DNA of 45,437 nucleotides. Origin: Oribacterium sp. NK2B42. Lineage in GTDB: Bacteria; Bacillota; Clostridia; Lachnospirales; Lachnospiraceae. This document shows, piece by piece, positions 1-45,437 of this stretch. The stretch spans positions 1 to 45,437 of the forward strand of contig NZ_AUJX01000035.1 of assembly GCF_000424445.1 (NCBI RefSeq), written 5' to 3'. How positions within the stretch are numbered: the stretch's first letter is position 1; each line of letters starts with the position of its first letter. A program made the translations under genes and the position numbers. The notes under the pieces were generated by a model. The model saw only the letters and a list, made by a program, of their open reading frames with translations, was not told the DNA's origin and did no database searches.

Positions 1-29
1 CTATGATTTTTTCTTCCTGTTTTCCCATG
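1..29 (-). CDS. Start of an unidentified gene, cut by the left edge
   Basis: On the minus strand an ATG at 27-29 opens a frame reading MGKQEEKII that runs off the window. An AGGAG sits 8 bases before the ATG, which supports a real start. Nine codons are too few to name the protein. Its promoter should lie within 30-230. Confidence 0.45.
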
Positions 30-232
30 ACTGTTTCTCCTGAAAAAAGTATAGCAAAAAGCTCGATTTTACGCGAATTTCAAGGATTTGACATTCCGTC
101 AAAATGACATGTGTATAAGCTTATGATTCGTCAGAAACCGAAAAAAATCGGACATGGATTTCCACATTTTCTGACATATGTACCAGAATAAACCGCGAAT
201 TGTGGATTACACAGATGATATAGGAGTTAATT
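30..232. other. Gene-free stretch upstream of the edge gene
   Basis: No convincing ORF was seen. It should hold the promoter of the minus-strand gene at the left edge. The stretch is AT-rich, but no clean -35/-10 pair at good spacing could be picked by eye. Confidence 0.4.
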
Positions 233-272
233 TAAAAAATCCGAGAGGCTGTCCACAACAGCGTCTCGGATC
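233..272 (-). terminator. Rho-independent terminator of the signalling operon
   Basis: Read on the minus strand, an ATCCGAGA arm pairs with TCTCGGAT. An additional GCTGT/ACAGC inner stem and a TTTTTT run follow. It lies about 145 bases after the stop of the degenerate HD-GYP gene and is the natural end of that operon. Confidence 0.75.
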
Positions 273-330
273 CTTTGAAAAATATATTTTTAAATTCAGC
301 GTTTTTAACAATATGAAATAGTAGGGGTGT

Positions 331-381
331 GAACAGTAACTTATTTTCGCAGCGAACAAGGCATCCTGGCTTAACTGTTAC
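331..381. repeat. AACAGTT-bounded intergenic repeat, hairpin-core variant (copy F)
   Basis: A 25-base core at 340-364 matches 24 of 25 bases at 16944-16968. The right end carries GGCTTAACTGTTA, the complement of the AACAGTT end seen in the palindromes at 35019-35116 and 42456-42554. The left end is degenerate (GAACAGT). It lies between the operon terminator and the HD-GYP stop codon. Confidence 0.55.
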
Positions 382-416
382 GGACTAAATCATCTGAAGC
401 CGCCTGTCTCAGCTGT

Positions 417-2843
417 TTACTGTATCCTGATATCCGTGATGGCCACCTGATTTCCGGTGATGGCGGCGTAAATCTTCTTTGCCCCATCCTGAACCCTGGT
501 GGTATTCTCGATGAAGATGCCCAGATTCTCGGAATTCAGTATTATGCGATTCCCCTTACGCAGGAAAACCACCTCATATTCCACACCATCCTTGTTGAGA
601 CGCTTCCAGTCCTCCCAGGAAGTAAACGCCTCGGTCTTTTTCATGGTAAACTTGTTCTCGGCATACTCATTGCTGTTCTCATTTTCACCATTCAGCTTGA
701 TGAGAGCATACTCATGATACCCCATTCCCTTAACCTTCCTGTCGTCAGACGAGAAAATAACGATGTAGGGGCAGTCCCACACAAGGCTTGCTGACGGAAG
801 AGTCATTGAATGGAATTTTAGCTGTGTCCAGTCCTTGATCTCGATAGCTTCGGTTGAAGCTGTTCTGTCTCGATCCACCTGTACATTCGGAATATCCGAT
901 GTCAGTCTTTCAATATAACTGATTTCTTCAGCGATACGTGGAATTTCACCCTTTTGTACTGCTTTTTCTGTCTGTTCAGTTTCAATATCATATATACGGC
1001 AATTTTCTCCGGTAAGGGCAAGGAATGCGGATTTTGACTTATTGGGTAAAGCAATGACAGCATCAACTGTTTTTTTCGCACTTAGGAGCTGAAGCTTTAT
1101 ATGATCCTCATATCTTCCCATAACAATTTCAAAATAATGTTCATGATCCTCTTTTTTGACTAAAGCTTTATCTTCTTTGTCATCATATACAACATTATCT
1201 TCTTTATGTGTACGGCTATATACAAAAGTATTTTCTGTGACCTTAACTTCTGTATTCCTTGCTCCCGTTGATATGATATGACCATCAAACCACAGCTCTC
1301 CGTACTCAGAATAGTTATAAGCCTCAATGGATTTTGCATTACCATGAACATGTCGGTCAAAAGACTCAAAAAGAATTATGGATGGTATTGCCGGGCCTGT
1401 TTCCTGTTCCCACGCCTTGCACTTAAATCTTACCTTACATATATTGTTTAATATCGGGACACCGATGGTGAACTGATCCCTGTATTTCCTGCATTCTATT
1501 TCCTTTTGTATGGCTGTCTCTGTTCCATCCAATATCTCTTTGCTGTCAGAATCAATTATCTGTATCATGATACCGGCAAACTGAGGATCAAACTGTCCGC
1601 CTGACTCATTAAAAAGCTCCTCCCTGACTATCTGCATAGGAAGTGGTCCCCTGAATCTTTTTTTAGTAACCATGGCATCATAGGAATTCGCAACCGAGAT
1701 GATCCTGGATATCTCAGGTATCAGATCCCCTGACAAGCCTTCAGGGTAACCTTTTCCGTCAAATCTTTCATAACTGTACCGGGCACTTTGGCTAAGATAT
1801 GGATACTCGGTTATACTTGACAGTATTTCCCAACTCATCAGAGGTTTTTTCTTTACTATCTCATATTCCTCTTCTGTCAGGTCATCAGTCTTACCTATAA
1901 GACTGTCAGGCAAGCCCACCATACCGATATCATGAAGCAATGCCGCATAATAAATCTTTTCACATTCCTCTTCATTTTTTCCGCTCAGGCTGCCGATACG
2001 TCTTGCTATATTCGCAACTCTTGAAGCATGCCCCTGAAGAAAAGGATCTTTTTTCTCAATAGCGGCAACAAATGCCGTTGCAGTCTGATCAAACATCCTC
2101 TTCATGCTCATCTTTTCTTCATGAAGGATTTCCATTTCAAGCTTGTGGGCTCTGTCCAGAGTTTCATTCATATCGATAAGCACGCAAATATATATGATCA
2201 CCACCATTCCCGCCAGGCTGATATTAATGATGGATATGCCATATACAAAATACTGTATAATGCTTGCAGCTATCGGAAGGATCGTAAATATCAAGAGTGG
2301 GATGATGATCTTTTTTCGAAGCCGGTGGTATAGTCTGCTGACTACCATGAGCTGAATTGCTGCGATCAGAATTGGTACGCAATAGGATATTACAAATCCC
2401 GGAGACCTGACATAATGATTGGTTTCATCAAAGGTATAATACAATCCGGTAAACTGCGAAATGATGATCAGGAGCTCTCCTACCAGAGAAAGCTCGTCAT
2501 TTACATACAGAAGCTTCGGGACTTTATTTAATCCGACATCGTGTATGCATATATCCTTTATATATTGATTCACCGAAAACAGCACGGCTATGATCATACT
2601 GAAAACCAGAAAATTGGAGATCCTGGTCATAAAGAAGCCGAAGGGATCTGCCTGGCTGCGATAAATATAAGCATATCTGTCAGCAAACAACAGCACCATT
2701 GCTGAAAGCTCCATACCGATCATGGAAGCTTTTCTCCTGAAGCTGACAGATCTTGAGACAAGACTGAAGAAAGCAGTCATTCCGCATATGCTTCCCAGAA
2801 TGAGCATTATATTTAGTTGGTGTAATGCTAAAAATTCGATCAT
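417..2843 (-). CDS. Membrane protein with degenerate HD-GYP domain and beta-rich C-terminus
   Basis: The 808-residue protein starts at the ATG preceded by AGGTG; an ATG 29 codons upstream lacks a ribosome binding site. Residues about 5-225 hold seven or eight hydrophobic segments, followed by a short helical linker and an HD-GYP domain at about 250-430. The HD pair (HDIG, 304-305), the first His (272), GYP (365-367) and a late Asp (389) are kept. The His of the HPxxG motif is Lys, and the HH of HHERxDGKGYP is Ser-Tyr. HD-GYP proteins hydrolyse c-di-GMP through a metal centre using these His residues, so this copy is probably inactive and may be a receptor or scaffold. About 370 residues follow, rich in beta strands; the last 80 resemble a lectin or carbohydrate-binding fold. 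It is the last gene of the operon with the hybrid kinase and the intact HD-GYP protein. Confidence 0.82.
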   Translation of the reverse strand: MIEFLALHQLNIMLILGSICGMTAFFSLVSRSVSFRRKASMIGMELSAMVLLFADRYAYIYRSQADPFGFFMTRISNFLVFSMIIAVLFSVNQYIKDICIHDVGLNKVPKLLYVNDELSLVGELLIIISQFTGLYYTFDETNHYVRSPGFVISYCVPILIAAIQLMVVSRLYHRLRKKIIIPLLIFTILPIAASIIQYFVYGISIINISLAGMVVIIYICVLIDMNETLDRAHKLEMEILHEEKMSMKRMFDQTATAFVAAIEKKDPFLQGHASRVANIARRIGSLSGKNEEECEKIYYAALLHDIGMVGLPDSLIGKTDDLTEEEYEIVKKKPLMSWEILSSITEYPYLSQSARYSYERFDGKGYPEGLSGDLIPEISRIISVANSYDAMVTKKRFRGPLPMQIVREELFNESGGQFDPQFAGIMIQIIDSDSKEILDGTETAIQKEIECRKYRDQFTIGVPILNNICKVRFKCKAWEQETGPAIPSIILFESFDRHVHGNAKSIEAYNYSEYGELWFDGHIISTGARNTEVKVTENTFVYSRTHKEDNVVYDDKEDKALVKKEDHEHYFEIVMGRYEDHIKLQLLSAKKTVDAVIALPNKSKSAFLALTGENCRIYDIETEQTEKAVQKGEIPRIAEEISYIERLTSDIPNVQVDRDRTASTEAIEIKDWTQLKFHSMTLPSASLVWDCPYIVIFSSDDRKVKGMGYHEYALIKLNGENENSNEYAENKFTMKKTEAFTSWEDWKRLNKDGVEYEVVFLRKGNRIILNSENLGIFIENTTRVQDGAKKIYAAITGNQVAITDIRIQ

Positions 2844-2890
2844 GTAACACCTGCCATCAGCTTCACTTTGAAAGTGTAAAGAAATCCCAT
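2840..2890 (-). CDS. Possible 16-codon leader peptide overlapping the next start
   Basis: A GGAAGG seven bases before an ATG opens a frame encoding MGFLYTFKVKLMAGVT. Its TGA overlaps the ATG of the degenerate HD-GYP gene (ATGA). The signal is better than that of the downstream gene, so it may couple translation into that gene. No family is recognised; a chance ORF remains possible. Confidence 0.35.
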   Translation of the reverse strand: MGFLYTFKVKLMAGVT

Positions 2891-2953
2891 AAAAAATCCT
2901 TCCCTTTAGAAGCATTGAAAAAAACACCATTTATGTATTATAAAGATCATGGC

Positions 2954-5900
2954 TTACCGGCAGAACATCTCTTCCATTCCATCCCAGTCCAGTTTTTTCA
3001 GCATCCCCGCAAGTTCTCTGAGCTTTTCAGCATCTGTATCCGGCAGCTTATACTTACTGAGCTGCTCGACTATCATTTCCACCGAATCATAATCCATCTG
3101 CGGAATAATTTCCTTCAGCGCTTCATAAGCATCACGGAGTTCTTCCTCCGGAACAGGCTCCATACTGCTGTCAGACTGCTTTGCTTCAATTCTCTGAAGC
3201 TTCCCTTTAAATGTTTCATATTCCGAAAGAAGCATGTCTGTATGGGCTTCAATATGTTCTAAGTCCTCCTCATCACCGGCCGCTTCCAGTCTGGCTGCAA
3301 GCTGGCTCAGAGCCAGGGCTCCGATTATCCTTGCCGAGCTCTTCAAAGCATGTACCTTGATGGTGTAAAGTCTTATATTCCGGCTTTCAAAGGCATCCTT
3401 GATGACTTTTGAGTTTTCGTCAATGGTTTCATAGAATAATTTGAGAGCAAAAATATAGTTGCTGATTCCACCTGAGTTTTTGATACCCTCCTCCGCATCT
3501 ATTCCATCTGTTCCATATATCCACATCATATTATCAGGCATGGATACAGGTTCATCAACGGTTTCCGTATCCGTCGGTTTTTGCATCATCTCATCCGGCA
3601 GATGCTTCATGATGGTTTTTTCCAGAACAAGGCTGTCTACAGGCTTGCTAAGTCTTCCGTTAAAGCCTCTGGAGATATAATATTCCTCAGTCAGGGCAGC
3701 ATTTGCAGTAAGGACATACACAGGAAGCTCAGGATAGTCTTCCCTTATCTTCTCTACAGTTTCTATGCCGTCCATTCCGGGCATCATATGATCCAGCAGG
3801 ACGATATTGAATTTTGTTTCCTTAAGCTTTTCAAGACACTCTTCACCGCTTGTTGCAGTTGTAACAAATATCTTTGTAGGCTTCAGAAGACCTTTTATGA
3901 CACTCAGGTTCATTGGTGTATCATCAACCACCAGCACATCCGCATCAGGAGCAATGAACTGCGGAACGTAAGCTCCCCTGATGGAGGTATCATCATGCTC
4001 AAGGAATACCCCCATGGGGGCAGCATCCAGAATCTTCTGAGTGACTGTGAAGATAAATTCAGAACCTTTTCCGTAAGTACTTTTACATACCAGGGTTCCG
4101 TTCATCAGCTCCGCAAATCTTTTCGAGATATCAAGTCCGAGACCGGTTCCCATGATATTGATGTTCTTATCCTGATCCAGACGCTCATAGGCCGTAAAAA
4201 GTCTGTCCTGATCCTCGGGCTTTATTCCTATTCCGGTATCTTTAACAGAAAAAACAATTTTACATATATCATCCTTCCGTTCATTCATTGATACCTGTAG
4301 GATAAATCCCCCTTTTTCTGTATACTTGACTGCATTTGTAAGAAGATTCAATATTATTTCCTTGATCTTCCCGCTATCTCCCAAAAGCTGTTTCGGCAAG
4401 ATTTCATCAACCACAACATCAAAGGTAAGCTCTTTTTCGGTACTTCTCACCTTGATCATGGAGACAACGGATCTAAGAAGCTCCTGCAAATCATAGGACT
4501 GTTCTGAGACCTGCATCTTTCCTGATTCCACTCTGGAGATATCGAGGAAATCATTAATGATACTAAGAAGTGATTCCGAAGCATTTCTGATATCCATGGC
4601 GTAATTCATAATGGACATAAAATATCCCATGGGAACACCCTTTGCATCTTCTCTTAATATCATTTCATCCATTCCCATGATGGTATTTATGGGAGTCCGA
4701 AGCTCATGTGTAATATTGGCAAGAAACCTCGTCTTTGCACTATTGGCACGCTCAGCCTCATCCTTTGCATGCCGTATCTCCTCATACTGTCTGCGAATGA
4801 TGGTCGTATTCATGGTATGCCAAACCACAAGTCCCATAAGTATTGCCGCAAGGAGAATCAGGAGAAGCTTAGTGATGAGCAGCTCTCCTATCCTCGGTAT
4901 CTTATTAATCTTATATGTGTTCTCCGAAATCAGCGTCCTTCTGTCATTTTTGTATATCTCGATATGAAGCTCATAAACACCATAGGGAAGATTGGTATAC
5001 TCCAGGGTACTAAGCTTACTTCTCTCTTCAAAAACACCTTCATCAGATACTCCGTCAAGATATATATGTACCGGAGGATCAGAAACGGAATAATCAAAAA
5101 TATCCGGAACTATCTTTACCCTGCTTACATCCGAGGGTATGGTAAAATGCTTTTCATCATCAGGATATATTTTAGACCCGTCACAATCTATATATTCCAG
5201 CTTAGTCTTTATATATGAACTGCCGGCGTAAATATCTTTAACATTGGTTTTTATGACTCCCTGCCTTCCCGCAATGAACATTTCCCCGTTTTCGTTCATG
5301 GCACTGAAGGAATTTCCGGTGATGGCATATGGAAGTCCGTTATTAACGGTATATAGATCATAATGATCTACAGCATCTGACAGCATTTCCCTGTCCTTGA
5401 CAACGTAAAGCCCCAAAGAGGAGAGGATCCAAAGCTTATCATCCTCGTCAAAATATATGTCATAATTGTTGCTATAGGGGAATCCCGAAACCTGTTTCAG
5501 GCTTCCATTCCTGAAATACTGAATAGAGTTTGAGGTTATTGCCCAGACAACATCCCTTACGGGATCATTCTTTACTCTGAGAACAACATCACTCGTGAGA
5601 CCATCCTCGCGGCTTATCCTGGCAACCTGATCACCTTCAGCGATATATAGCCCTCCGCCGTCGGTACCCATATATATTTTACCGTCAGTACCCTGAGCAA
5701 CGGTCAGGATGGTGGAGTTTGACATGCCATCCTTATGACTATAGGTCCTGATGACCTTTCCGTTCTTTATGACTGCGAGACCTTCGTTTGTACCCACAAG
5801 CATGCTGCCATCATCAGCCTCAGCTGTACATCTTATCTCATCAGAAGGCAGTCCGTCCTTTCCGGTATATCTGGTTATCTGGCCATCAACTGACCTTTTT

Positions 5901-7189
5901 ACAAGTCCCACACCGTTAGTATATACAGATACCCAGATGTTCCCGCCGGAATCCTTTGTGATGCACCTTATCCTGTTATTTTTCAGGAAATTGCATAACT
6001 CATCATCTATGGGCTCCCCATTCATATTGAGGACTGTGTATCCCGAGTCGGAACCGATATGTATACTGTCTCCTGTCAGACACACTGCGTTAACAACATC
6101 TTTATTTATACCTGCTGCTTCGGTCAGGTCGATAAAATTGTTTGAAACAAGCTTCATGACGCCCTGTTTAGAAGAGGCGAACCATAAATTCCCCTGATAA
6201 TCAGAAATCATCCTCTCAATGCCGCTGTTAAGCTTTATATCAGAAAGTATATGTAATTTGTCTGATTCATCAAGATAGCCCACTGTATCCGAGGACATCA
6301 CAAAAACCCTGCCGCAGCTGTAGCTCAGCCATTCAACATTCTTTATCGGCGCTATGGAGATCCTTTTCATATCCATTGAGACAGCGCCAAAATCCCCATA
6401 GTAAATCTCTTTGCTGTCGGTGCTCATATAGAATTTGCCGTTACTTTCCGGATCATGGATTATCGAAGATATTTTTTTTATCCCCAGCTCATTGCTGCCA
6501 TGTATCTCAGAAAAGGCACCGTTTTTTATAAGAAAAATGTCTCCCTCTGAGGTAAGTCCGTACACCCTGCCATCCGGGGTTTTCCCAAGTCTCATTATGC
6601 GATGACCATCTACCCTGCTGTCAGAAAGCTGAAGTATTTCTCCCGAAACAGTTATATAAGCCATTCCGGAGATAGTCCCTATGTAAATATTACCTTTACC
6701 ATCCTCGCATATAGCACGGATCGATGAAGAAGGAAGTCCTTCTTCATATGTATAGTGGATCCTTTTTTCTCCTTCTATCAGAATCACTCCATTATCATTT
6801 GTGCCTACCCATATCCTCCCTTTACTGTCTTCATATATATCTCTTGCACTTGTAAGGCCGTCAGTTGAATCAAGTCTTTCAAATTTTGAACCGTTGTAAC
6901 AAATAACTCCGCTGTAGCCGCCTATAAAGATATGTCCGTCTGACCCACTGCAGATACACATGGCATCGGAGGTGGGCAGCCCGTTTTGAGCATCATATAT
7001 CTCGGTGGTATATGACATTCCGCTTATCTGTCCTGTTGCGGCATAACCTCCCCCTGTCCTTTCCTGTTCTGCCTCTGATGTGCCGGTGTACTGATCTGCG
7101 GCAACAGCATCCACAGCCCCAAAAACCGAAAAAACCATACACATGACAGTTATCAGCATGATCAGTTTTTTATAAGCTCGATACATCAT
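2954..7189 (-). CDS. Hybrid sensor histidine kinase with periplasmic-type propeller, REC and Hpt
   Basis: A protein of about 1411 residues. A signal/anchor segment (about 10-30) is followed by many propeller repeats (GLP/GLTS ... IWVGT style) up to about 660, a Y_Y_Y-like beta domain (about 690-770), a membrane segment near 785, then HisKA (HELRTPINT), the ATPase with N box (NLLTNAVKYT), DTGIGI and GTGLGL. A receiver follows with DD, LLDHMMPGMDG and SKP, then an Hpt with HALKSSA. All phosphorelay residues are present, so the outside sensor should feed a His-Asp-His relay. No DNA-binding domain and no partner regulator is in the window. The start is ATG at 7189 (AGGAG 11 bases upstream), or the adjacent ATG at 7186; a TTG at 7198 is too close to the AGGAG. 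The gene begins 18 bases after the stop of the HD-GYP gene. Confidence 0.9.
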   Translation of the reverse strand: MMYRAYKKLIMLITVMCMVFSVFGAVDAVAADQYTGTSEAEQERTGGGYAATGQISGMSYTTEIYDAQNGLPTSDAMCICSGSDGHIFIGGYSGVICYNGSKFERLDSTDGLTSARDIYEDSKGRIWVGTNDNGVILIEGEKRIHYTYEEGLPSSSIRAICEDGKGNIYIGTISGMAYITVSGEILQLSDSRVDGHRIMRLGKTPDGRVYGLTSEGDIFLIKNGAFSEIHGSNELGIKKISSIIHDPESNGKFYMSTDSKEIYYGDFGAVSMDMKRISIAPIKNVEWLSYSCGRVFVMSSDTVGYLDESDKLHILSDIKLNSGIERMISDYQGNLWFASSKQGVMKLVSNNFIDLTEAAGINKDVVNAVCLTGDSIHIGSDSGYTVLNMNGEPIDDELCNFLKNNRIRCITKDSGGNIWVSVYTNGVGLVKRSVDGQITRYTGKDGLPSDEIRCTAEADDGSMLVGTNEGLAVIKNGKVIRTYSHKDGMSNSTILTVAQGTDGKIYMGTDGGGLYIAEGDQVARISREDGLTSDVVLRVKNDPVRDVVWAITSNSIQYFRNGSLKQVSGFPYSNNYDIYFDEDDKLWILSSLGLYVVKDREMLSDAVDHYDLYTVNNGLPYAITGNSFSAMNENGEMFIAGRQGVIKTNVKDIYAGSSYIKTKLEYIDCDGSKIYPDDEKHFTIPSDVSRVKIVPDIFDYSVSDPPVHIYLDGVSDEGVFEERSKLSTLEYTNLPYGVYELHIEIYKNDRRTLISENTYKINKIPRIGELLITKLLLILLAAILMGLVVWHTMNTTIIRRQYEEIRHAKDEAERANSAKTRFLANITHELRTPINTIMGMDEMILREDAKGVPMGYFMSIMNYAMDIRNASESLLSIINDFLDISRVESGKMQVSEQSYDLQELLRSVVSMIKVRSTEKELTFDVVVDEILPKQLLGDSGKIKEIILNLLTNAVKYTEKGGFILQVSMNERKDDICKIVFSVKDTGIGIKPEDQDRLFTAYERLDQDKNINIMGTGLGLDISKRFAELMNGTLVCKSTYGKGSEFIFTVTQKILDAAPMGVFLEHDDTSIRGAYVPQFIAPDADVLVVDDTPMNLSVIKGLLKPTKIFVTTATSGEECLEKLKETKFNIVLLDHMMPGMDGIETVEKIREDYPELPVYVLTANAALTEEYYISRGFNGRLSKPVDSLVLEKTIMKHLPDEMMQKPTDTETVDEPVSMPDNMMWIYGTDGIDAEEGIKNSGGISNYIFALKLFYETIDENSKVIKDAFESRNIRLYTIKVHALKSSARIIGALALSQLAARLEAAGDEEDLEHIEAHTDMLLSEYETFKGKLQRIEAKQSDSSMEPVPEEELRDAYEALKEIIPQMDYDSVEMIVEQLSKYKLPDTDAEKLRELAGMLKKLDWDGMEEMFCR

Positions 7190-7207
7190 AAGTTCCAATA
7201 CTCCTAC

Positions 7208-9346
7208 TTATTCTGTCTTGTTATACTTTCTAAGTATCACCTTGACTTCCGGAAGCGCCTCAAAAAAAACCTCTACACATTTTGGATCAAATTGCTTTCC
7301 TGACCCATCCTTAAGTATCTCCAGCGCTTCATCAATGGGAAACGCAGGTTTATATACTCTGGGGGAGGTAAGTGCGTCAAAAACATCCGCAACTGCCATT
7401 ATCCTAGCCGAAAGTGGTATCACCTCACCATGCAGCCCCTCAGGATACCCTTTTCCATCCCATCTCTCATGATGATATGATGCCATATTACGTGCTTCCT
7501 TTAAATAGTTTTCACCATTTACAGTGCTTATGGCATTTTCGATTATCTTCTTACCGTGAATAGTATGGGTCTTCATTATCTCAAATTCTTCAGGTGTCAG
7601 TTTTCCCGGCTTGTTAAGTACATTGTCAGGTATATTGATCTTTCCGACATCATGCAGGGGGGCACTTCTGACAACATCTGAGACGAACTTAGGAGTGATC
7701 TTTTCCGGATAATAGCCTTTTTTTACAAGACCCTCAACAATTATCTTTACATAGGCCGCTGTTTTCTGAATGTGTGCTCCCGTATCGGAATCACGGTTTT
7801 CGACCATATCCGCCATGGTTATGATAAGACCATCCTGCATCATGGCAGTCGATTCTGACAAGCGTCTCAGCCTTCTCATCTGTTCAGCCTGATTCAGCGT
7901 CAGCTCACAAACAGATGTATACAGCTTCTCAACCTCATCCCCCGTATGTATATCCAGTTTTCTCAGAACCCTTATATTCCTGTCCAGGGTTTCCTGGTCA
8001 TATCCGGAATTCGAAAAGCTGTCTACGCACTTGGCAAGACTGCTTATAGGGTAAGAAGTATACATGTCTGTAACAGAGAGTCCGTAAACAAGTATCACCA
8101 GTAAGAATCCGGAAAGAATGATGGCGACCCTCAGCAAAAATGTCCTGACATACATCGCCATGTAATCAAGACTTACATCAGCACCCACATAGCAGACACA
8201 GTTGCCTTCCTTATCTTTGACCGGATGGTAAACTGTCATAAGCCATTTACCAAAACTGTTGTTTTCTATGGGACTGATCTCCTTTCCCTGAAGAAGATCC
8301 GGCAAATAGGGATAAAATGCTTCTTCAATAGGGCTGAAATCACCAGGCTCATAGTGTATGGCTTCATTTTCCGTAGCAAGATCGAAAATGAATACACATC
8401 CCTCTTCCTCAACTTTAAGAACATACAGATACTCAACCCCGGAGGCATTGCTGCGGATTTTGTAAAGCAGCTCTTCCGTCTCATCGTATCCCTCGGCATT
8501 TCTGCCCTTTCTGATATAATCCTCAACTCTGTCAGGATCTATAACAGAAGCGGCAAATAAAACAGCATTATGTGCATTATTTGTCCTTTCCCTTATTTCG
8601 TTTTCAAAGAACAGGCTTCCTCCTATCCACCCCATGATGGCGCATAAAATAACGGAAATACTTATCAGAACAGATATCATCCTGATCCTGGAGGATTTTT
8701 TAAGATCCTTTTCCCATTCCTTTATTTCATTAAGCTCTATCTTTGTAAGCGGTCTCTGTTTCCATATACCCTTACGGATAGCTGTCTTTTTTTCATCCGG
8801 AATGAAACGAAGCAAAAATGATACAGTGAATACAGATATTATCTTATCGAGGATATTGAAAAATATGTTTATGATAAAATATGCCAAAGTAAATGATATT
8901 TGCAATGATTTCGAAAGAGCTTCCGTGAAAACATTCATGGACAGGCTCAGGCTTTTTCCGAGTATTATCATACTCACAAAGGTTCCTAAGGTTCCGCAAA
9001 GGATTCCGGCAGCGATGCCAAGTCGTAAAAGCTCCCCCGGCTTTTGAAAACTGTACTTCTTTATAAAGTAATCTGTATAAATCGCAACAAGGACGTTTAT
9101 AAAAGCGAAATACAGAGTACCGTCCATGTAAAAATTACTTATGATATTTGTGACAAAAGCAGTCAAAACACCCGGGAATACGCCTCCCAGTACAACTGCC
9201 CAAATGCTTCCAATGGTGTCAAAATATAAAGGCAATCCAAATTTTGCCACCAGAAAAGACATGCCGACATTGATGGCTACACCTATGATCACCACCATGA
9301 CACGTTCATGAAATTCCTGTTTTATCTTATTTGATCTTAAATTCAT
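7208..9346 (-). CDS. Membrane c-di-GMP phosphodiesterase, intact HD-GYP
   Basis: The 712-residue protein has about five or six N-terminal membrane helices (15-190) whose Gly-rich pattern recalls ECF-transporter S-type domains. Another helix (about 225-245), an outside Cache-like sensor (about 250-400), a helix near 410-430, a short linker and an HD-GYP domain (about 510-700) follow. The catalytic set is complete: HDVGK, HTIHG, YHHERWDGKGYP and ADVFDAL. The expected activity is hydrolysis of c-di-GMP at the inner membrane face under control of the outside sensor. It is the first gene of the three-gene operon; the hybrid kinase follows at once. A GGAG lies 12 bases before the ATG. The ligand is unknown. 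Confidence 0.88.
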   Translation of the reverse strand: MNLRSNKIKQEFHERVMVVIIGVAINVGMSFLVAKFGLPLYFDTIGSIWAVVLGGVFPGVLTAFVTNIISNFYMDGTLYFAFINVLVAIYTDYFIKKYSFQKPGELLRLGIAAGILCGTLGTFVSMIILGKSLSLSMNVFTEALSKSLQISFTLAYFIINIFFNILDKIISVFTVSFLLRFIPDEKKTAIRKGIWKQRPLTKIELNEIKEWEKDLKKSSRIRMISVLISISVILCAIMGWIGGSLFFENEIRERTNNAHNAVLFAASVIDPDRVEDYIRKGRNAEGYDETEELLYKIRSNASGVEYLYVLKVEEEGCVFIFDLATENEAIHYEPGDFSPIEEAFYPYLPDLLQGKEISPIENNSFGKWLMTVYHPVKDKEGNCVCYVGADVSLDYMAMYVRTFLLRVAIILSGFLLVILVYGLSVTDMYTSYPISSLAKCVDSFSNSGYDQETLDRNIRVLRKLDIHTGDEVEKLYTSVCELTLNQAEQMRRLRRLSESTAMMQDGLIITMADMVENRDSDTGAHIQKTAAYVKIIVEGLVKKGYYPEKITPKFVSDVVRSAPLHDVGKINIPDNVLNKPGKLTPEEFEIMKTHTIHGKKIIENAISTVNGENYLKEARNMASYHHERWDGKGYPEGLHGEVIPLSARIMAVADVFDALTSPRVYKPAFPIDEALEILKDGSGKQFDPKCVEVFFEALPEVKVILRKYNKTE

Positions 9347-9415
9347 AATTCGGCCTGCTCCAATATCCTACACTTCTTTATTTCGACATTTTTTTACAAA
9401 TATATATATTTTTAT

Positions 9416-9466
9416 AAAAAAAAACTGATATCAGTTAAATCCTTAAAAGGATCAACCAATATCAGT
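9416..9466 (-). terminator. Terminator downstream of the 238-residue unknown gene
   Basis: On the minus strand ACTGATAT pairs with ATATCAGT, with an inner ATCCTT/AAGGAT stem, then a run of eight or nine T. It isolates the signalling operon from the gene at 9512-10228. Confidence 0.7.
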
Positions 9467-9511
9467 CAGAACTTAAATTCTGTTTTATGACGGCTTATAT
9501 AAGACAACATG

Positions 9512-10228
9512 TCAAGACCGAAATCTCAAGGTCAGTTTCGCGGCATTGGCAGAAACCGTATTTACGATGTTGTCCACATCTGCCAGGGCCTCACTCAGGT
9601 TTCTTCCGCTCTTTACTTCTGCAACTATGATGTTGGAGAGGATTTCCGTCATCATGTTGCTGACGTCATCCGGTCCGAAGGAAACCCTTCCATCCTTGTC
9701 AACATTGGCCCTCATCTGAAAAGCTCTGCCGTAAGGGAACATGGACGGTATGGGCTGTGGTGCAGCAGACATGGCACTTAAGCGATCCCTCAGGGCCTCC
9801 ATGATATGTCTTCCCAAAGGTGAGTTAATATCTATTTCCTGTATGCCATTTACATCAACCGCATCTCCCATATCCTGCTTAAGCTTTTGAGATTGTTTCT
9901 CAAGCTCTGCTTTTGAATCATTATATTTCTTATCAAGCCGCTCTATATCCCGGTTAAATTCCTGAAGCTTGTCATTGGTGCATTTAACAACCGTCTCAGC
10001 CAGTTTATCGTAGGTGGAAACGATGGAGCCGTCTTCTATACGTCCATCCACGTAGGCGACAAAATCCTCCATTACCTGAAATCTGTCATCCTGAGACCTG
10101 TCCAGAAGTATGAGCAGATCTTCATCGCCCTTCCCCATGTATGCAGAGTACACCCTGTCATCTGCATCATAGATATATAAAATATAATGATCTTCAAAAC
10201 CATTTATTTTTTTCTTAATAGCATTCAT
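9512..10228 (-). CDS. Unrecognised protein with central coiled coil
   Basis: 238 residues from the ATG preceded by AGAGAGG at 8 bases; an upstream in-frame GTG has no ribosome binding site. No signal peptide or membrane segment is visible. Residues about 1-75 are acidic and mixed alpha/beta (HYILYIYDADDRVYSAYMG). About 80-125 form a charged heptad-like helix (DIERLDKKYNDSKAELEKQ). The C-terminus is Ala/Ser/Met-rich with the motif FGPDDVSNMMTEILSN. It is probably cytoplasmic. Flanked by terminators on both sides, it looks monocistronic. I do not recognise the family. Confidence 0.75.
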   Translation of the reverse strand: MNAIKKKINGFEDHYILYIYDADDRVYSAYMGKGDEDLLILLDRSQDDRFQVMEDFVAYVDGRIEDGSIVSTYDKLAETVVKCTNDKLQEFNRDIERLDKKYNDSKAELEKQSQKLKQDMGDAVDVNGIQEIDINSPLGRHIMEALRDRLSAMSAAPQPIPSMFPYGRAFQMRANVDKDGRVSFGPDDVSNMMTEILSNIIVAEVKSGRNLSEALADVDNIVNTVSANAAKLTLRFRS

Positions 10229-10331
10229 ACATGTGTCCTCTCTCTGCTCACAATTTTTAATCGTGAGAGCCACGGAACTTCAGATGTTCCAAGCTGATCA
10301 GCCGAAACCATCCCTGTGAAAACCAGGCTCC

Positions 10332-10372
10332 AAAAAAGCCGCCGGGATTAGTTTCTTATTATACTAATCGGC
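10332..10372 (-). terminator. Terminator downstream of the chelatase lipoprotein gene
   Basis: On the minus strand GCCGATTAGT pairs with ACTAATCCCGGC (two-base bulge), then GGC and TTTTTT. It lies 50 bases after the stop of the chelatase gene. Confidence 0.55.
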
Positions 10373-10421
10373 AAAAAGCAGTAAACAGATAATACCAAAG
10401 CCTATACAAAAAATCAAATGG

Positions 10422-12128
10422 TCAGGCCAATGTCACCTTCACCTTATGATCGTACCATTTTCCTTTTGCTCCAAGGAGGGCAAGGTCGAATTCCTGATCC
10501 AGTTCCTCAACCGGGATATCGAAGCCATATACCTCTTCCTTTGTTCCGTCGGAATAGGTAACTTCATCCGTAGTCGGCTCTAATATCTTTGACCCTGCTT
10601 TTTCTGCATCCTTTGCAAGTCCCGGGAAAAGCTTCACTATGTTCTTTGAAGCAAGACTTACATGGATAGTCATCCTCCCGTCTTCCACGGTAAGTTTTCC
10701 GAGGTCTGCATTAGCCTCGTTTACATGGAACATGCTGCTGTCGGTGGTGAACTTTGCATCATATTCTCCGTCCTCAAGGGCAGTTACTTCTTCTGTGGTT
10801 CTTTTGGTTCCGGCTGATTTCTGTGAAGCCTTGATGGCAGCACCGGAATGCGCGGCATAAACCTCCTGAACTTCCTTTATGCTGCCAAGACCTGCGATCT
10901 GTGTGTCCACGCTGTCAAATGCTTCCGAAGCAAGGAACATGCTCTTCCAGGAGTCATCCTCGTCCCCGGCCATGTCATTGTTTGCGTGATCTCCGGCAAC
11001 CACCATTAAAGGTCTCAAAATAACCTTCCTGTAGCCGGCATCCTTAATTTTTTCGATAACCGCCTCACAGGCTGTATCCTCAGGTTCACCCTCAACAGTT
11101 CCGATGAAAACATTGGCATATCCAAGCTTTTCCATCTGTGCCTGCATCTGGCTGTAGGTCACCTTTGCCGTATGAGAGGTTCCGTGGCCCATAAATACAA
11201 AAGCAGTACCGTCTTTTTCTGCATCCTTTATATCCTTGAAGCCGGCGGTTTTGACCGCTTCCTCAGTGATCGCCTCAGCTACAGACTCCTTGTCTTCATT
11301 TACGGTATCCGCATCTTTTCCTACCTCTCCAAGAAGAGGCTCGGCAACGGTGACACTCTCGAACATATCTTCATAATCTGCAAGTATGTCGCAGAGCTCG
11401 TCATACTCCGCACCATGCATGAGATGTGTAGGCTGAACCACAAGATGCTTTACCTTGTTTTCAACTGCGCGTTCCAGAGCCTGCTCAACATTATCGATCT
11501 TTTCCTCATCACGGGCCTGTATATGGTTAATGATGGTCTGTGCTGTGAAAGCTCTTCTTACTGACCAGTCCGGGAATTCCTCTGCAAGATACTTTTCGAT
11601 ACCGCCAATGTCTTCTGCTCTGCTGTTATTGAAGGAAGTACCAAAGCTTACCACCAGAAGTTCGTTTTCGCCAATGTCGTCCGCATTCAAAGGATCGTCC
11701 TTTGAAGCATCGCCGGTGTCTCTTCCGAAATAATCGGGATCCGCATGTTCACCTTCAACCATTTCCTTCTGCTCATCTGTAAGGGCGTCCCAGGCTTCCT
11801 TTGCCTCCCTGCACTGATCATCCGTGTCATCGTTTCTTTCCTGAACATAGATGGCATCAATGAGTTCCGCTACATGATCGGCTTTTGCCTTATCATCCTC
11901 TCCGGAAGCTTCACCTGATGCAGCGGTGGTTTCTTCTTTTGCTTCCCCTGATGCAGCAGTGGTTTCTTCCTTTGCTCCCCCTGTTGTTTCTTCAGCCGTT
12001 TCAGTTTCCTGAACCGCAGCCGCTTCAGTTTCTGCACCTGCTTCAGGTACACTTGTGCTTTCGCAGGCTGCCATCGTGACTGATGTAAGCACTGCAGCTA
12101 AAAGAACAGTAAGTTTTCTCTTTTTCAT
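10422..12128 (-). CDS. Surface lipoprotein with CbiK-type cobalt/iron chelatase domain
   Basis: 568 residues. A lipoprotein signal ends at Cys22 (TMAAC). A Glu/Thr/Ala-rich linker with an 11-residue tandem repeat (about 30-80) and a short helical spacer (DALTDEQKEMV) follow. The class II chelatase fold spans about 155-435. The expected metal/tetrapyrrole His residues are present: H235 in PTHLMHGAEYD and H315 in FMGHGTSH. CbiK enzymes insert cobalt (or iron) into sirohydrochlorin; the Desulfovibrio periplasmic form is a known exported member. Residues about 450-568 form an added beta-rich domain (DGEYDAKF ... GFDIPV) that resembles the N-terminal domain of the binding lipoprotein encoded upstream in the same module. 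GGGGAGG precedes the ATG by 4 bases. Likely job: handling metal or heme-like tetrapyrroles at the cell surface for the adjacent importer; direction of the reaction is unknown. Confidence 0.87.
   Translation of the reverse strand: MKKRKLTVLLAAVLTSVTMAACESTSVPEAGAETEAAAVQETETAEETTGGAKEETTAASGEAKEETTAASGEASGEDDKAKADHVAELIDAIYVQERNDDTDDQCREAKEAWDALTDEQKEMVEGEHADPDYFGRDTGDASKDDPLNADDIGENELLVVSFGTSFNNSRAEDIGGIEKYLAEEFPDWSVRRAFTAQTIINHIQARDEEKIDNVEQALERAVENKVKHLVVQPTHLMHGAEYDELCDILADYEDMFESVTVAEPLLGEVGKDADTVNEDKESVAEAITEEAVKTAGFKDIKDAEKDGTAFVFMGHGTSHTAKVTYSQMQAQMEKLGYANVFIGTVEGEPEDTACEAVIEKIKDAGYRKVILRPLMVVAGDHANNDMAGDEDDSWKSMFLASEAFDSVDTQIAGLGSIKEVQEVYAAHSGAAIKASQKSAGTKRTTEEVTALEDGEYDAKFTTDSSMFHVNEANADLGKLTVEDGRMTIHVSLASKNIVKLFPGLAKDAEKAGSKILEPTTDEVTYSDGTKEEVYGFDIPVEELDQEFDLALLGAKGKWYDHKVKVTLA
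11909..11974. repeat. Two 33-bp in-frame tandem repeats in the chelatase linker
   Basis: Two 33-base units (11909-11941 and 11942-11974) encode the doubled AKEETTAASGE segment. They only lengthen the acidic linker between the lipid anchor and the chelatase domain, and copy number could vary between strains. Confidence 0.8.
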
Positions 12129-12237
12129 TTTTCCTCCCCAAATTAACTATTTATCAAATCGTCCGCTGCACTTCTCAGGTATCCCCCTGTACTATATACT
12201 GCAGCCAACGACAGGTAAAACGACATTGATATCCTAT

Positions 12238-13146
12238 TTATAACACTAATCTCATGGATTGCAACAACAGTTTAAACTGCTCATCCGTAATGCCGTAAAG
12301 CTCCTTAAGCACATCCGGCTGAAGCACTTCCTCCGGTTTCCCTGCCCTGCTGATGCCCTCTTCCCCTACGCATATGACCTTATCCGCAATAACTCTGGCA
12401 AGCTCAAATTCATGAAGTGACATGACTATGGTGATATTCTTTTCACTTCTCAACTTTTTAAGTATCTCTATCAGTTCAAGCTTGTGGCGAATGTCGAGAT
12501 AAGACATGGGCTCATCCAGTATCAGTATCTTCGGCTCCTGGGCAAGAGCTCTTCCTATAAGTATCCTCTGTTTCTGCCCGTCGCTGAGCTTCCTGAAGGG
12601 TCTTTCGGCAAGCTCTGAAATTCCCAGAAGCTTTATGATCCCATCCACCACAGCATGATCCTTTTCGTTCAGTATCCCCATTTTTCCTGTGTAAGGATAT
12701 CTTCCGGTTTCGATAATGTCTCTGCCGGTCATATATTCCGGATCGATACGTTCGGTGAGAAGCAGCGACAGAACTTTCGCAAGCTCTGAAGAACCAAATT
12801 TCCTAAGCTCCCGTCCGCTCACATAGACAGCTCCCAAAACCGGTTCAAGCTGCTTTGAGATAGTCTTTAAAATAGTGGACTTCCCGGCTCCGTTTGGTCC
12901 TATCAGGGTAACTATCTCTCCCTTTCCGATTTCAAGATCAATGTTCTCTATGATGGCATCACCCTCATACCCGACGGAAAGTCCGTTGAGCCGGATGATA
13001 TCTTTCATGGCGACATCACTGTCATCCCTGACGGAAAGTCCGTTGGGTCTGATGATATTTTTCATGGCGGCATCACTGTCATCCCCTGCAGAAGATCCCT
13101 TCTGTTTCAGGGCTTTTTTGTCGGTGTAATTTTCAGGCCTTTCCAT
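12238..13146 (-). CDS. ABC transporter ATP-binding protein, FecE/BtuD type
   Basis: 302 residues with Walker A GPNGAGKST, Q-loop region, signature LSDGQKQR, Walker B ILILDEP and the switch His in SLHEFE. It powers import through the FecCD-like permease just upstream. The start ATG overlaps the permease stop by 14 bases and has AGGAGG 4 bases before it, so the odd N-terminus is translated. Before the usual ABC start (IIRLNGLSVGYEG) there are about 45 extra residues made of a duplicated 19-residue segment carrying an internal Met each time. The substrate is not readable from this subunit; the neighbours suggest a metal chelate or tetrapyrrole. Confidence 0.92.
   Translation of the reverse strand: MERPENYTDKKALKQKGSSAGDDSDAAMKNIIRPNGLSVRDDSDVAMKDIIRLNGLSVGYEGDAIIENIDLEIGKGEIVTLIGPNGAGKSTILKTISKQLEPVLGAVYVSGRELRKFGSSELAKVLSLLLTERIDPEYMTGRDIIETGRYPYTGKMGILNEKDHAVVDGIIKLLGISELAERPFRKLSDGQKQRILIGRALAQEPKILILDEPMSYLDIRHKLELIEILKKLRSEKNITIVMSLHEFELARVIADKVICVGEEGISRAGKPEEVLQPDVLKELYGITDEQFKLLLQSMRLVL
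12971..13084. repeat. 57-bp tandem duplication at the start of the ABC ATPase gene
   Basis: Units 12971-13027 and 13028-13084 are both exactly 57 bases and nearly identical, so the frame is kept. They encode two 19-residue copies; the first residues of the ABC domain itself (GLSVGYEGDAII) look like a third, diverged copy of the source segment. Confidence 0.85.
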
Positions 13147-14167
13147 CCAGCCTCCTGTCCATCAGCATAAAAATAACTATCGGCGCTCCAAAAATACTTG
13201 TAACGGTGCTGATATTAAGCTCCGTCGGAGCAAAGGTACATCTTGCAATAAGATCACATAGCATGCAGAAAACCGCACCGCTCATAAAGGATACCGGAAT
13301 CAGTACCACAGGATCCGAGCTTTTAAGCATCTGTTTTGATAGAAACGGAACTGCTATACCCACAAAAGAAACCGGTCCCGCAAAGGCGGTTACACATGCT
13401 GAAAGAACACTTGATAAAAGTATGATGACTATGCGGAAGACCTTAACATTGACACCCATACTTTTTGCATAATTCTCTCCAAGCCGTAGTGCCCCTATGG
13501 GTTTAGATAAAAGAAACGTGATGATGAGGGTAATGCCTATAACCACGGTGGATACAAAAACCCCGTCCCAGCTCATACCGGAAAAGCTTCCCATGGACCA
13601 CCCTCGCAGATTAATGATGTCCTTGTCCTCAGCAAAGGTCAGAAGAAAATCCGTAGCCGCGGAACATATATAGCCTATCATGATGCCGGCCACTAAGAGT
13701 CCCGCTTTATGCCGGACGCTGCCCGAAACAAGAATAATGAATGCTGTTGACAAAAGTGCTCCTGCAAAGGCTGAAAGAATCATGGCAAGCGATGAGCCGG
13801 ATTTTGACATATTTACCCAGAAAATCATATTGAGGGCAACCGTGAATTTGGCTCCTGAAGAGATTCCCAGCACAAAAGGTCCGGCTATGGGGTTTCCGAA
13901 AAAGGTCTGAAGCAGAAACCCGGATACCGCAAGAGCCCCGCCCAGAAGGGCCGCCATGATAACCCTCGGCAGCCTGATGATCCGGATGATCTTCACAACA
14001 TTGGAATCACCGGCTTTACCTGTCAGGGCTTCAAGGATCTCTTTTACCGAACCCGGCACACTGCCTGTTGTAAGGTTGAGTACAAATACGGCAGAAAATG
14101 CCAGGACCAGAAAGATGCCGACACATAGATATCGATGTATTCTTTTTTTAGTGTTATTTTCAATCAT
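13133..14167 (-). CDS. FecCD-family ABC permease
   Basis: 344 residues with about nine to ten membrane helices. Typical FecCD/BtuC features are visible: RLPRVIMAALLGGALAVSG near residue 70, GNPIAGPFVLGISSGA near 95, LLGENYA-type RLGENYAKSMG near 235 and the C-terminal AGPVSFVGIAVPF and APTELNISTVTSIFGAPIVIFML blocks. It forms the channel of an iron-chelate/heme/cobalamin-type importer with the downstream ATPase and the upstream lipoprotein. Only one permease gene is present, so it probably works as a homodimer. No strong ribosome binding site precedes the ATG. Confidence 0.93.
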   Translation of the reverse strand: MIENNTKKRIHRYLCVGIFLVLAFSAVFVLNLTTGSVPGSVKEILEALTGKAGDSNVVKIIRIIRLPRVIMAALLGGALAVSGFLLQTFFGNPIAGPFVLGISSGAKFTVALNMIFWVNMSKSGSSLAMILSAFAGALLSTAFIILVSGSVRHKAGLLVAGIMIGYICSAATDFLLTFAEDKDIINLRGWSMGSFSGMSWDGVFVSTVVIGITLIITFLLSKPIGALRLGENYAKSMGVNVKVFRIVIILLSSVLSACVTAFAGPVSFVGIAVPFLSKQMLKSSDPVVLIPVSFMSGAVFCMLCDLIARCTFAPTELNISTVTSIFGAPIVIFMLMDRRLDGKA

Positions 14168-14241
14168 TATTATTTAGCCCACTTTTAAGAACTATATAAA
14201 TAAACAACTCTTTTCACTTATGGCACTTATTATCCGGTGCA

Positions 14242-15873
14242 TTAACTGCATTTCACAAGAAAAGACGCAGCTTCATCTTTGCCGGTCAAAATGATGTTTA
14301 TGTCCTTCGCGAATTCGGAAACCCTGTCGGTGGACTGATAGAATTTCCTGTCAATAAGGTAAACATTACCCTCCTTTACCGCTTTGAAATCCTTTAGCAG
14401 CGGGCTTTTGTTCAGAAGGTCGCTGAGGGTTTTTACATCCGTATCGATGTTTGTGTTGTAGATGAGAAAATCTGCTTCGGAAGCTTTTGAATAGAACTCC
14501 TCCATAGATATGCCCGTACTTCCGGAGTCGATGGAATCGAAAACATTGATGCCGCCGCCGTCTCTTATCATGGCAGAAACATAATCTCCCGAATCCCGGA
14601 CTATGGCGAGCCCCCGGGTGTTGAAATGGAAAAAGGCAACGGTTTTATCCGTCTTTTCGAAGCCGGTATCGGCCCCTGACCGCAACACTTCATCCTTGAA
14701 GAATGCTTCCGCCTTTTCCTCTTCATCAAGTAAGGCTCCGTACAAACGTATCCATTCTGTGCGCCCCAGAGCACTAGTTTCATAGCTGGACCAGTCTGTA
14801 AAAACCGGAATTCCCAAAGCCTCAAGCTGCTCCTTCACATTGGGCTCATGAAGGATCATGGTGGATTCTATAGCCAGTCCACAGTTTCCGGTAAGCAACA
14901 TTTCATAATCCGGCGCACTGTACTTTCCCGCAAACTTCATCCTTCCGGATTCCAATGCTTCCTTTGGTGCTTCAATGCTCCAGCCTGACACATCTGTGCC
15001 GGTAAAACCGATGGTATCCATAGCTCCCATGGCATCAAAAAGTGACATGGCACTCGTTGCGGCAAGATATATGTTGCTGACAGGTTTCCTGATAACAGTG
15101 GTGTTTTCCGGAAGCTTGCCCGGTTCTTCGGCTCCCTCCGGAATTACAAGATACCGGCTTCCATCTATAACAGAAATAAGCTTTACATCATTTTCATAAT
15201 AATGAACCGCAAATCCCTTTGCATACTTCAGCTCCATAGAATGATCATATTTCAGGCCTTCTATGGTGGAAATATCCTTTGTAAGATTTAAAGACAGATC
15301 ATTGATCTGATCTTTTACTCCGGCACTACTAGCAGGGTTATTTGTCGCTCCCGATATTTCATCGAGAGAAATGTATATCGTGTAGCTAATTTCATGAGGT
15401 GAGGACATAGCCGTGGTGCAGCCAATGAGCGTCATCTCCTCATCAAGCTTCACGGGGACCTTGAAAGTCGATGTTTTCTCCGTATATTCTCCGGTGATCT
15501 TTAAATCATCAACACGGATATACTCATAATTCGGGCTTGAAAAAGCTATGGAAGCTATCGCCTCTCCGCCTGAAAGCTCAACCTCTTCACAGGATATCGT
15601 CACCCTGCCGCTGCCCCCGGAATAATTGAAGACTGCAGGCACATATATGCCATCAAGCTTTGAACCTTCGCCGGCATATGTTGACATTATCTGAACAGCT
15701 TCCAATGACGTTTCTATATAGGCTTCTGTTTCGGATTTTTCGTTTACAGATTCCTGTCTTAACGTTTCTTCGGAAAATTCCTGCGAAGATTCCCGCATGG
15801 GATTTGATATTCCACAGGAAAGAAGAAAGAAAAATGCCAGTAACAATACCGGCAGAGATATTTTAAAAGTCAT
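14242..15873 (-). CDS. Binding lipoprotein of the importer with extra N-terminal beta domain
   Basis: 543 residues. The lipoprotein signal ends at Cys20 (FLLSC). Residues about 72-172 form an extra domain (LDGIYVPAVFNYSGGSGRV ... FKVPVKLDEEM ... YTIYISL). A Peripla_BP_2-type binding domain follows from about 215 to the end, with FDAMGAMDTIGFTG and EALGIPVF blocks typical of ferric-chelate/cobalamin binding proteins. The usual family length is about 300-380, so the N-terminal domain is an addition. Its plan (DGxY start, beta strands, SSxNY, hydrophobic tail) matches the C-terminal domain of the chelatase lipoprotein. First gene of the module, 74 bases before the permease. Confidence 0.88.
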   Translation of the reverse strand: MTFKISLPVLLLAFFFLLSCGISNPMRESSQEFSEETLRQESVNEKSETEAYIETSLEAVQIMSTYAGEGSKLDGIYVPAVFNYSGGSGRVTISCEEVELSGGEAIASIAFSSPNYEYIRVDDLKITGEYTEKTSTFKVPVKLDEEMTLIGCTTAMSSPHEISYTIYISLDEISGATNNPASSAGVKDQINDLSLNLTKDISTIEGLKYDHSMELKYAKGFAVHYYENDVKLISVIDGSRYLVIPEGAEEPGKLPENTTVIRKPVSNIYLAATSAMSLFDAMGAMDTIGFTGTDVSGWSIEAPKEALESGRMKFAGKYSAPDYEMLLTGNCGLAIESTMILHEPNVKEQLEALGIPVFTDWSSYETSALGRTEWIRLYGALLDEEEKAEAFFKDEVLRSGADTGFEKTDKTVAFFHFNTRGLAIVRDSGDYVSAMIRDGGGINVFDSIDSGSTGISMEEFYSKASEADFLIYNTNIDTDVKTLSDLLNKSPLLKDFKAVKEGNVYLIDRKFYQSTDRVSEFAKDINIILTGKDEAASFLVKCS

Positions 15874-15925
15874 TCATTTCCTCGATCATATTGAGTTTAT
15901 TCATCTATAGAATATCTGATTTACA

Positions 15926-15961
15926 TAGATGCATTGATATCCGTAGATGCTTTGATATCCG
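15926..15961. repeat. Two 18-bp direct repeats upstream of the import module
   Basis: TAGATGCATTGATATCCG and TAGATGCTTTGATATCCG lie head to tail, 53-88 bases before the start of the binding lipoprotein gene. The place is right for a regulator site, for example a metal-responsive repressor, but no known consensus is recognised. Confidence 0.5.
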
Positions 15962-16036
15962 TAAGAACGGTTTTGACATCATCAAAAACCGTATCTCGCA
16001 AAGTGAGTTTTCCGGAATCCTCGGGAAAACTGATTA

Positions 16037-16825
16037 TCAGAGTAATGACTTTAGTACCTCAAGTACGCCATCTTCCCAATACGGCTTTATCACTTCATCT
16101 GCAACAGCCTTAAGCTCATCTCTCGCATTTCCGACAGCGTAGCTGTGTCCGGCACTTTTTAGCATTTCTATGTCATTAATATTATCTCCGAAGGCATAAG
16201 TATCCACTTTACCGATGCCGAGATACTCCTGAAGCCACTTTAATGCAGTCCCCTTGCTTGCATTCTTCTCCACACAATCCATCCAGGCACTTCCGGCTGA
16301 AGCAATCTTCGCTTTATCCTTCCATTTCGGAGTAAAGCCTTCCCTGCATGCCTCCTCGCAGTCAACACCATGAAAAACCGAAAGTTTGATAACCGGATCC
16401 TTTATATCATCGATATCCTTCATAGGAGTCATTTCAAACCCATAGGACTCAGTAAGCCAGCGATACATCTCACTATCCGGATCAAGTGCATATCCTGAAG
16501 CTCCTGTTGATATAAAACCATCACACCCCGGAATCTTCATTGCATCCCTGAACAACCCCTTCCAGAGACTTTCTTCCATAGGAAAGTTTTTGATGATCTT
16601 CCCATCCTTCCATATGCTGGTTCCGCCATCGCAAATAAAATATAATTCATTCACAAATGAACCTAAAAGCTTCGAAGCACTGGAGAAAGACCTGCCGCTG
16701 GAAATCACCACCTGAATCCCTTTATCCAGTAATTCCTTTACCACTTCGAAATACTCCGGATTGATATCCAAAGTCCCATCCTTCACCAAAGTTCCATCAA
16801 CATCCGAAATCACAATTTTATTCAT
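16037..16825 (-). CDS. Cof-type HAD-IIB hydrolase
   Basis: 262 residues. Motif I is SDVDGT (Asp8, Asp10), motif II VISSGRS near 42, and motif IV FGDNINDIEML near 217, the standard HAD phosphatase set with a type IIB cap between. The substrate is likely a small phosphorylated metabolite; the family is broad. Its start has a weak GAGG. It follows the repeat array and appears to be transcribed alone. Confidence 0.9.
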   Translation of the reverse strand: MNKIVISDVDGTLVKDGTLDINPEYFEVVKELLDKGIQVVISSGRSFSSASKLLGSFVNELYFICDGGTSIWKDGKIIKNFPMEESLWKGLFRDAMKIPGCDGFISTGASGYALDPDSEMYRWLTESYGFEMTPMKDIDDIKDPVIKLSVFHGVDCEEACREGFTPKWKDKAKIASAGSAWMDCVEKNASKGTALKWLQEYLGIGKVDTYAFGDNINDIEMLKSAGHSYAVGNARDELKAVADEVIKPYWEDGVLEVLKSLL

Positions 16826-16924
16826 ATATTAAAAACCTCAAAAACATTTTAAAGTTGCTCTTTACTGTACAGATTTTTATTCTATATATTTTCAGGGCGA
16901 CATGCAAGTTTGATTGATATGTAG

Positions 16925-16968
16925 AACAGTTCAGCCGGTATGCCTTATTTTCGCAGTGAACAAGGCAT
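16925..16968. repeat. AACAGTT-bounded intergenic repeat, hairpin-core variant (copy E)
   Basis: It begins with AACAGTTCAGCCGG, identical to the end of the palindrome at 42456. A TGCCTT...AAGGCA hairpin core follows, shared with 340-364. The right end is missing; the 53-bp array starts soon after. Confidence 0.6.
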
Positions 16969-16999
16969 TACATTGACCCAAATTCCGTTTACCAGCATT

Positions 17000-17205
17000 T
17001 GAGTCATCCTGAATGGCAGGTTATAATGACTCAATTTCAGGTAATCAGGATTTGGGTCATACTGAATGGCAGGTTACATTGACTCAATTTCAGGTAATCA
17101 GGATTTAAGTCATACTGAATGACAGGTTACATTGACTCAATTTCAGGTAATCAGGATTTGAGTCATACTGAATGACAGATTACATTGACTTATATTCTGA
17201 ATTCT
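17000..17205. repeat. Array 1: four 53-bp units with alternating inverted TGAGTCA/TGACTCA sites
   Basis: The (g/a)(a/g)GTCAT motif starts at 17001, 17054, 17107 and 17160, exactly 53 bases apart. A TGACTCA in opposite orientation sits 26 bases into each of the first three units, with a diverged TGACTTA in the fourth. Spacers between the motifs are well conserved within this array. It lies between the small gene at 17342-17557 and the HAD gene. A diverged half-unit precedes it (16969-16999). Confidence 0.88.
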
Positions 17206-17306
17206 GAGTTTTAAGGTCAATCAGTGGTTCCAATAACTCCGGATGGTGGGGAAAAGAGCCGACCACGGTCTTTGCGAGCCATTGCCGGCTGAACTGTTTT
17301 CCCCCA

Positions 17307-17343
17307 ATAAAAAAAGACGGTCGCCCGCCAAGGTGATCGTCTT
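17307..17343 (-). terminator. Terminator of the small orphan gene
   Basis: On the minus strand an 11-base stem AAGACGATCAC/GCGACCGTCTT (two G-U pairs) is followed by TTTTTTTATT. The hairpin starts at the TAA of the small gene. Confidence 0.8.
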
Positions 17344-17557
17344 ATCTGTCCAGCACCTGCAACTGCCAAAGATCCATGTCTTCCAAAGAAAACGTATTAT
17401 GGGTCGGTGTAAATGCCGATGCAAGTTCTTTTGCGGTAACAGTGAAAATGTTTGCCATTCCCGTGACAAGAGTGATCTTACCCTCCTCTTCATTGATAAC
17501 GGCAGCATGTTTTCCGTCCGCAATGTTCTTGTAAATTCTAGTCTCGTTAATAACCAT
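17342..17557 (-). CDS. Small protein of unknown function, 71 residues
   Basis: The frame begins MVINETRIYKNIADGKHAAV and ends LWQLQVLDR. AGGAGG lies 10 bases before the ATG, and a terminator sits directly on the stop codon, so this is a convincing single-gene unit. There is no signal peptide or membrane segment. The N-terminal half reads as a beta-hairpin-like segment (DGKHAAVINEEEGKITLVTG). A structured leader (17596-17634) shared with gmk and yloV precedes it. I do not recognise the family. Confidence 0.7.
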   Translation of the reverse strand: MVINETRIYKNIADGKHAAVINEEEGKITLVTGMANIFTVTAKELASAFTPTHNTFSLEDMDLWQLQVLDR

Positions 17558-17595
17558 GAATGAAATACCTCCTCATCTATAAATGCATGATTTCC

Positions 17596-17634
17596 GCCGT
17601 TTATATCTGACACACAGATGTCAATCTAACCGGC
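17596..17634 (-). promoter_or_regulatory. Structured leader motif upstream of the small gene
   Basis: A GCCG/CGGC closing stem surrounds a core that, read on the plus strand, contains ATCTGACACACAGATG and ATCTAAC. The same core with a different closing stem occurs upstream of gmk and yloV. The hairpin ATCTG-TGTGT-CAGAT can form on the minus-strand RNA about 55 bases before the start codon. Confidence 0.5.
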
Positions 17635-17734
17635 TATATCAAGACTAATCGGTGAGTTTACATACAAATCCTGCCATTTGCTGCCGACACACATTTTAGA
17701 CCCGTACAATTACTCACCCGGTTTTGCAAATTTG
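17635..17734. other. Gene-free divergent region
   Basis: Between the divergently transcribed small gene and PTS gene. No ORF or clear hairpin seen; it should contain the promoter of the small gene on the minus strand. Confidence 0.4.
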
Positions 17735-17763
17735 TTGCACGAAATTTCTTTACTATCTATTAT
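17735..17763 (+). promoter_or_regulatory. Candidate sigma-A promoter for the PTS gene
   Basis: TTGCAC, 17 bases, TATTAT on the plus strand, about 228 bases before the PTS start, giving a long untranslated leader. Picked by eye in an AT-rich region, so chance is possible. Confidence 0.3.
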
Positions 17764-17990
17764 ATCGGCAGAAATTATTTTTACTATAACAAAAGATTTT
17801 TTATTTTTACAAAATTCATAAAAAATAATAGTAGCTATTCAAAAATATAATTTTATATATCTCTTCTTTAGTGTAAAATGTTTCTCAATTGCAGTTTCTT
17901 CGGATGACAATATTTTATCATTCCTATTAACTTTGCAATTTGATCCGTATCACGGATTTTATCATTCGTTTTACGTCTAAGGGGGATACT

Positions 17991-19079
17991 ATGGAAAACT
18001 TCAAATCATTTCTGAAACGTAAGGATATCGAGATTTCAGTGAAACGTTATCTTATCGATGCTCTGGGTGCCATGGCACCGGGACTTTTTGCTTCACTTCT
18101 TATAGGAACCATCATTAACACACTTGGTTCACAGCTCCATATTCCGTTTCTGACCAACACAGTGGCAACTATCGCCGGAACGAAATACACCGTCGGCGGA
18201 CTTGCTTCCGCAATGAGCGGTCCGGCAATGGCTGTTGCCATCGGTTATGCACTTCACTGCCCGCCATTGGTTCTGTTTTCTCTCATAACTGTAGGCTTCG
18301 CTTCCAATGCTTTGGGCGGTGCAGGCGGACCTCTCGCGGTACTTTTTGTGGCAATCTTCGCAGCTGAGGCAGGTAAAGCCATATCAAAGGAGACAAAGAT
18401 AGACATTCTTGTAACTCCTCTTCTGACTATAGGTATAGGCATTTTCCTCTCTGCTCTGTGGGCCCCGGCACTTGGTAAAGCAGCCATGAAAACAGGAACT
18501 CTCATCATGTGGGCTACCGCTCAGCAGCCTTTCATAATGGGGATTTTAGTGTCTGTTATCGTGGGCATAGCATTGACACTTCCTATTTCTTCCGCTGCCA
18601 TATGTGCGGCTTTAAGCCTTACGGGACTTGCGGGAGGTGCCGCAGTTGCAGGCTGCTGTGCCCAGATGGTAGGCTTTGCATTTATGAGTTATAAAGAAAA
18701 CGGCGTGGGCGGTCTCGTATCCCAGGGTATAGGAACCTCCATGCTTCAGATGGGAAACATAGTTAAGAATCCACGTATATGGATCGCACCTATACTCTGT
18801 TCCGCCATCACAGGACCTCTCGCAACCTGCGTTTTCAAAATGCAGATGAACGGAACTCCTATTTCATCCGGTATGGGAACCTGCGGATTTGTCGGACAGA
18901 TCGGTGTTTACACAGGCTGGCTTAATGACATTCAGGCCGGTACAAAGGCTGCTATCACAGCAAATGACTGGATTGCTTTATTTCTGATATGCTTCATCCT
19001 TCCCGCAGTTTTGTGCCCGGTATTCAATATGTTCTTTACAAAACTTGGCTGGGTGAACCCCGGAGATATGAAGCTTTAA
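17991..19079 (+). CDS. PTS system EIIC-type permease (PTS_EIIC_2 group), stand-alone
   Basis: 362 residues from the ATG preceded by AAGGGGGA; upstream in-frame codons lack a site. There are about nine to ten membrane helices rich in Gly/Ala with conserved-looking NALGGAGGPLAVLFV, LPISSAAICAALSLTGLAGGAAVAGC and NGTPISSGMGTCGFVGQIG blocks. It resembles EIIC permeases that lack attached EIIA or EIIB domains. No EIIA, EIIB or sugar enzyme is adjacent, so the phosphate donor must be encoded elsewhere and the substrate is unknown. It ends in a terminator, so it is monocistronic. Confidence 0.83.
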   Translation: MENFKSFLKRKDIEISVKRYLIDALGAMAPGLFASLLIGTIINTLGSQLHIPFLTNTVATIAGTKYTVGGLASAMSGPAMAVAIGYALHCPPLVLFSLITVGFASNALGGAGGPLAVLFVAIFAAEAGKAISKETKIDILVTPLLTIGIGIFLSALWAPALGKAAMKTGTLIMWATAQQPFIMGILVSVIVGIALTLPISSAAICAALSLTGLAGGAAVAGCCAQMVGFAFMSYKENGVGGLVSQGIGTSMLQMGNIVKNPRIWIAPILCSAITGPLATCVFKMQMNGTPISSGMGTCGFVGQIGVYTGWLNDIQAGTKAAITANDWIALFLICFILPAVLCPVFNMFFTKLGWVNPGDMKL

Positions 19080-19171
19080 TTAGAACAGTTGAGTTTTTCC
19101 TCCTCTGCTCATCCATTGACCGCCGGTCTGTATGAAAGACGTTTTTCTTTCTACGGTCCTTTAATGCTGAA

Positions 19172-19205
19172 AAGTTCGAGGTGTTTTGCCTCGCACTTTT
19201 TTATT
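19172..19205 (+). terminator. Terminator of the PTS permease gene
   Basis: AAGTTCGAGG pairs with CCTCGCACTT across a GTTTTG-type loop (one mismatch), followed by TTTTTT. Confidence 0.75.
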
Positions 19206-19321
19206 AAGCAACTACATTTAAATCTTTCGTTATGGTATCATTAAATTAAGTAAGGATATTTGGAACGGGTAAAAATCAAATAAGAAACAGCATGTAGATT
19301 TCATAAAGGAAGGGTTGTGAA

Positions 19322-19816
19322 ATGGGTATAAACAAACGTGATTTCGGAAAAGGAGCCATAAGCGGATATGGCATCCAGCTAAATGATCTCAGCTGCGGAG
19401 CTGTCATCAGCTTCATAACAAAGCACAGAGGTATCGTTCAAAGTCTCTATCCCGAAGTTGAATTGGATGATATGCTGGGCTGGCTCTATTATGATAACAA
19501 AATAAGTGACAATGATTTTGAGTCTGTACTTTATGACCATGGCATGGACTTTTTTCCCTACATAATCGGCCTGGTTCTCAATATAGACCATGGCACAACC
19601 GGTTTTCTTGGTTTCGTGGGAGAAGAATTCTTCGGAGACTGTCTCCTGTGGATGCCCTTATATCCTTGGGAAATGACGGATTCAGACAAAAATCTCACTA
19701 AAGAAGAATTGGATGAGATTTTCGCAAAGCTTTTGGATGAACTGGGCATCAAGGGAACCCCCAGATTTCTTTCATTGTTCTACGATGATTTCCCCGCAGA
19801 TTTTAAATTGAACTGA
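19322..19816 (+). CDS. Unrecognised acidic protein, 164 residues
   Basis: A GGAAGG lies 9 bases before the ATG and a strong terminator follows, supporting a real monocistronic gene. The protein is acidic and Trp/Tyr/Phe-rich, with no signal peptide or clear membrane span. The N-terminus has MGINKRDFGKGAISGYGI. The middle shows DDMLGWLYYDNKISDNDFE, and the C-terminus LTKEELDEIFAKLLDELGI forms an amphipathic helix. I cannot name the family. Confidence 0.7.
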   Translation: MGINKRDFGKGAISGYGIQLNDLSCGAVISFITKHRGIVQSLYPEVELDDMLGWLYYDNKISDNDFESVLYDHGMDFFPYIIGLVLNIDHGTTGFLGFVGEEFFGDCLLWMPLYPWEMTDSDKNLTKEELDEIFAKLLDELGIKGTPRFLSLFYDDFPADFKLN

Positions 19817-19823
19817 CAGAAAT

Positions 19824-19857
19824 GAAGGAGAGGAAACCCCTCTCCTTCTTCTTTTTA
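19824..19857 (+). terminator. Terminator of the 164-residue gene
   Basis: GAAGGAGAGG pairs with CCTCTCCTTC over a short AAAC loop, followed by TTCTTTTT on the plus strand. Confidence 0.8.
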
Positions 19858-19862
19858 GTTAC

Positions 19863-19916
19863 ACGTATCCATCGGGGACGGTTCTCGCCGGCGAGAACCG
19901 TCCCCGATGGATATGT
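19863..19916. repeat. 54-bp near-perfect palindrome with GGGGACGGTTCT core
   Basis: Two 27-base arms meet at 19889/19890 with no loop and one mismatch. The core is GGGGACGGTTCTCGCC and its complement. It abuts the point where the EAL gene is broken. A smaller hairpin with GGAGACGGTTCT lies at 21971-22004. Confidence 0.9.
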
Positions 19917-20856
19917 CACCTTTGAAACGATATACTCGTCAACCTTATAGGATAGTCCGTTATTTTCCAGGGCACCGATAAATCTAAGGGGCAGAATAAC
20001 TCCCTTTACAGGATCGATCCAGCGGGCCAATGCTTCAACCCCAGCAACCCTTCCGGAAAGAGTCCTGATGATGGGCTGATAATAAACTTCGATATTGCCG
20101 GAGGCCAATGCTGAATCAACATTTTCAAGAATATAGGCTTCAAGGGCATCGGTTTTATCAAATCCCGGCTTATAAACGCAATAAAACCTGTCTGGATCGT
20201 CTCTTATATGGTCACAGGCAATCTTAGCAAGATCACAATCGATCATAACAGCAATATCGTCTGTACTCATATTATAGATTCCTGCATTCAGCTGTATGAG
20301 CTCTCCTTTTTCCCCAGAAAGAACAGCCGTATTCAGGTTTTCAAGCTTTTCAATAAGTCCAAAAGTTTCAGAACAGAAAAAATACTTGTCTTCAGAAAGA
20401 CGTGAAATATGTTCATCTTTAAAAAGGTCACGAACAACAGAAAACAAGTCCTCCATAGTCTTGCTGTCCTGATTTGTCACCTGACTGTCAGTGGAAGGAT
20501 CAAAAATGGTGAAATCAAAATAAACCAAAGAATGCTTTGGAAAATCAAAATCGGTCTTGATCTTGCCCAAAACATCTTCTGCGTATGCTAAAACATCACC
20601 TACAACGGATAAAGGTGTAAAACCATACCAGCTACCGGTTTTCTTGTTCCCGTTTTCAATGACATTATACTCATTCATCACAAAATCCTTTTAAAAGTAA
20701 ATCTCAGTTTTCTTCCAACAAACAGCTTCCGGAATGCTGCGGAACATCCTGAACCTTCATATCCACAAATCGGAAAATATTTTCACTATCATGTACGTAT
20801 ATGTCGGCACATTTTACGAAAATATATCCTTTTATTAAATAATAATTTCACATTTT

Positions 20857-20885
20857 TTGAACGATTTACCAAAGTATGATAATAT
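20857..20885 (+). promoter_or_regulatory. Candidate sigma-A promoter for the RelA/SpoT-type gene
   Basis: TTGAAC, 17 bases, TAATAT, ending about 70 bases before the start codon. Reasonable by position and match, not tested. Confidence 0.4.
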
Positions 20886-20954
20886 CTACTTGTATAAACA
20901 TCATTTAACATATACAAAAACTGATTCAGAAAAAAATTTCAATTATAATTAGCT

Positions 20955-21938
20955 ATGGTTAAACTTAATGATTATTTGTACGAAGGCTATACTGTTCTGG
21001 AAATTCTGCATAAGTACAGTGCAGATCTGAAAAAAGATGCTCTTTTGACCCGGAATCAGCTGGATATCGCTCATTGTAATTTTTTACTGGAGCTGTCGGA
21101 AATCCTTGAACATAATGAATTCCTTACGTCTGAATCCCAGCGTATCCAGGACTTCTACATATATTTGTCCGAAAAATATCCTTATTTATCCTTTAATTTA
21201 AAGGGACGCATCAAATCCATATTAAGAGCCGAAAAGAAATTCAACGGCTACATCGTGCAGTTTATTTATGATTATTATCTTGAGCACAATGAATATCCAC
21301 CTATTTCGGCACTTAAGGCAAAGGTGAACAATTTCCGGGATCTTATCGCCTACAGGATAGTCATATCCCTTCCTCCAAGCAATCGTTCGGAAGGACAGGA
21401 TCTCGAGACAGAAGAACTGAAGTATCTGTATGAAATGGCTAATGTTCTGCCGGAGTTTCTTGAAGAACGCGGTTTCACCGCAGAGCTTGCCAATCTGAAA
21501 CAGCCAAACACTTCTCCCTTACTGTCCGGTGCAGTCATGCCCTATTACAGGGATTATATAGTTAATCCACGTTCCTCAGGATATCGCTCATTGCATATTA
21601 CCTTTTATGACAGAATTTCCAGAAATTTCACAGAAGTTCAGCTAAGAACAAAGGATATGGATGACTATGCCGAGATAGGTACGGCAAACCATTATTTTTA
21701 CGAGAAAAAGCAGGATAATCCTCTGGTTCAGAGGAACACTATTCCTGTTGGCGAAAACCTTTACTTTGACGAAGCCTATAACCGCATCATCGAACTCAGA
21801 AACTTAGATTTATCCAAAGTTAATGTCAACATGTTCAACGCTTTGGATAACAATACCATGAATGACGGCTGCGGTCTTTATAAAGGCAGGCTCATCCTGC
21901 CCTATGAACATCTTGCAAAAATCCGGGGACCACTATGA
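20955..21938 (+). CDS. Stand-alone RelA/SpoT-type (p)ppGpp synthetase-like protein
   Basis: 327 residues. The synthetase fold is readable at about 80-255: GRIKSILRAEKKF (83-96), FRDLIAYRIVI with Asp129, NPRSSGYRSLH (204-214, the G-loop), EVQLRT (227-232, catalytic Glu) and TANHYFYEK. These enzymes move pyrophosphate from ATP to GTP or GDP to make the starvation alarmone. There is no N-terminal HD hydrolase and no TGS or ACT domain, so it is a small alarmone synthetase type, longer than RelP/RelQ (about 210 residues), with an 80-residue helical N-terminus and a C-terminal tail of its own. An insertion sits between the Asp and G-loop motifs. No Shine-Dalgarno is visible before the ATG. It is followed by two hairpin terminators. 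Confidence 0.85.
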   Translation: MVKLNDYLYEGYTVLEILHKYSADLKKDALLTRNQLDIAHCNFLLELSEILEHNEFLTSESQRIQDFYIYLSEKYPYLSFNLKGRIKSILRAEKKFNGYIVQFIYDYYLEHNEYPPISALKAKVNNFRDLIAYRIVISLPPSNRSEGQDLETEELKYLYEMANVLPEFLEERGFTAELANLKQPNTSPLLSGAVMPYYRDYIVNPRSSGYRSLHITFYDRISRNFTEVQLRTKDMDDYAEIGTANHYFYEKKQDNPLVQRNTIPVGENLYFDEAYNRIIELRNLDLSKVNVNMFNALDNNTMNDGCGLYKGRLILPYEHLAKIRGPL

Positions 21939-21956
21939 GGTGGTTCCCGGATTTTT
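21917..21956 (+). terminator. Terminator overlapping the end of the synthetase gene
   Basis: AAAATCCGGGGACCAC pairs with GTGGTTCCCGGATTTT; the stop codon TGA lies in the loop, and TTTTT follows. Confidence 0.75.
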
Positions 21957-21970
21957 AAATTCAAAAGCAA

Positions 21971-22008
21971 AAGGAGACGGTTCTACGGTGAGAACCGTCT
22001 CCTTTTTT
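21971..22008 (+). terminator. Second hairpin with GACGGTTCT arms
   Basis: A perfect 14-base stem AAGGAGACGGTTCT with a six-base loop, followed by TTTTTT. Its arm shares GACGGTTCT with the palindrome at 19863-19916, so it may be a member of the same repeat class serving as a terminator. It could also work weakly on the minus strand. Confidence 0.65.
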
Positions 22009-22150
22009 CATTTTACTGACCGGCACCGTACTATCCCGGTATGGTCGTAAGCCTGTTCAGACATGGATTGTGTTTGTAACATTTCAGGAAATTCCGAATA
22101 TTCGATGCTCTAAACGGCATCCGCTTCTATATCAGTCTGACCGCCAATGC

Positions 22151-22774
22151 TTACTTCTGATAATCATCCTGCGCAGCATAATCGTCGTTATACTGTGGCT
22201 CCATAGGTGAAACAGAAGCCTGTGAAGGTGTAGGCTGCATAGCATTGTTGAGCTCTCTTCTATTGTTTACAACAACACTGTAGGTCTTCTGCATGCTATC
22301 CTGCATAGCCTGGAATCTCTGATGCTGTTCAGAAATAGAATTGCTCATAAGTGCTTCTATAGATGCAAGAATAGAATCTGTATATGAAATAGCGCTGGCC
22401 TTAACGCTGTTTGCCTCGGCTGTTGCATTGGCAAGGATCTGATCAGCCTGTGCCTGTGCCTGCTGAACAAGTTCATTGGCCTTGTTGTATGCCTGCTGCA
22501 TGATTTCATTCTCTGAAACCATCTCTTCAGTCTGCTGTTTAGCATCCTGGATCATAGCATCTGCCTGGCTCTTTGCATCAGCCAGAATAGCATCCTGCTG
22601 TGAAATGATCTTCTGGTATTTCTTTATCTCATCAGGCACTCTGAGTCTGAGCTCAACGAGAAGCTCCTCCATCTCTTCTTTATTTACAAGAATCTTTGTA
22701 TTTGAAAGAGGCTGAAATTTGCAGCCGTCAATGTATTCTTCAATCTCACCAATTAACTGTTCTATTCTGCTCAT
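22151..22774 (-). CDS. Coiled-coil protein, DivIVA/ATPase-subunit-like, next to coaD
   Basis: 207 residues. After a short start (MSRIEQLIGEIEEYIDGCKF) there is a long Ala/Gln-rich coiled coil (about 50-170). The tail is Pro/Gln/Asp-rich and disordered (PTPSQASVSPMEPQYNDDYAAQDDYQK). No membrane segment. Proteins like this are common behind coaD in Lachnospiraceae and often carry loose DivIVA-like or V-ATPase subunit labels; a cell-envelope or division scaffolding role is only a guess. It starts 20 bases after the coaD stop, so it is in the same operon. Confidence 0.8.
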   Translation of the reverse strand: MSRIEQLIGEIEEYIDGCKFQPLSNTKILVNKEEMEELLVELRLRVPDEIKKYQKIISQQDAILADAKSQADAMIQDAKQQTEEMVSENEIMQQAYNKANELVQQAQAQADQILANATAEANSVKASAISYTDSILASIEALMSNSISEQHQRFQAMQDSMQKTYSVVVNNRRELNNAMQPTPSQASVSPMEPQYNDDYAAQDDYQK

Positions 22775-22794
22775 TTATCTATTCCACCCTTACG

Positions 22795-23274
22795 TTATTT
22801 TTTATATTTTTCTTTGATTTTTTTCTCTACATTTTCCGGAACGAATTCATGAATCATTCCGCCATAGCTGGCGATTTCTTTCACCGTACTGGAACTAAGA
22901 TAAGAATACTTAAGATTTGTAGTTAAGAACATAGTATCAATATCGGGTGCTATGACCTTGTTGGTCTGTGCAAGCTGAAGTTCATACTCAAAATCAGTTA
23001 CTGCACGAAGCCCTCTGACCATAACTGTCGCTCCGCAATCTCTTGCAAAGTTCACAGTGAGGCCATCAAATGATCTGACCTCGACATTAGCATAATCCCG
23101 AGTCAAATCCTCAATCATTCTAACACGTTCATCCATCGAAAACAACGGAGTTTTCGAGCTGTTTACGAGAACCCCGACTATCAGCTTATCAACCATCTTC
23201 GAGGCTCTTTCTATAATATCAAGATGACCATATGTAATCGGATCAAAGGAACCGGGATAAACACCTACTATCAT
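22795..23274 (-). CDS. coaD: Phosphopantetheine adenylyltransferase
   Basis: 159 residues, the normal length. It joins AMP from ATP to 4'-phosphopantetheine, the fourth step of CoA synthesis. The nucleotidyltransferase motif TYGH (14-17) within [14 protein letters not shown] and the C-terminal [11 protein letters not shown] block are present. It lies between rsmD and the coiled-coil gene, the usual rsmD-coaD order of Firmicutes. AAGAAGAAGAG precedes the ATG. Confidence 0.97.
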
Positions 23275-23346
23275 ATCTCTTCTTCTTTCTCGGTATATAT
23301 TTATAGCACGTAAACTTATCGCTTGTAAACAGCAACATTTTCCAAA

Positions 23347-23907
23347 CTATTGCAGTTTTTTGAAGAAAACATGTTTATTTGTTTTATATGTTTTCTCTTT
23401 TTGGAGCTCATAACCCATTTTTGTTATATCTTCCGATATATCATCATTAAGATCTGCTTCTATAACAAAAAGAGTATTGTCATCAACATAATCTGCGTCA
23501 TGCATCAGCTCCATAGCTTTTCTCTCAAAGCCCTTATTATAAGGAGGATCCATGAAAACGACACCAAAGTGATAACCTTTTCCATTCAGCCGGTTTAAAG
23601 CTGACATATAGTCCGAGCTCATAACCAGGGATCTGTCCTCAAAGCGACAGTGCTCAATGTTTTCCTGTATGCAGGCTACTGCCTTCGGATTGTTTTCCAC
23701 AAATACCGCTCTCCTTGAGCCTCTGGAAAGAGCCTCTATACCGATCCCTCCGGATCCGGAAAAAAGATCAAGGAAATCGATACCCGGCACTTCAAACTGA
23801 AGCATATTAAAAAGGGTTTCCTTGATACGATCCGTTGTGGGGCGTGTATCCATCGAATCTATGGTTTTAAGCAAAAGTCTTCTTGCAGTTCCTGCAATAA
23901 CTCTCAT
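23347..23907 (-). CDS. rsmD: 16S rRNA (guanine-966-N2) methyltransferase
   Basis: 186 residues. The SAM site reads DLFSGSGGIGIEALSRG (near 42-58) and the catalytic DPPY is near 122. The N-terminus MRVIAGTARRLLL and TRPTTDRIKETLFNML are family hallmarks. It methylates G966 of 16S rRNA in the small subunit. GGGAGG lies 7 bases before the ATG. It is the first gene of the rsmD-coaD unit. Confidence 0.96.
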   Translation of the reverse strand: MRVIAGTARRLLLKTIDSMDTRPTTDRIKETLFNMLQFEVPGIDFLDLFSGSGGIGIEALSRGSRRAVFVENNPKAVACIQENIEHCRFEDRSLVMSSDYMSALNRLNGKGYHFGVVFMDPPYNKGFERKAMELMHDADYVDDNTLFVIEADLNDDISEDITKMGYELQKEKTYKTNKHVFFKKLQ

Positions 23908-24100
23908 ATCATTACCTCCCGGGGGACAGTCATAAGCCAGATGATATAGCTTGTATCCGACCCTGCAATTATAAGTTTATCATCAAACCTTGATTACGTT
24001 CTGTACATCACTTATCAAAAACATCATCGCGAAATGATTCTACATTAAGAATGCATTATTTACAACTGAGGAAATGCTTATCCATGAACTTTATTTTATA

Positions 24101-26137
24101 CTAAAGAACGTAGCTTTCTTCCAGAAACATATCAAGTTCGTGTCTCAGTTCCATGTTTTCAGGATTTGCAAGTCCAGGATCTGTCCTAAACACATAAATT
24201 GCATCTTCCGATGCCTTTTGCAGGAGCTCCTTATCCTGATATATATCCGCAATACTGAAATCCAAAGCTCCCGACTGTCTGATGCCGAAGATATCTCCGG
24301 GGCCCCTCAGTCTGAGATCCTCCTCTGCTATATGGAAGCCGTCATTGGAGGACGCAAGTATCGAAAGTCTTTCCTTTGATTTTTTTGAATTCTCCGTATC
24401 CACAAAAATACAAAAGCTTTGATGAGAGGATCTCCCCACACGTCCCCTGAGCTGGTGAAGCTGCGCAAGTCCGAAGCGCTCTGCATTCTCAACCATCATG
24501 ACTGTGGCATTGGGCACATCCACGCCCACCTCAACCACAGTAGTGGATACAAGAATATCGATTTCCTTTTTCAGGAAACGCTCCATTATTTCATCCTTTT
24601 CTTTGGGTTTCATTTTCCCGTGAAGCTTTTCTACCTTTATCTCCTTGGGGAACACCCTCCGAATCTTCGAAACATAGTCGGTAACATTTTCAAGGTCAAG
24701 AATATCATTCTCTTCAACCATCGGACAAATGATATAGGCCTGCCTTCCTTTCTTTATCTCGTCGTATATAAACTTATAGGCTTTCTGACGATAGCCTTCA
24801 TTCACAACAGCATTCTTTATGGGCAAACGATTGGATGGAAGCTCTTTTATCATAGAGACCTGCATGTCCGCATACATAAGCATTGCCAGAGTACGGGGAA
24901 TGGGGGTCGCCGACATTACCAGTATATGGGGACTTCTTCCCTTTTCGTTTAATGTCTTTCTTTGGTTGACTCCGAATCTGTGCTGCTCATCCGTGACCAC
25001 CAGAGCCAGATCTTTATAGATAACCTTTTCCTGAAACAGTGCATGGGTGCCTATGATTATATCTGCTTTATGGTTTTCGATCTCCTCATAGATCTCCCGT
25101 CGCTCTTTTGCCTTGAGTGATCCCGTAACCAGCACTGCCTTAAGGTTCAGATCATTGTCCTCCAGAAGCTTTTTCATTTTGTCATAATGCTGACCTGCCA
25201 GGATTTCTGTGGGAGCCATGATAGCTGCCTGATAACCGTTAAGTGCTGTTTCAAGACAGGCCACAAAGGAAACTATAGTCTTTCCGGAACCTACATCTCC
25301 CTGAAGAAGTCTGTTCATGATCATTCCGGAAGAGAGATCTTTTCTTATGATTTTAATGGCTTCAGACTGACCATTTGTCAGAGAGAACGGAAGCTTTTTT
25401 ATAAAATCATCTACACGTTTATCAGGAGTAAGCTTAAAGCAGGATTTCAGATCCTCCGTATTCTGCTTCTTCTTCACGAGGGCTAATGAAAACAAAAAAA
25501 GTTCATTATAGGCAAGACGGCCTCTGGCCTTTTCAAAGTCCTCTATGGTATCCGGAAAATGAACATGTGCCACAGCATCCTTCATTTCCATAAGGTTTCT
25601 ATTGTATCTTATGGCAGCGGGGACAAAATCCGTCTTATACTCAGCCACCTCTATGGCCTGACTGACTGCTTTCACGATGGAGGCATTGGACAAGCCCTTC
25701 ACCTGACTGTAAACAGGCTCAAGGGTATCCACTTTCTTTTCATAAGCCTCGGGAGAAAAGAGCTTTGGCTGGTTCATGGTTTTCTGGCCGTTGTAGCTTC
25801 CGACTTTTCCCATGAAAACAAACATTGATCCGGCTCTCAGGGTATTCCGGAGAAAGGGCGCATTGAACCAGGTGATCCTGAGTCTTCCGGAAATATCCTT
25901 TAAATATACACTGGTCATAAGGAGTCCGTGCATTCTGACAACAGCCGCATCTTTTTCCAGCATACCTGTCACCGCCTGCACTTCACCCTCCTGAAGATTC
26001 CCTATGGGGACAGGTTTATGAAAGCTCACATATGTGTTGGGGAAAAAATACAGCAAATCATTAACTGAATATATTCCGAGCTTGTTATATAGTTTTTCTG
26101 TTTTTGGACCAATGCCCTTAAGATCTTTTAGTTCCAT
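24101..26137 (-). CDS. recG: ATP-dependent DNA helicase RecG
   Basis: 678 residues, full length. An N-terminal wedge/OB domain (about 50-150) precedes the helicase core with Walker A GDVGSGKT (near 285), TDEQHRFG (near 375) and QLRGRVGR (near 570). RecG reverses stalled replication forks and processes branched DNA. It is downstream of the yloV terminator, and the gap to rsmD is 193 bases, so it may start its own unit. Confidence 0.97.
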   Translation of the reverse strand: MELKDLKGIGPKTEKLYNKLGIYSVNDLLYFFPNTYVSFHKPVPIGNLQEGEVQAVTGMLEKDAAVVRMHGLLMTSVYLKDISGRLRITWFNAPFLRNTLRAGSMFVFMGKVGSYNGQKTMNQPKLFSPEAYEKKVDTLEPVYSQVKGLSNASIVKAVSQAIEVAEYKTDFVPAAIRYNRNLMEMKDAVAHVHFPDTIEDFEKARGRLAYNELFLFSLALVKKKQNTEDLKSCFKLTPDKRVDDFIKKLPFSLTNGQSEAIKIIRKDLSSGMIMNRLLQGDVGSGKTIVSFVACLETALNGYQAAIMAPTEILAGQHYDKMKKLLEDNDLNLKAVLVTGSLKAKERREIYEEIENHKADIIIGTHALFQEKVIYKDLALVVTDEQHRFGVNQRKTLNEKGRSPHILVMSATPIPRTLAMLMYADMQVSMIKELPSNRLPIKNAVVNEGYRQKAYKFIYDEIKKGRQAYIICPMVEENDILDLENVTDYVSKIRRVFPKEIKVEKLHGKMKPKEKDEIMERFLKKEIDILVSTTVVEVGVDVPNATVMMVENAERFGLAQLHQLRGRVGRSSHQSFCIFVDTENSKKSKERLSILASSNDGFHIAEEDLRLRGPGDIFGIRQSGALDFSIADIYQDKELLQKASEDAIYVFRTDPGLANPENMELRHELDMFLEESYVL

Positions 26138-26230
26138 ACTTTCTATATAGGTATATTCTATGCCTTAACTACAGGATTTCTGTGTGCCGGATTTAGACCG
26201 GTACATATTCCACAGCCTTATCGTGAACTG

Positions 26231-26260
26231 AAAATCGCTCCCGAGTAATCTCAGGAGCGA
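26231..26260 (-). terminator. Terminator of the yloV unit
   Basis: On the minus strand TCGCTCCTGAG pairs with CTCGGGAGCGA over ATTA, followed by TTTT. About 70 bases past the yloV stop. Confidence 0.75.
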
Positions 26261-26329
26261 AATATGGTCTATAATCTGTGTGATGATAATGTCGGCTTAT
26301 CCATCCGACACATCTTCAGGATAAAATGC

Positions 26330-28045
26330 TTATTCTACTGAAAGGAAGTAGTAGTATATCGGCTGTCCGCCAAACTGAAGCTCTGTCTCCAGGGACGGGT
26401 ACTTCTTACGGATGACTCCCGCAAGCTTTTCCGCCTCTTCCTCTTTCACATCAAGTCCGTAATAAATGGTAATAATCTCAGACTCGCTGTTTACCATCTT
26501 TGAAACTGCTTCCTCCACAGCTTTTCCGATGTCCTTCTGAACAGAAAGAAGTCCTTCATCACCCAGAGCCATGATATCGTTTTCCTCTATTGCATGGCCG
26601 TCAATTGTAGTATTACGGACAGCATAGGTGATCTCGGCAGAACTTACATATTCTGAAGCATCCTTCATAGCTTCAAAGTTTTCGTCTGCGGTCATATCCG
26701 GGCTGAAGCTTATCATAGCGGATATTCCCTGAGGAATGGTTTTTGTAGGCACAACCATGATGGTTTTGTCCTCAACAATTGCCTTAGCCTGATTTGCTGC
26801 AAGGATAATGTTTTTATTGTTAGGCAAAACGAAAACTGTCTTGGCATTAACCTTCTCACAGGCATTTATGATATCCTCGGTTGAAGGATTCATGGTCTGT
26901 CCGCCTTCGATAACGTAGTCAACACCGACTCCCTTAAAGATTTCAGTGAGACCGTCACCGGCAGAAACAGAAATGAAACCGAATTCCTTCATAGGTTCAC
27001 TGCTTGCAACTCCGGCTTCATCATCCTTTCTTGCAGAGGCTTCCTCTGCGGCGATCTTTGACGCATCCTTAATGAGAACTTCGTTGTGCTCAAGTCTCAT
27101 ATTATCAACCTTCATCTTTGAGAGATATCCCATGCTGAGACCCTTTTCAAAGGCATCACCGGGGTGGTTGGTATGCACATGGACCTTGATGACATTTTCA
27201 TCCGAAAAGCAAACGATAGAGTCTCCCACACCGTTCAGCCAGTCTCTGAGACCGTCAACCTCTTCATCTGTAAATTCATGGTCACCGTTAACCATAAACT
27301 CCGTACAATAACCGAATTTGATCTCGGCTGTTGAAATGTCTCCTCTGGATTTTCTCTCGCTTACAGGTGCTGCGGAAGGATTTACATCGATTTCAAGATC
27401 CTTAACATCTATGTCAAGCTTCTCACCTTTTACTATGGAAAGCGCACCCTTTACCACAGTCATAAGTCCCTGTCCGCCTGAATCAACAACACCTGCTTCT
27501 TTCAATACCGGAAGCATCTCCGGGGTTTTGGCAAGAACTTCATCTCCGTAAGCTATTACATCAGAAAGCATCTTGACGATATCTTCTTCTGATACAGATA
27601 CTTCTGTGATACAATCTGCCATTCCCTTGGCTACGGTAAGTATCGTACCTTCTTTAGGCTTCATTACCGCCTTATATGCAGTCTCAACTGCCCGATTAAA
27701 GGCTCTTGCAAGAGTAAGCCCGTCAATATAACCTGACCCGGAATTCTCACGTATCTCCTTTGTGAAACCTCTGATCAGCTGGCTTAATATAACTCCCGAG
27801 TTTCCTCTTGCACCGCGGAGCGAACCGCTGGCCATGGCCTTAGCCACATTATCGATGGTAGGCTCTGCAATGGCAGCAACCTCCTTTGCAGCTGACATGA
27901 TAGTCATGGTCATATTGGTTCCGGTATCACCGTCCGGAACAGGAAATACGTTGAGCTCGTTGATGTATTCCTTATTCGCATTGAGATTATTTGCGGCTGC
28001 AAGAAAAGCATCCTTTAACTTTTTTGCATCAATCTGATTACCCAC
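26330..28045 (-). CDS. yloV: Fatty acid kinase catalytic subunit, DAK2 family (YloV/FakA)
   Basis: 571 residues. The N-terminal DAK2/DhaL kinase domain has GDTGTNMTMTI near 40 and SLRGARGNSGVILSQ near 75. The middle domain has CTEFMV and VHVHTNHPGDA, matching the Cys/His metal site of FakA. The C-terminal half is DegV-like. FakA phosphorylates fatty acids carried by FakB so they can enter phospholipids; no fakB is in the window. The start is GTG with AGGAGG 8 bases before it. It follows the Asp23-like gene, as in other Firmicutes, but a structured leader lies between them. Confidence 0.94.
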   Translation of the reverse strand: MGNQIDAKKLKDAFLAAANNLNANKEYINELNVFPVPDGDTGTNMTMTIMSAAKEVAAIAEPTIDNVAKAMASGSLRGARGNSGVILSQLIRGFTKEIRENSGSGYIDGLTLARAFNRAVETAYKAVMKPKEGTILTVAKGMADCITEVSVSEEDIVKMLSDVIAYGDEVLAKTPEMLPVLKEAGVVDSGGQGLMTVVKGALSIVKGEKLDIDVKDLEIDVNPSAAPVSERKSRGDISTAEIKFGYCTEFMVNGDHEFTDEEVDGLRDWLNGVGDSIVCFSDENVIKVHVHTNHPGDAFEKGLSMGYLSKMKVDNMRLEHNEVLIKDASKIAAEEASARKDDEAGVASSEPMKEFGFISVSAGDGLTEIFKGVGVDYVIEGGQTMNPSTEDIINACEKVNAKTVFVLPNNKNIILAANQAKAIVEDKTIMVVPTKTIPQGISAMISFSPDMTADENFEAMKDASEYVSSAEITYAVRNTTIDGHAIEENDIMALGDEGLLSVQKDIGKAVEEAVSKMVNSESEIITIYYGLDVKEEEAEKLAGVIRKKYPSLETELQFGGQPIYYYFLSVE

Positions 28046-28077
28046 AGGTAATTCCTCCTATATTAACGTTGCTTTGG

Positions 28078-28118
28078 GGAGCTTTAATCTGCATACAGAT
28101 GCAGCTCTAATCAGCTCC
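28078..28118 (-). promoter_or_regulatory. Structured leader motif between asp23-like gene and yloV
   Basis: GGAGCT and AGCTCC close a 29-base core that matches, on the plus strand, TTAATCTG...ACAGATG...CTCTAATC. The gmk and 17596 copies have GAGCC/GGCTC and GCCG/CGGC at the same place. On the minus strand the stem is followed by a CGTTAATA stretch and then AGGAGG and the GTG start. Confidence 0.55.
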
Positions 28119-28133
28119 TTTAAAACCGGTACA

Positions 28134-28493
28134 TCAATCAATAACTCTTACGCCTTCAACGTAAATCTTTACATTCTTTACCTTCATACCGGTATACTCT
28201 TCAACTTTATATCTTACGTTTTCGATAAGGTTGTCGGCAACTGCCTTGATGCTGACACCATAGGAAACGATGACATGGAAATCCAGAAGGATCTCATTAT
28301 CCTCAATCTTCACCATGATGCCCTTTGTAAGACTTTCTCTCTTAAGAAGCTTTACAAGACCACCGGACTGATATGACACCTTAGCCATACCAACGATTCC
28401 AAAACACTCTATCGCGGTAGTTCCTGCATAGGTAGCAATAACATCGGGATTGATCTGAATTTCACCCAGCTTGGATGCGATTGTTCCTTTCAT
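28134..28493 (-). CDS. Asp23/Gls24 family envelope-stress protein (YloU-like)
   Basis: 119 residues from the ATG with GGAGG 6 bases upstream; the longer frame has no site. Motifs MKGTIASKLGEIQINPDVIATYAGTTAIECFGIVGMA and the alternating beta pattern DFHVIVSYGVSIKAVADNLIENVRY are standard for the family. The role is not well fixed; relatives sit beside fatty-acid kinase genes and at the membrane. It precedes yloV in the same direction. Confidence 0.93.
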   Translation of the reverse strand: MKGTIASKLGEIQINPDVIATYAGTTAIECFGIVGMAKVSYQSGGLVKLLKRESLTKGIMVKIEDNEILLDFHVIVSYGVSIKAVADNLIENVRYKVEEYTGMKVKNVKIYVEGVRVID

Positions 28494-28674
28494 AAAGTAC
28501 CTCCAGAAATATCTTAATTCATATAAAAAATCTTCAGTTAAAACCACGCATTAACATAAGGCACATCCTACGATACTGTCTTTCAGATGTACCCATGTCT
28601 TTTGATTATAACATATATATCATAACCATGCACTCTTACTTTGGTCCGGTGACCACAAGAGAGCGCTCTTGCAT

Positions 28675-28712
28675 GAAAAAAGGGTATTACGAAAATGCTC
28701 TCGTAATACCCT
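28675..28712 (-). terminator. Terminator of rpmB
   Basis: A perfect 12-base stem AGGGTATTACGA on the minus strand followed by TTTTTT, 28 bases after the rpmB stop. It separates rpmB from the asp23-yloV unit. Confidence 0.85.
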
Positions 28713-28739
28713 ATCATACATCAACTAGACGATCCTGAA

Positions 28740-28958
28740 TCAAGCGTTTGCTTCAACAGTCTTAGATGTACCGATTGCACGCTGAACCTTGCCAGATCTT
28801 AAGCAGGAAGTACATACATACATCTTCTTTGTACCGCCATTTACCATAACTCTGACTGACTTAACGTTAGCCTTCCAGATCTTGTTTGATCTTCTATGTG
28901 AATGGCTTACCTTATTTCCGAAGTGAACTGCCTTCTCACAAACTGCGCATTTTGCCAT
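28740..28958 (-). CDS. rpmB: 50S ribosomal protein L28
   Basis: 72 residues. Two Cys pairs (MAKCAVC and YVCTSC) mark the zinc-binding form. SHSHRRSNKIWKANVKSVRV is typical. GGGAGG precedes the ATG by 8 bases. Transcribed alone, with its own terminator. A 25-base inverted repeat in its leader carries CAGATGCACATCTG, a core shared with the gmk leader. Confidence 0.97.
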   Translation of the reverse strand: MAKCAVCEKAVHFGNKVSHSHRRSNKIWKANVKSVRVMVNGGTKKMYVCTSCLRSGKVQRAIGTSKTVEANA

Positions 28959-28983
28959 GGTTGCACCTCCCTTTCACAATAAT

Positions 28984-29008
28984 CGAATCAGATGCACATC
29001 TGAATTCG
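28984..29008 (-). promoter_or_regulatory. Inverted repeat in the rpmB leader
   Basis: CGAAT and ATTCG enclose CAGATGCACATCTG, a hairpin with one bulged base about 26 bases before the start codon. CAGATGCACATCT is identical to the inner part of the gmk leader motif. It may be a short relative of that motif or a chance match. Confidence 0.4.
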
Positions 29009-29206
29009 CGACTTGAATATACTATCAAATATCATTCTATAATGCAAGCTTTATTTTACAAAAAAAACTTTTATTACGAGGATCAAATTTAGCAATAATT
29101 GCCAAGCTGACGATTTGCTCAGGCTATGTTAAGCTGCAACATCCGGTGCATAACCGGATCTGGCCGGTCTGCAGCTGACATCTGCAATTTCAGAGTGACA
29201 GCCGGA

Positions 29207-29644
29207 TCAAATCTCATCCACCATATATGTGTCTTCAGCATTATCAGCTATTTTGTCGGCAGCAGCCTGGGCATCCCTGGAGACTCTGTTTCCGCCGGTT
29301 ATCTTATCGATGGCTTCCGGCAGCATATCTAGGATCTTTGTCATGGCATCCTGATTCTTGATATTAACAAGCTTAGTGTTGCCGCCCTGTAAAATAAGAA
29401 TAGCTGTCGGGGTGATCCTTGAGCTTAATGCTCCCGCACCGCCTTCTCCCTCTTTTGTCTCCTTGGGCTTTACAAATCCTCCTGCTCCCATACCACAGCT
29501 GACTTCAATAAGCGGGATCAATGTTGCATCACCAACCTTAACAGGCTCGCCCACAACTGTCTTGGAATTTACAAAACCATCCATCCCCTGAAACAGAGTG
29601 TTTAAAATATTCTGTACATTATTGTTGTTATTTTCATCCATCAT
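29207..29644 (-). CDS. gerW: GerW family (YtfJ-like) protein
   Basis: 145 residues. The family pattern is clear: NILNTLFQGMDGFVNSKTVVGEPVKVGDATLIPLIEVSCGMGAGG, then a flexible Gly/Glu stretch and ITPTAILILQGGN. In Bacillus YtfJ/GerW is a sporulation/germination protein, but the family is spread among Firmicutes that hardly sporulate. Its ATG overlaps the TAA of the DUF2953 gene by one base with GGGGG before it, the same pair order as Bacillus ytfI-ytfJ. Confidence 0.93.
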   Translation of the reverse strand: MMDENNNNNVQNILNTLFQGMDGFVNSKTVVGEPVKVGDATLIPLIEVSCGMGAGGFVKPKETKEGEGGAGALSSRITPTAILILQGGNTKLVNIKNQDAMTKILDMLPEAIDKITGGNRVSRDAQAAADKIADNAEDTYMVDEI

Positions 29645-30774
29645 TAATCCCCCTTGAAATGGTTTGCGACTACCAGTCGGATTTTTTTATTCATCATAAG
29701 TTCAACGATCGAGACCAAAAGATGTATAAGCCTGATATGTCCTTTGAAGTTCATATCCCCTTTCATAACAGGTCTGTTGAATACCGGTTCGATGGAAAAC
29801 TCTCTTCCATACAGAGGATGCAGCAAACTCAGGTACATCAGAACCTGACCCACAGTTGCAGGATCTTCTGATCCATATACAAAATGTCCCTTCAGCACTC
29901 GGAATTTATAGTGTTTTATAAGATACCGGACATTTTTTACGAGAAGCCCGACTGCCTTCTGATTTTCAGGATCGTTTATCTGTTCTCTTATTTTGTTTAT
30001 ATTTTGAACAACATCCTTTATTCTACCAAGAAATGCCGCAAATTGCTCTTTGATTTTATCTAAAAGTGTTTTTTCTATTATATGTCTGGTGTTGGATTTT
30101 TTGCTGTCGGGTGCCTGCTCAGGGCTTTGCTCCGAAGTTTCGGAAGGTTCTTTTTCCTGATCAGGTTCAACCGGTTCCATATCATCCGAAGGTTCTATGA
30201 CGGATACTTCATCGGTAATATCAGTTTCGGTTGTACTGATATCTTCAACATCAGCTTGTTCCAGATTCGAAATCTCTGATGATTCGGTAACAGTCACCGA
30301 TGTTTCTTCCGGTTTAACCATTGCTTCCGATGTTTTTTCGGTGTCTTCTACGATTTGATCATCGTCTGAACCGGTTTCTTCTGCCTTTTCTAATAAAATA
30401 TCTGTCGAGTCAACATTCTCTTTAGAAGTCACATTTTCATCCTCCTCGGATTCTGTCTCTTCCAAATCCTCTTCTCTCAAAGCTTCTGCTTCCTCTTGAG
30501 GTTCATCCTCCTCCGGAGATTTCATGAGAGTTATCCATAACACTTTCAGAAACATCTGAAGTCCCTCATCTGTATAGACGGCTTTGAAACGTACGATTTT
30601 CATCAGCCAGTCGGCTTTGAAATTTATACTATAATCCGTTAACTCCTCGCCCTTATATCCTTCGGAAGCATATCTTATGGGAACAAACAGAATCACTGCC
30701 AGAAGCAGCAGGATCAGCAACAAAAAAAGGAGGAGTATGCCGCCTATGACTTTTAATATCGTCAGGACAATCAT
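29644..30774 (-). CDS. DUF2953 membrane protein (YtfI-like)
   Basis: 376 residues from the ATG with AGGAGG 5 bases upstream. A long hydrophobic helix spans about 5-30, then a DUF2953-type start (FVPIRYASEGYKGEELTDYSINFKADWLMKIVRFKAVYTDEG). Next is a very acidic, low-complexity insert (about 92-215, Glu/Asp/Thr/Ser), and the conserved C-terminal half. The insert makes it much longer than ytfI of Bacillus. The neighbouring gerW supports the family call; the function is unknown. Confidence 0.85.
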   Translation of the reverse strand: MIVLTILKVIGGILLLFLLLILLLLAVILFVPIRYASEGYKGEELTDYSINFKADWLMKIVRFKAVYTDEGLQMFLKVLWITLMKSPEEDEPQEEAEALREEDLEETESEEDENVTSKENVDSTDILLEKAEETGSDDDQIVEDTEKTSEAMVKPEETSVTVTESSEISNLEQADVEDISTTETDITDEVSVIEPSDDMEPVEPDQEKEPSETSEQSPEQAPDSKKSNTRHIIEKTLLDKIKEQFAAFLGRIKDVVQNINKIREQINDPENQKAVGLLVKNVRYLIKHYKFRVLKGHFVYGSEDPATVGQVLMYLSLLHPLYGREFSIEPVFNRPVMKGDMNFKGHIRLIHLLVSIVELMMNKKIRLVVANHFKGD

Positions 30775-30801
30775 CAATTCCTCCTTGTTTAATGGTTTAG
30801 T

Positions 30802-31071
30802 TTAAAAATCTTTTCTGGCCAGTATCATCTTAGTGACACAATCCACCGCATCTTTGTAACCGTAACCTATGCCAAGTATTTCAACATTTTCCGTATCCAG
30901 TTTCGGATTCAGAAACATGGCCTGATTATAAATCTCATAAAGATTCGGGCTCTTGGCTTCAACTATGACATACGCTCCCGGTTGAAAGTGCCTTTTTTGA
31001 AGATTTTCAAGTATATATTTCTTATGTTCTGCAGCATGTCTGCCCCAAAACATATTTTTAGAAAAGATCAT
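30802..31071 (-). CDS. Small unknown protein after pgsA, 89 residues
   Basis: Starts 6 bases after the pgsA stop, with GAGGGCGG within the pgsA end as a possible binding site. It is soluble, mixed alpha/beta (PGAYVIVEAKSPNLYEIYNQAMF, NVEILGIGYGYKDAVDCVTKMI). Close packing between pgsA and the DUF2953 gene supports it being real. The family is not recognised. Confidence 0.7.
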   Translation of the reverse strand: MIFSKNMFWGRHAAEHKKYILENLQKRHFQPGAYVIVEAKSPNLYEIYNQAMFLNPKLDTENVEILGIGYGYKDAVDCVTKMILARKDF

Positions 31072-31077
31072 ACAAAT

Positions 31078-31620
31078 TTACATTCCGCCCTCTGTGATAA
31101 CCCTGATATTTTTTGCCATATAATCCACTAAAGATACTATGGTAAGAATCAAAGCAATGACTGCGAATATATCCATGACAAGCTTCAAAGCAGGAACATT
31201 AATGATCAAAAGGATAACAGTAAACATCTGAAATACCGTTTTGAATTTCCCCCACCAGGAGGCCGCTATAACGATTCCGTTGTCAGCCGCTACAAGTCTG
31301 AAGCCTGAAATGATAAACTCGCGGGCAATTATGATGATCACATACCATGCCGGAAGCTGATCAAGTTCAATAAGACATATCAGAGCCGAGCACACCAGAA
31401 GCTTATCCGCAAGGGGATCCATAAACTTTCCAAAATCAGTCACGAGATTCTGACGGCGCGCAATCTGTCCATCCAGGAAATCCGTGAATGAAGCAAGGCA
31501 GAATACTACCAGCGCCGCTATACGCATATTCTGATCTGTGCCCCCCTTAAAAAGAAGCAGGAACACAAAAACCGGGATCATGACAACACGAAGTAAAGTC
31601 AGTTTATTTGGTAAATTCAT
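31078..31620 (-). CDS. pgsA: CDP-diacylglycerol-glycerol-3-phosphate 3-phosphatidyltransferase
   Basis: 180 residues with about four to five membrane helices. The CDP-alcohol transferase motif is complete: DFLDGQIARRQNLVTDFGKFMDPLADK. It makes phosphatidylglycerol phosphate from CDP-diacylglycerol. The start overlaps the rimO stop by one base, so they are one operon, a common Firmicute pair. Confidence 0.96.
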   Translation of the reverse strand: MNLPNKLTLLRVVMIPVFVFLLLFKGGTDQNMRIAALVVFCLASFTDFLDGQIARRQNLVTDFGKFMDPLADKLLVCSALICLIELDQLPAWYVIIIIAREFIISGFRLVAADNGIVIAASWWGKFKTVFQMFTVILLIINVPALKLVMDIFAVIALILTIVSLVDYMAKNIRVITEGGM

Positions 31621-32888
31621 CAGATACGCTCCCCAATCAGGTCATAACCGTCTGCATCAATAATACGGCAGTCGATCATATCACCGGAAACTTTATTGTT
31701 GTAATCTCCTGCATCAACGAAAACCAGACTGTCGATATCAGGATTATCCATGTATGAACGGGTGAGATACATATTGTTGTCAGGATCGTAACCTACAATG
31801 ATTACACGAAGCTCCCGTCCAACCTGCTCTCTTGCTTTTTCAAAAGCGATACCCTGCTGAAGCTTCATTATCTCGTCCTGACGCTGAAGCTTTATCTTTT
31901 GCGGGATCTGAGGTTTCATTTCTGCCGCGGCAGTACCCTCTTCCTGAGAATATGGAAATACTCCAAGCCTGTCGAAACGCATTTCCTTTACAAAATCCTT
32001 CAGGATGGCAAAGTCTTCTTCTGTTTCTCCCGGGAATCCCGTAATAAGAGTGGTTCTCAGGACTATATCCGGAATAGCATTACGAAGCGCAGCTATCCTC
32101 TCCTTAAGTTCAGCCTGTCTTGTCTTTCTGTGCATATTCTCAAGGATATGATCCGAGGCATGCTGTATAGGTATATCAAGATAATGAACAACCTTTTTGT
32201 TGTCACGGATAGCAGCGATAAGTTCATCATCGATTTCTTCCGGATAACAATAGAGAATACGGATCCACTCGATACCATCTATCTCTGAAAGTTTTTCCAG
32301 AAGTTCGGGAAGAGCCTTCTTATGGTAAATATCCTTTCCATATAAGGTTGTCTCCTGAGCCACAAGGATAAGTTCCTTAGTTCCTCTTTCCGCAAGCATC
32401 TCAGCTTCTTCTACGAGATGCTCCATGGGAACAGAACGATAATGTCCTCTTAATGAAGGAATGATACAGTAAGTGCAATACTTATCACAGCCTTCGGCAA
32501 TCTTCAGGTATGAGGTGTAATTGTCAGCATTATCAACCCGGGCAAGCTGAACATCCAGCTTATCCACATAATCACTTATACCCATGACTTCATCAACCTC
32601 AGGCAATTCCTTCCTGATCTGGTCTTTATAGCGTTCAACTAAACAGCCGGCGACTATGATTTTCTTAAGATTCGCCGACTGCTTATATTCACCCATTTCA
32701 ATAATGGTATTTATGCTCTCTTCCTTTGCATCCCCGATGAAAGAACAGGTATTTATGATAGCGATATCAGCCTCTGCAGGATCATCGGTTATCTCTGAAC
32801 CGGGATACTTCTCCAGCAGATTACTGAGCATCTTTTCACTATCAACCCGGTTTTTATCACAACCGAGAGATATCATATGTATCTTCAT
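31620..32888 (-). CDS. rimO: Ribosomal protein S12 methylthiotransferase
   Basis: 422 residues. The N-terminal UPF0004 domain starts MKIHMISLGCDKNRVDSE, with further Cys in TCSF and GCL. The radical SAM cluster motif GCDKYCTYC is near 135. A TRAM domain ends the protein. RimO adds a methylthio group to an Asp of S12. It lies 2 bases after rpoZ and overlaps pgsA, within the gmk-rpoZ-rimO-pgsA run. Confidence 0.97.
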   Translation of the reverse strand: MKIHMISLGCDKNRVDSEKMLSNLLEKYPGSEITDDPAEADIAIINTCSFIGDAKEESINTIIEMGEYKQSANLKKIIVAGCLVERYKDQIRKELPEVDEVMGISDYVDKLDVQLARVDNADNYTSYLKIAEGCDKYCTYCIIPSLRGHYRSVPMEHLVEEAEMLAERGTKELILVAQETTLYGKDIYHKKALPELLEKLSEIDGIEWIRILYCYPEEIDDELIAAIRDNKKVVHYLDIPIQHASDHILENMHRKTRQAELKERIAALRNAIPDIVLRTTLITGFPGETEEDFAILKDFVKEMRFDRLGVFPYSQEEGTAAAEMKPQIPQKIKLQRQDEIMKLQQGIAFEKAREQVGRELRVIIVGYDPDNNMYLTRSYMDNPDIDSLVFVDAGDYNNKVSGDMIDCRIIDADGYDLIGERI

Positions 32889-32890
32889 AT

Positions 32891-33283
32891 TTATGCTTCG
32901 CTATCGGAATTATAGTCATCTTCTGATGATGCTGAAGGTGAATTGTCAATTATCTCAGATGTGCCATCATCTTCCTCATCATATTCTTCTGTAGCAAAAT
33001 CAAAACGCTTTTCAACAGCATTGGTTCTGATCTCGTCCTCTACTTCAGCTCCACGCTTGATGGTTATGGCATTTTTAGCAAGCTCCTCTACTGCAATTGA
33101 AAGAGGCTTTCTGCCGGGATCTACAGGGAGAACAGGCTCCGCACCATCGATCAGCTGTCTTGCACGCTTTGCGCTTGCGATAACAACAGAATATCTGCTT
33201 TCTACAAGTTTATCGGTGTCATCCTGAATGGCATTGGTATTGTTAGCCGCATCGATCAGGTCATTATATGTTTGCTGTGACAT
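32891..33283 (-). CDS. rpoZ: RNA polymerase omega subunit with acidic tail
   Basis: 130 residues. The omega core is at about 25-75 (SRYSVVIASAKRARQLIDG ... PLSIAVEELAKNAITIK). The remaining 50 residues are an acidic, Ser-rich tail (EEYDEEDDGTSE ... DDYNSDSEA) not usual in the 60-90-residue family. It overlaps the gmk end by 20 bases with AGGAGG inside gmk, so translation is coupled. Omega helps assemble RNA polymerase and in some bacteria carries a ppGpp site. Confidence 0.93.
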   Translation of the reverse strand: MSQQTYNDLIDAANNTNAIQDDTDKLVESRYSVVIASAKRARQLIDGAEPVLPVDPGRKPLSIAVEELAKNAITIKRGAEVEDEIRTNAVEKRFDFATEEYDEEDDGTSEIIDNSPSASSEDDYNSDSEA

Positions 33284-33902
33284 CTTCTATCCTCCTAAGA
33301 TCTTTTCTCACATTTTCAATGATATCAATATGCTGAGCCGCTCTTTCGTGCTGAGCACGAATGAGATTATGCAATTTTTCGGTGCATGTGTCAATATCAT
33401 CATTTATTAAAATATAATCATAGGCTTCTACACCTTCAGACTCCTGAACAGCCCTCTGAAGCCGCTTTTCAACAACCTCGGGAGATTCTGTTCCTCTTCC
33501 TATAAGACGGCTCTTCAACTCTTCTCCGGAAGGAGGAGTAATGAAGACAAGTACCGCTTCCGGAAACTTCTCCTTGATCTTGAGCGCCCCCTGTATCTCT
33601 ATCTCCAGAAGCACGTCCTTTCCGGCATCAAGCTGCGACCGGACAAATTCCTTCGGAGTGCCATAGTAGTTATCTACATACCGGGCATACTCCACAAGCT
33701 CATCCTTGCTGATCATCTCTTCAAACTCTTCCTTTGTTTTGAAGAAATACTCTCGTCCGTCAAGTTCTCCTTCTCTCGGCTTACGGGTGGTACAGGATAC
33801 AGACAGGGCATAATTGTTATATTTGGCAAGCAGGTTCTTCATAAGAGTACCTTTGCCCGCACCGGAAAAGCCCGATACCACAACCAGCGATCCTTTGTTC
33901 AT
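33264..33902 (-). CDS. gmk: Guanylate kinase
   Basis: 212 residues. The P-loop SGFSGAGKGTLMK (about 9-21) and the GMP-binding TRKPREGELDGREYFF are present. It turns GMP into GDP. The order gmk-rpoZ is standard; the remA gene often found before gmk is missing here. A structured leader lies at 33936-33977. Confidence 0.97.
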   Translation of the reverse strand: MNKGSLVVVSGFSGAGKGTLMKNLLAKYNNYALSVSCTTRKPREGELDGREYFFKTKEEFEEMISKDELVEYARYVDNYYGTPKEFVRSQLDAGKDVLLEIEIQGALKIKEKFPEAVLVFITPPSGEELKSRLIGRGTESPEVVEKRLQRAVQESEGVEAYDYILINDDIDTCTEKLHNLIRAQHERAAQHIDIIENVRKDLRRIEDVTANI

Positions 33903-33935
33903 AAAATATTCCTCTCATCTATTAACGCTGTTTTT

Positions 33936-33977
33936 GAGCCTTAATATCTGACACACAGATGCACATCTATCCGGCTC
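33936..33977 (-). promoter_or_regulatory. Structured leader motif upstream of gmk
   Basis: GAGCC and GGCTC close a 32-base core with ATCTGACACACAGATG and GCACATCTATCC on the plus strand. On the minus-strand RNA, ATCTG-TGTGT-CAGAT or AGATG-TG-CATCT can pair as alternatives. The stem ends 34 bases before the gmk ATG and is followed by GCGTTAATAGATGAGAGG, the last part being the ribosome binding site. Confidence 0.55.
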
Positions 33978-34103
33978 TATAAATGCCATCAAAAACTCTC
34001 TGCTTTATACAGGATTCCGAATTATACCATAAAAACCCGCCATCCACACATACGAGTATTTAACATTGGCAAAAGCCGGTTCTGCATGACAGTGTTAATG
34101 TTA

Positions 34104-34985
34104 TCACTCCAGATTCTGAATCTGCTCTCTTATCTTCTCTATCAGAGTTTTGAGTCCGATAGCATCATCTGAAATTATAAGATCATTAGCCTTGCTGAGG
34201 GTTGTATTGGCCTCACGGTTCATCTCCTGTGCCAGGAAATCAAGTTCTCTTCCCACAGAGCCGCCCTTTTCGAGCTTTTCCCTCATATTTTTAATATGAC
34301 TGTGGAGGCGAACCCTCTCTTCATCCGTACAGGTCTTGTCAGAATACATGGTAACTTCCTGGACTATACGTGATTCATCGATTCCGGCAGTTCCAAGCAG
34401 TTCTTCAACCTTCATACGAAGCTTTTGTTCAAATGCTGCCGCAATTTCAGGAGATCTCTCATCGATTCTTTCGACGATGGCTTCCATTTCATCAAGCTTT
34501 CCGAGAAGATCCGCTTTGAGATTTTCGCCCTCCCGAACTCTGGTATCAACAAAATCAGATAATGCCTTACGCAATGCAGGATTAAGTCTTTCCCAAAGCT
34601 TGTCATCATTTTCAGACTCTTCCGAAATAACAAGTACATCCGGCAGGTTGGCAATGCTTGTTACTTTAACATTATCATCCACACTAAGCTCGCTGCTGAT
34701 CCTGCGAATAGCCTCAAGATACTCTCTTGCCAGGTCCATATTGAGGCGCAAGGACTTTGAACCTTCTCCAAACTCTTCATAGGTAACGAAAAGGTCGACC
34801 TTTCCTCTGGAAATAAACTCCTTGATAGTATTACGGATATCGGCTTCAAGTGCATTGAACTTCTTCGGCATCTTGATGTTAAGATCAAGAAAACGCGAAT
34901 TAACCGACTTAACTTCAACTGACAAACGGTAAATATCATTGGATATCTCGCATCTGCCAAATCCGGTCATACTTTTTAAATCCAT
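34104..34985 (-). CDS. yicC: YicC-family endoribonuclease
   Basis: 293 residues from the ATG with AAAGGGG 6 bases upstream, giving the usual family length and the usual start MxLKSMTGFGR. The longer frame would read through a palindromic repeat and is rejected. YicC proteins are RNases with an N-terminal YicC domain and a C-terminal DUF1732 (EVTMYSDKTCTDEERVRLHSHI, FLAQEMNREANTTLSKA). It precedes gmk by 201 bases. Confidence 0.95.
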   Translation of the reverse strand: MDLKSMTGFGRCEISNDIYRLSVEVKSVNSRFLDLNIKMPKKFNALEADIRNTIKEFISRGKVDLFVTYEEFGEGSKSLRLNMDLAREYLEAIRRISSELSVDDNVKVTSIANLPDVLVISEESENDDKLWERLNPALRKALSDFVDTRVREGENLKADLLGKLDEMEAIVERIDERSPEIAAAFEQKLRMKVEELLGTAGIDESRIVQEVTMYSDKTCTDEERVRLHSHIKNMREKLEKGGSVGRELDFLAQEMNREANTTLSKANDLIISDDAIGLKTLIEKIREQIQNLE

Positions 34986-35018
34986 AACATACCCCTTTGA
35001 AAACATATGATATTTTTG

Positions 35019-35116
35019 TAACAGTTCCGCCTGCGGGCCATGGGGAGGGAGTTGGTGGTCTATTTTAGGGAAATGAACCACCAACCCAGTCCCCATGATC
35101 CACTGACTAAACTGCT
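35019..35116. repeat. AACAGTT-bounded long inverted repeat, decayed copy (copy B)
   Basis: Starts GTAACAGTT and ends TAAACTGCT. The layout and length match the copy at 42456-42554, with CCATGGGGA near the left and TCCCCATG near the right. Inner arms TTGGTGGT/ACCACCAA still pair, while several outer pairs are lost. It sits just upstream of yicC. Confidence 0.8.
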
Positions 35117-35246
35117 GCATTTTTTTGATATGTCGGAAATTGATACCCCCGTCTGCGGCTTGTCTTTTCCGAACATTTGTTATAAATTATAGTCTACCTA
35201 TAAAAATAAGTAAAGTTAAAGAAATTACGGAAAGAAGGTTGGTTCA

Positions 35247-37022
35247 ATGGCATACGATGGCTTGGTTGTATCTGCAACCGTTAAGGAGTTTCGTAAAAAC
35301 CTGATCGGTGGAAAAATATCCAAAATCACACAGCCGGAAAAGGATGAGATTGATTTAACTATCAGAAACCAAAAGGATAATTATCGTTTGAAAATTTCTG
35401 TGAATCCATCTCTTCCTCTTTGTATACTCACAGAAGAAAAAAAGCTGTCTCCCATGGCAGTACCGACCTTTTGTATGGCACTCAGGAAGCACATAGGTAA
35501 CGGTGCCATACTTAATGTTATCCAGCCTGACCGGACTCTGGAAAAAAACGGGCTGGAAAGAGTTATCATTTTTGAGATTGAGCATCTGGATGAAATGGGC
35601 GATCTTGGAAAGCGCTACTTATCTGTTGAATTGATGGGAAAATATTCAAATCTCATACTCTACCGAGAGGACCGGATCATCATTGATTCCGTGAAACGTA
35701 TTTCTGTTTCACAGTCTTCCGTCAGAGAAGTATTGCCTAACAGGCCATATTTTATACCGGATTCGGGAGATAAAAAGAATCCTCTGGAACTTGGTAAGGA
35801 AGCATTTGCAAATCTTATAGGTAATATGCCGGAGCCTGCATTCAAGGCTTTGTTCCATGGAATAACGGGCCTCAGTCCTCTCACAGCTTCAGAAATCTGC
35901 CATGTGAGCCGGGTGGATCCGGACCTTTCAGCCAACTGTCTGGAGCCGGAAGCATTGGCCAGACTTTACAATGCTTTCCATGACATAATCGAGAATACCG
36001 TTTCTCTTTCCGGACCGGATCCCGTGATCATTTATAAAGACGGAGTGCCTTCTGACTTTTCCGCCTTTGATCTTTCCATATATGAAGAGGATCCTAAATA
36101 CGAAGTACGCCACTTCTCCTCCATGAGCGAAGTTATCAACCAGTTCTACAGCGAAAAGGACAAGAGTTCCCGTATGCGCCAGAGATCCACGGATCTGAGA
36201 AAAGTGGTTAGTACTCTTATGGAACGTACCTCAAAGAAGCTTAACATCCAGGAAAAGCAGCTTAAAGACACAGAGGGCATGGATAAATTCCGTGTATACG
36301 GAGAGCTTCTTCATACTTATGGCTATTCACTGGAAGGCGGTGAGGACCATCTCACCTGTGAGAATTTCTACACCAATGAAGAGATCACCATCCCTCTCAA
36401 AAAGGATCTTACAGCATCTGAGAACGCAAAGCATTACCTTGAAAAGTATGACAAGCTTAAGCGCACCAAGGAAAATGTCACCGTTCAGCTCAGAGAAACC
36501 AGGCTTGAGCTTGAGCATCTGGAGTCTATACAGACATCTCTTGATATAGCCGAAAGCGACGAAGATCTTCAGGATATCAGAAGAGAAATGAGCGATTATG
36601 GTTTCATCCATAAGGTTCAGGGTAAAGAAAAAGCCAAGCTTCAGCGTAAATCAAAGCCCTATCACTTTGTTTCCGAAGACGGCTACGAAATTTTTGTCGG
36701 AAAGAACAATTACCAGAACGAAGATGTTACTTTCAAAATAGGTGACGGCGGAGACCTGTGGTTCCATGCGAAGAATGTCGCAGGCTCCCATGTCATCGTA
36801 AAAACCGGCGGACAGAATATTGAAGAAATTCCCGACAGACTCTTCATCGAAGCCGCAGGACTGGCAGCCTACTACTCTTCTCACCGCAGCGACCAAAAGG
36901 TCGAAGTGGACTATACCGTCCGAAAGAATCTCAAGAAGGTGCCTAATGCTGCTCCCGGATTCGTAATCTACCACCAGAACTGGTCAGTTACCGTTGAACC
37001 GAAAAACATGACGGAGAACTAA
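35247..37022 (+). CDS. rqcH: RqcH, ribosome quality-control NFACT protein
   Basis: 591 residues. The NFACT-N domain opens MAYDGLVVSATVKEF, with QPDR near 92-95 matching the Asp-Arg pair used by bacterial RqcH. The coiled-coil region spans about 300-440. The NFACT-R block has HFVSEDGYEIFVGKNNYQNEDVT and LWFHAKNVAGSHVI. RqcH binds stalled 50S-peptidyl-tRNA and adds Ala tails that mark the chain for decay; older labels call it a fibronectin-binding protein. AGAAGG lies 8 bases before the ATG. It is divergent from yicC. Confidence 0.95.
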   Translation: MAYDGLVVSATVKEFRKNLIGGKISKITQPEKDEIDLTIRNQKDNYRLKISVNPSLPLCILTEEKKLSPMAVPTFCMALRKHIGNGAILNVIQPDRTLEKNGLERVIIFEIEHLDEMGDLGKRYLSVELMGKYSNLILYREDRIIIDSVKRISVSQSSVREVLPNRPYFIPDSGDKKNPLELGKEAFANLIGNMPEPAFKALFHGITGLSPLTASEICHVSRVDPDLSANCLEPEALARLYNAFHDIIENTVSLSGPDPVIIYKDGVPSDFSAFDLSIYEEDPKYEVRHFSSMSEVINQFYSEKDKSSRMRQRSTDLRKVVSTLMERTSKKLNIQEKQLKDTEGMDKFRVYGELLHTYGYSLEGGEDHLTCENFYTNEEITIPLKKDLTASENAKHYLEKYDKLKRTKENVTVQLRETRLELEHLESIQTSLDIAESDEDLQDIRREMSDYGFIHKVQGKEKAKLQRKSKPYHFVSEDGYEIFVGKNNYQNEDVTFKIGDGGDLWFHAKNVAGSHVIVKTGGQNIEEIPDRLFIEAAGLAAYYSSHRSDQKVEVDYTVRKNLKKVPNAAPGFVIYHQNWSVTVEPKNMTEN

Positions 37023-37070
37023 AAAATCCCCGCGCATCGGTATAAATCCGATGCGCGGGGATATATTTTT
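37021..37070. terminator. Bidirectional terminator between rqcH and yebC
   Basis: A perfect 15-base stem ATCCCCGCGCATCGG with a seven-base loop, with ATATTTTT on the plus side and TTTTTT on the minus side. It serves the convergent rqcH and yebC genes. Confidence 0.92.
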
Positions 37071-37078
37071 ATATATAA

Positions 37079-37837
37079 TTACTGAACGCTGTCGTCGTTC
37101 TCCTCTTCCCAATTGGTGTAAACATTCTGAACATCCTCAGATGCATCAAGAAGATCGAGAGTTCTGCGAAGTCCCTTTACTGCCTCAGGGTCTGTTACTG
37201 ATACGTAGTTCTGAGGAACCATAACCACATCTGCCTCAGCCATAGGGATGCCCTGCTTCTCGATGTTGGCACGAACCTCATCAAAATCTGAAGGAGCTGT
37301 GTAAATTACGTATGAATCTTCCTCATCCTGGATATCCTCAGCACCTGCTTCGATAGCCATATCCATAAGAGTATCGAAATCCTTATCAAGATCATCCATA
37401 GCTTCCTTATCAAGGATGATCTGTCCCTTCTCATCGAACATGAAGGAAACCGCACCCTGGGTTGCAAGTGAGCCTTTTCCCTTTGTAAAAGCGGAACGAA
37501 TATCTGCAGCTGCACGGTTCTTGTTATCTGTAAGTACCTTTACGATAAGGGCAACACCGTTAGGGCCGTAACCCTCGTACTGAAGCTCCTCAAAGTTATC
37601 TGCCTCCATGGATCCGGCAGCCTTCTTGATACCGTTGTTGATTGTATCGTTAGGCATGTTGTTTGCCTTAGCCTTTGCGATAACAGCTGCAAGCTTAGAG
37701 TTGTTGGAAGGGTCAGGACCGCCGGCTTTAACAGCAAGCGCAATCTCATGGCCGATCATAGTGAAAATTTTGCCCTTAGCAGCATCATTCTTTTCTTTCT
37801 TTGCTCTAATATTAGAAAATTTTGAATGTCCTGACAT
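37079..37837 (-). CDS. yebC: YebC/PmpR family protein
   Basis: 252 residues. The start MSGHSKFSNIRAKKEKNDAAKGKIFTMIGHEIALAVK is the family signature, and GGPDPSNNSKLAAVIAKAKANNMPNDTI follows. Members are described as transcription regulators and more recently as translation factors that ease difficult peptide bonds. Upstream is a GGAGTA/TTACTCC hairpin (about 37880-37900) and the second 53-bp array. Confidence 0.95.
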   Translation of the reverse strand: MSGHSKFSNIRAKKEKNDAAKGKIFTMIGHEIALAVKAGGPDPSNNSKLAAVIAKAKANNMPNDTINNGIKKAAGSMEADNFEELQYEGYGPNGVALIVKVLTDNKNRAAADIRSAFTKGKGSLATQGAVSFMFDEKGQIILDKEAMDDLDKDFDTLMDMAIEAGAEDIQDEEDSYVIYTAPSDFDEVRANIEKQGIPMAEADVVMVPQNYVSVTDPEAVKGLRRTLDLLDASEDVQNVYTNWEEENDDSVQ

Positions 37838-37965
37838 ATCTTTCTCCTCATATCATAAATTACTAAATCCTCGGTTTCCGGAGTAAATAATACTCCATGA
37901 CCGGACTTTCTATAAATCAAACTCTAGTACTATAACGTAAAATACAAATAGAATCAAGAGGGATA

Positions 37966-38200
37966 TGAGTCATGGTAAATCAGATTCTTACTTGGCTCAT
38001 AATCTGTTTTTAGAGATATGAGTCATGATGAATCGTATTCTTCCTTGACTCACATCTGTTTTTTGAAGATATGGGGCATGGATAATCGGACTTAACATTG
38101 ACTTATAATCCTTTTTGGGAAATATGGGTCATACAAAATCTGACTTGACATTGACTCATAATCCTCATTGGGGAGATATGGGTCATAGCTAATCGGAAGC
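37966..38200. repeat. Array 2: five 53-54-bp units with alternating inverted sites
   Basis: GAGTCAT/GGGTCAT motifs start at 37967, 38020, 38073, 38126 and 38180 (steps 53, 53, 53, 54). A TGACTCA-type site in the opposite sense falls 26 bases in (for example 37993). Unlike array 1, the spacers vary between units. It fills the 479-base gap between nnrD and yebC; a weaker tail runs to about 38275. Confidence 0.88.
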
Positions 38201-38316
38201 TTAGTTGACCTCATTCAGTAATTTGTGATTTAAAGTCAATTACTTATACCAGGCAATTGACTCAAAAACCCAGATTCGAATATGTGGTCATTCGTAATAC
38301 AATAATTATTACCCCG

Positions 38317-39267
38317 TCACTCCATTCTGATTCTGTCCAATACAGTTCCGAGTTTATCTGCAGTATCCCTGGCGAGAACTCCGTTGACTCCAAAGGTTTT
38401 GGCGGCTTCTCTTCCGGCTTCAGCGTGGATGAGTACTGCGGCAACTGCGGCTCTGTATGCGATTTCCATCGGATTCAGAGCTATCTCAAGAGATACAGAT
38501 GGTCTCATCAAGGCGTATAAGCCTGCAATGGTGCCGCTCAGAACATCTCCGGAGCCGCCTTTACTGAGAGCAGGACTTTCTTTCGTATTTTTAAACATGG
38601 CTTCATGTTGTGCATCACATATCAAGGTTTGTGAACCTTTCATGACTGTTATCAGACCAAACTCTCCGGAAACAGTCTCTGCATAGTATTCCGTATTATT
38701 AACCACTTCCGATATTTCACAATCTGCCAGTCGACTCATCTCCATTGGATGCGGGGTGATAACCACCGGGATATCTTCCGCTACGGACTTCAACTTATCT
38801 TTGAGATGAGGCATGGAGCTTATGATGTTGAGACCATCCGCGTCTATTATAAGAAGCGGATGCTTTTCTTCTGCCTTGTCCCCCAATTTATCAGACACAG
38901 CGTTTAATATCTCTTCTACCATATCTTTGCTGAGATCGGTCGTTCCCATACCGGGTCCCAGCACCATAACATCCGCCCAGACTGCATTCCTCTCAGATAT
39001 TTCCTGAAGATCCGTTTCCTCATCATAGCCTTCGAAAATGGCTTCCGGCAGCAGAGTCTGAAGGATCAGACGATTATCCTTATGTGTGAGAAACTTGACA
39101 AGTCCGGCTCCGGTCCGGTAAGCAGCCAAAGCCGAAAGATAGGCTGCTCCGCTCATCCCTTTGCTTCCTGCAACTATAAGAACTTTCCCATAGGTGCCTT
39201 TGTGACTGTCCACAAGTCTTTTCGGAATATAGGCATAAAACTTTGAATCATCTGTCACTATCTGCAT
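38317..39267 (-). CDS. nnrD: ADP/ATP-dependent NAD(P)H-hydrate dehydratase
   Basis: 316 residues from the ATG with AGGAG 5 bases upstream. The ribokinase-like YjeF C-terminal domain is complete: GTYGKVLIVAGSKGMSGAAYLSALAAYRTGAGLV, VITPHPMEMSRL and KGGSGDVLSGTIAGL. It restores damaged NADHX/NADPHX. The epimerase half (YjeF N) is not fused and not in the window. Last gene after rex and acpS in the same direction, but a repeat-filled gap of 144 bases lies before it. Confidence 0.94.
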   Translation of the reverse strand: MQIVTDDSKFYAYIPKRLVDSHKGTYGKVLIVAGSKGMSGAAYLSALAAYRTGAGLVKFLTHKDNRLILQTLLPEAIFEGYDEETDLQEISERNAVWADVMVLGPGMGTTDLSKDMVEEILNAVSDKLGDKAEEKHPLLIIDADGLNIISSMPHLKDKLKSVAEDIPVVITPHPMEMSRLADCEISEVVNNTEYYAETVSGEFGLITVMKGSQTLICDAQHEAMFKNTKESPALSKGGSGDVLSGTIAGLYALMRPSVSLEIALNPMEIAYRAAVAAVLIHAEAGREAAKTFGVNGVLARDTADKLGTVLDRIRME

Positions 39268-39280
39268 GGTCTCTCCTTTT

Positions 39281-39355
39281 TGACCCATACCACGTACTTA
39301 AATCCAGCAGATTCGTACTTTGGCAGTCAATGATTCTGACCCAAAAGGGTCATGA
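39281..39355. repeat. Remnant of the 53-bp repeat family upstream of nnrD
   Basis: TGACCCA at 39281 and 39337, with CAGTCAA between at 39324 and a small TGACCC-AAAA-GGGTCA hairpin. On the minus strand GGATTTAAGT matches an array 1 unit. The site at 39281 runs directly into the nnrD ribosome binding site. Confidence 0.5.
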
Positions 39356-39411
39356 CTTCAACAAAATTGTTTAGTGTAAATGAAAGATATGAATATACTA
39401 TACAAGATGTC

Positions 39412-39771
39412 TCACCCTTCCATTACTGCAAATGCCGACACCAGATCTTTTGTGTCGGTAATGGATAAGTGTATGGTTTTTCCGCCAAGCTCTTCGAATT
39501 TCTTTTGTGCATTACCGTGGAGTACAGCATAGGGTTTTCCTTTTTCATCCCTGAGGATCTCAATTTCAGAAGGACGGATTCCTTCGGTGAAACCTGTGCC
39601 GAAGCACTTGACTATACATTCCTTACATGCAAAATCGCCGGCAAGCATCGAATCTTTGTCAGATGCCTGCCGACGCTCGTTCTCGGAAAAAATACGTTCT
39701 ACAGTTTTGTTTCTTCTTGTATTTTTTATGCGGCTGATCTCGATAAGATCAGTTCCGATTCCTATGATCAT
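39412..39771 (-). CDS. acpS: Holo-[acyl-carrier-protein] synthase
   Basis: 119 residues. MIIGIGTDLIEISRI carries the metal-binding Asp8, and KECIVKCFGTGF matches the KExxxKxxGTG motif. It transfers the phosphopantetheine arm from CoA to ACP. It starts 20 bases after the rex stop, so it is likely co-transcribed with rex. Confidence 0.96.
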   Translation of the reverse strand: MIIGIGTDLIEISRIKNTRRNKTVERIFSENERRQASDKDSMLAGDFACKECIVKCFGTGFTEGIRPSEIEILRDEKGKPYAVLHGNAQKKFEELGGKTIHLSITDTKDLVSAFAVMEG

Positions 39772-39791
39772 AACTGAATCCTATCAATCGT

Positions 39792-40427
39792 TTAATCTTC
39801 AAGAGCCTCGCCCATACGATAGCTGAGTCTCATAAGTGACTCTGAAAGATGAACATTCTCAATAACAATATTATCAGGAACATCAAGGTCTACATGGGCA
39901 AAATTCCAGATTCCCACAATTCCTGCATCTATAAGCTGCTCAACAACTTTAACTGCCGGGCCCTTAGGGATACACACTGCAGCCATTTTGATGTCGTTCT
40001 CTTTGATGATACTTTCAAGCTTTTCCATAGGCTGGATCTGGATTTCTCCGACCATATTTCCGATAATGCTTGGATCCTTATCGAAAATGGCCTTAACGAT
40101 AAATCCTCTCTTACGGAAATTTGTATAGTTGGCAAGAGCCTGTCCGAGATGTCCGGCACCGACGATGATCATTTCATGTTCATTGTCAATGTTTAAAATC
40201 TTGGCTATCTCATCATGGAGATTCTTGATGTTATATCCATAACCCTGCTGTCCGAAACCTCCAAAGTTGTTCAGATCCTGTCTGATCTGAGAAGCAGTAA
40301 GCTTCATACGCTTGCTGAGCTCACTTGAAGAAATACGTTCGATGCCCTGATCCATAAGATCTTCAAGGTAACGATAATACCTGGGAAGTCTCTGGATGAC
40401 TGCCTGTGAAATATCTTTCTTAGCCAT
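39792..40427 (-). CDS. rex: Redox-sensing transcriptional repressor Rex
   Basis: 211 residues. The N-terminal winged helix (about 1-80) has VIQRLPRYYRYLEDL and SSELSKRMKLTASQIRQDLNNFG. The Rossmann domain has VGAGHLGQALANY, and a C-terminal domain-swap helix follows. Rex senses the NADH/NAD ratio and represses fermentation and redox genes. Two Rex-like operators and a consensus promoter lie just upstream, so it probably controls itself and acpS. Confidence 0.97.
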   Translation of the reverse strand: MAKKDISQAVIQRLPRYYRYLEDLMDQGIERISSSELSKRMKLTASQIRQDLNNFGGFGQQGYGYNIKNLHDEIAKILNIDNEHEMIIVGAGHLGQALANYTNFRKRGFIVKAIFDKDPSIIGNMVGEIQIQPMEKLESIIKENDIKMAAVCIPKGPAVKVVEQLIDAGIVGIWNFAHVDLDVPDNIVIENVHLSESLMRLSYRMGEALED

Positions 40428-40522
40428 AATATCCCTCTATAATTACTTAAAGATTTTTATTGTCAATGCGGTCTTTCGAACAAGTAATAATCACCTATTT
40501 CCTTTCAGACCCTTTGATAAAT

Positions 40523-40551
40523 ATTATACATTTTTGTTAATATTATGTCAA
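40523..40551 (-). promoter_or_regulatory. Consensus sigma-A promoter of rex
   Basis: Read on the minus strand: TTGACA, exactly 17 bases, TATAAT. It ends about 95 bases before the rex start codon. Both hexamers match the consensus fully. Confidence 0.8.
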
Positions 40552-40576
40552 AAAGAAGTTGTAGAATTCTTAACAA
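40534..40576. promoter_or_regulatory. Two Rex operator-like sites at the rex promoter
   Basis: Known Rex consensus: TTGTTAANNNNTTAACAA. Site 1, 40534-40551, reads TTGTTAATATTATGTCAA (11 of 14 fixed bases) and covers the -35 and part of the spacer. Site 2, 40559-40576, reads TTGTAGAATTCTTAACAA (12 of 14) and lies just upstream of the -35. The centres are 25 bases apart. Confidence 0.7.
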
Positions 40577-40652
40577 TTCATAGAAACCATACGAATTCTT
40601 TTGATCCGCAAAAAGCCTTATGACTCTCACGATTATAATCCCCGGGCAGATA

Positions 40653-40688
40653 TAAAAAGACTGATCGGACACCATATCCGATCAGTCT
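40653..40688 (-). terminator. Terminator of purA
   Basis: On the minus strand a perfect 12-base stem AGACTGATCGGA is followed by TTTTTATAT, 46 bases after the purA stop. Confidence 0.85.
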
Positions 40689-40734
40689 CGTATTATCATA
40701 CTATAAATATATCCACCAGGAAGCTTTCTCTGTT

Positions 40735-42021
40735 TTAGATCTTCGGTGTTCTCTTAAGTATTGCGTGTCTCTCAGGACCGTTGGAAACCATGGTGATAGG
40801 TGTCTCGATCTGCTTCTCGATGAAGTCAATGTAGTCCTTGCACTCCTTCGGAAGATCCTCGTAATTCTTGATACCGCAGATATCACAGTTCCATCCCGGA
40901 AGTGTTTCATAAACAGGCTTTGCTTTGTGAAGAAGCGGTGTTACAGGGAAATCTGTAGTTACCTTTCCGTCTATCTCATAACCTGTGCAAACCTTAAGCT
41001 CCTTAAGATAGCCAAGTACATCAAGTACTGTAAGGACAGCCTCGGTTGCGCTCTGGAGCTGACAGCCGTACTTTGAAGCAACCGCATCATACCAGCCTAC
41101 TCTTCTCGGACGGCCTGTAGTTGCACCGTACTCGCCCTTGTCTCCGCCTCTCTTACGAAGCTCCTCTGCCTCATCTCCGAAAAGCTCAGATACGAAATCT
41201 CCGGCACCTACTGCTGAAGAATAAGCCTTTGTAACAGCAATTATATCTTTAATCTCATATGGAGGAATACCTGCACCAACTGCACCGTAAGCTGCAAGTG
41301 TTGAGCTTGAAGTAACCATCGGATAGATACCATGATCCGGATCCTTCATTGTTCCCAGCTGACCTTCCAGAAGAACAGTCTTTCCTGCCTTAAGAGCCTC
41401 TCTCAGGAACTTGGAAGTATCTGTAACATATGGTGCGATGAGCTCTCTCTGCTTGTGCATCTCTGCAAGAAGATCCTCATATACAAGCTCAGGAGCATGA
41501 TAAAGCTCACGGAGTGTAGCATTCTTCATCTCAACAACCTTATGAAGTCTGTCAGTGAGAACCTCTTCATCAAAAAGCTCATTTACCTGAAGACCGATCT
41601 TTGCAAACTTGTCAGAGAAGAAAGGAGCGATGCCGGACTTTGTGGAACCATAGCTCTTTCCTGCAAGTCTTGCCTCTTCAAGACTGTCAAAAAGTACATG
41701 ATATGGCATCATAACCTGTGCGCGATTAGAAACAAGTATCTTAGGTGTGGGAACGCCTGCATCAACGATTGACTTAAGCTCGGAAACGAACTTTTCAATG
41801 TCCAATGCCACGCCATTGCCAAGTACCGATGTTGTGTGATCATAGAACACACCGCTTGGAAGAAGGTGAAGAGAAAAACGGCCATAATCGTTAATTATCG
41901 TATGACCTGCATTTGCGCCTCCCTGAAAACGTACAACGATATCAGAAGACTCTGCAAGCATGTCAGTTATCTTACCTTTTCCTTCGTCTCCCCAGTTTGC
42001 ACCTACGATTGCTCGAACCAT
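40735..42021 (-). CDS. purA: Adenylosuccinate synthetase
   Basis: 428 residues, full length. The P-loop GDEGKGK (11-17) with Asp12, and GGANAGHTI with the catalytic His, are present. GIAPFFSDK and RPRRVGWYDAV follow. It joins IMP and Asp using GTP, the first step toward AMP. AGGAGG lies 6 bases before the ATG. An inverted repeat (42041-42060) sits just upstream of that site. Confidence 0.98.
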   Translation of the reverse strand: MVRAIVGANWGDEGKGKITDMLAESSDIVVRFQGGANAGHTIINDYGRFSLHLLPSGVFYDHTTSVLGNGVALDIEKFVSELKSIVDAGVPTPKILVSNRAQVMMPYHVLFDSLEEARLAGKSYGSTKSGIAPFFSDKFAKIGLQVNELFDEEVLTDRLHKVVEMKNATLRELYHAPELVYEDLLAEMHKQRELIAPYVTDTSKFLREALKAGKTVLLEGQLGTMKDPDHGIYPMVTSSSTLAAYGAVGAGIPPYEIKDIIAVTKAYSSAVGAGDFVSELFGDEAEELRKRGGDKGEYGATTGRPRRVGWYDAVASKYGCQLQSATEAVLTVLDVLGYLKELKVCTGYEIDGKVTTDFPVTPLLHKAKPVYETLPGWNCDICGIKNYEDLPKECKDYIDFIEKQIETPITMVSNGPERHAILKRTPKI

Positions 42022-42040
42022 AAAAATCCTCCTAAAGGGA

Positions 42041-42060
42041 TAGTATCCATATGGACACTA
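42041..42060 (-). promoter_or_regulatory. Inverted repeat in the purA leader
   Basis: TAGTATCCAT and ATGGACACTA form a 20-base palindrome with one mismatch pair, ending about 20 bases before the purA start and close to its AGGAGG. It could be an operator or an RNA hairpin. Confidence 0.4.
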
Positions 42061-42157
42061 CTGATGCTTCTCACCTTTTTGACACATACCAACAACATAA
42101 AATGAAATCGGGCGGTTGAACCGCTGTGAGAGATTCGTGACCGAAGCATCAAAAATA

Positions 42158-42343
42158 TTATTTTTTAGTCAGACCCGTGAACCAGATGAAAATATATATC
42201 ACCGTTGGTATCACAATCAGACAAAACAGGACCGCCAGGATATACTCTTTTTTCGCACCAGTAAAGGCAAAAAACAAAAGCATCACAAGCAATATGCCTA
42301 TTAAAACCAATGCCAAAACGGCAAGTATCCGTTTTAATGACAT
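42158..42343 (-). CDS. Small membrane protein with two helices, 61 residues
   Basis: GGGAGG lies 7 bases before the ATG. The sequence MSLKRILAVLALVLIGILLVMLLFFAFTGAKKEYILAVLFCLIVIPTVIYIFIWFTG has two long hydrophobic helices joined by GAKKEY, ending LTKK. The basic ends suggest both termini are inside. It is 136 bases upstream of purA. The function and family are unknown to me. Confidence 0.75.
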   Translation of the reverse strand: MSLKRILAVLALVLIGILLVMLLFFAFTGAKKEYILAVLFCLIVIPTVIYIFIWFTGLTKK

Positions 42344-42455
42344 AACTGCACCTCCCGGCTCTGCGCTTTAGCACAGACAAAAAAATTATATAAATAAACC
42401 TCATATATTTCAAGGTTAATGTTATAAGTATTCGTTATGTTTCTTGTTCAAAAAG

Positions 42456-42554
42456 TAACAGTTCAGCCGGTGGACCATGGGGACGTGGTTAGTGGACCAT
42501 TTTTGAAAAATGGTCCACTAACCACGTCCCCATGGTCCACCGGCTAAACTGTTA
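42456..42554. repeat. 99-bp near-perfect palindrome bounded by AACAGTT (copy A)
   Basis: 49-base arms centred on a single base at 42505, with one mismatch (42464/42546). The ends are TAACAGTTCAGCCGG and its complement with CTAAACTGTTA. It lies between the purB stop and the small membrane gene. A transcript would fold into a very long hairpin. Confidence 0.95.
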
Positions 42555-42564
42555 TTGTATGTTT

Positions 42565-44001
42565 TTATACCTTGATCTCAGCTGTAAGTCCGAGCACTTC
42601 CTTGTTCTCCTCAAGAATCGGATTTACAACTTCGTTAATGTAGTCCTCAGTCTGCTTTGGTGAGCGGCCTACATAACGCTCAGGCTGCATGCTTGCTTCC
42701 AGATCTTCGAGTGAAAGGTGGAAGCTTGGATCAGCGGCGATGAGTTCAAGGAGGTTATTGTCCTTGCCCTCTTCCTTGACTGTCTTTCCTGCTTCCATGC
42801 TGAGCTGTCTGATCTTCTCATGAAGCTCCTGACGGTCTCCGCCTGCCTTAACAGCATCCATCATGATGTTCTCTGTAGCCATGAAAGGAAGCTCCGCCAT
42901 AAGGTGCTTTCGGATAACCTTTGGATAAACTACAAGACCATCCACAACATTAAGGTAAAGGTCAAGGATTCCATCGATGGCAAGGAAGCCCTCAGGTACT
43001 GAAAGACGCTTGTTTGCAGAGTCATCAAGGGTACGCTCAAACCACTGGGTGCTGGACACAAGCATTGGATTCATAACGTCTGACATAACATAATCAGCAA
43101 GAGATGCGATACGCTCCGAACGCATAGGATTACGCTTGTAAGCCATGGCACTGGAACCGATCTGGTGCTTCTCGAAGGGCTCCTCAATTTCCTTCATATG
43201 CTGAAGCATGCGGATGTCGTTTGTGAACTTGTGAGCTGACTGGGCAATGCCTGCGAGAATGCTTAAAACGCGGAAATCCACTTTACGACTGTAGGTCTGA
43301 CCTGAAACCGGATAGCAGGACTTGAAGCCCATCTTTTCGGCTATCTTCTGATCCAGCTCACGGCACTTTGCGTGATCGCCGTCAAAAAGCTCCAGGAAGG
43401 AAGCCTGGGTTCCTGTTGTTCCTTTGGAACCAAGTAACTTAAGAGAATCGAGAACATAATCCAGATCCTGAAGATCCATAACAAGATCATTGATCCAGAG
43501 AGTAGAACGTTTGCCGACTGTGGTTGGCTGTGCCGGCTGGAAATGCGTATATGCAAGAGTAGGGAGATCCTTGTGCTTCATGGCGAACTTGCTGAGCTCA
43601 TTGATACAGTTGATAAGCTTCTTACGAACAAGCTCGAGACCCTGACGCATGATGATGATATCGGTGTTATCACCAACATAGCAGGAAGTAGCACCCAGGT
43701 GAATTATTCCCTTTGCTGTGGGGCACTGAACGCCATAAGCATAAACATGACTCATTACGTCGTGGCGAACCTCTTTCTCACGGGCTTCCGCAACTTCATA
43801 GTTAATGTCATCCTGATGTGCTTTAAGTTCATCAATCTGCTCTTTGGTAATGTTAAGACCCAGCTCATGCTCAGTCTCAGCCAGAGCTATCCAGAGCTTT
43901 CTCCATGTACGGAACTTGTTGTCCTGTGAGAAAATGTACCGCATCTCCTCTGAAGCGTAACGACCTGTCAGTGGGCTGGTGTAACGATTGTGTTCTGCCA
44001 T
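42565..44001 (-). CDS. purB: Adenylosuccinate lyase
   Basis: 478 residues. The fumarase-superfamily signature is seen as GSSAMAYKRNPMRSE near 288, and the substrate-binding THFQPAQPTT near 160. It cleaves adenylosuccinate and SAICAR in purine synthesis. AAGGAG lies 6 bases before the ATG. It shares the locus with purA but is separated by the palindrome and the small membrane gene. Confidence 0.97.
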   Translation of the reverse strand: MAEHNRYTSPLTGRYASEEMRYIFSQDNKFRTWRKLWIALAETEHELGLNITKEQIDELKAHQDDINYEVAEAREKEVRHDVMSHVYAYGVQCPTAKGIIHLGATSCYVGDNTDIIIMRQGLELVRKKLINCINELSKFAMKHKDLPTLAYTHFQPAQPTTVGKRSTLWINDLVMDLQDLDYVLDSLKLLGSKGTTGTQASFLELFDGDHAKCRELDQKIAEKMGFKSCYPVSGQTYSRKVDFRVLSILAGIAQSAHKFTNDIRMLQHMKEIEEPFEKHQIGSSAMAYKRNPMRSERIASLADYVMSDVMNPMLVSSTQWFERTLDDSANKRLSVPEGFLAIDGILDLYLNVVDGLVVYPKVIRKHLMAELPFMATENIMMDAVKAGGDRQELHEKIRQLSMEAGKTVKEEGKDNNLLELIAADPSFHLSLEDLEASMQPERYVGRSPKQTEDYINEVVNPILEENKEVLGLTAEIKV

Positions 44002-44120
44002 CTTGATCTCCTTTTAATAAATCATAAATGAATGATGATCGGATTATAAAATAACCCGCAACATTTAAAAATATATACTATTTTTTTCCGGCTGTCGAAT
44101 CCATATTAACATGTTCAATT

Positions 44121-44154
44121 AAAAAAGCAGTTTCGGATATAATCCGAAACCACT
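44121..44154 (-). terminator. Terminator of dapB
   Basis: On the minus strand GTTTCGGAT pairs with ATCCGAAAC, with added flanking pairs, followed by TTTTTT. Confidence 0.75.
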
Positions 44155-44164
44155 TTGTTTTTAT

Positions 44165-44929
44165 TTACGCCAGAACATCCTGCATGGAATAAAGTCCTGC
44201 AGCCTTTCCGTTAAGGAACTTAGCGGCGTTGAGGGCGCCGTTAGCAAAAATGTTTCTGGAATAAGCTGTATGATTGAAGGTGATGACTTCGTCTTCACCG
44301 GCAAAAATGATGTCATGAACGCCGGCGATAGTTCCGCCACGAACGGCACTTACACCGATTTCATCATGAGGACGTGCTTCACGACGGTTTGAACGGTCAT
44401 AAACATAAGCCATTTTGTTATCGAGAGCCTCATTTACTGCATCTGCAAGGGCAATGGCTGTACCCGAGGGAGCATCTGCCTTTCTTCTATGGTGCTGCTC
44501 AACGATATCGATATCAAAGCCTTTCTCATAAAGCTTCTTTGCAGCTTCCTTCACAAGTGAAAGAAGAAGGTTTACACCGATAGACATATTAGCACTTCTA
44601 AGAACAGGAGCCTTCTTTGAAATCTCCTTTACACGGGCAAGCTGCTCCTCTGAAAGACCTGTTGTGCACTGAACGCAGGGTTTTCCGGTCTTCTCTACAT
44701 AATCAAGAAGTCCGTTAATGGCAGGTGCCACTGAGAAATCGATGATCACATCAAAATCCTCAGTAACTTTGTCAAAGCTGCTGTATACAGGGAATCCAAA
44801 AGCGGGGTCATCGAGATGGTCCTCTCGGTCCAAACCGGCCACAATTTCAATGTCATCCATAGCTTTAGCACAATTTGCAACATTTCTACCCATAACGCCC
44901 ATAGCGCCGAAAATCAATACTTTAGTCAT
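44165..44929 (-). CDS. dapB: 4-hydroxy-tetrahydrodipicolinate reductase
   Basis: 254 residues from the ATG (MTKVLIFG) with GGAGAG 5 bases upstream; an in-frame ATG four codons earlier lies before that site. The nucleotide-binding GAMGVMGRNV and the catalytic EQHHRRKADAPSGTA are present. It acts in lysine and diaminopimelate synthesis for peptidoglycan. No dapA is adjacent in the window. Confidence 0.97.
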   Translation of the reverse strand: MTKVLIFGAMGVMGRNVANCAKAMDDIEIVAGLDREDHLDDPAFGFPVYSSFDKVTEDFDVIIDFSVAPAINGLLDYVEKTGKPCVQCTTGLSEEQLARVKEISKKAPVLRSANMSIGVNLLLSLVKEAAKKLYEKGFDIDIVEQHHRRKADAPSGTAIALADAVNEALDNKMAYVYDRSNRREARPHDEIGVSAVRGGTIAGVHDIIFAGEDEVITFNHTAYSRNIFANGALNAAKFLNGKAAGLYSMQDVLA

Positions 44930-45001
44930 TCGTCTCTCCATTCTGCTAAGTTTAATACCCTACAAGCTGTAATATAACTCCCATCTATTACAGTATTTTG
45001 A

Positions 45002-45036
45002 AGCCTTTATGTCTGAAATTTTGATCTGATTAGCTC
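45002..45036 (-). promoter_or_regulatory. Weak copy of the structured leader motif upstream of dapB
   Basis: AGCC...AGCT ends with a G-U pair enclose a core with TTATGTCTGA and TGATCTGATT, aligning loosely with the gmk leader. On the minus strand CTGTAATAGATGGGAG follows, as in gmk. The match is poorer than the other copies. Confidence 0.3.
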
Positions 45037-45075
45037 TATAATACAGCCTATATGCTTATAGCCATCAATTGTTTT

Positions 45076-45118
45076 TTAAAAACAGCAGTGATCGAATCTG
45101 ATTTAGGATCACTGCTGT
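45076..45118 (-). terminator. Terminator without its gene, next to the insertion sequence
   Basis: On the minus strand ACAGCAGTGATC pairs perfectly with GATCACTGCTGT, followed by TTTTT. No minus-strand gene lies between it and the transposase, so it likely belonged to a gene now beyond the insertion sequence. Confidence 0.75.
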
Positions 45119-45192
45119 ATATTATATTACTAATACTTCCCACATGAATAAGTGCCGGAAAGCCTTATTCTAAGCGGGTTTCCAACAATAAA

Positions 45193-45285
45193 ATAGCGTA
45201 GTCACAACCCAGCTGTGATATAATTAAGTTGCTAACAAAAACATTCACAACATAGGAGTGCTACGCTATGAATACTATATCACAG
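45193..45285 (+). promoter_or_regulatory. Transposase leader with two interleaved inverted repeats
   Basis: ATAGCGTAG (45193-45201) pairs with CTACGCTAT (45261-45269), which covers the start codon. CTGTGATATA (45213-45222) pairs with TATATCACAG (45276-45285), inside the coding region. The order is A-B-A'-B'. A TATAAT lies at 45219-45224. Pairing would hide the AGGAG-ATG region. Confidence 0.55.
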
Positions 45286-45437
45286 TCTGAGATATTGCTT
45301 CAAGATGCTACGAACGAAGTCGGTTCTTTCCTCCGAAAATATCAGGTATCTGATATTCTGAAACAGTGCAATGGTTACAAGCAGAAAGGCTTTTCGGTGA
45401 TCCAGCTGTTTGCCTACCTGGTAACGCTGATGTTCCA
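45268..45437 (+). mobile_element. N-terminus of a DDE (IS4-type) transposase, cut by the right edge
   Basis: The 56 readable residues begin MNTISQSEILLQDATNEV and include SFLRKYQVSDILKQC and GFSVIQLFAYLVTLMF. This pattern fits N-termini of IS4-type transposases common in Clostridia; the catalytic region lies outside the window, so the family is tentative. AGGAG is 12 bases before the ATG. The left end of the element is probably between about 45130 and 45195, where GGAAAGCC/GGGTTTCC makes an imperfect inverted pair, but no clear boundary is visible. Confidence 0.65.

Follow-up and report, generated by a model that had tools for sequence, protein, structure and literature searches.

We identified a four-gene block in Oribacterium sp. 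NK2B42, a gut-type bacterium, that places a CbiK-type chelatase carrying a surface-lipoprotein signal beside a small-molecule importer. Both the chelatase and the importer's binding lipoprotein carry an added domain predicted to resemble the NEAT domains that bind heme. In relatives, the setting of this block is cobalamin (vitamin B12) synthesis rather than heme, and we propose, with modest confidence, that the block captures a sirohydrochlorin-type tetrapyrrole at the surface, loads it with cobalt outside the membrane, and imports it for B12 production. The window analyzed here is a 45,437-nucleotide stretch of contig NZ_AUJX01000035.1 (assembly GCF_000424445.1).

The four-gene block and its added domains

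All four genes lie on the minus strand, in the transcription order binding protein (14242–15873), FecCD permease (13133–14167), ATPase (12238–13146), and lipoprotein CbiK (10422–12128). The binding protein is a 543-residue putative lipoprotein with Cys20 and a Peripla_BP_2 region at residues 272–508 (PF01497, E 5.5e-30). Its best NCBIfam match is the heme-binding protein IsdE, but only weakly (E 1.7e-5, 24 bits against a cut-off of 299). The permease is of the FecCD/BtuC type (PF01032, E 1.5e-75), with BtuC as its best NCBIfam match, below the cut-off. The ATPase is of the FecE/BtuD type (ABC_tran). Together, these have the components of a FecBCD/BtuFCD ABC importer.

The chelatase has 568 residues, comprising a signal with Cys22, a low-complexity linker, a CbiK core at residues 157–432 (10833–11660, minus strand), and a C-terminal added domain. 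The core matches PF06180 with an E value of 3.7e-69, although it scores only 179 bits against the NCBIfam equivalog cut-off of 400 for sirohydrochlorin cobaltochelatase. In an alignment with solved structures, counted by hand, Glu241, His315, and His381 align with Glu89, His145, and His207 of Salmonella CbiK, which are the catalytic residues. These three motifs are present in 95 of 110 ORFs. The lipoprotein-type signals of the chelatase and the binding protein were recognized by eye. Using a regular expression of our own, we found a lipobox-type signal in 101 of 109 CbiK ORFs of this type, some from the same genomes, and in 0 of 8 cytosolic CbiKs. A cytosolic location for this type was rejected on these counts and on the occurrence of fusions to binding proteins.

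The added domains are residues ~441–568 of the chelatase (Cdom; 10425–10808, minus strand) and residues ~61–180 of the binding protein (Ndom; 15334–15693, minus strand). Neither hits Pfam or NCBIfam at E < 1. However, an hhalign comparison of the two family alignments (80 and 53 rows) gave a probability of 95.5, an E value of 1.5e-8, and a score of 52.1. One hundred column-shuffled versions reached at most 29.2 and the reversed profile reached 13.0, so a chance resemblance was rejected. The observation in the first-pass annotation, that a lipoprotein chelatase with both expected His residues sits beside a FecE/FecCD importer and shares an added domain with its binding lipoprotein, is therefore confirmed.

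AlphaFold models of both domains match NEAT domains, which have a beta-sandwich fold, best. The Cdom model (pLDDT 90.3) returned NEAT proteins as its first 10 Foldseek hits, and the Ndom model (pLDDT 80.7, with a core of about 90 or more) returned NEAT proteins as its first 35; Cdom best E 4.5e-4, Ndom best E 2.7e-3 with probability 1.00. The best structural matches include IsdX1, IsdX2, Hbp2, and IsdH. Profile comparison with the NEAT family (PF05031) gave probabilities of 92 and 87. The NEAT model also matches several Cdom and Ndom members below its cut-off, but gave no hit at the gathering score in the window proteins or in the organism's own genome. By eye, the heme-ligand motif of NEAT domains, YDHxY, whose Tyr ligands lie on the last hairpin, reads YDHKV in Cdom, with the second Tyr replaced (WYDHK at CbiK residues 558–562), and was not seen in Ndom, where the binding protein has TTAMSSPHEISY.

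Cobalamin context in relatives

We next examined the neighborhood of the block in related genomes. The chelatase, both domains, binding protein, permease, and ATPase are found on one strand in 48 of 61 loci with at least 8.5 kb downstream. The first-pass annotation had named differing folds of the two domains, or rare adjacency of the four genes in relatives, as grounds for refutation, and neither was observed.

A cobalamin riboswitch (RF00174) precedes the chelatase gene in 26 of 28 loci scanned; two of these loci (L038 and L157) appear to be the same contig, so at most 27 distinct genomes are represented. The riboswitch lies 24–256 nt before the ORF in the 20 cases measured. In locus L041, which shares the window's gene order, it lies 24 nt before cbiK. 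Loci L033 and L151 lack it, as does the window itself. The block heads or is interleaved with cbi/cob operons in stretches chosen for linkage, and 34 of 61 loci not chosen for linkage hold a cob/cbi gene. No cob/cbi gene was found on the window's own 45-kb contig.

In a 200-genome family sample, Cdom occurs in 73 genomes and Ndom in 76, together in 73. CbiD is present in 72 of the 73 Cdom genomes and in 48 of the 127 others. In 49 of the 120 CbiD-positive genomes, every CbiK found lies within 5 kb of a NEAT-like domain (lipoprotein-only genomes), while 19 of 120 carry both kinds of CbiK. These counts include corrections by hand. Genome G186 was dropped from the lipoprotein-only class because its CbiK hit lies in a 796-residue frame shared with CbiD, and genomes G058 and G121 were counted as carrying both kinds because their 70–73% identical CbiK lies apart from Cdom. 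Two fragment rows (second pieces in genomes G130 and G063) were left out. A separate CbiX as a hidden chelatase was also rejected. At E 1e-3, read by eye, the CbiX model matched only inside CbiK ORFs, except in genome G084, which has no CbiD match.

HemC was found in 13 of the 49 lipoprotein-only genomes, with no match in the other 36, against 30 of 31 tested genomes with other CbiKs only (Fisher 1e-10, and 2e-8 at 95% completeness or more). The genomes are related, so these p values are nominal. A CbiF tree of 41 rows needs five changes of the lipoprotein label, at least three of them forced by well-supported branches, which led us to reject a single origin for the whole pattern. The label is still strongly clustered, and so the genomes are not independent.

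CbiL, which is needed right after cobalt insertion, is in only 2 of 16 lipoprotein-type operons of HemC-negative genomes in the stretches as fetched, against 17 of 20 stretches around CbiD in genomes with cytosolic CbiK. The former count leaves out genomes G158, where the operon runs off its contig, and G023, which also show no CbiL in what was fetched; G169 and G122 were fetched only in part. Within the fetched stretches, this pattern speaks against the reading proposed below. We did not accept it as proof of late-stage import, because genome G024 (locus L196) has other CbiKs, HemC, and the same operon order without CbiL, and loci L006 and L079 have CbiL just upstream of the lipoprotein CbiK.

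Proposed function and alternative readings

Our best explanation is that the block is a surface tetrapyrrole-loading and import system serving cobalamin synthesis. In this view, NEAT-like domains on the lipoproteins would catch external sirohydrochlorin or siroheme, and the lipoprotein CbiK core would insert cobalt, or exchange another metal for it, outside the membrane. The binding protein and BtuC/FecCD-type importer would then bring cobalt-sirohydrochlorin inside for the cbi enzymes. The protein families, lipoprotein signals, domain homology, and NEAT-like fold are supported by sequence and models, as are, in relatives, B12-riboswitch control, operon linkage, sole-CbiK status, and frequent absence of HemC. 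The ligand, the metal, cobalt insertion and its direction, the hand-over between domains, and the transported species are inferred. The window's own genome does not show the salvage trait of corrin-ring genes without HemC; it has HemC-CobA-HemD plus a CysG-N protein that might insert cobalt. Here, the system would supplement de novo synthesis or replace cytosolic cobalt insertion rather than rescue a missing pathway.

The interpretation in the first-pass annotation is only partly supported. It had inferred a surface system capturing a tetrapyrrole or metal, with the chelatase loading, unloading, or relaying it to the importer through a common ligand or docking domain, and had drawn an analogy to heme-binding chelatase relatives and HmuS. 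The homology and NEAT-like nature of the domains, the surface-lipoprotein signal of the chelatase, and the association of the genes all hold, and capture of a tetrapyrrole or metal survives in a more specific form. Loading (cobalt insertion) is favored over unloading, as an inference without biochemical support. The cobalamin setting was not foreseen, and the heme and HmuS analogy is therefore not the best reading.

In its boldest form, which remains possible but tentative, many gut Lachnospiraceae would make vitamin B12 from a preformed ring taken from their surroundings. A surface chelatase would load sirohydrochlorin, or strip siroheme and reload it, with cobalt outside the membrane, NEAT-like domains would pass it on, and a dedicated importer would deliver cobalt-sirohydrochlorin, so that the first committed step of B12 synthesis happens outside the cell. 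Salvage of early tetrapyrrole precursors was predicted for cobamide producers lacking early ring-synthesis genes, mostly Firmicutes (PMC6461909). ALA dependence was tested in that work, but in the parts we consulted, no uptake system for later rings and no external chelation system is named. Our literature searches, judged largely on titles and the beginnings of abstracts, likewise returned no paper describing a surface chelatase for B12 precursor salvage. The block is a concrete candidate, with regulation, genes, and residues specified. If the reading is right, it would place cobalt insertion outside the cell, extend the NEAT fold beyond heme, give the lipoprotein CbiK family (including FetB/IhtB) a possible second function, and imply ring sharing among gut microbes.

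The strongest alternative, though unlikely, is a heme or iron acquisition system of the IhtB/FetB kind, in which NEAT-like domains catch heme, the chelatase core removes iron or swaps the metal, and the importer brings in heme, porphyrin, or iron. The NEAT-like fold, the relationship to FetB, the weak IsdE match, and the lack of a riboswitch in the window favor this reading. Furthermore, NEAT domains with known ligands bind heme and are not known to bind sirohydrochlorin. However, the riboswitches, the linkage to cbi operons, and the near-universal CbiD in Cdom genomes speak against it, as does the HemC pattern, and protoporphyrin-type rings cannot become corrin.

Slightly less likely still is an uptake system for finished or nearly finished corrinoids (BtuFCD type) or for cobalt, with the chelatase and NEAT-like domains acting as binding or hand-over proteins. 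B12 riboswitches commonly control corrinoid uptake, and the permease best matches BtuC. This reading does not explain the conserved chelatase residues, the absence of another CbiK in 49 genomes, the missing HemC with CbiD retained, or the NEAT-like domains.

Least likely is external cobalt insertion into the cell's own exported sirohydrochlorin as a cobalt-scavenging carrier, which would fit genomes such as the window's, where the ring pathway is present yet the only CbiK match is the lipoprotein and no CbiX matched, but would need an exporter for which we have no candidate and does not sit well with the 36 of 49 lipoprotein-only genomes without a HemC match.

Related chelatase systems

The closest solved relative of the chelatase by sequence is FetB of P. 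gingivalis (PDB 9b86, E 3e-36), described in a review as exchanging metals in porphyrins (PMC13402209), which also speaks for the main reading. FetB and IhtB are one protein, and IhtB is a lipoprotein CbiK homologue in the IhtABCDE locus, which has a binding protein, permease, and ATPase (PMC10913741), as does the block described here. P. gingivalis was also noted to lack the steps to precorrin-2 (PMC6461909). However, a Pfam scan found no TonB-dependent receptor among the four genes of the block and the two flanking ORFs. The Oribacterium block also has added NEAT-like domains, and in relatives it is riboswitch-controlled and joined to cbi operons. IhtB is discussed as a heme/iron protein and FetB as a Mn-porphyrin chelatase.

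The periplasmic CbiK of Desulfovibrio vulgaris (PDB 2xvx, E 1.2e-26) is likewise an exported CbiK-type chelatase, with an unsettled physiological role, and is not known to carry a NEAT-like domain. A rumen metagenome study (PMC12654859), citing a paper on the two D. vulgaris CbiKs, states that cobaltochelatase both transports sirohydrochlorin and adds cobalt. Salmonella CbiK (PDB 1qgo) belongs to the same family and has the conserved His/His/Glu, but is a cytosolic enzyme of the cobalamin pathway without a signal or added domain.

The chelatase, the importer, and their added domains

We first examined the four minus-strand genes at 10422-15873, which encode a binding lipoprotein, a FecCD permease, a FecE-type ATPase, and a CbiK-type lipoprotein. 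The chelatase core matches PF06180 with an E value of 3.7e-69. A sequence search of the PDB indicates that its closest solved relative is FetB (PDB 9b86, E 3e-36), followed by Salmonella CbiK (3e-32) and the D. vulgaris enzyme (PDB 2xvx, 1.2e-26). The binding protein has no PDB sequence match at E 1e-3. His315, His381, and Glu241 fall on the catalytic residues of the Salmonella enzyme, and a motif check found all three motifs in 95 of 110 related ORFs, with the two others besides MGHG present in all 110. Using a regular expression of our own, lipobox-type signals were found in 101 of 109 CbiK ORFs, as well as in 21 of 26 Cdom-first ORFs, 37 of 61 Ndom-first ORFs, and 33 of 37 binding-protein ORFs (some ORFs come from the same genomes), against 0 of 8 cytosolic CbiKs. 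Here, Cdom denotes the added C-terminal domain of the chelatase and Ndom the added domain of the binding protein. In six loci, the ORFs are 768–1,090 residues long with CbiK matches far stronger than usual (E near 1e-250 instead of 1e-130), and they are probably tandem chelatase cores (L051:867-4139, L062:7618-10491, L069, L071, L076, and L081).

Next, we compared the two added domains. Alignments of 80 Cdom and 53 Ndom sequences, drawn from the window plus a set of loci chosen by similarity, compare at P 95.5 and E 1.5e-8, and the best of 100 column-shuffled versions scored 29.2 against 52.1. AlphaFold gives beta-rich models with a mean pLDDT of 90.3 for Cdom and 80.7 for Ndom. In a Foldseek search against the PDB, the first 10 hits of Cdom and the first 35 hits of Ndom are NEAT proteins, with best E values of 4.5e-4 and 2.7e-3 and TM scores of 0.52 and 0.60 normalized to the query, respectively. 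The PDB sequence search with the Cdom profile also places NEAT domains first, although weakly (E 0.026), while the Ndom profile found nothing convincing (a single hit at E 0.33, not NEAT). Against 15 Lachnospiraceae NEAT stretches, the profiles score P 92 (53 columns) and P 87 (108 columns). The Pfam NEAT model matches at E 1e-3 in 30 of 200 genomes of the family and exceeds its cut-off in 15; some of the weaker hits are Cdom or Ndom members, and there is no match in the window genome. Therefore, both are divergent NEAT-like domains that lie outside Pfam's current family limit.

The two domains occur in several arrangements. Of 61 loci with at least 8.5 kb downstream, all have Cdom, 54 have Ndom, and 48 have the full set of core, both domains, binding protein, permease, and ATPase on one strand. 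The domains sit on the chelatase, on the binding protein, in small separate proteins, or in a Cdom-Ndom pair, and in one of the 61 loci, Cdom, Ndom, and binding protein are one chain. This is what partners in one pathway look like. In 200 genomes of the family, Cdom is in 73 and Ndom in 76, with 73 shared, although some of these matches are weak ones in very long proteins. In a sample of the phylum, Cdom is in 19 of 398. Long frames of 1,291 and 1,821 residues in two genomes of the family sample (G118:C7:46462-48624 and G102:C1:2650935-2652182) hold two or three Cdom-like repeats and one Ndom-like repeat and look like larger surface capture proteins.

Association with cobalamin genes in related genomes

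CbiD is in 72 of 73 Cdom genomes and in 48 of 127 others. In stretches that were retrieved because CbiD was near, the block lies at the head of, or interleaved with, a cobalamin operon; for example, locus L151 reads CobQ, CbiC, CbiD, CbiF, permease, ATPase, CbiG, CbiH, CbiJET, and CbiA. A 139-residue ORF common in these operons matches only the second half of CobU, as in locus L147 (7510-7926), where it lies near a 180-residue CobU. In the loci chosen by similarity, 34 of 61 hold a cob/cbi gene, and 30 of 68 genomes with a CbiK near a NEAT-like domain have CbiD within 25 kb.

We then scanned for structured RNAs. A cobalamin riboswitch lies upstream of the lipoprotein chelatase in 26 of 28 loci (7 of 7, 8 of 8, 5 of 6 chelatase loci, and 6 of 7 in four sets) and is missing in L151 and L033. 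Two of the loci, L038 and L157, lie on contigs of the same size with the same riboswitch score and are probably one genome. The riboswitch is also present where no cob gene is in the locus (L005, L013, L031, and L054). Locus L041 has the window's gene order and carries the riboswitch in the gap before cbiK; in the window, that gap is 109 bases, and no riboswitch is found even at a permissive threshold. Locus L153 has two tandem fluoride riboswitches upstream of the block (1735-1942).

We also asked which genomes could make the ring themselves. The 120 CbiD-positive genomes were classed by the distance of each CbiK from a NEAT-like domain, which gave 50 lipoprotein-only, 17 both, 45 other-only, and 8 none by script, and 49, 19, 44, and 8 after three hand corrections. 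HemC is in 13 of 49 lipoprotein-only genomes and in 30 of 31 tested other-only genomes, one of these being a weak match (genome G008). At a completeness of 95% or more, the counts are 8 of 31 against 26 of 27. The genomes are related, which limits this comparison; a CbiF tree needs five changes of the lipoprotein label, at least three of them forced. CbiL, as a further limit, is missing from 14 of 16 lipoprotein-type operons of HemC-negative genomes in the stretches retrieved, two of which were retrieved only in part, but from only 3 of 20 cytosolic-type stretches; these counts do not extend to the whole genomes. In all, 36 of 49 genomes whose only CbiK is the surface kind keep CbiD but show no HemC and could not make uroporphyrinogen III by the known route. 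They should need an imported ring, and the block is the obvious candidate. Genome G102 carries two lipoprotein-type CbiKs within about 10 kb of hemC and cobA-hemD, with a third CbiK nearby (L164:6000-18400).

Candidate mechanism and alternatives

The sequences and models support a surface location, a chelatase family with conserved residues, NEAT-like domains shared by enzyme and importer, and the importer type, as well as riboswitch control and operon linkage in relatives. What we infer beyond this is that the ligand is sirohydrochlorin-type, as only rings with uroporphyrinogen side chains can become corrin, that the metal inserted is cobalt, and that the product is carried by the binding protein; no biochemistry on these proteins was seen in the literature that we consulted. 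Heme capture is the main rival, and the binding protein's weak match to IsdE speaks for it. Uptake of corrinoids and external loading of exported sirohydrochlorin are other possibilities.

A lipoprotein CbiK homologue in an importer locus is known from P. gingivalis (PMC10913741), and salvage of tetrapyrrole precursors is a known prediction (PMC6461909). The NEAT-like domains, the riboswitch control, and the tie between surface chelatase and missing HemC were not seen in the search listings and text passages that we examined. A rumen metagenome paper states in passing that cobaltochelatase transports sirohydrochlorin (PMC12654859).

The window's own genome and flanking genes

The window's own genome has one CbiK (the lipoprotein), no CbiX match, one Cdom, and one Ndom, with CbiD, F, G, H, J, and E-T on another contig. 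There (L165:4830-16921), the cbi genes follow a RepM-like replication gene and an rpoA copy, as on a second replicon, and an unknown lipoprotein-like ORF of 394 residues lies between cbiG and cbiH. The genome also has a HemC-CobA-HemD fusion beside siroheme-decarboxylase and NirJ/AhbC/AhbD-type genes, a CysG-N protein, and an NrfA-like cytochrome. Therefore, it can probably make sirohydrochlorin and siroheme itself, and the salvage reading applies to it less strongly than to its relatives. A HEARO RNA lies near its hemC genes (L182:17281-17502). Neighbors of the block in the window include a Cof-type HAD phosphatase upstream of the block (16037-16825), a PTS EIIC-type protein (17940-19079), and a protein with a RelA/SpoT region (20955-21938).
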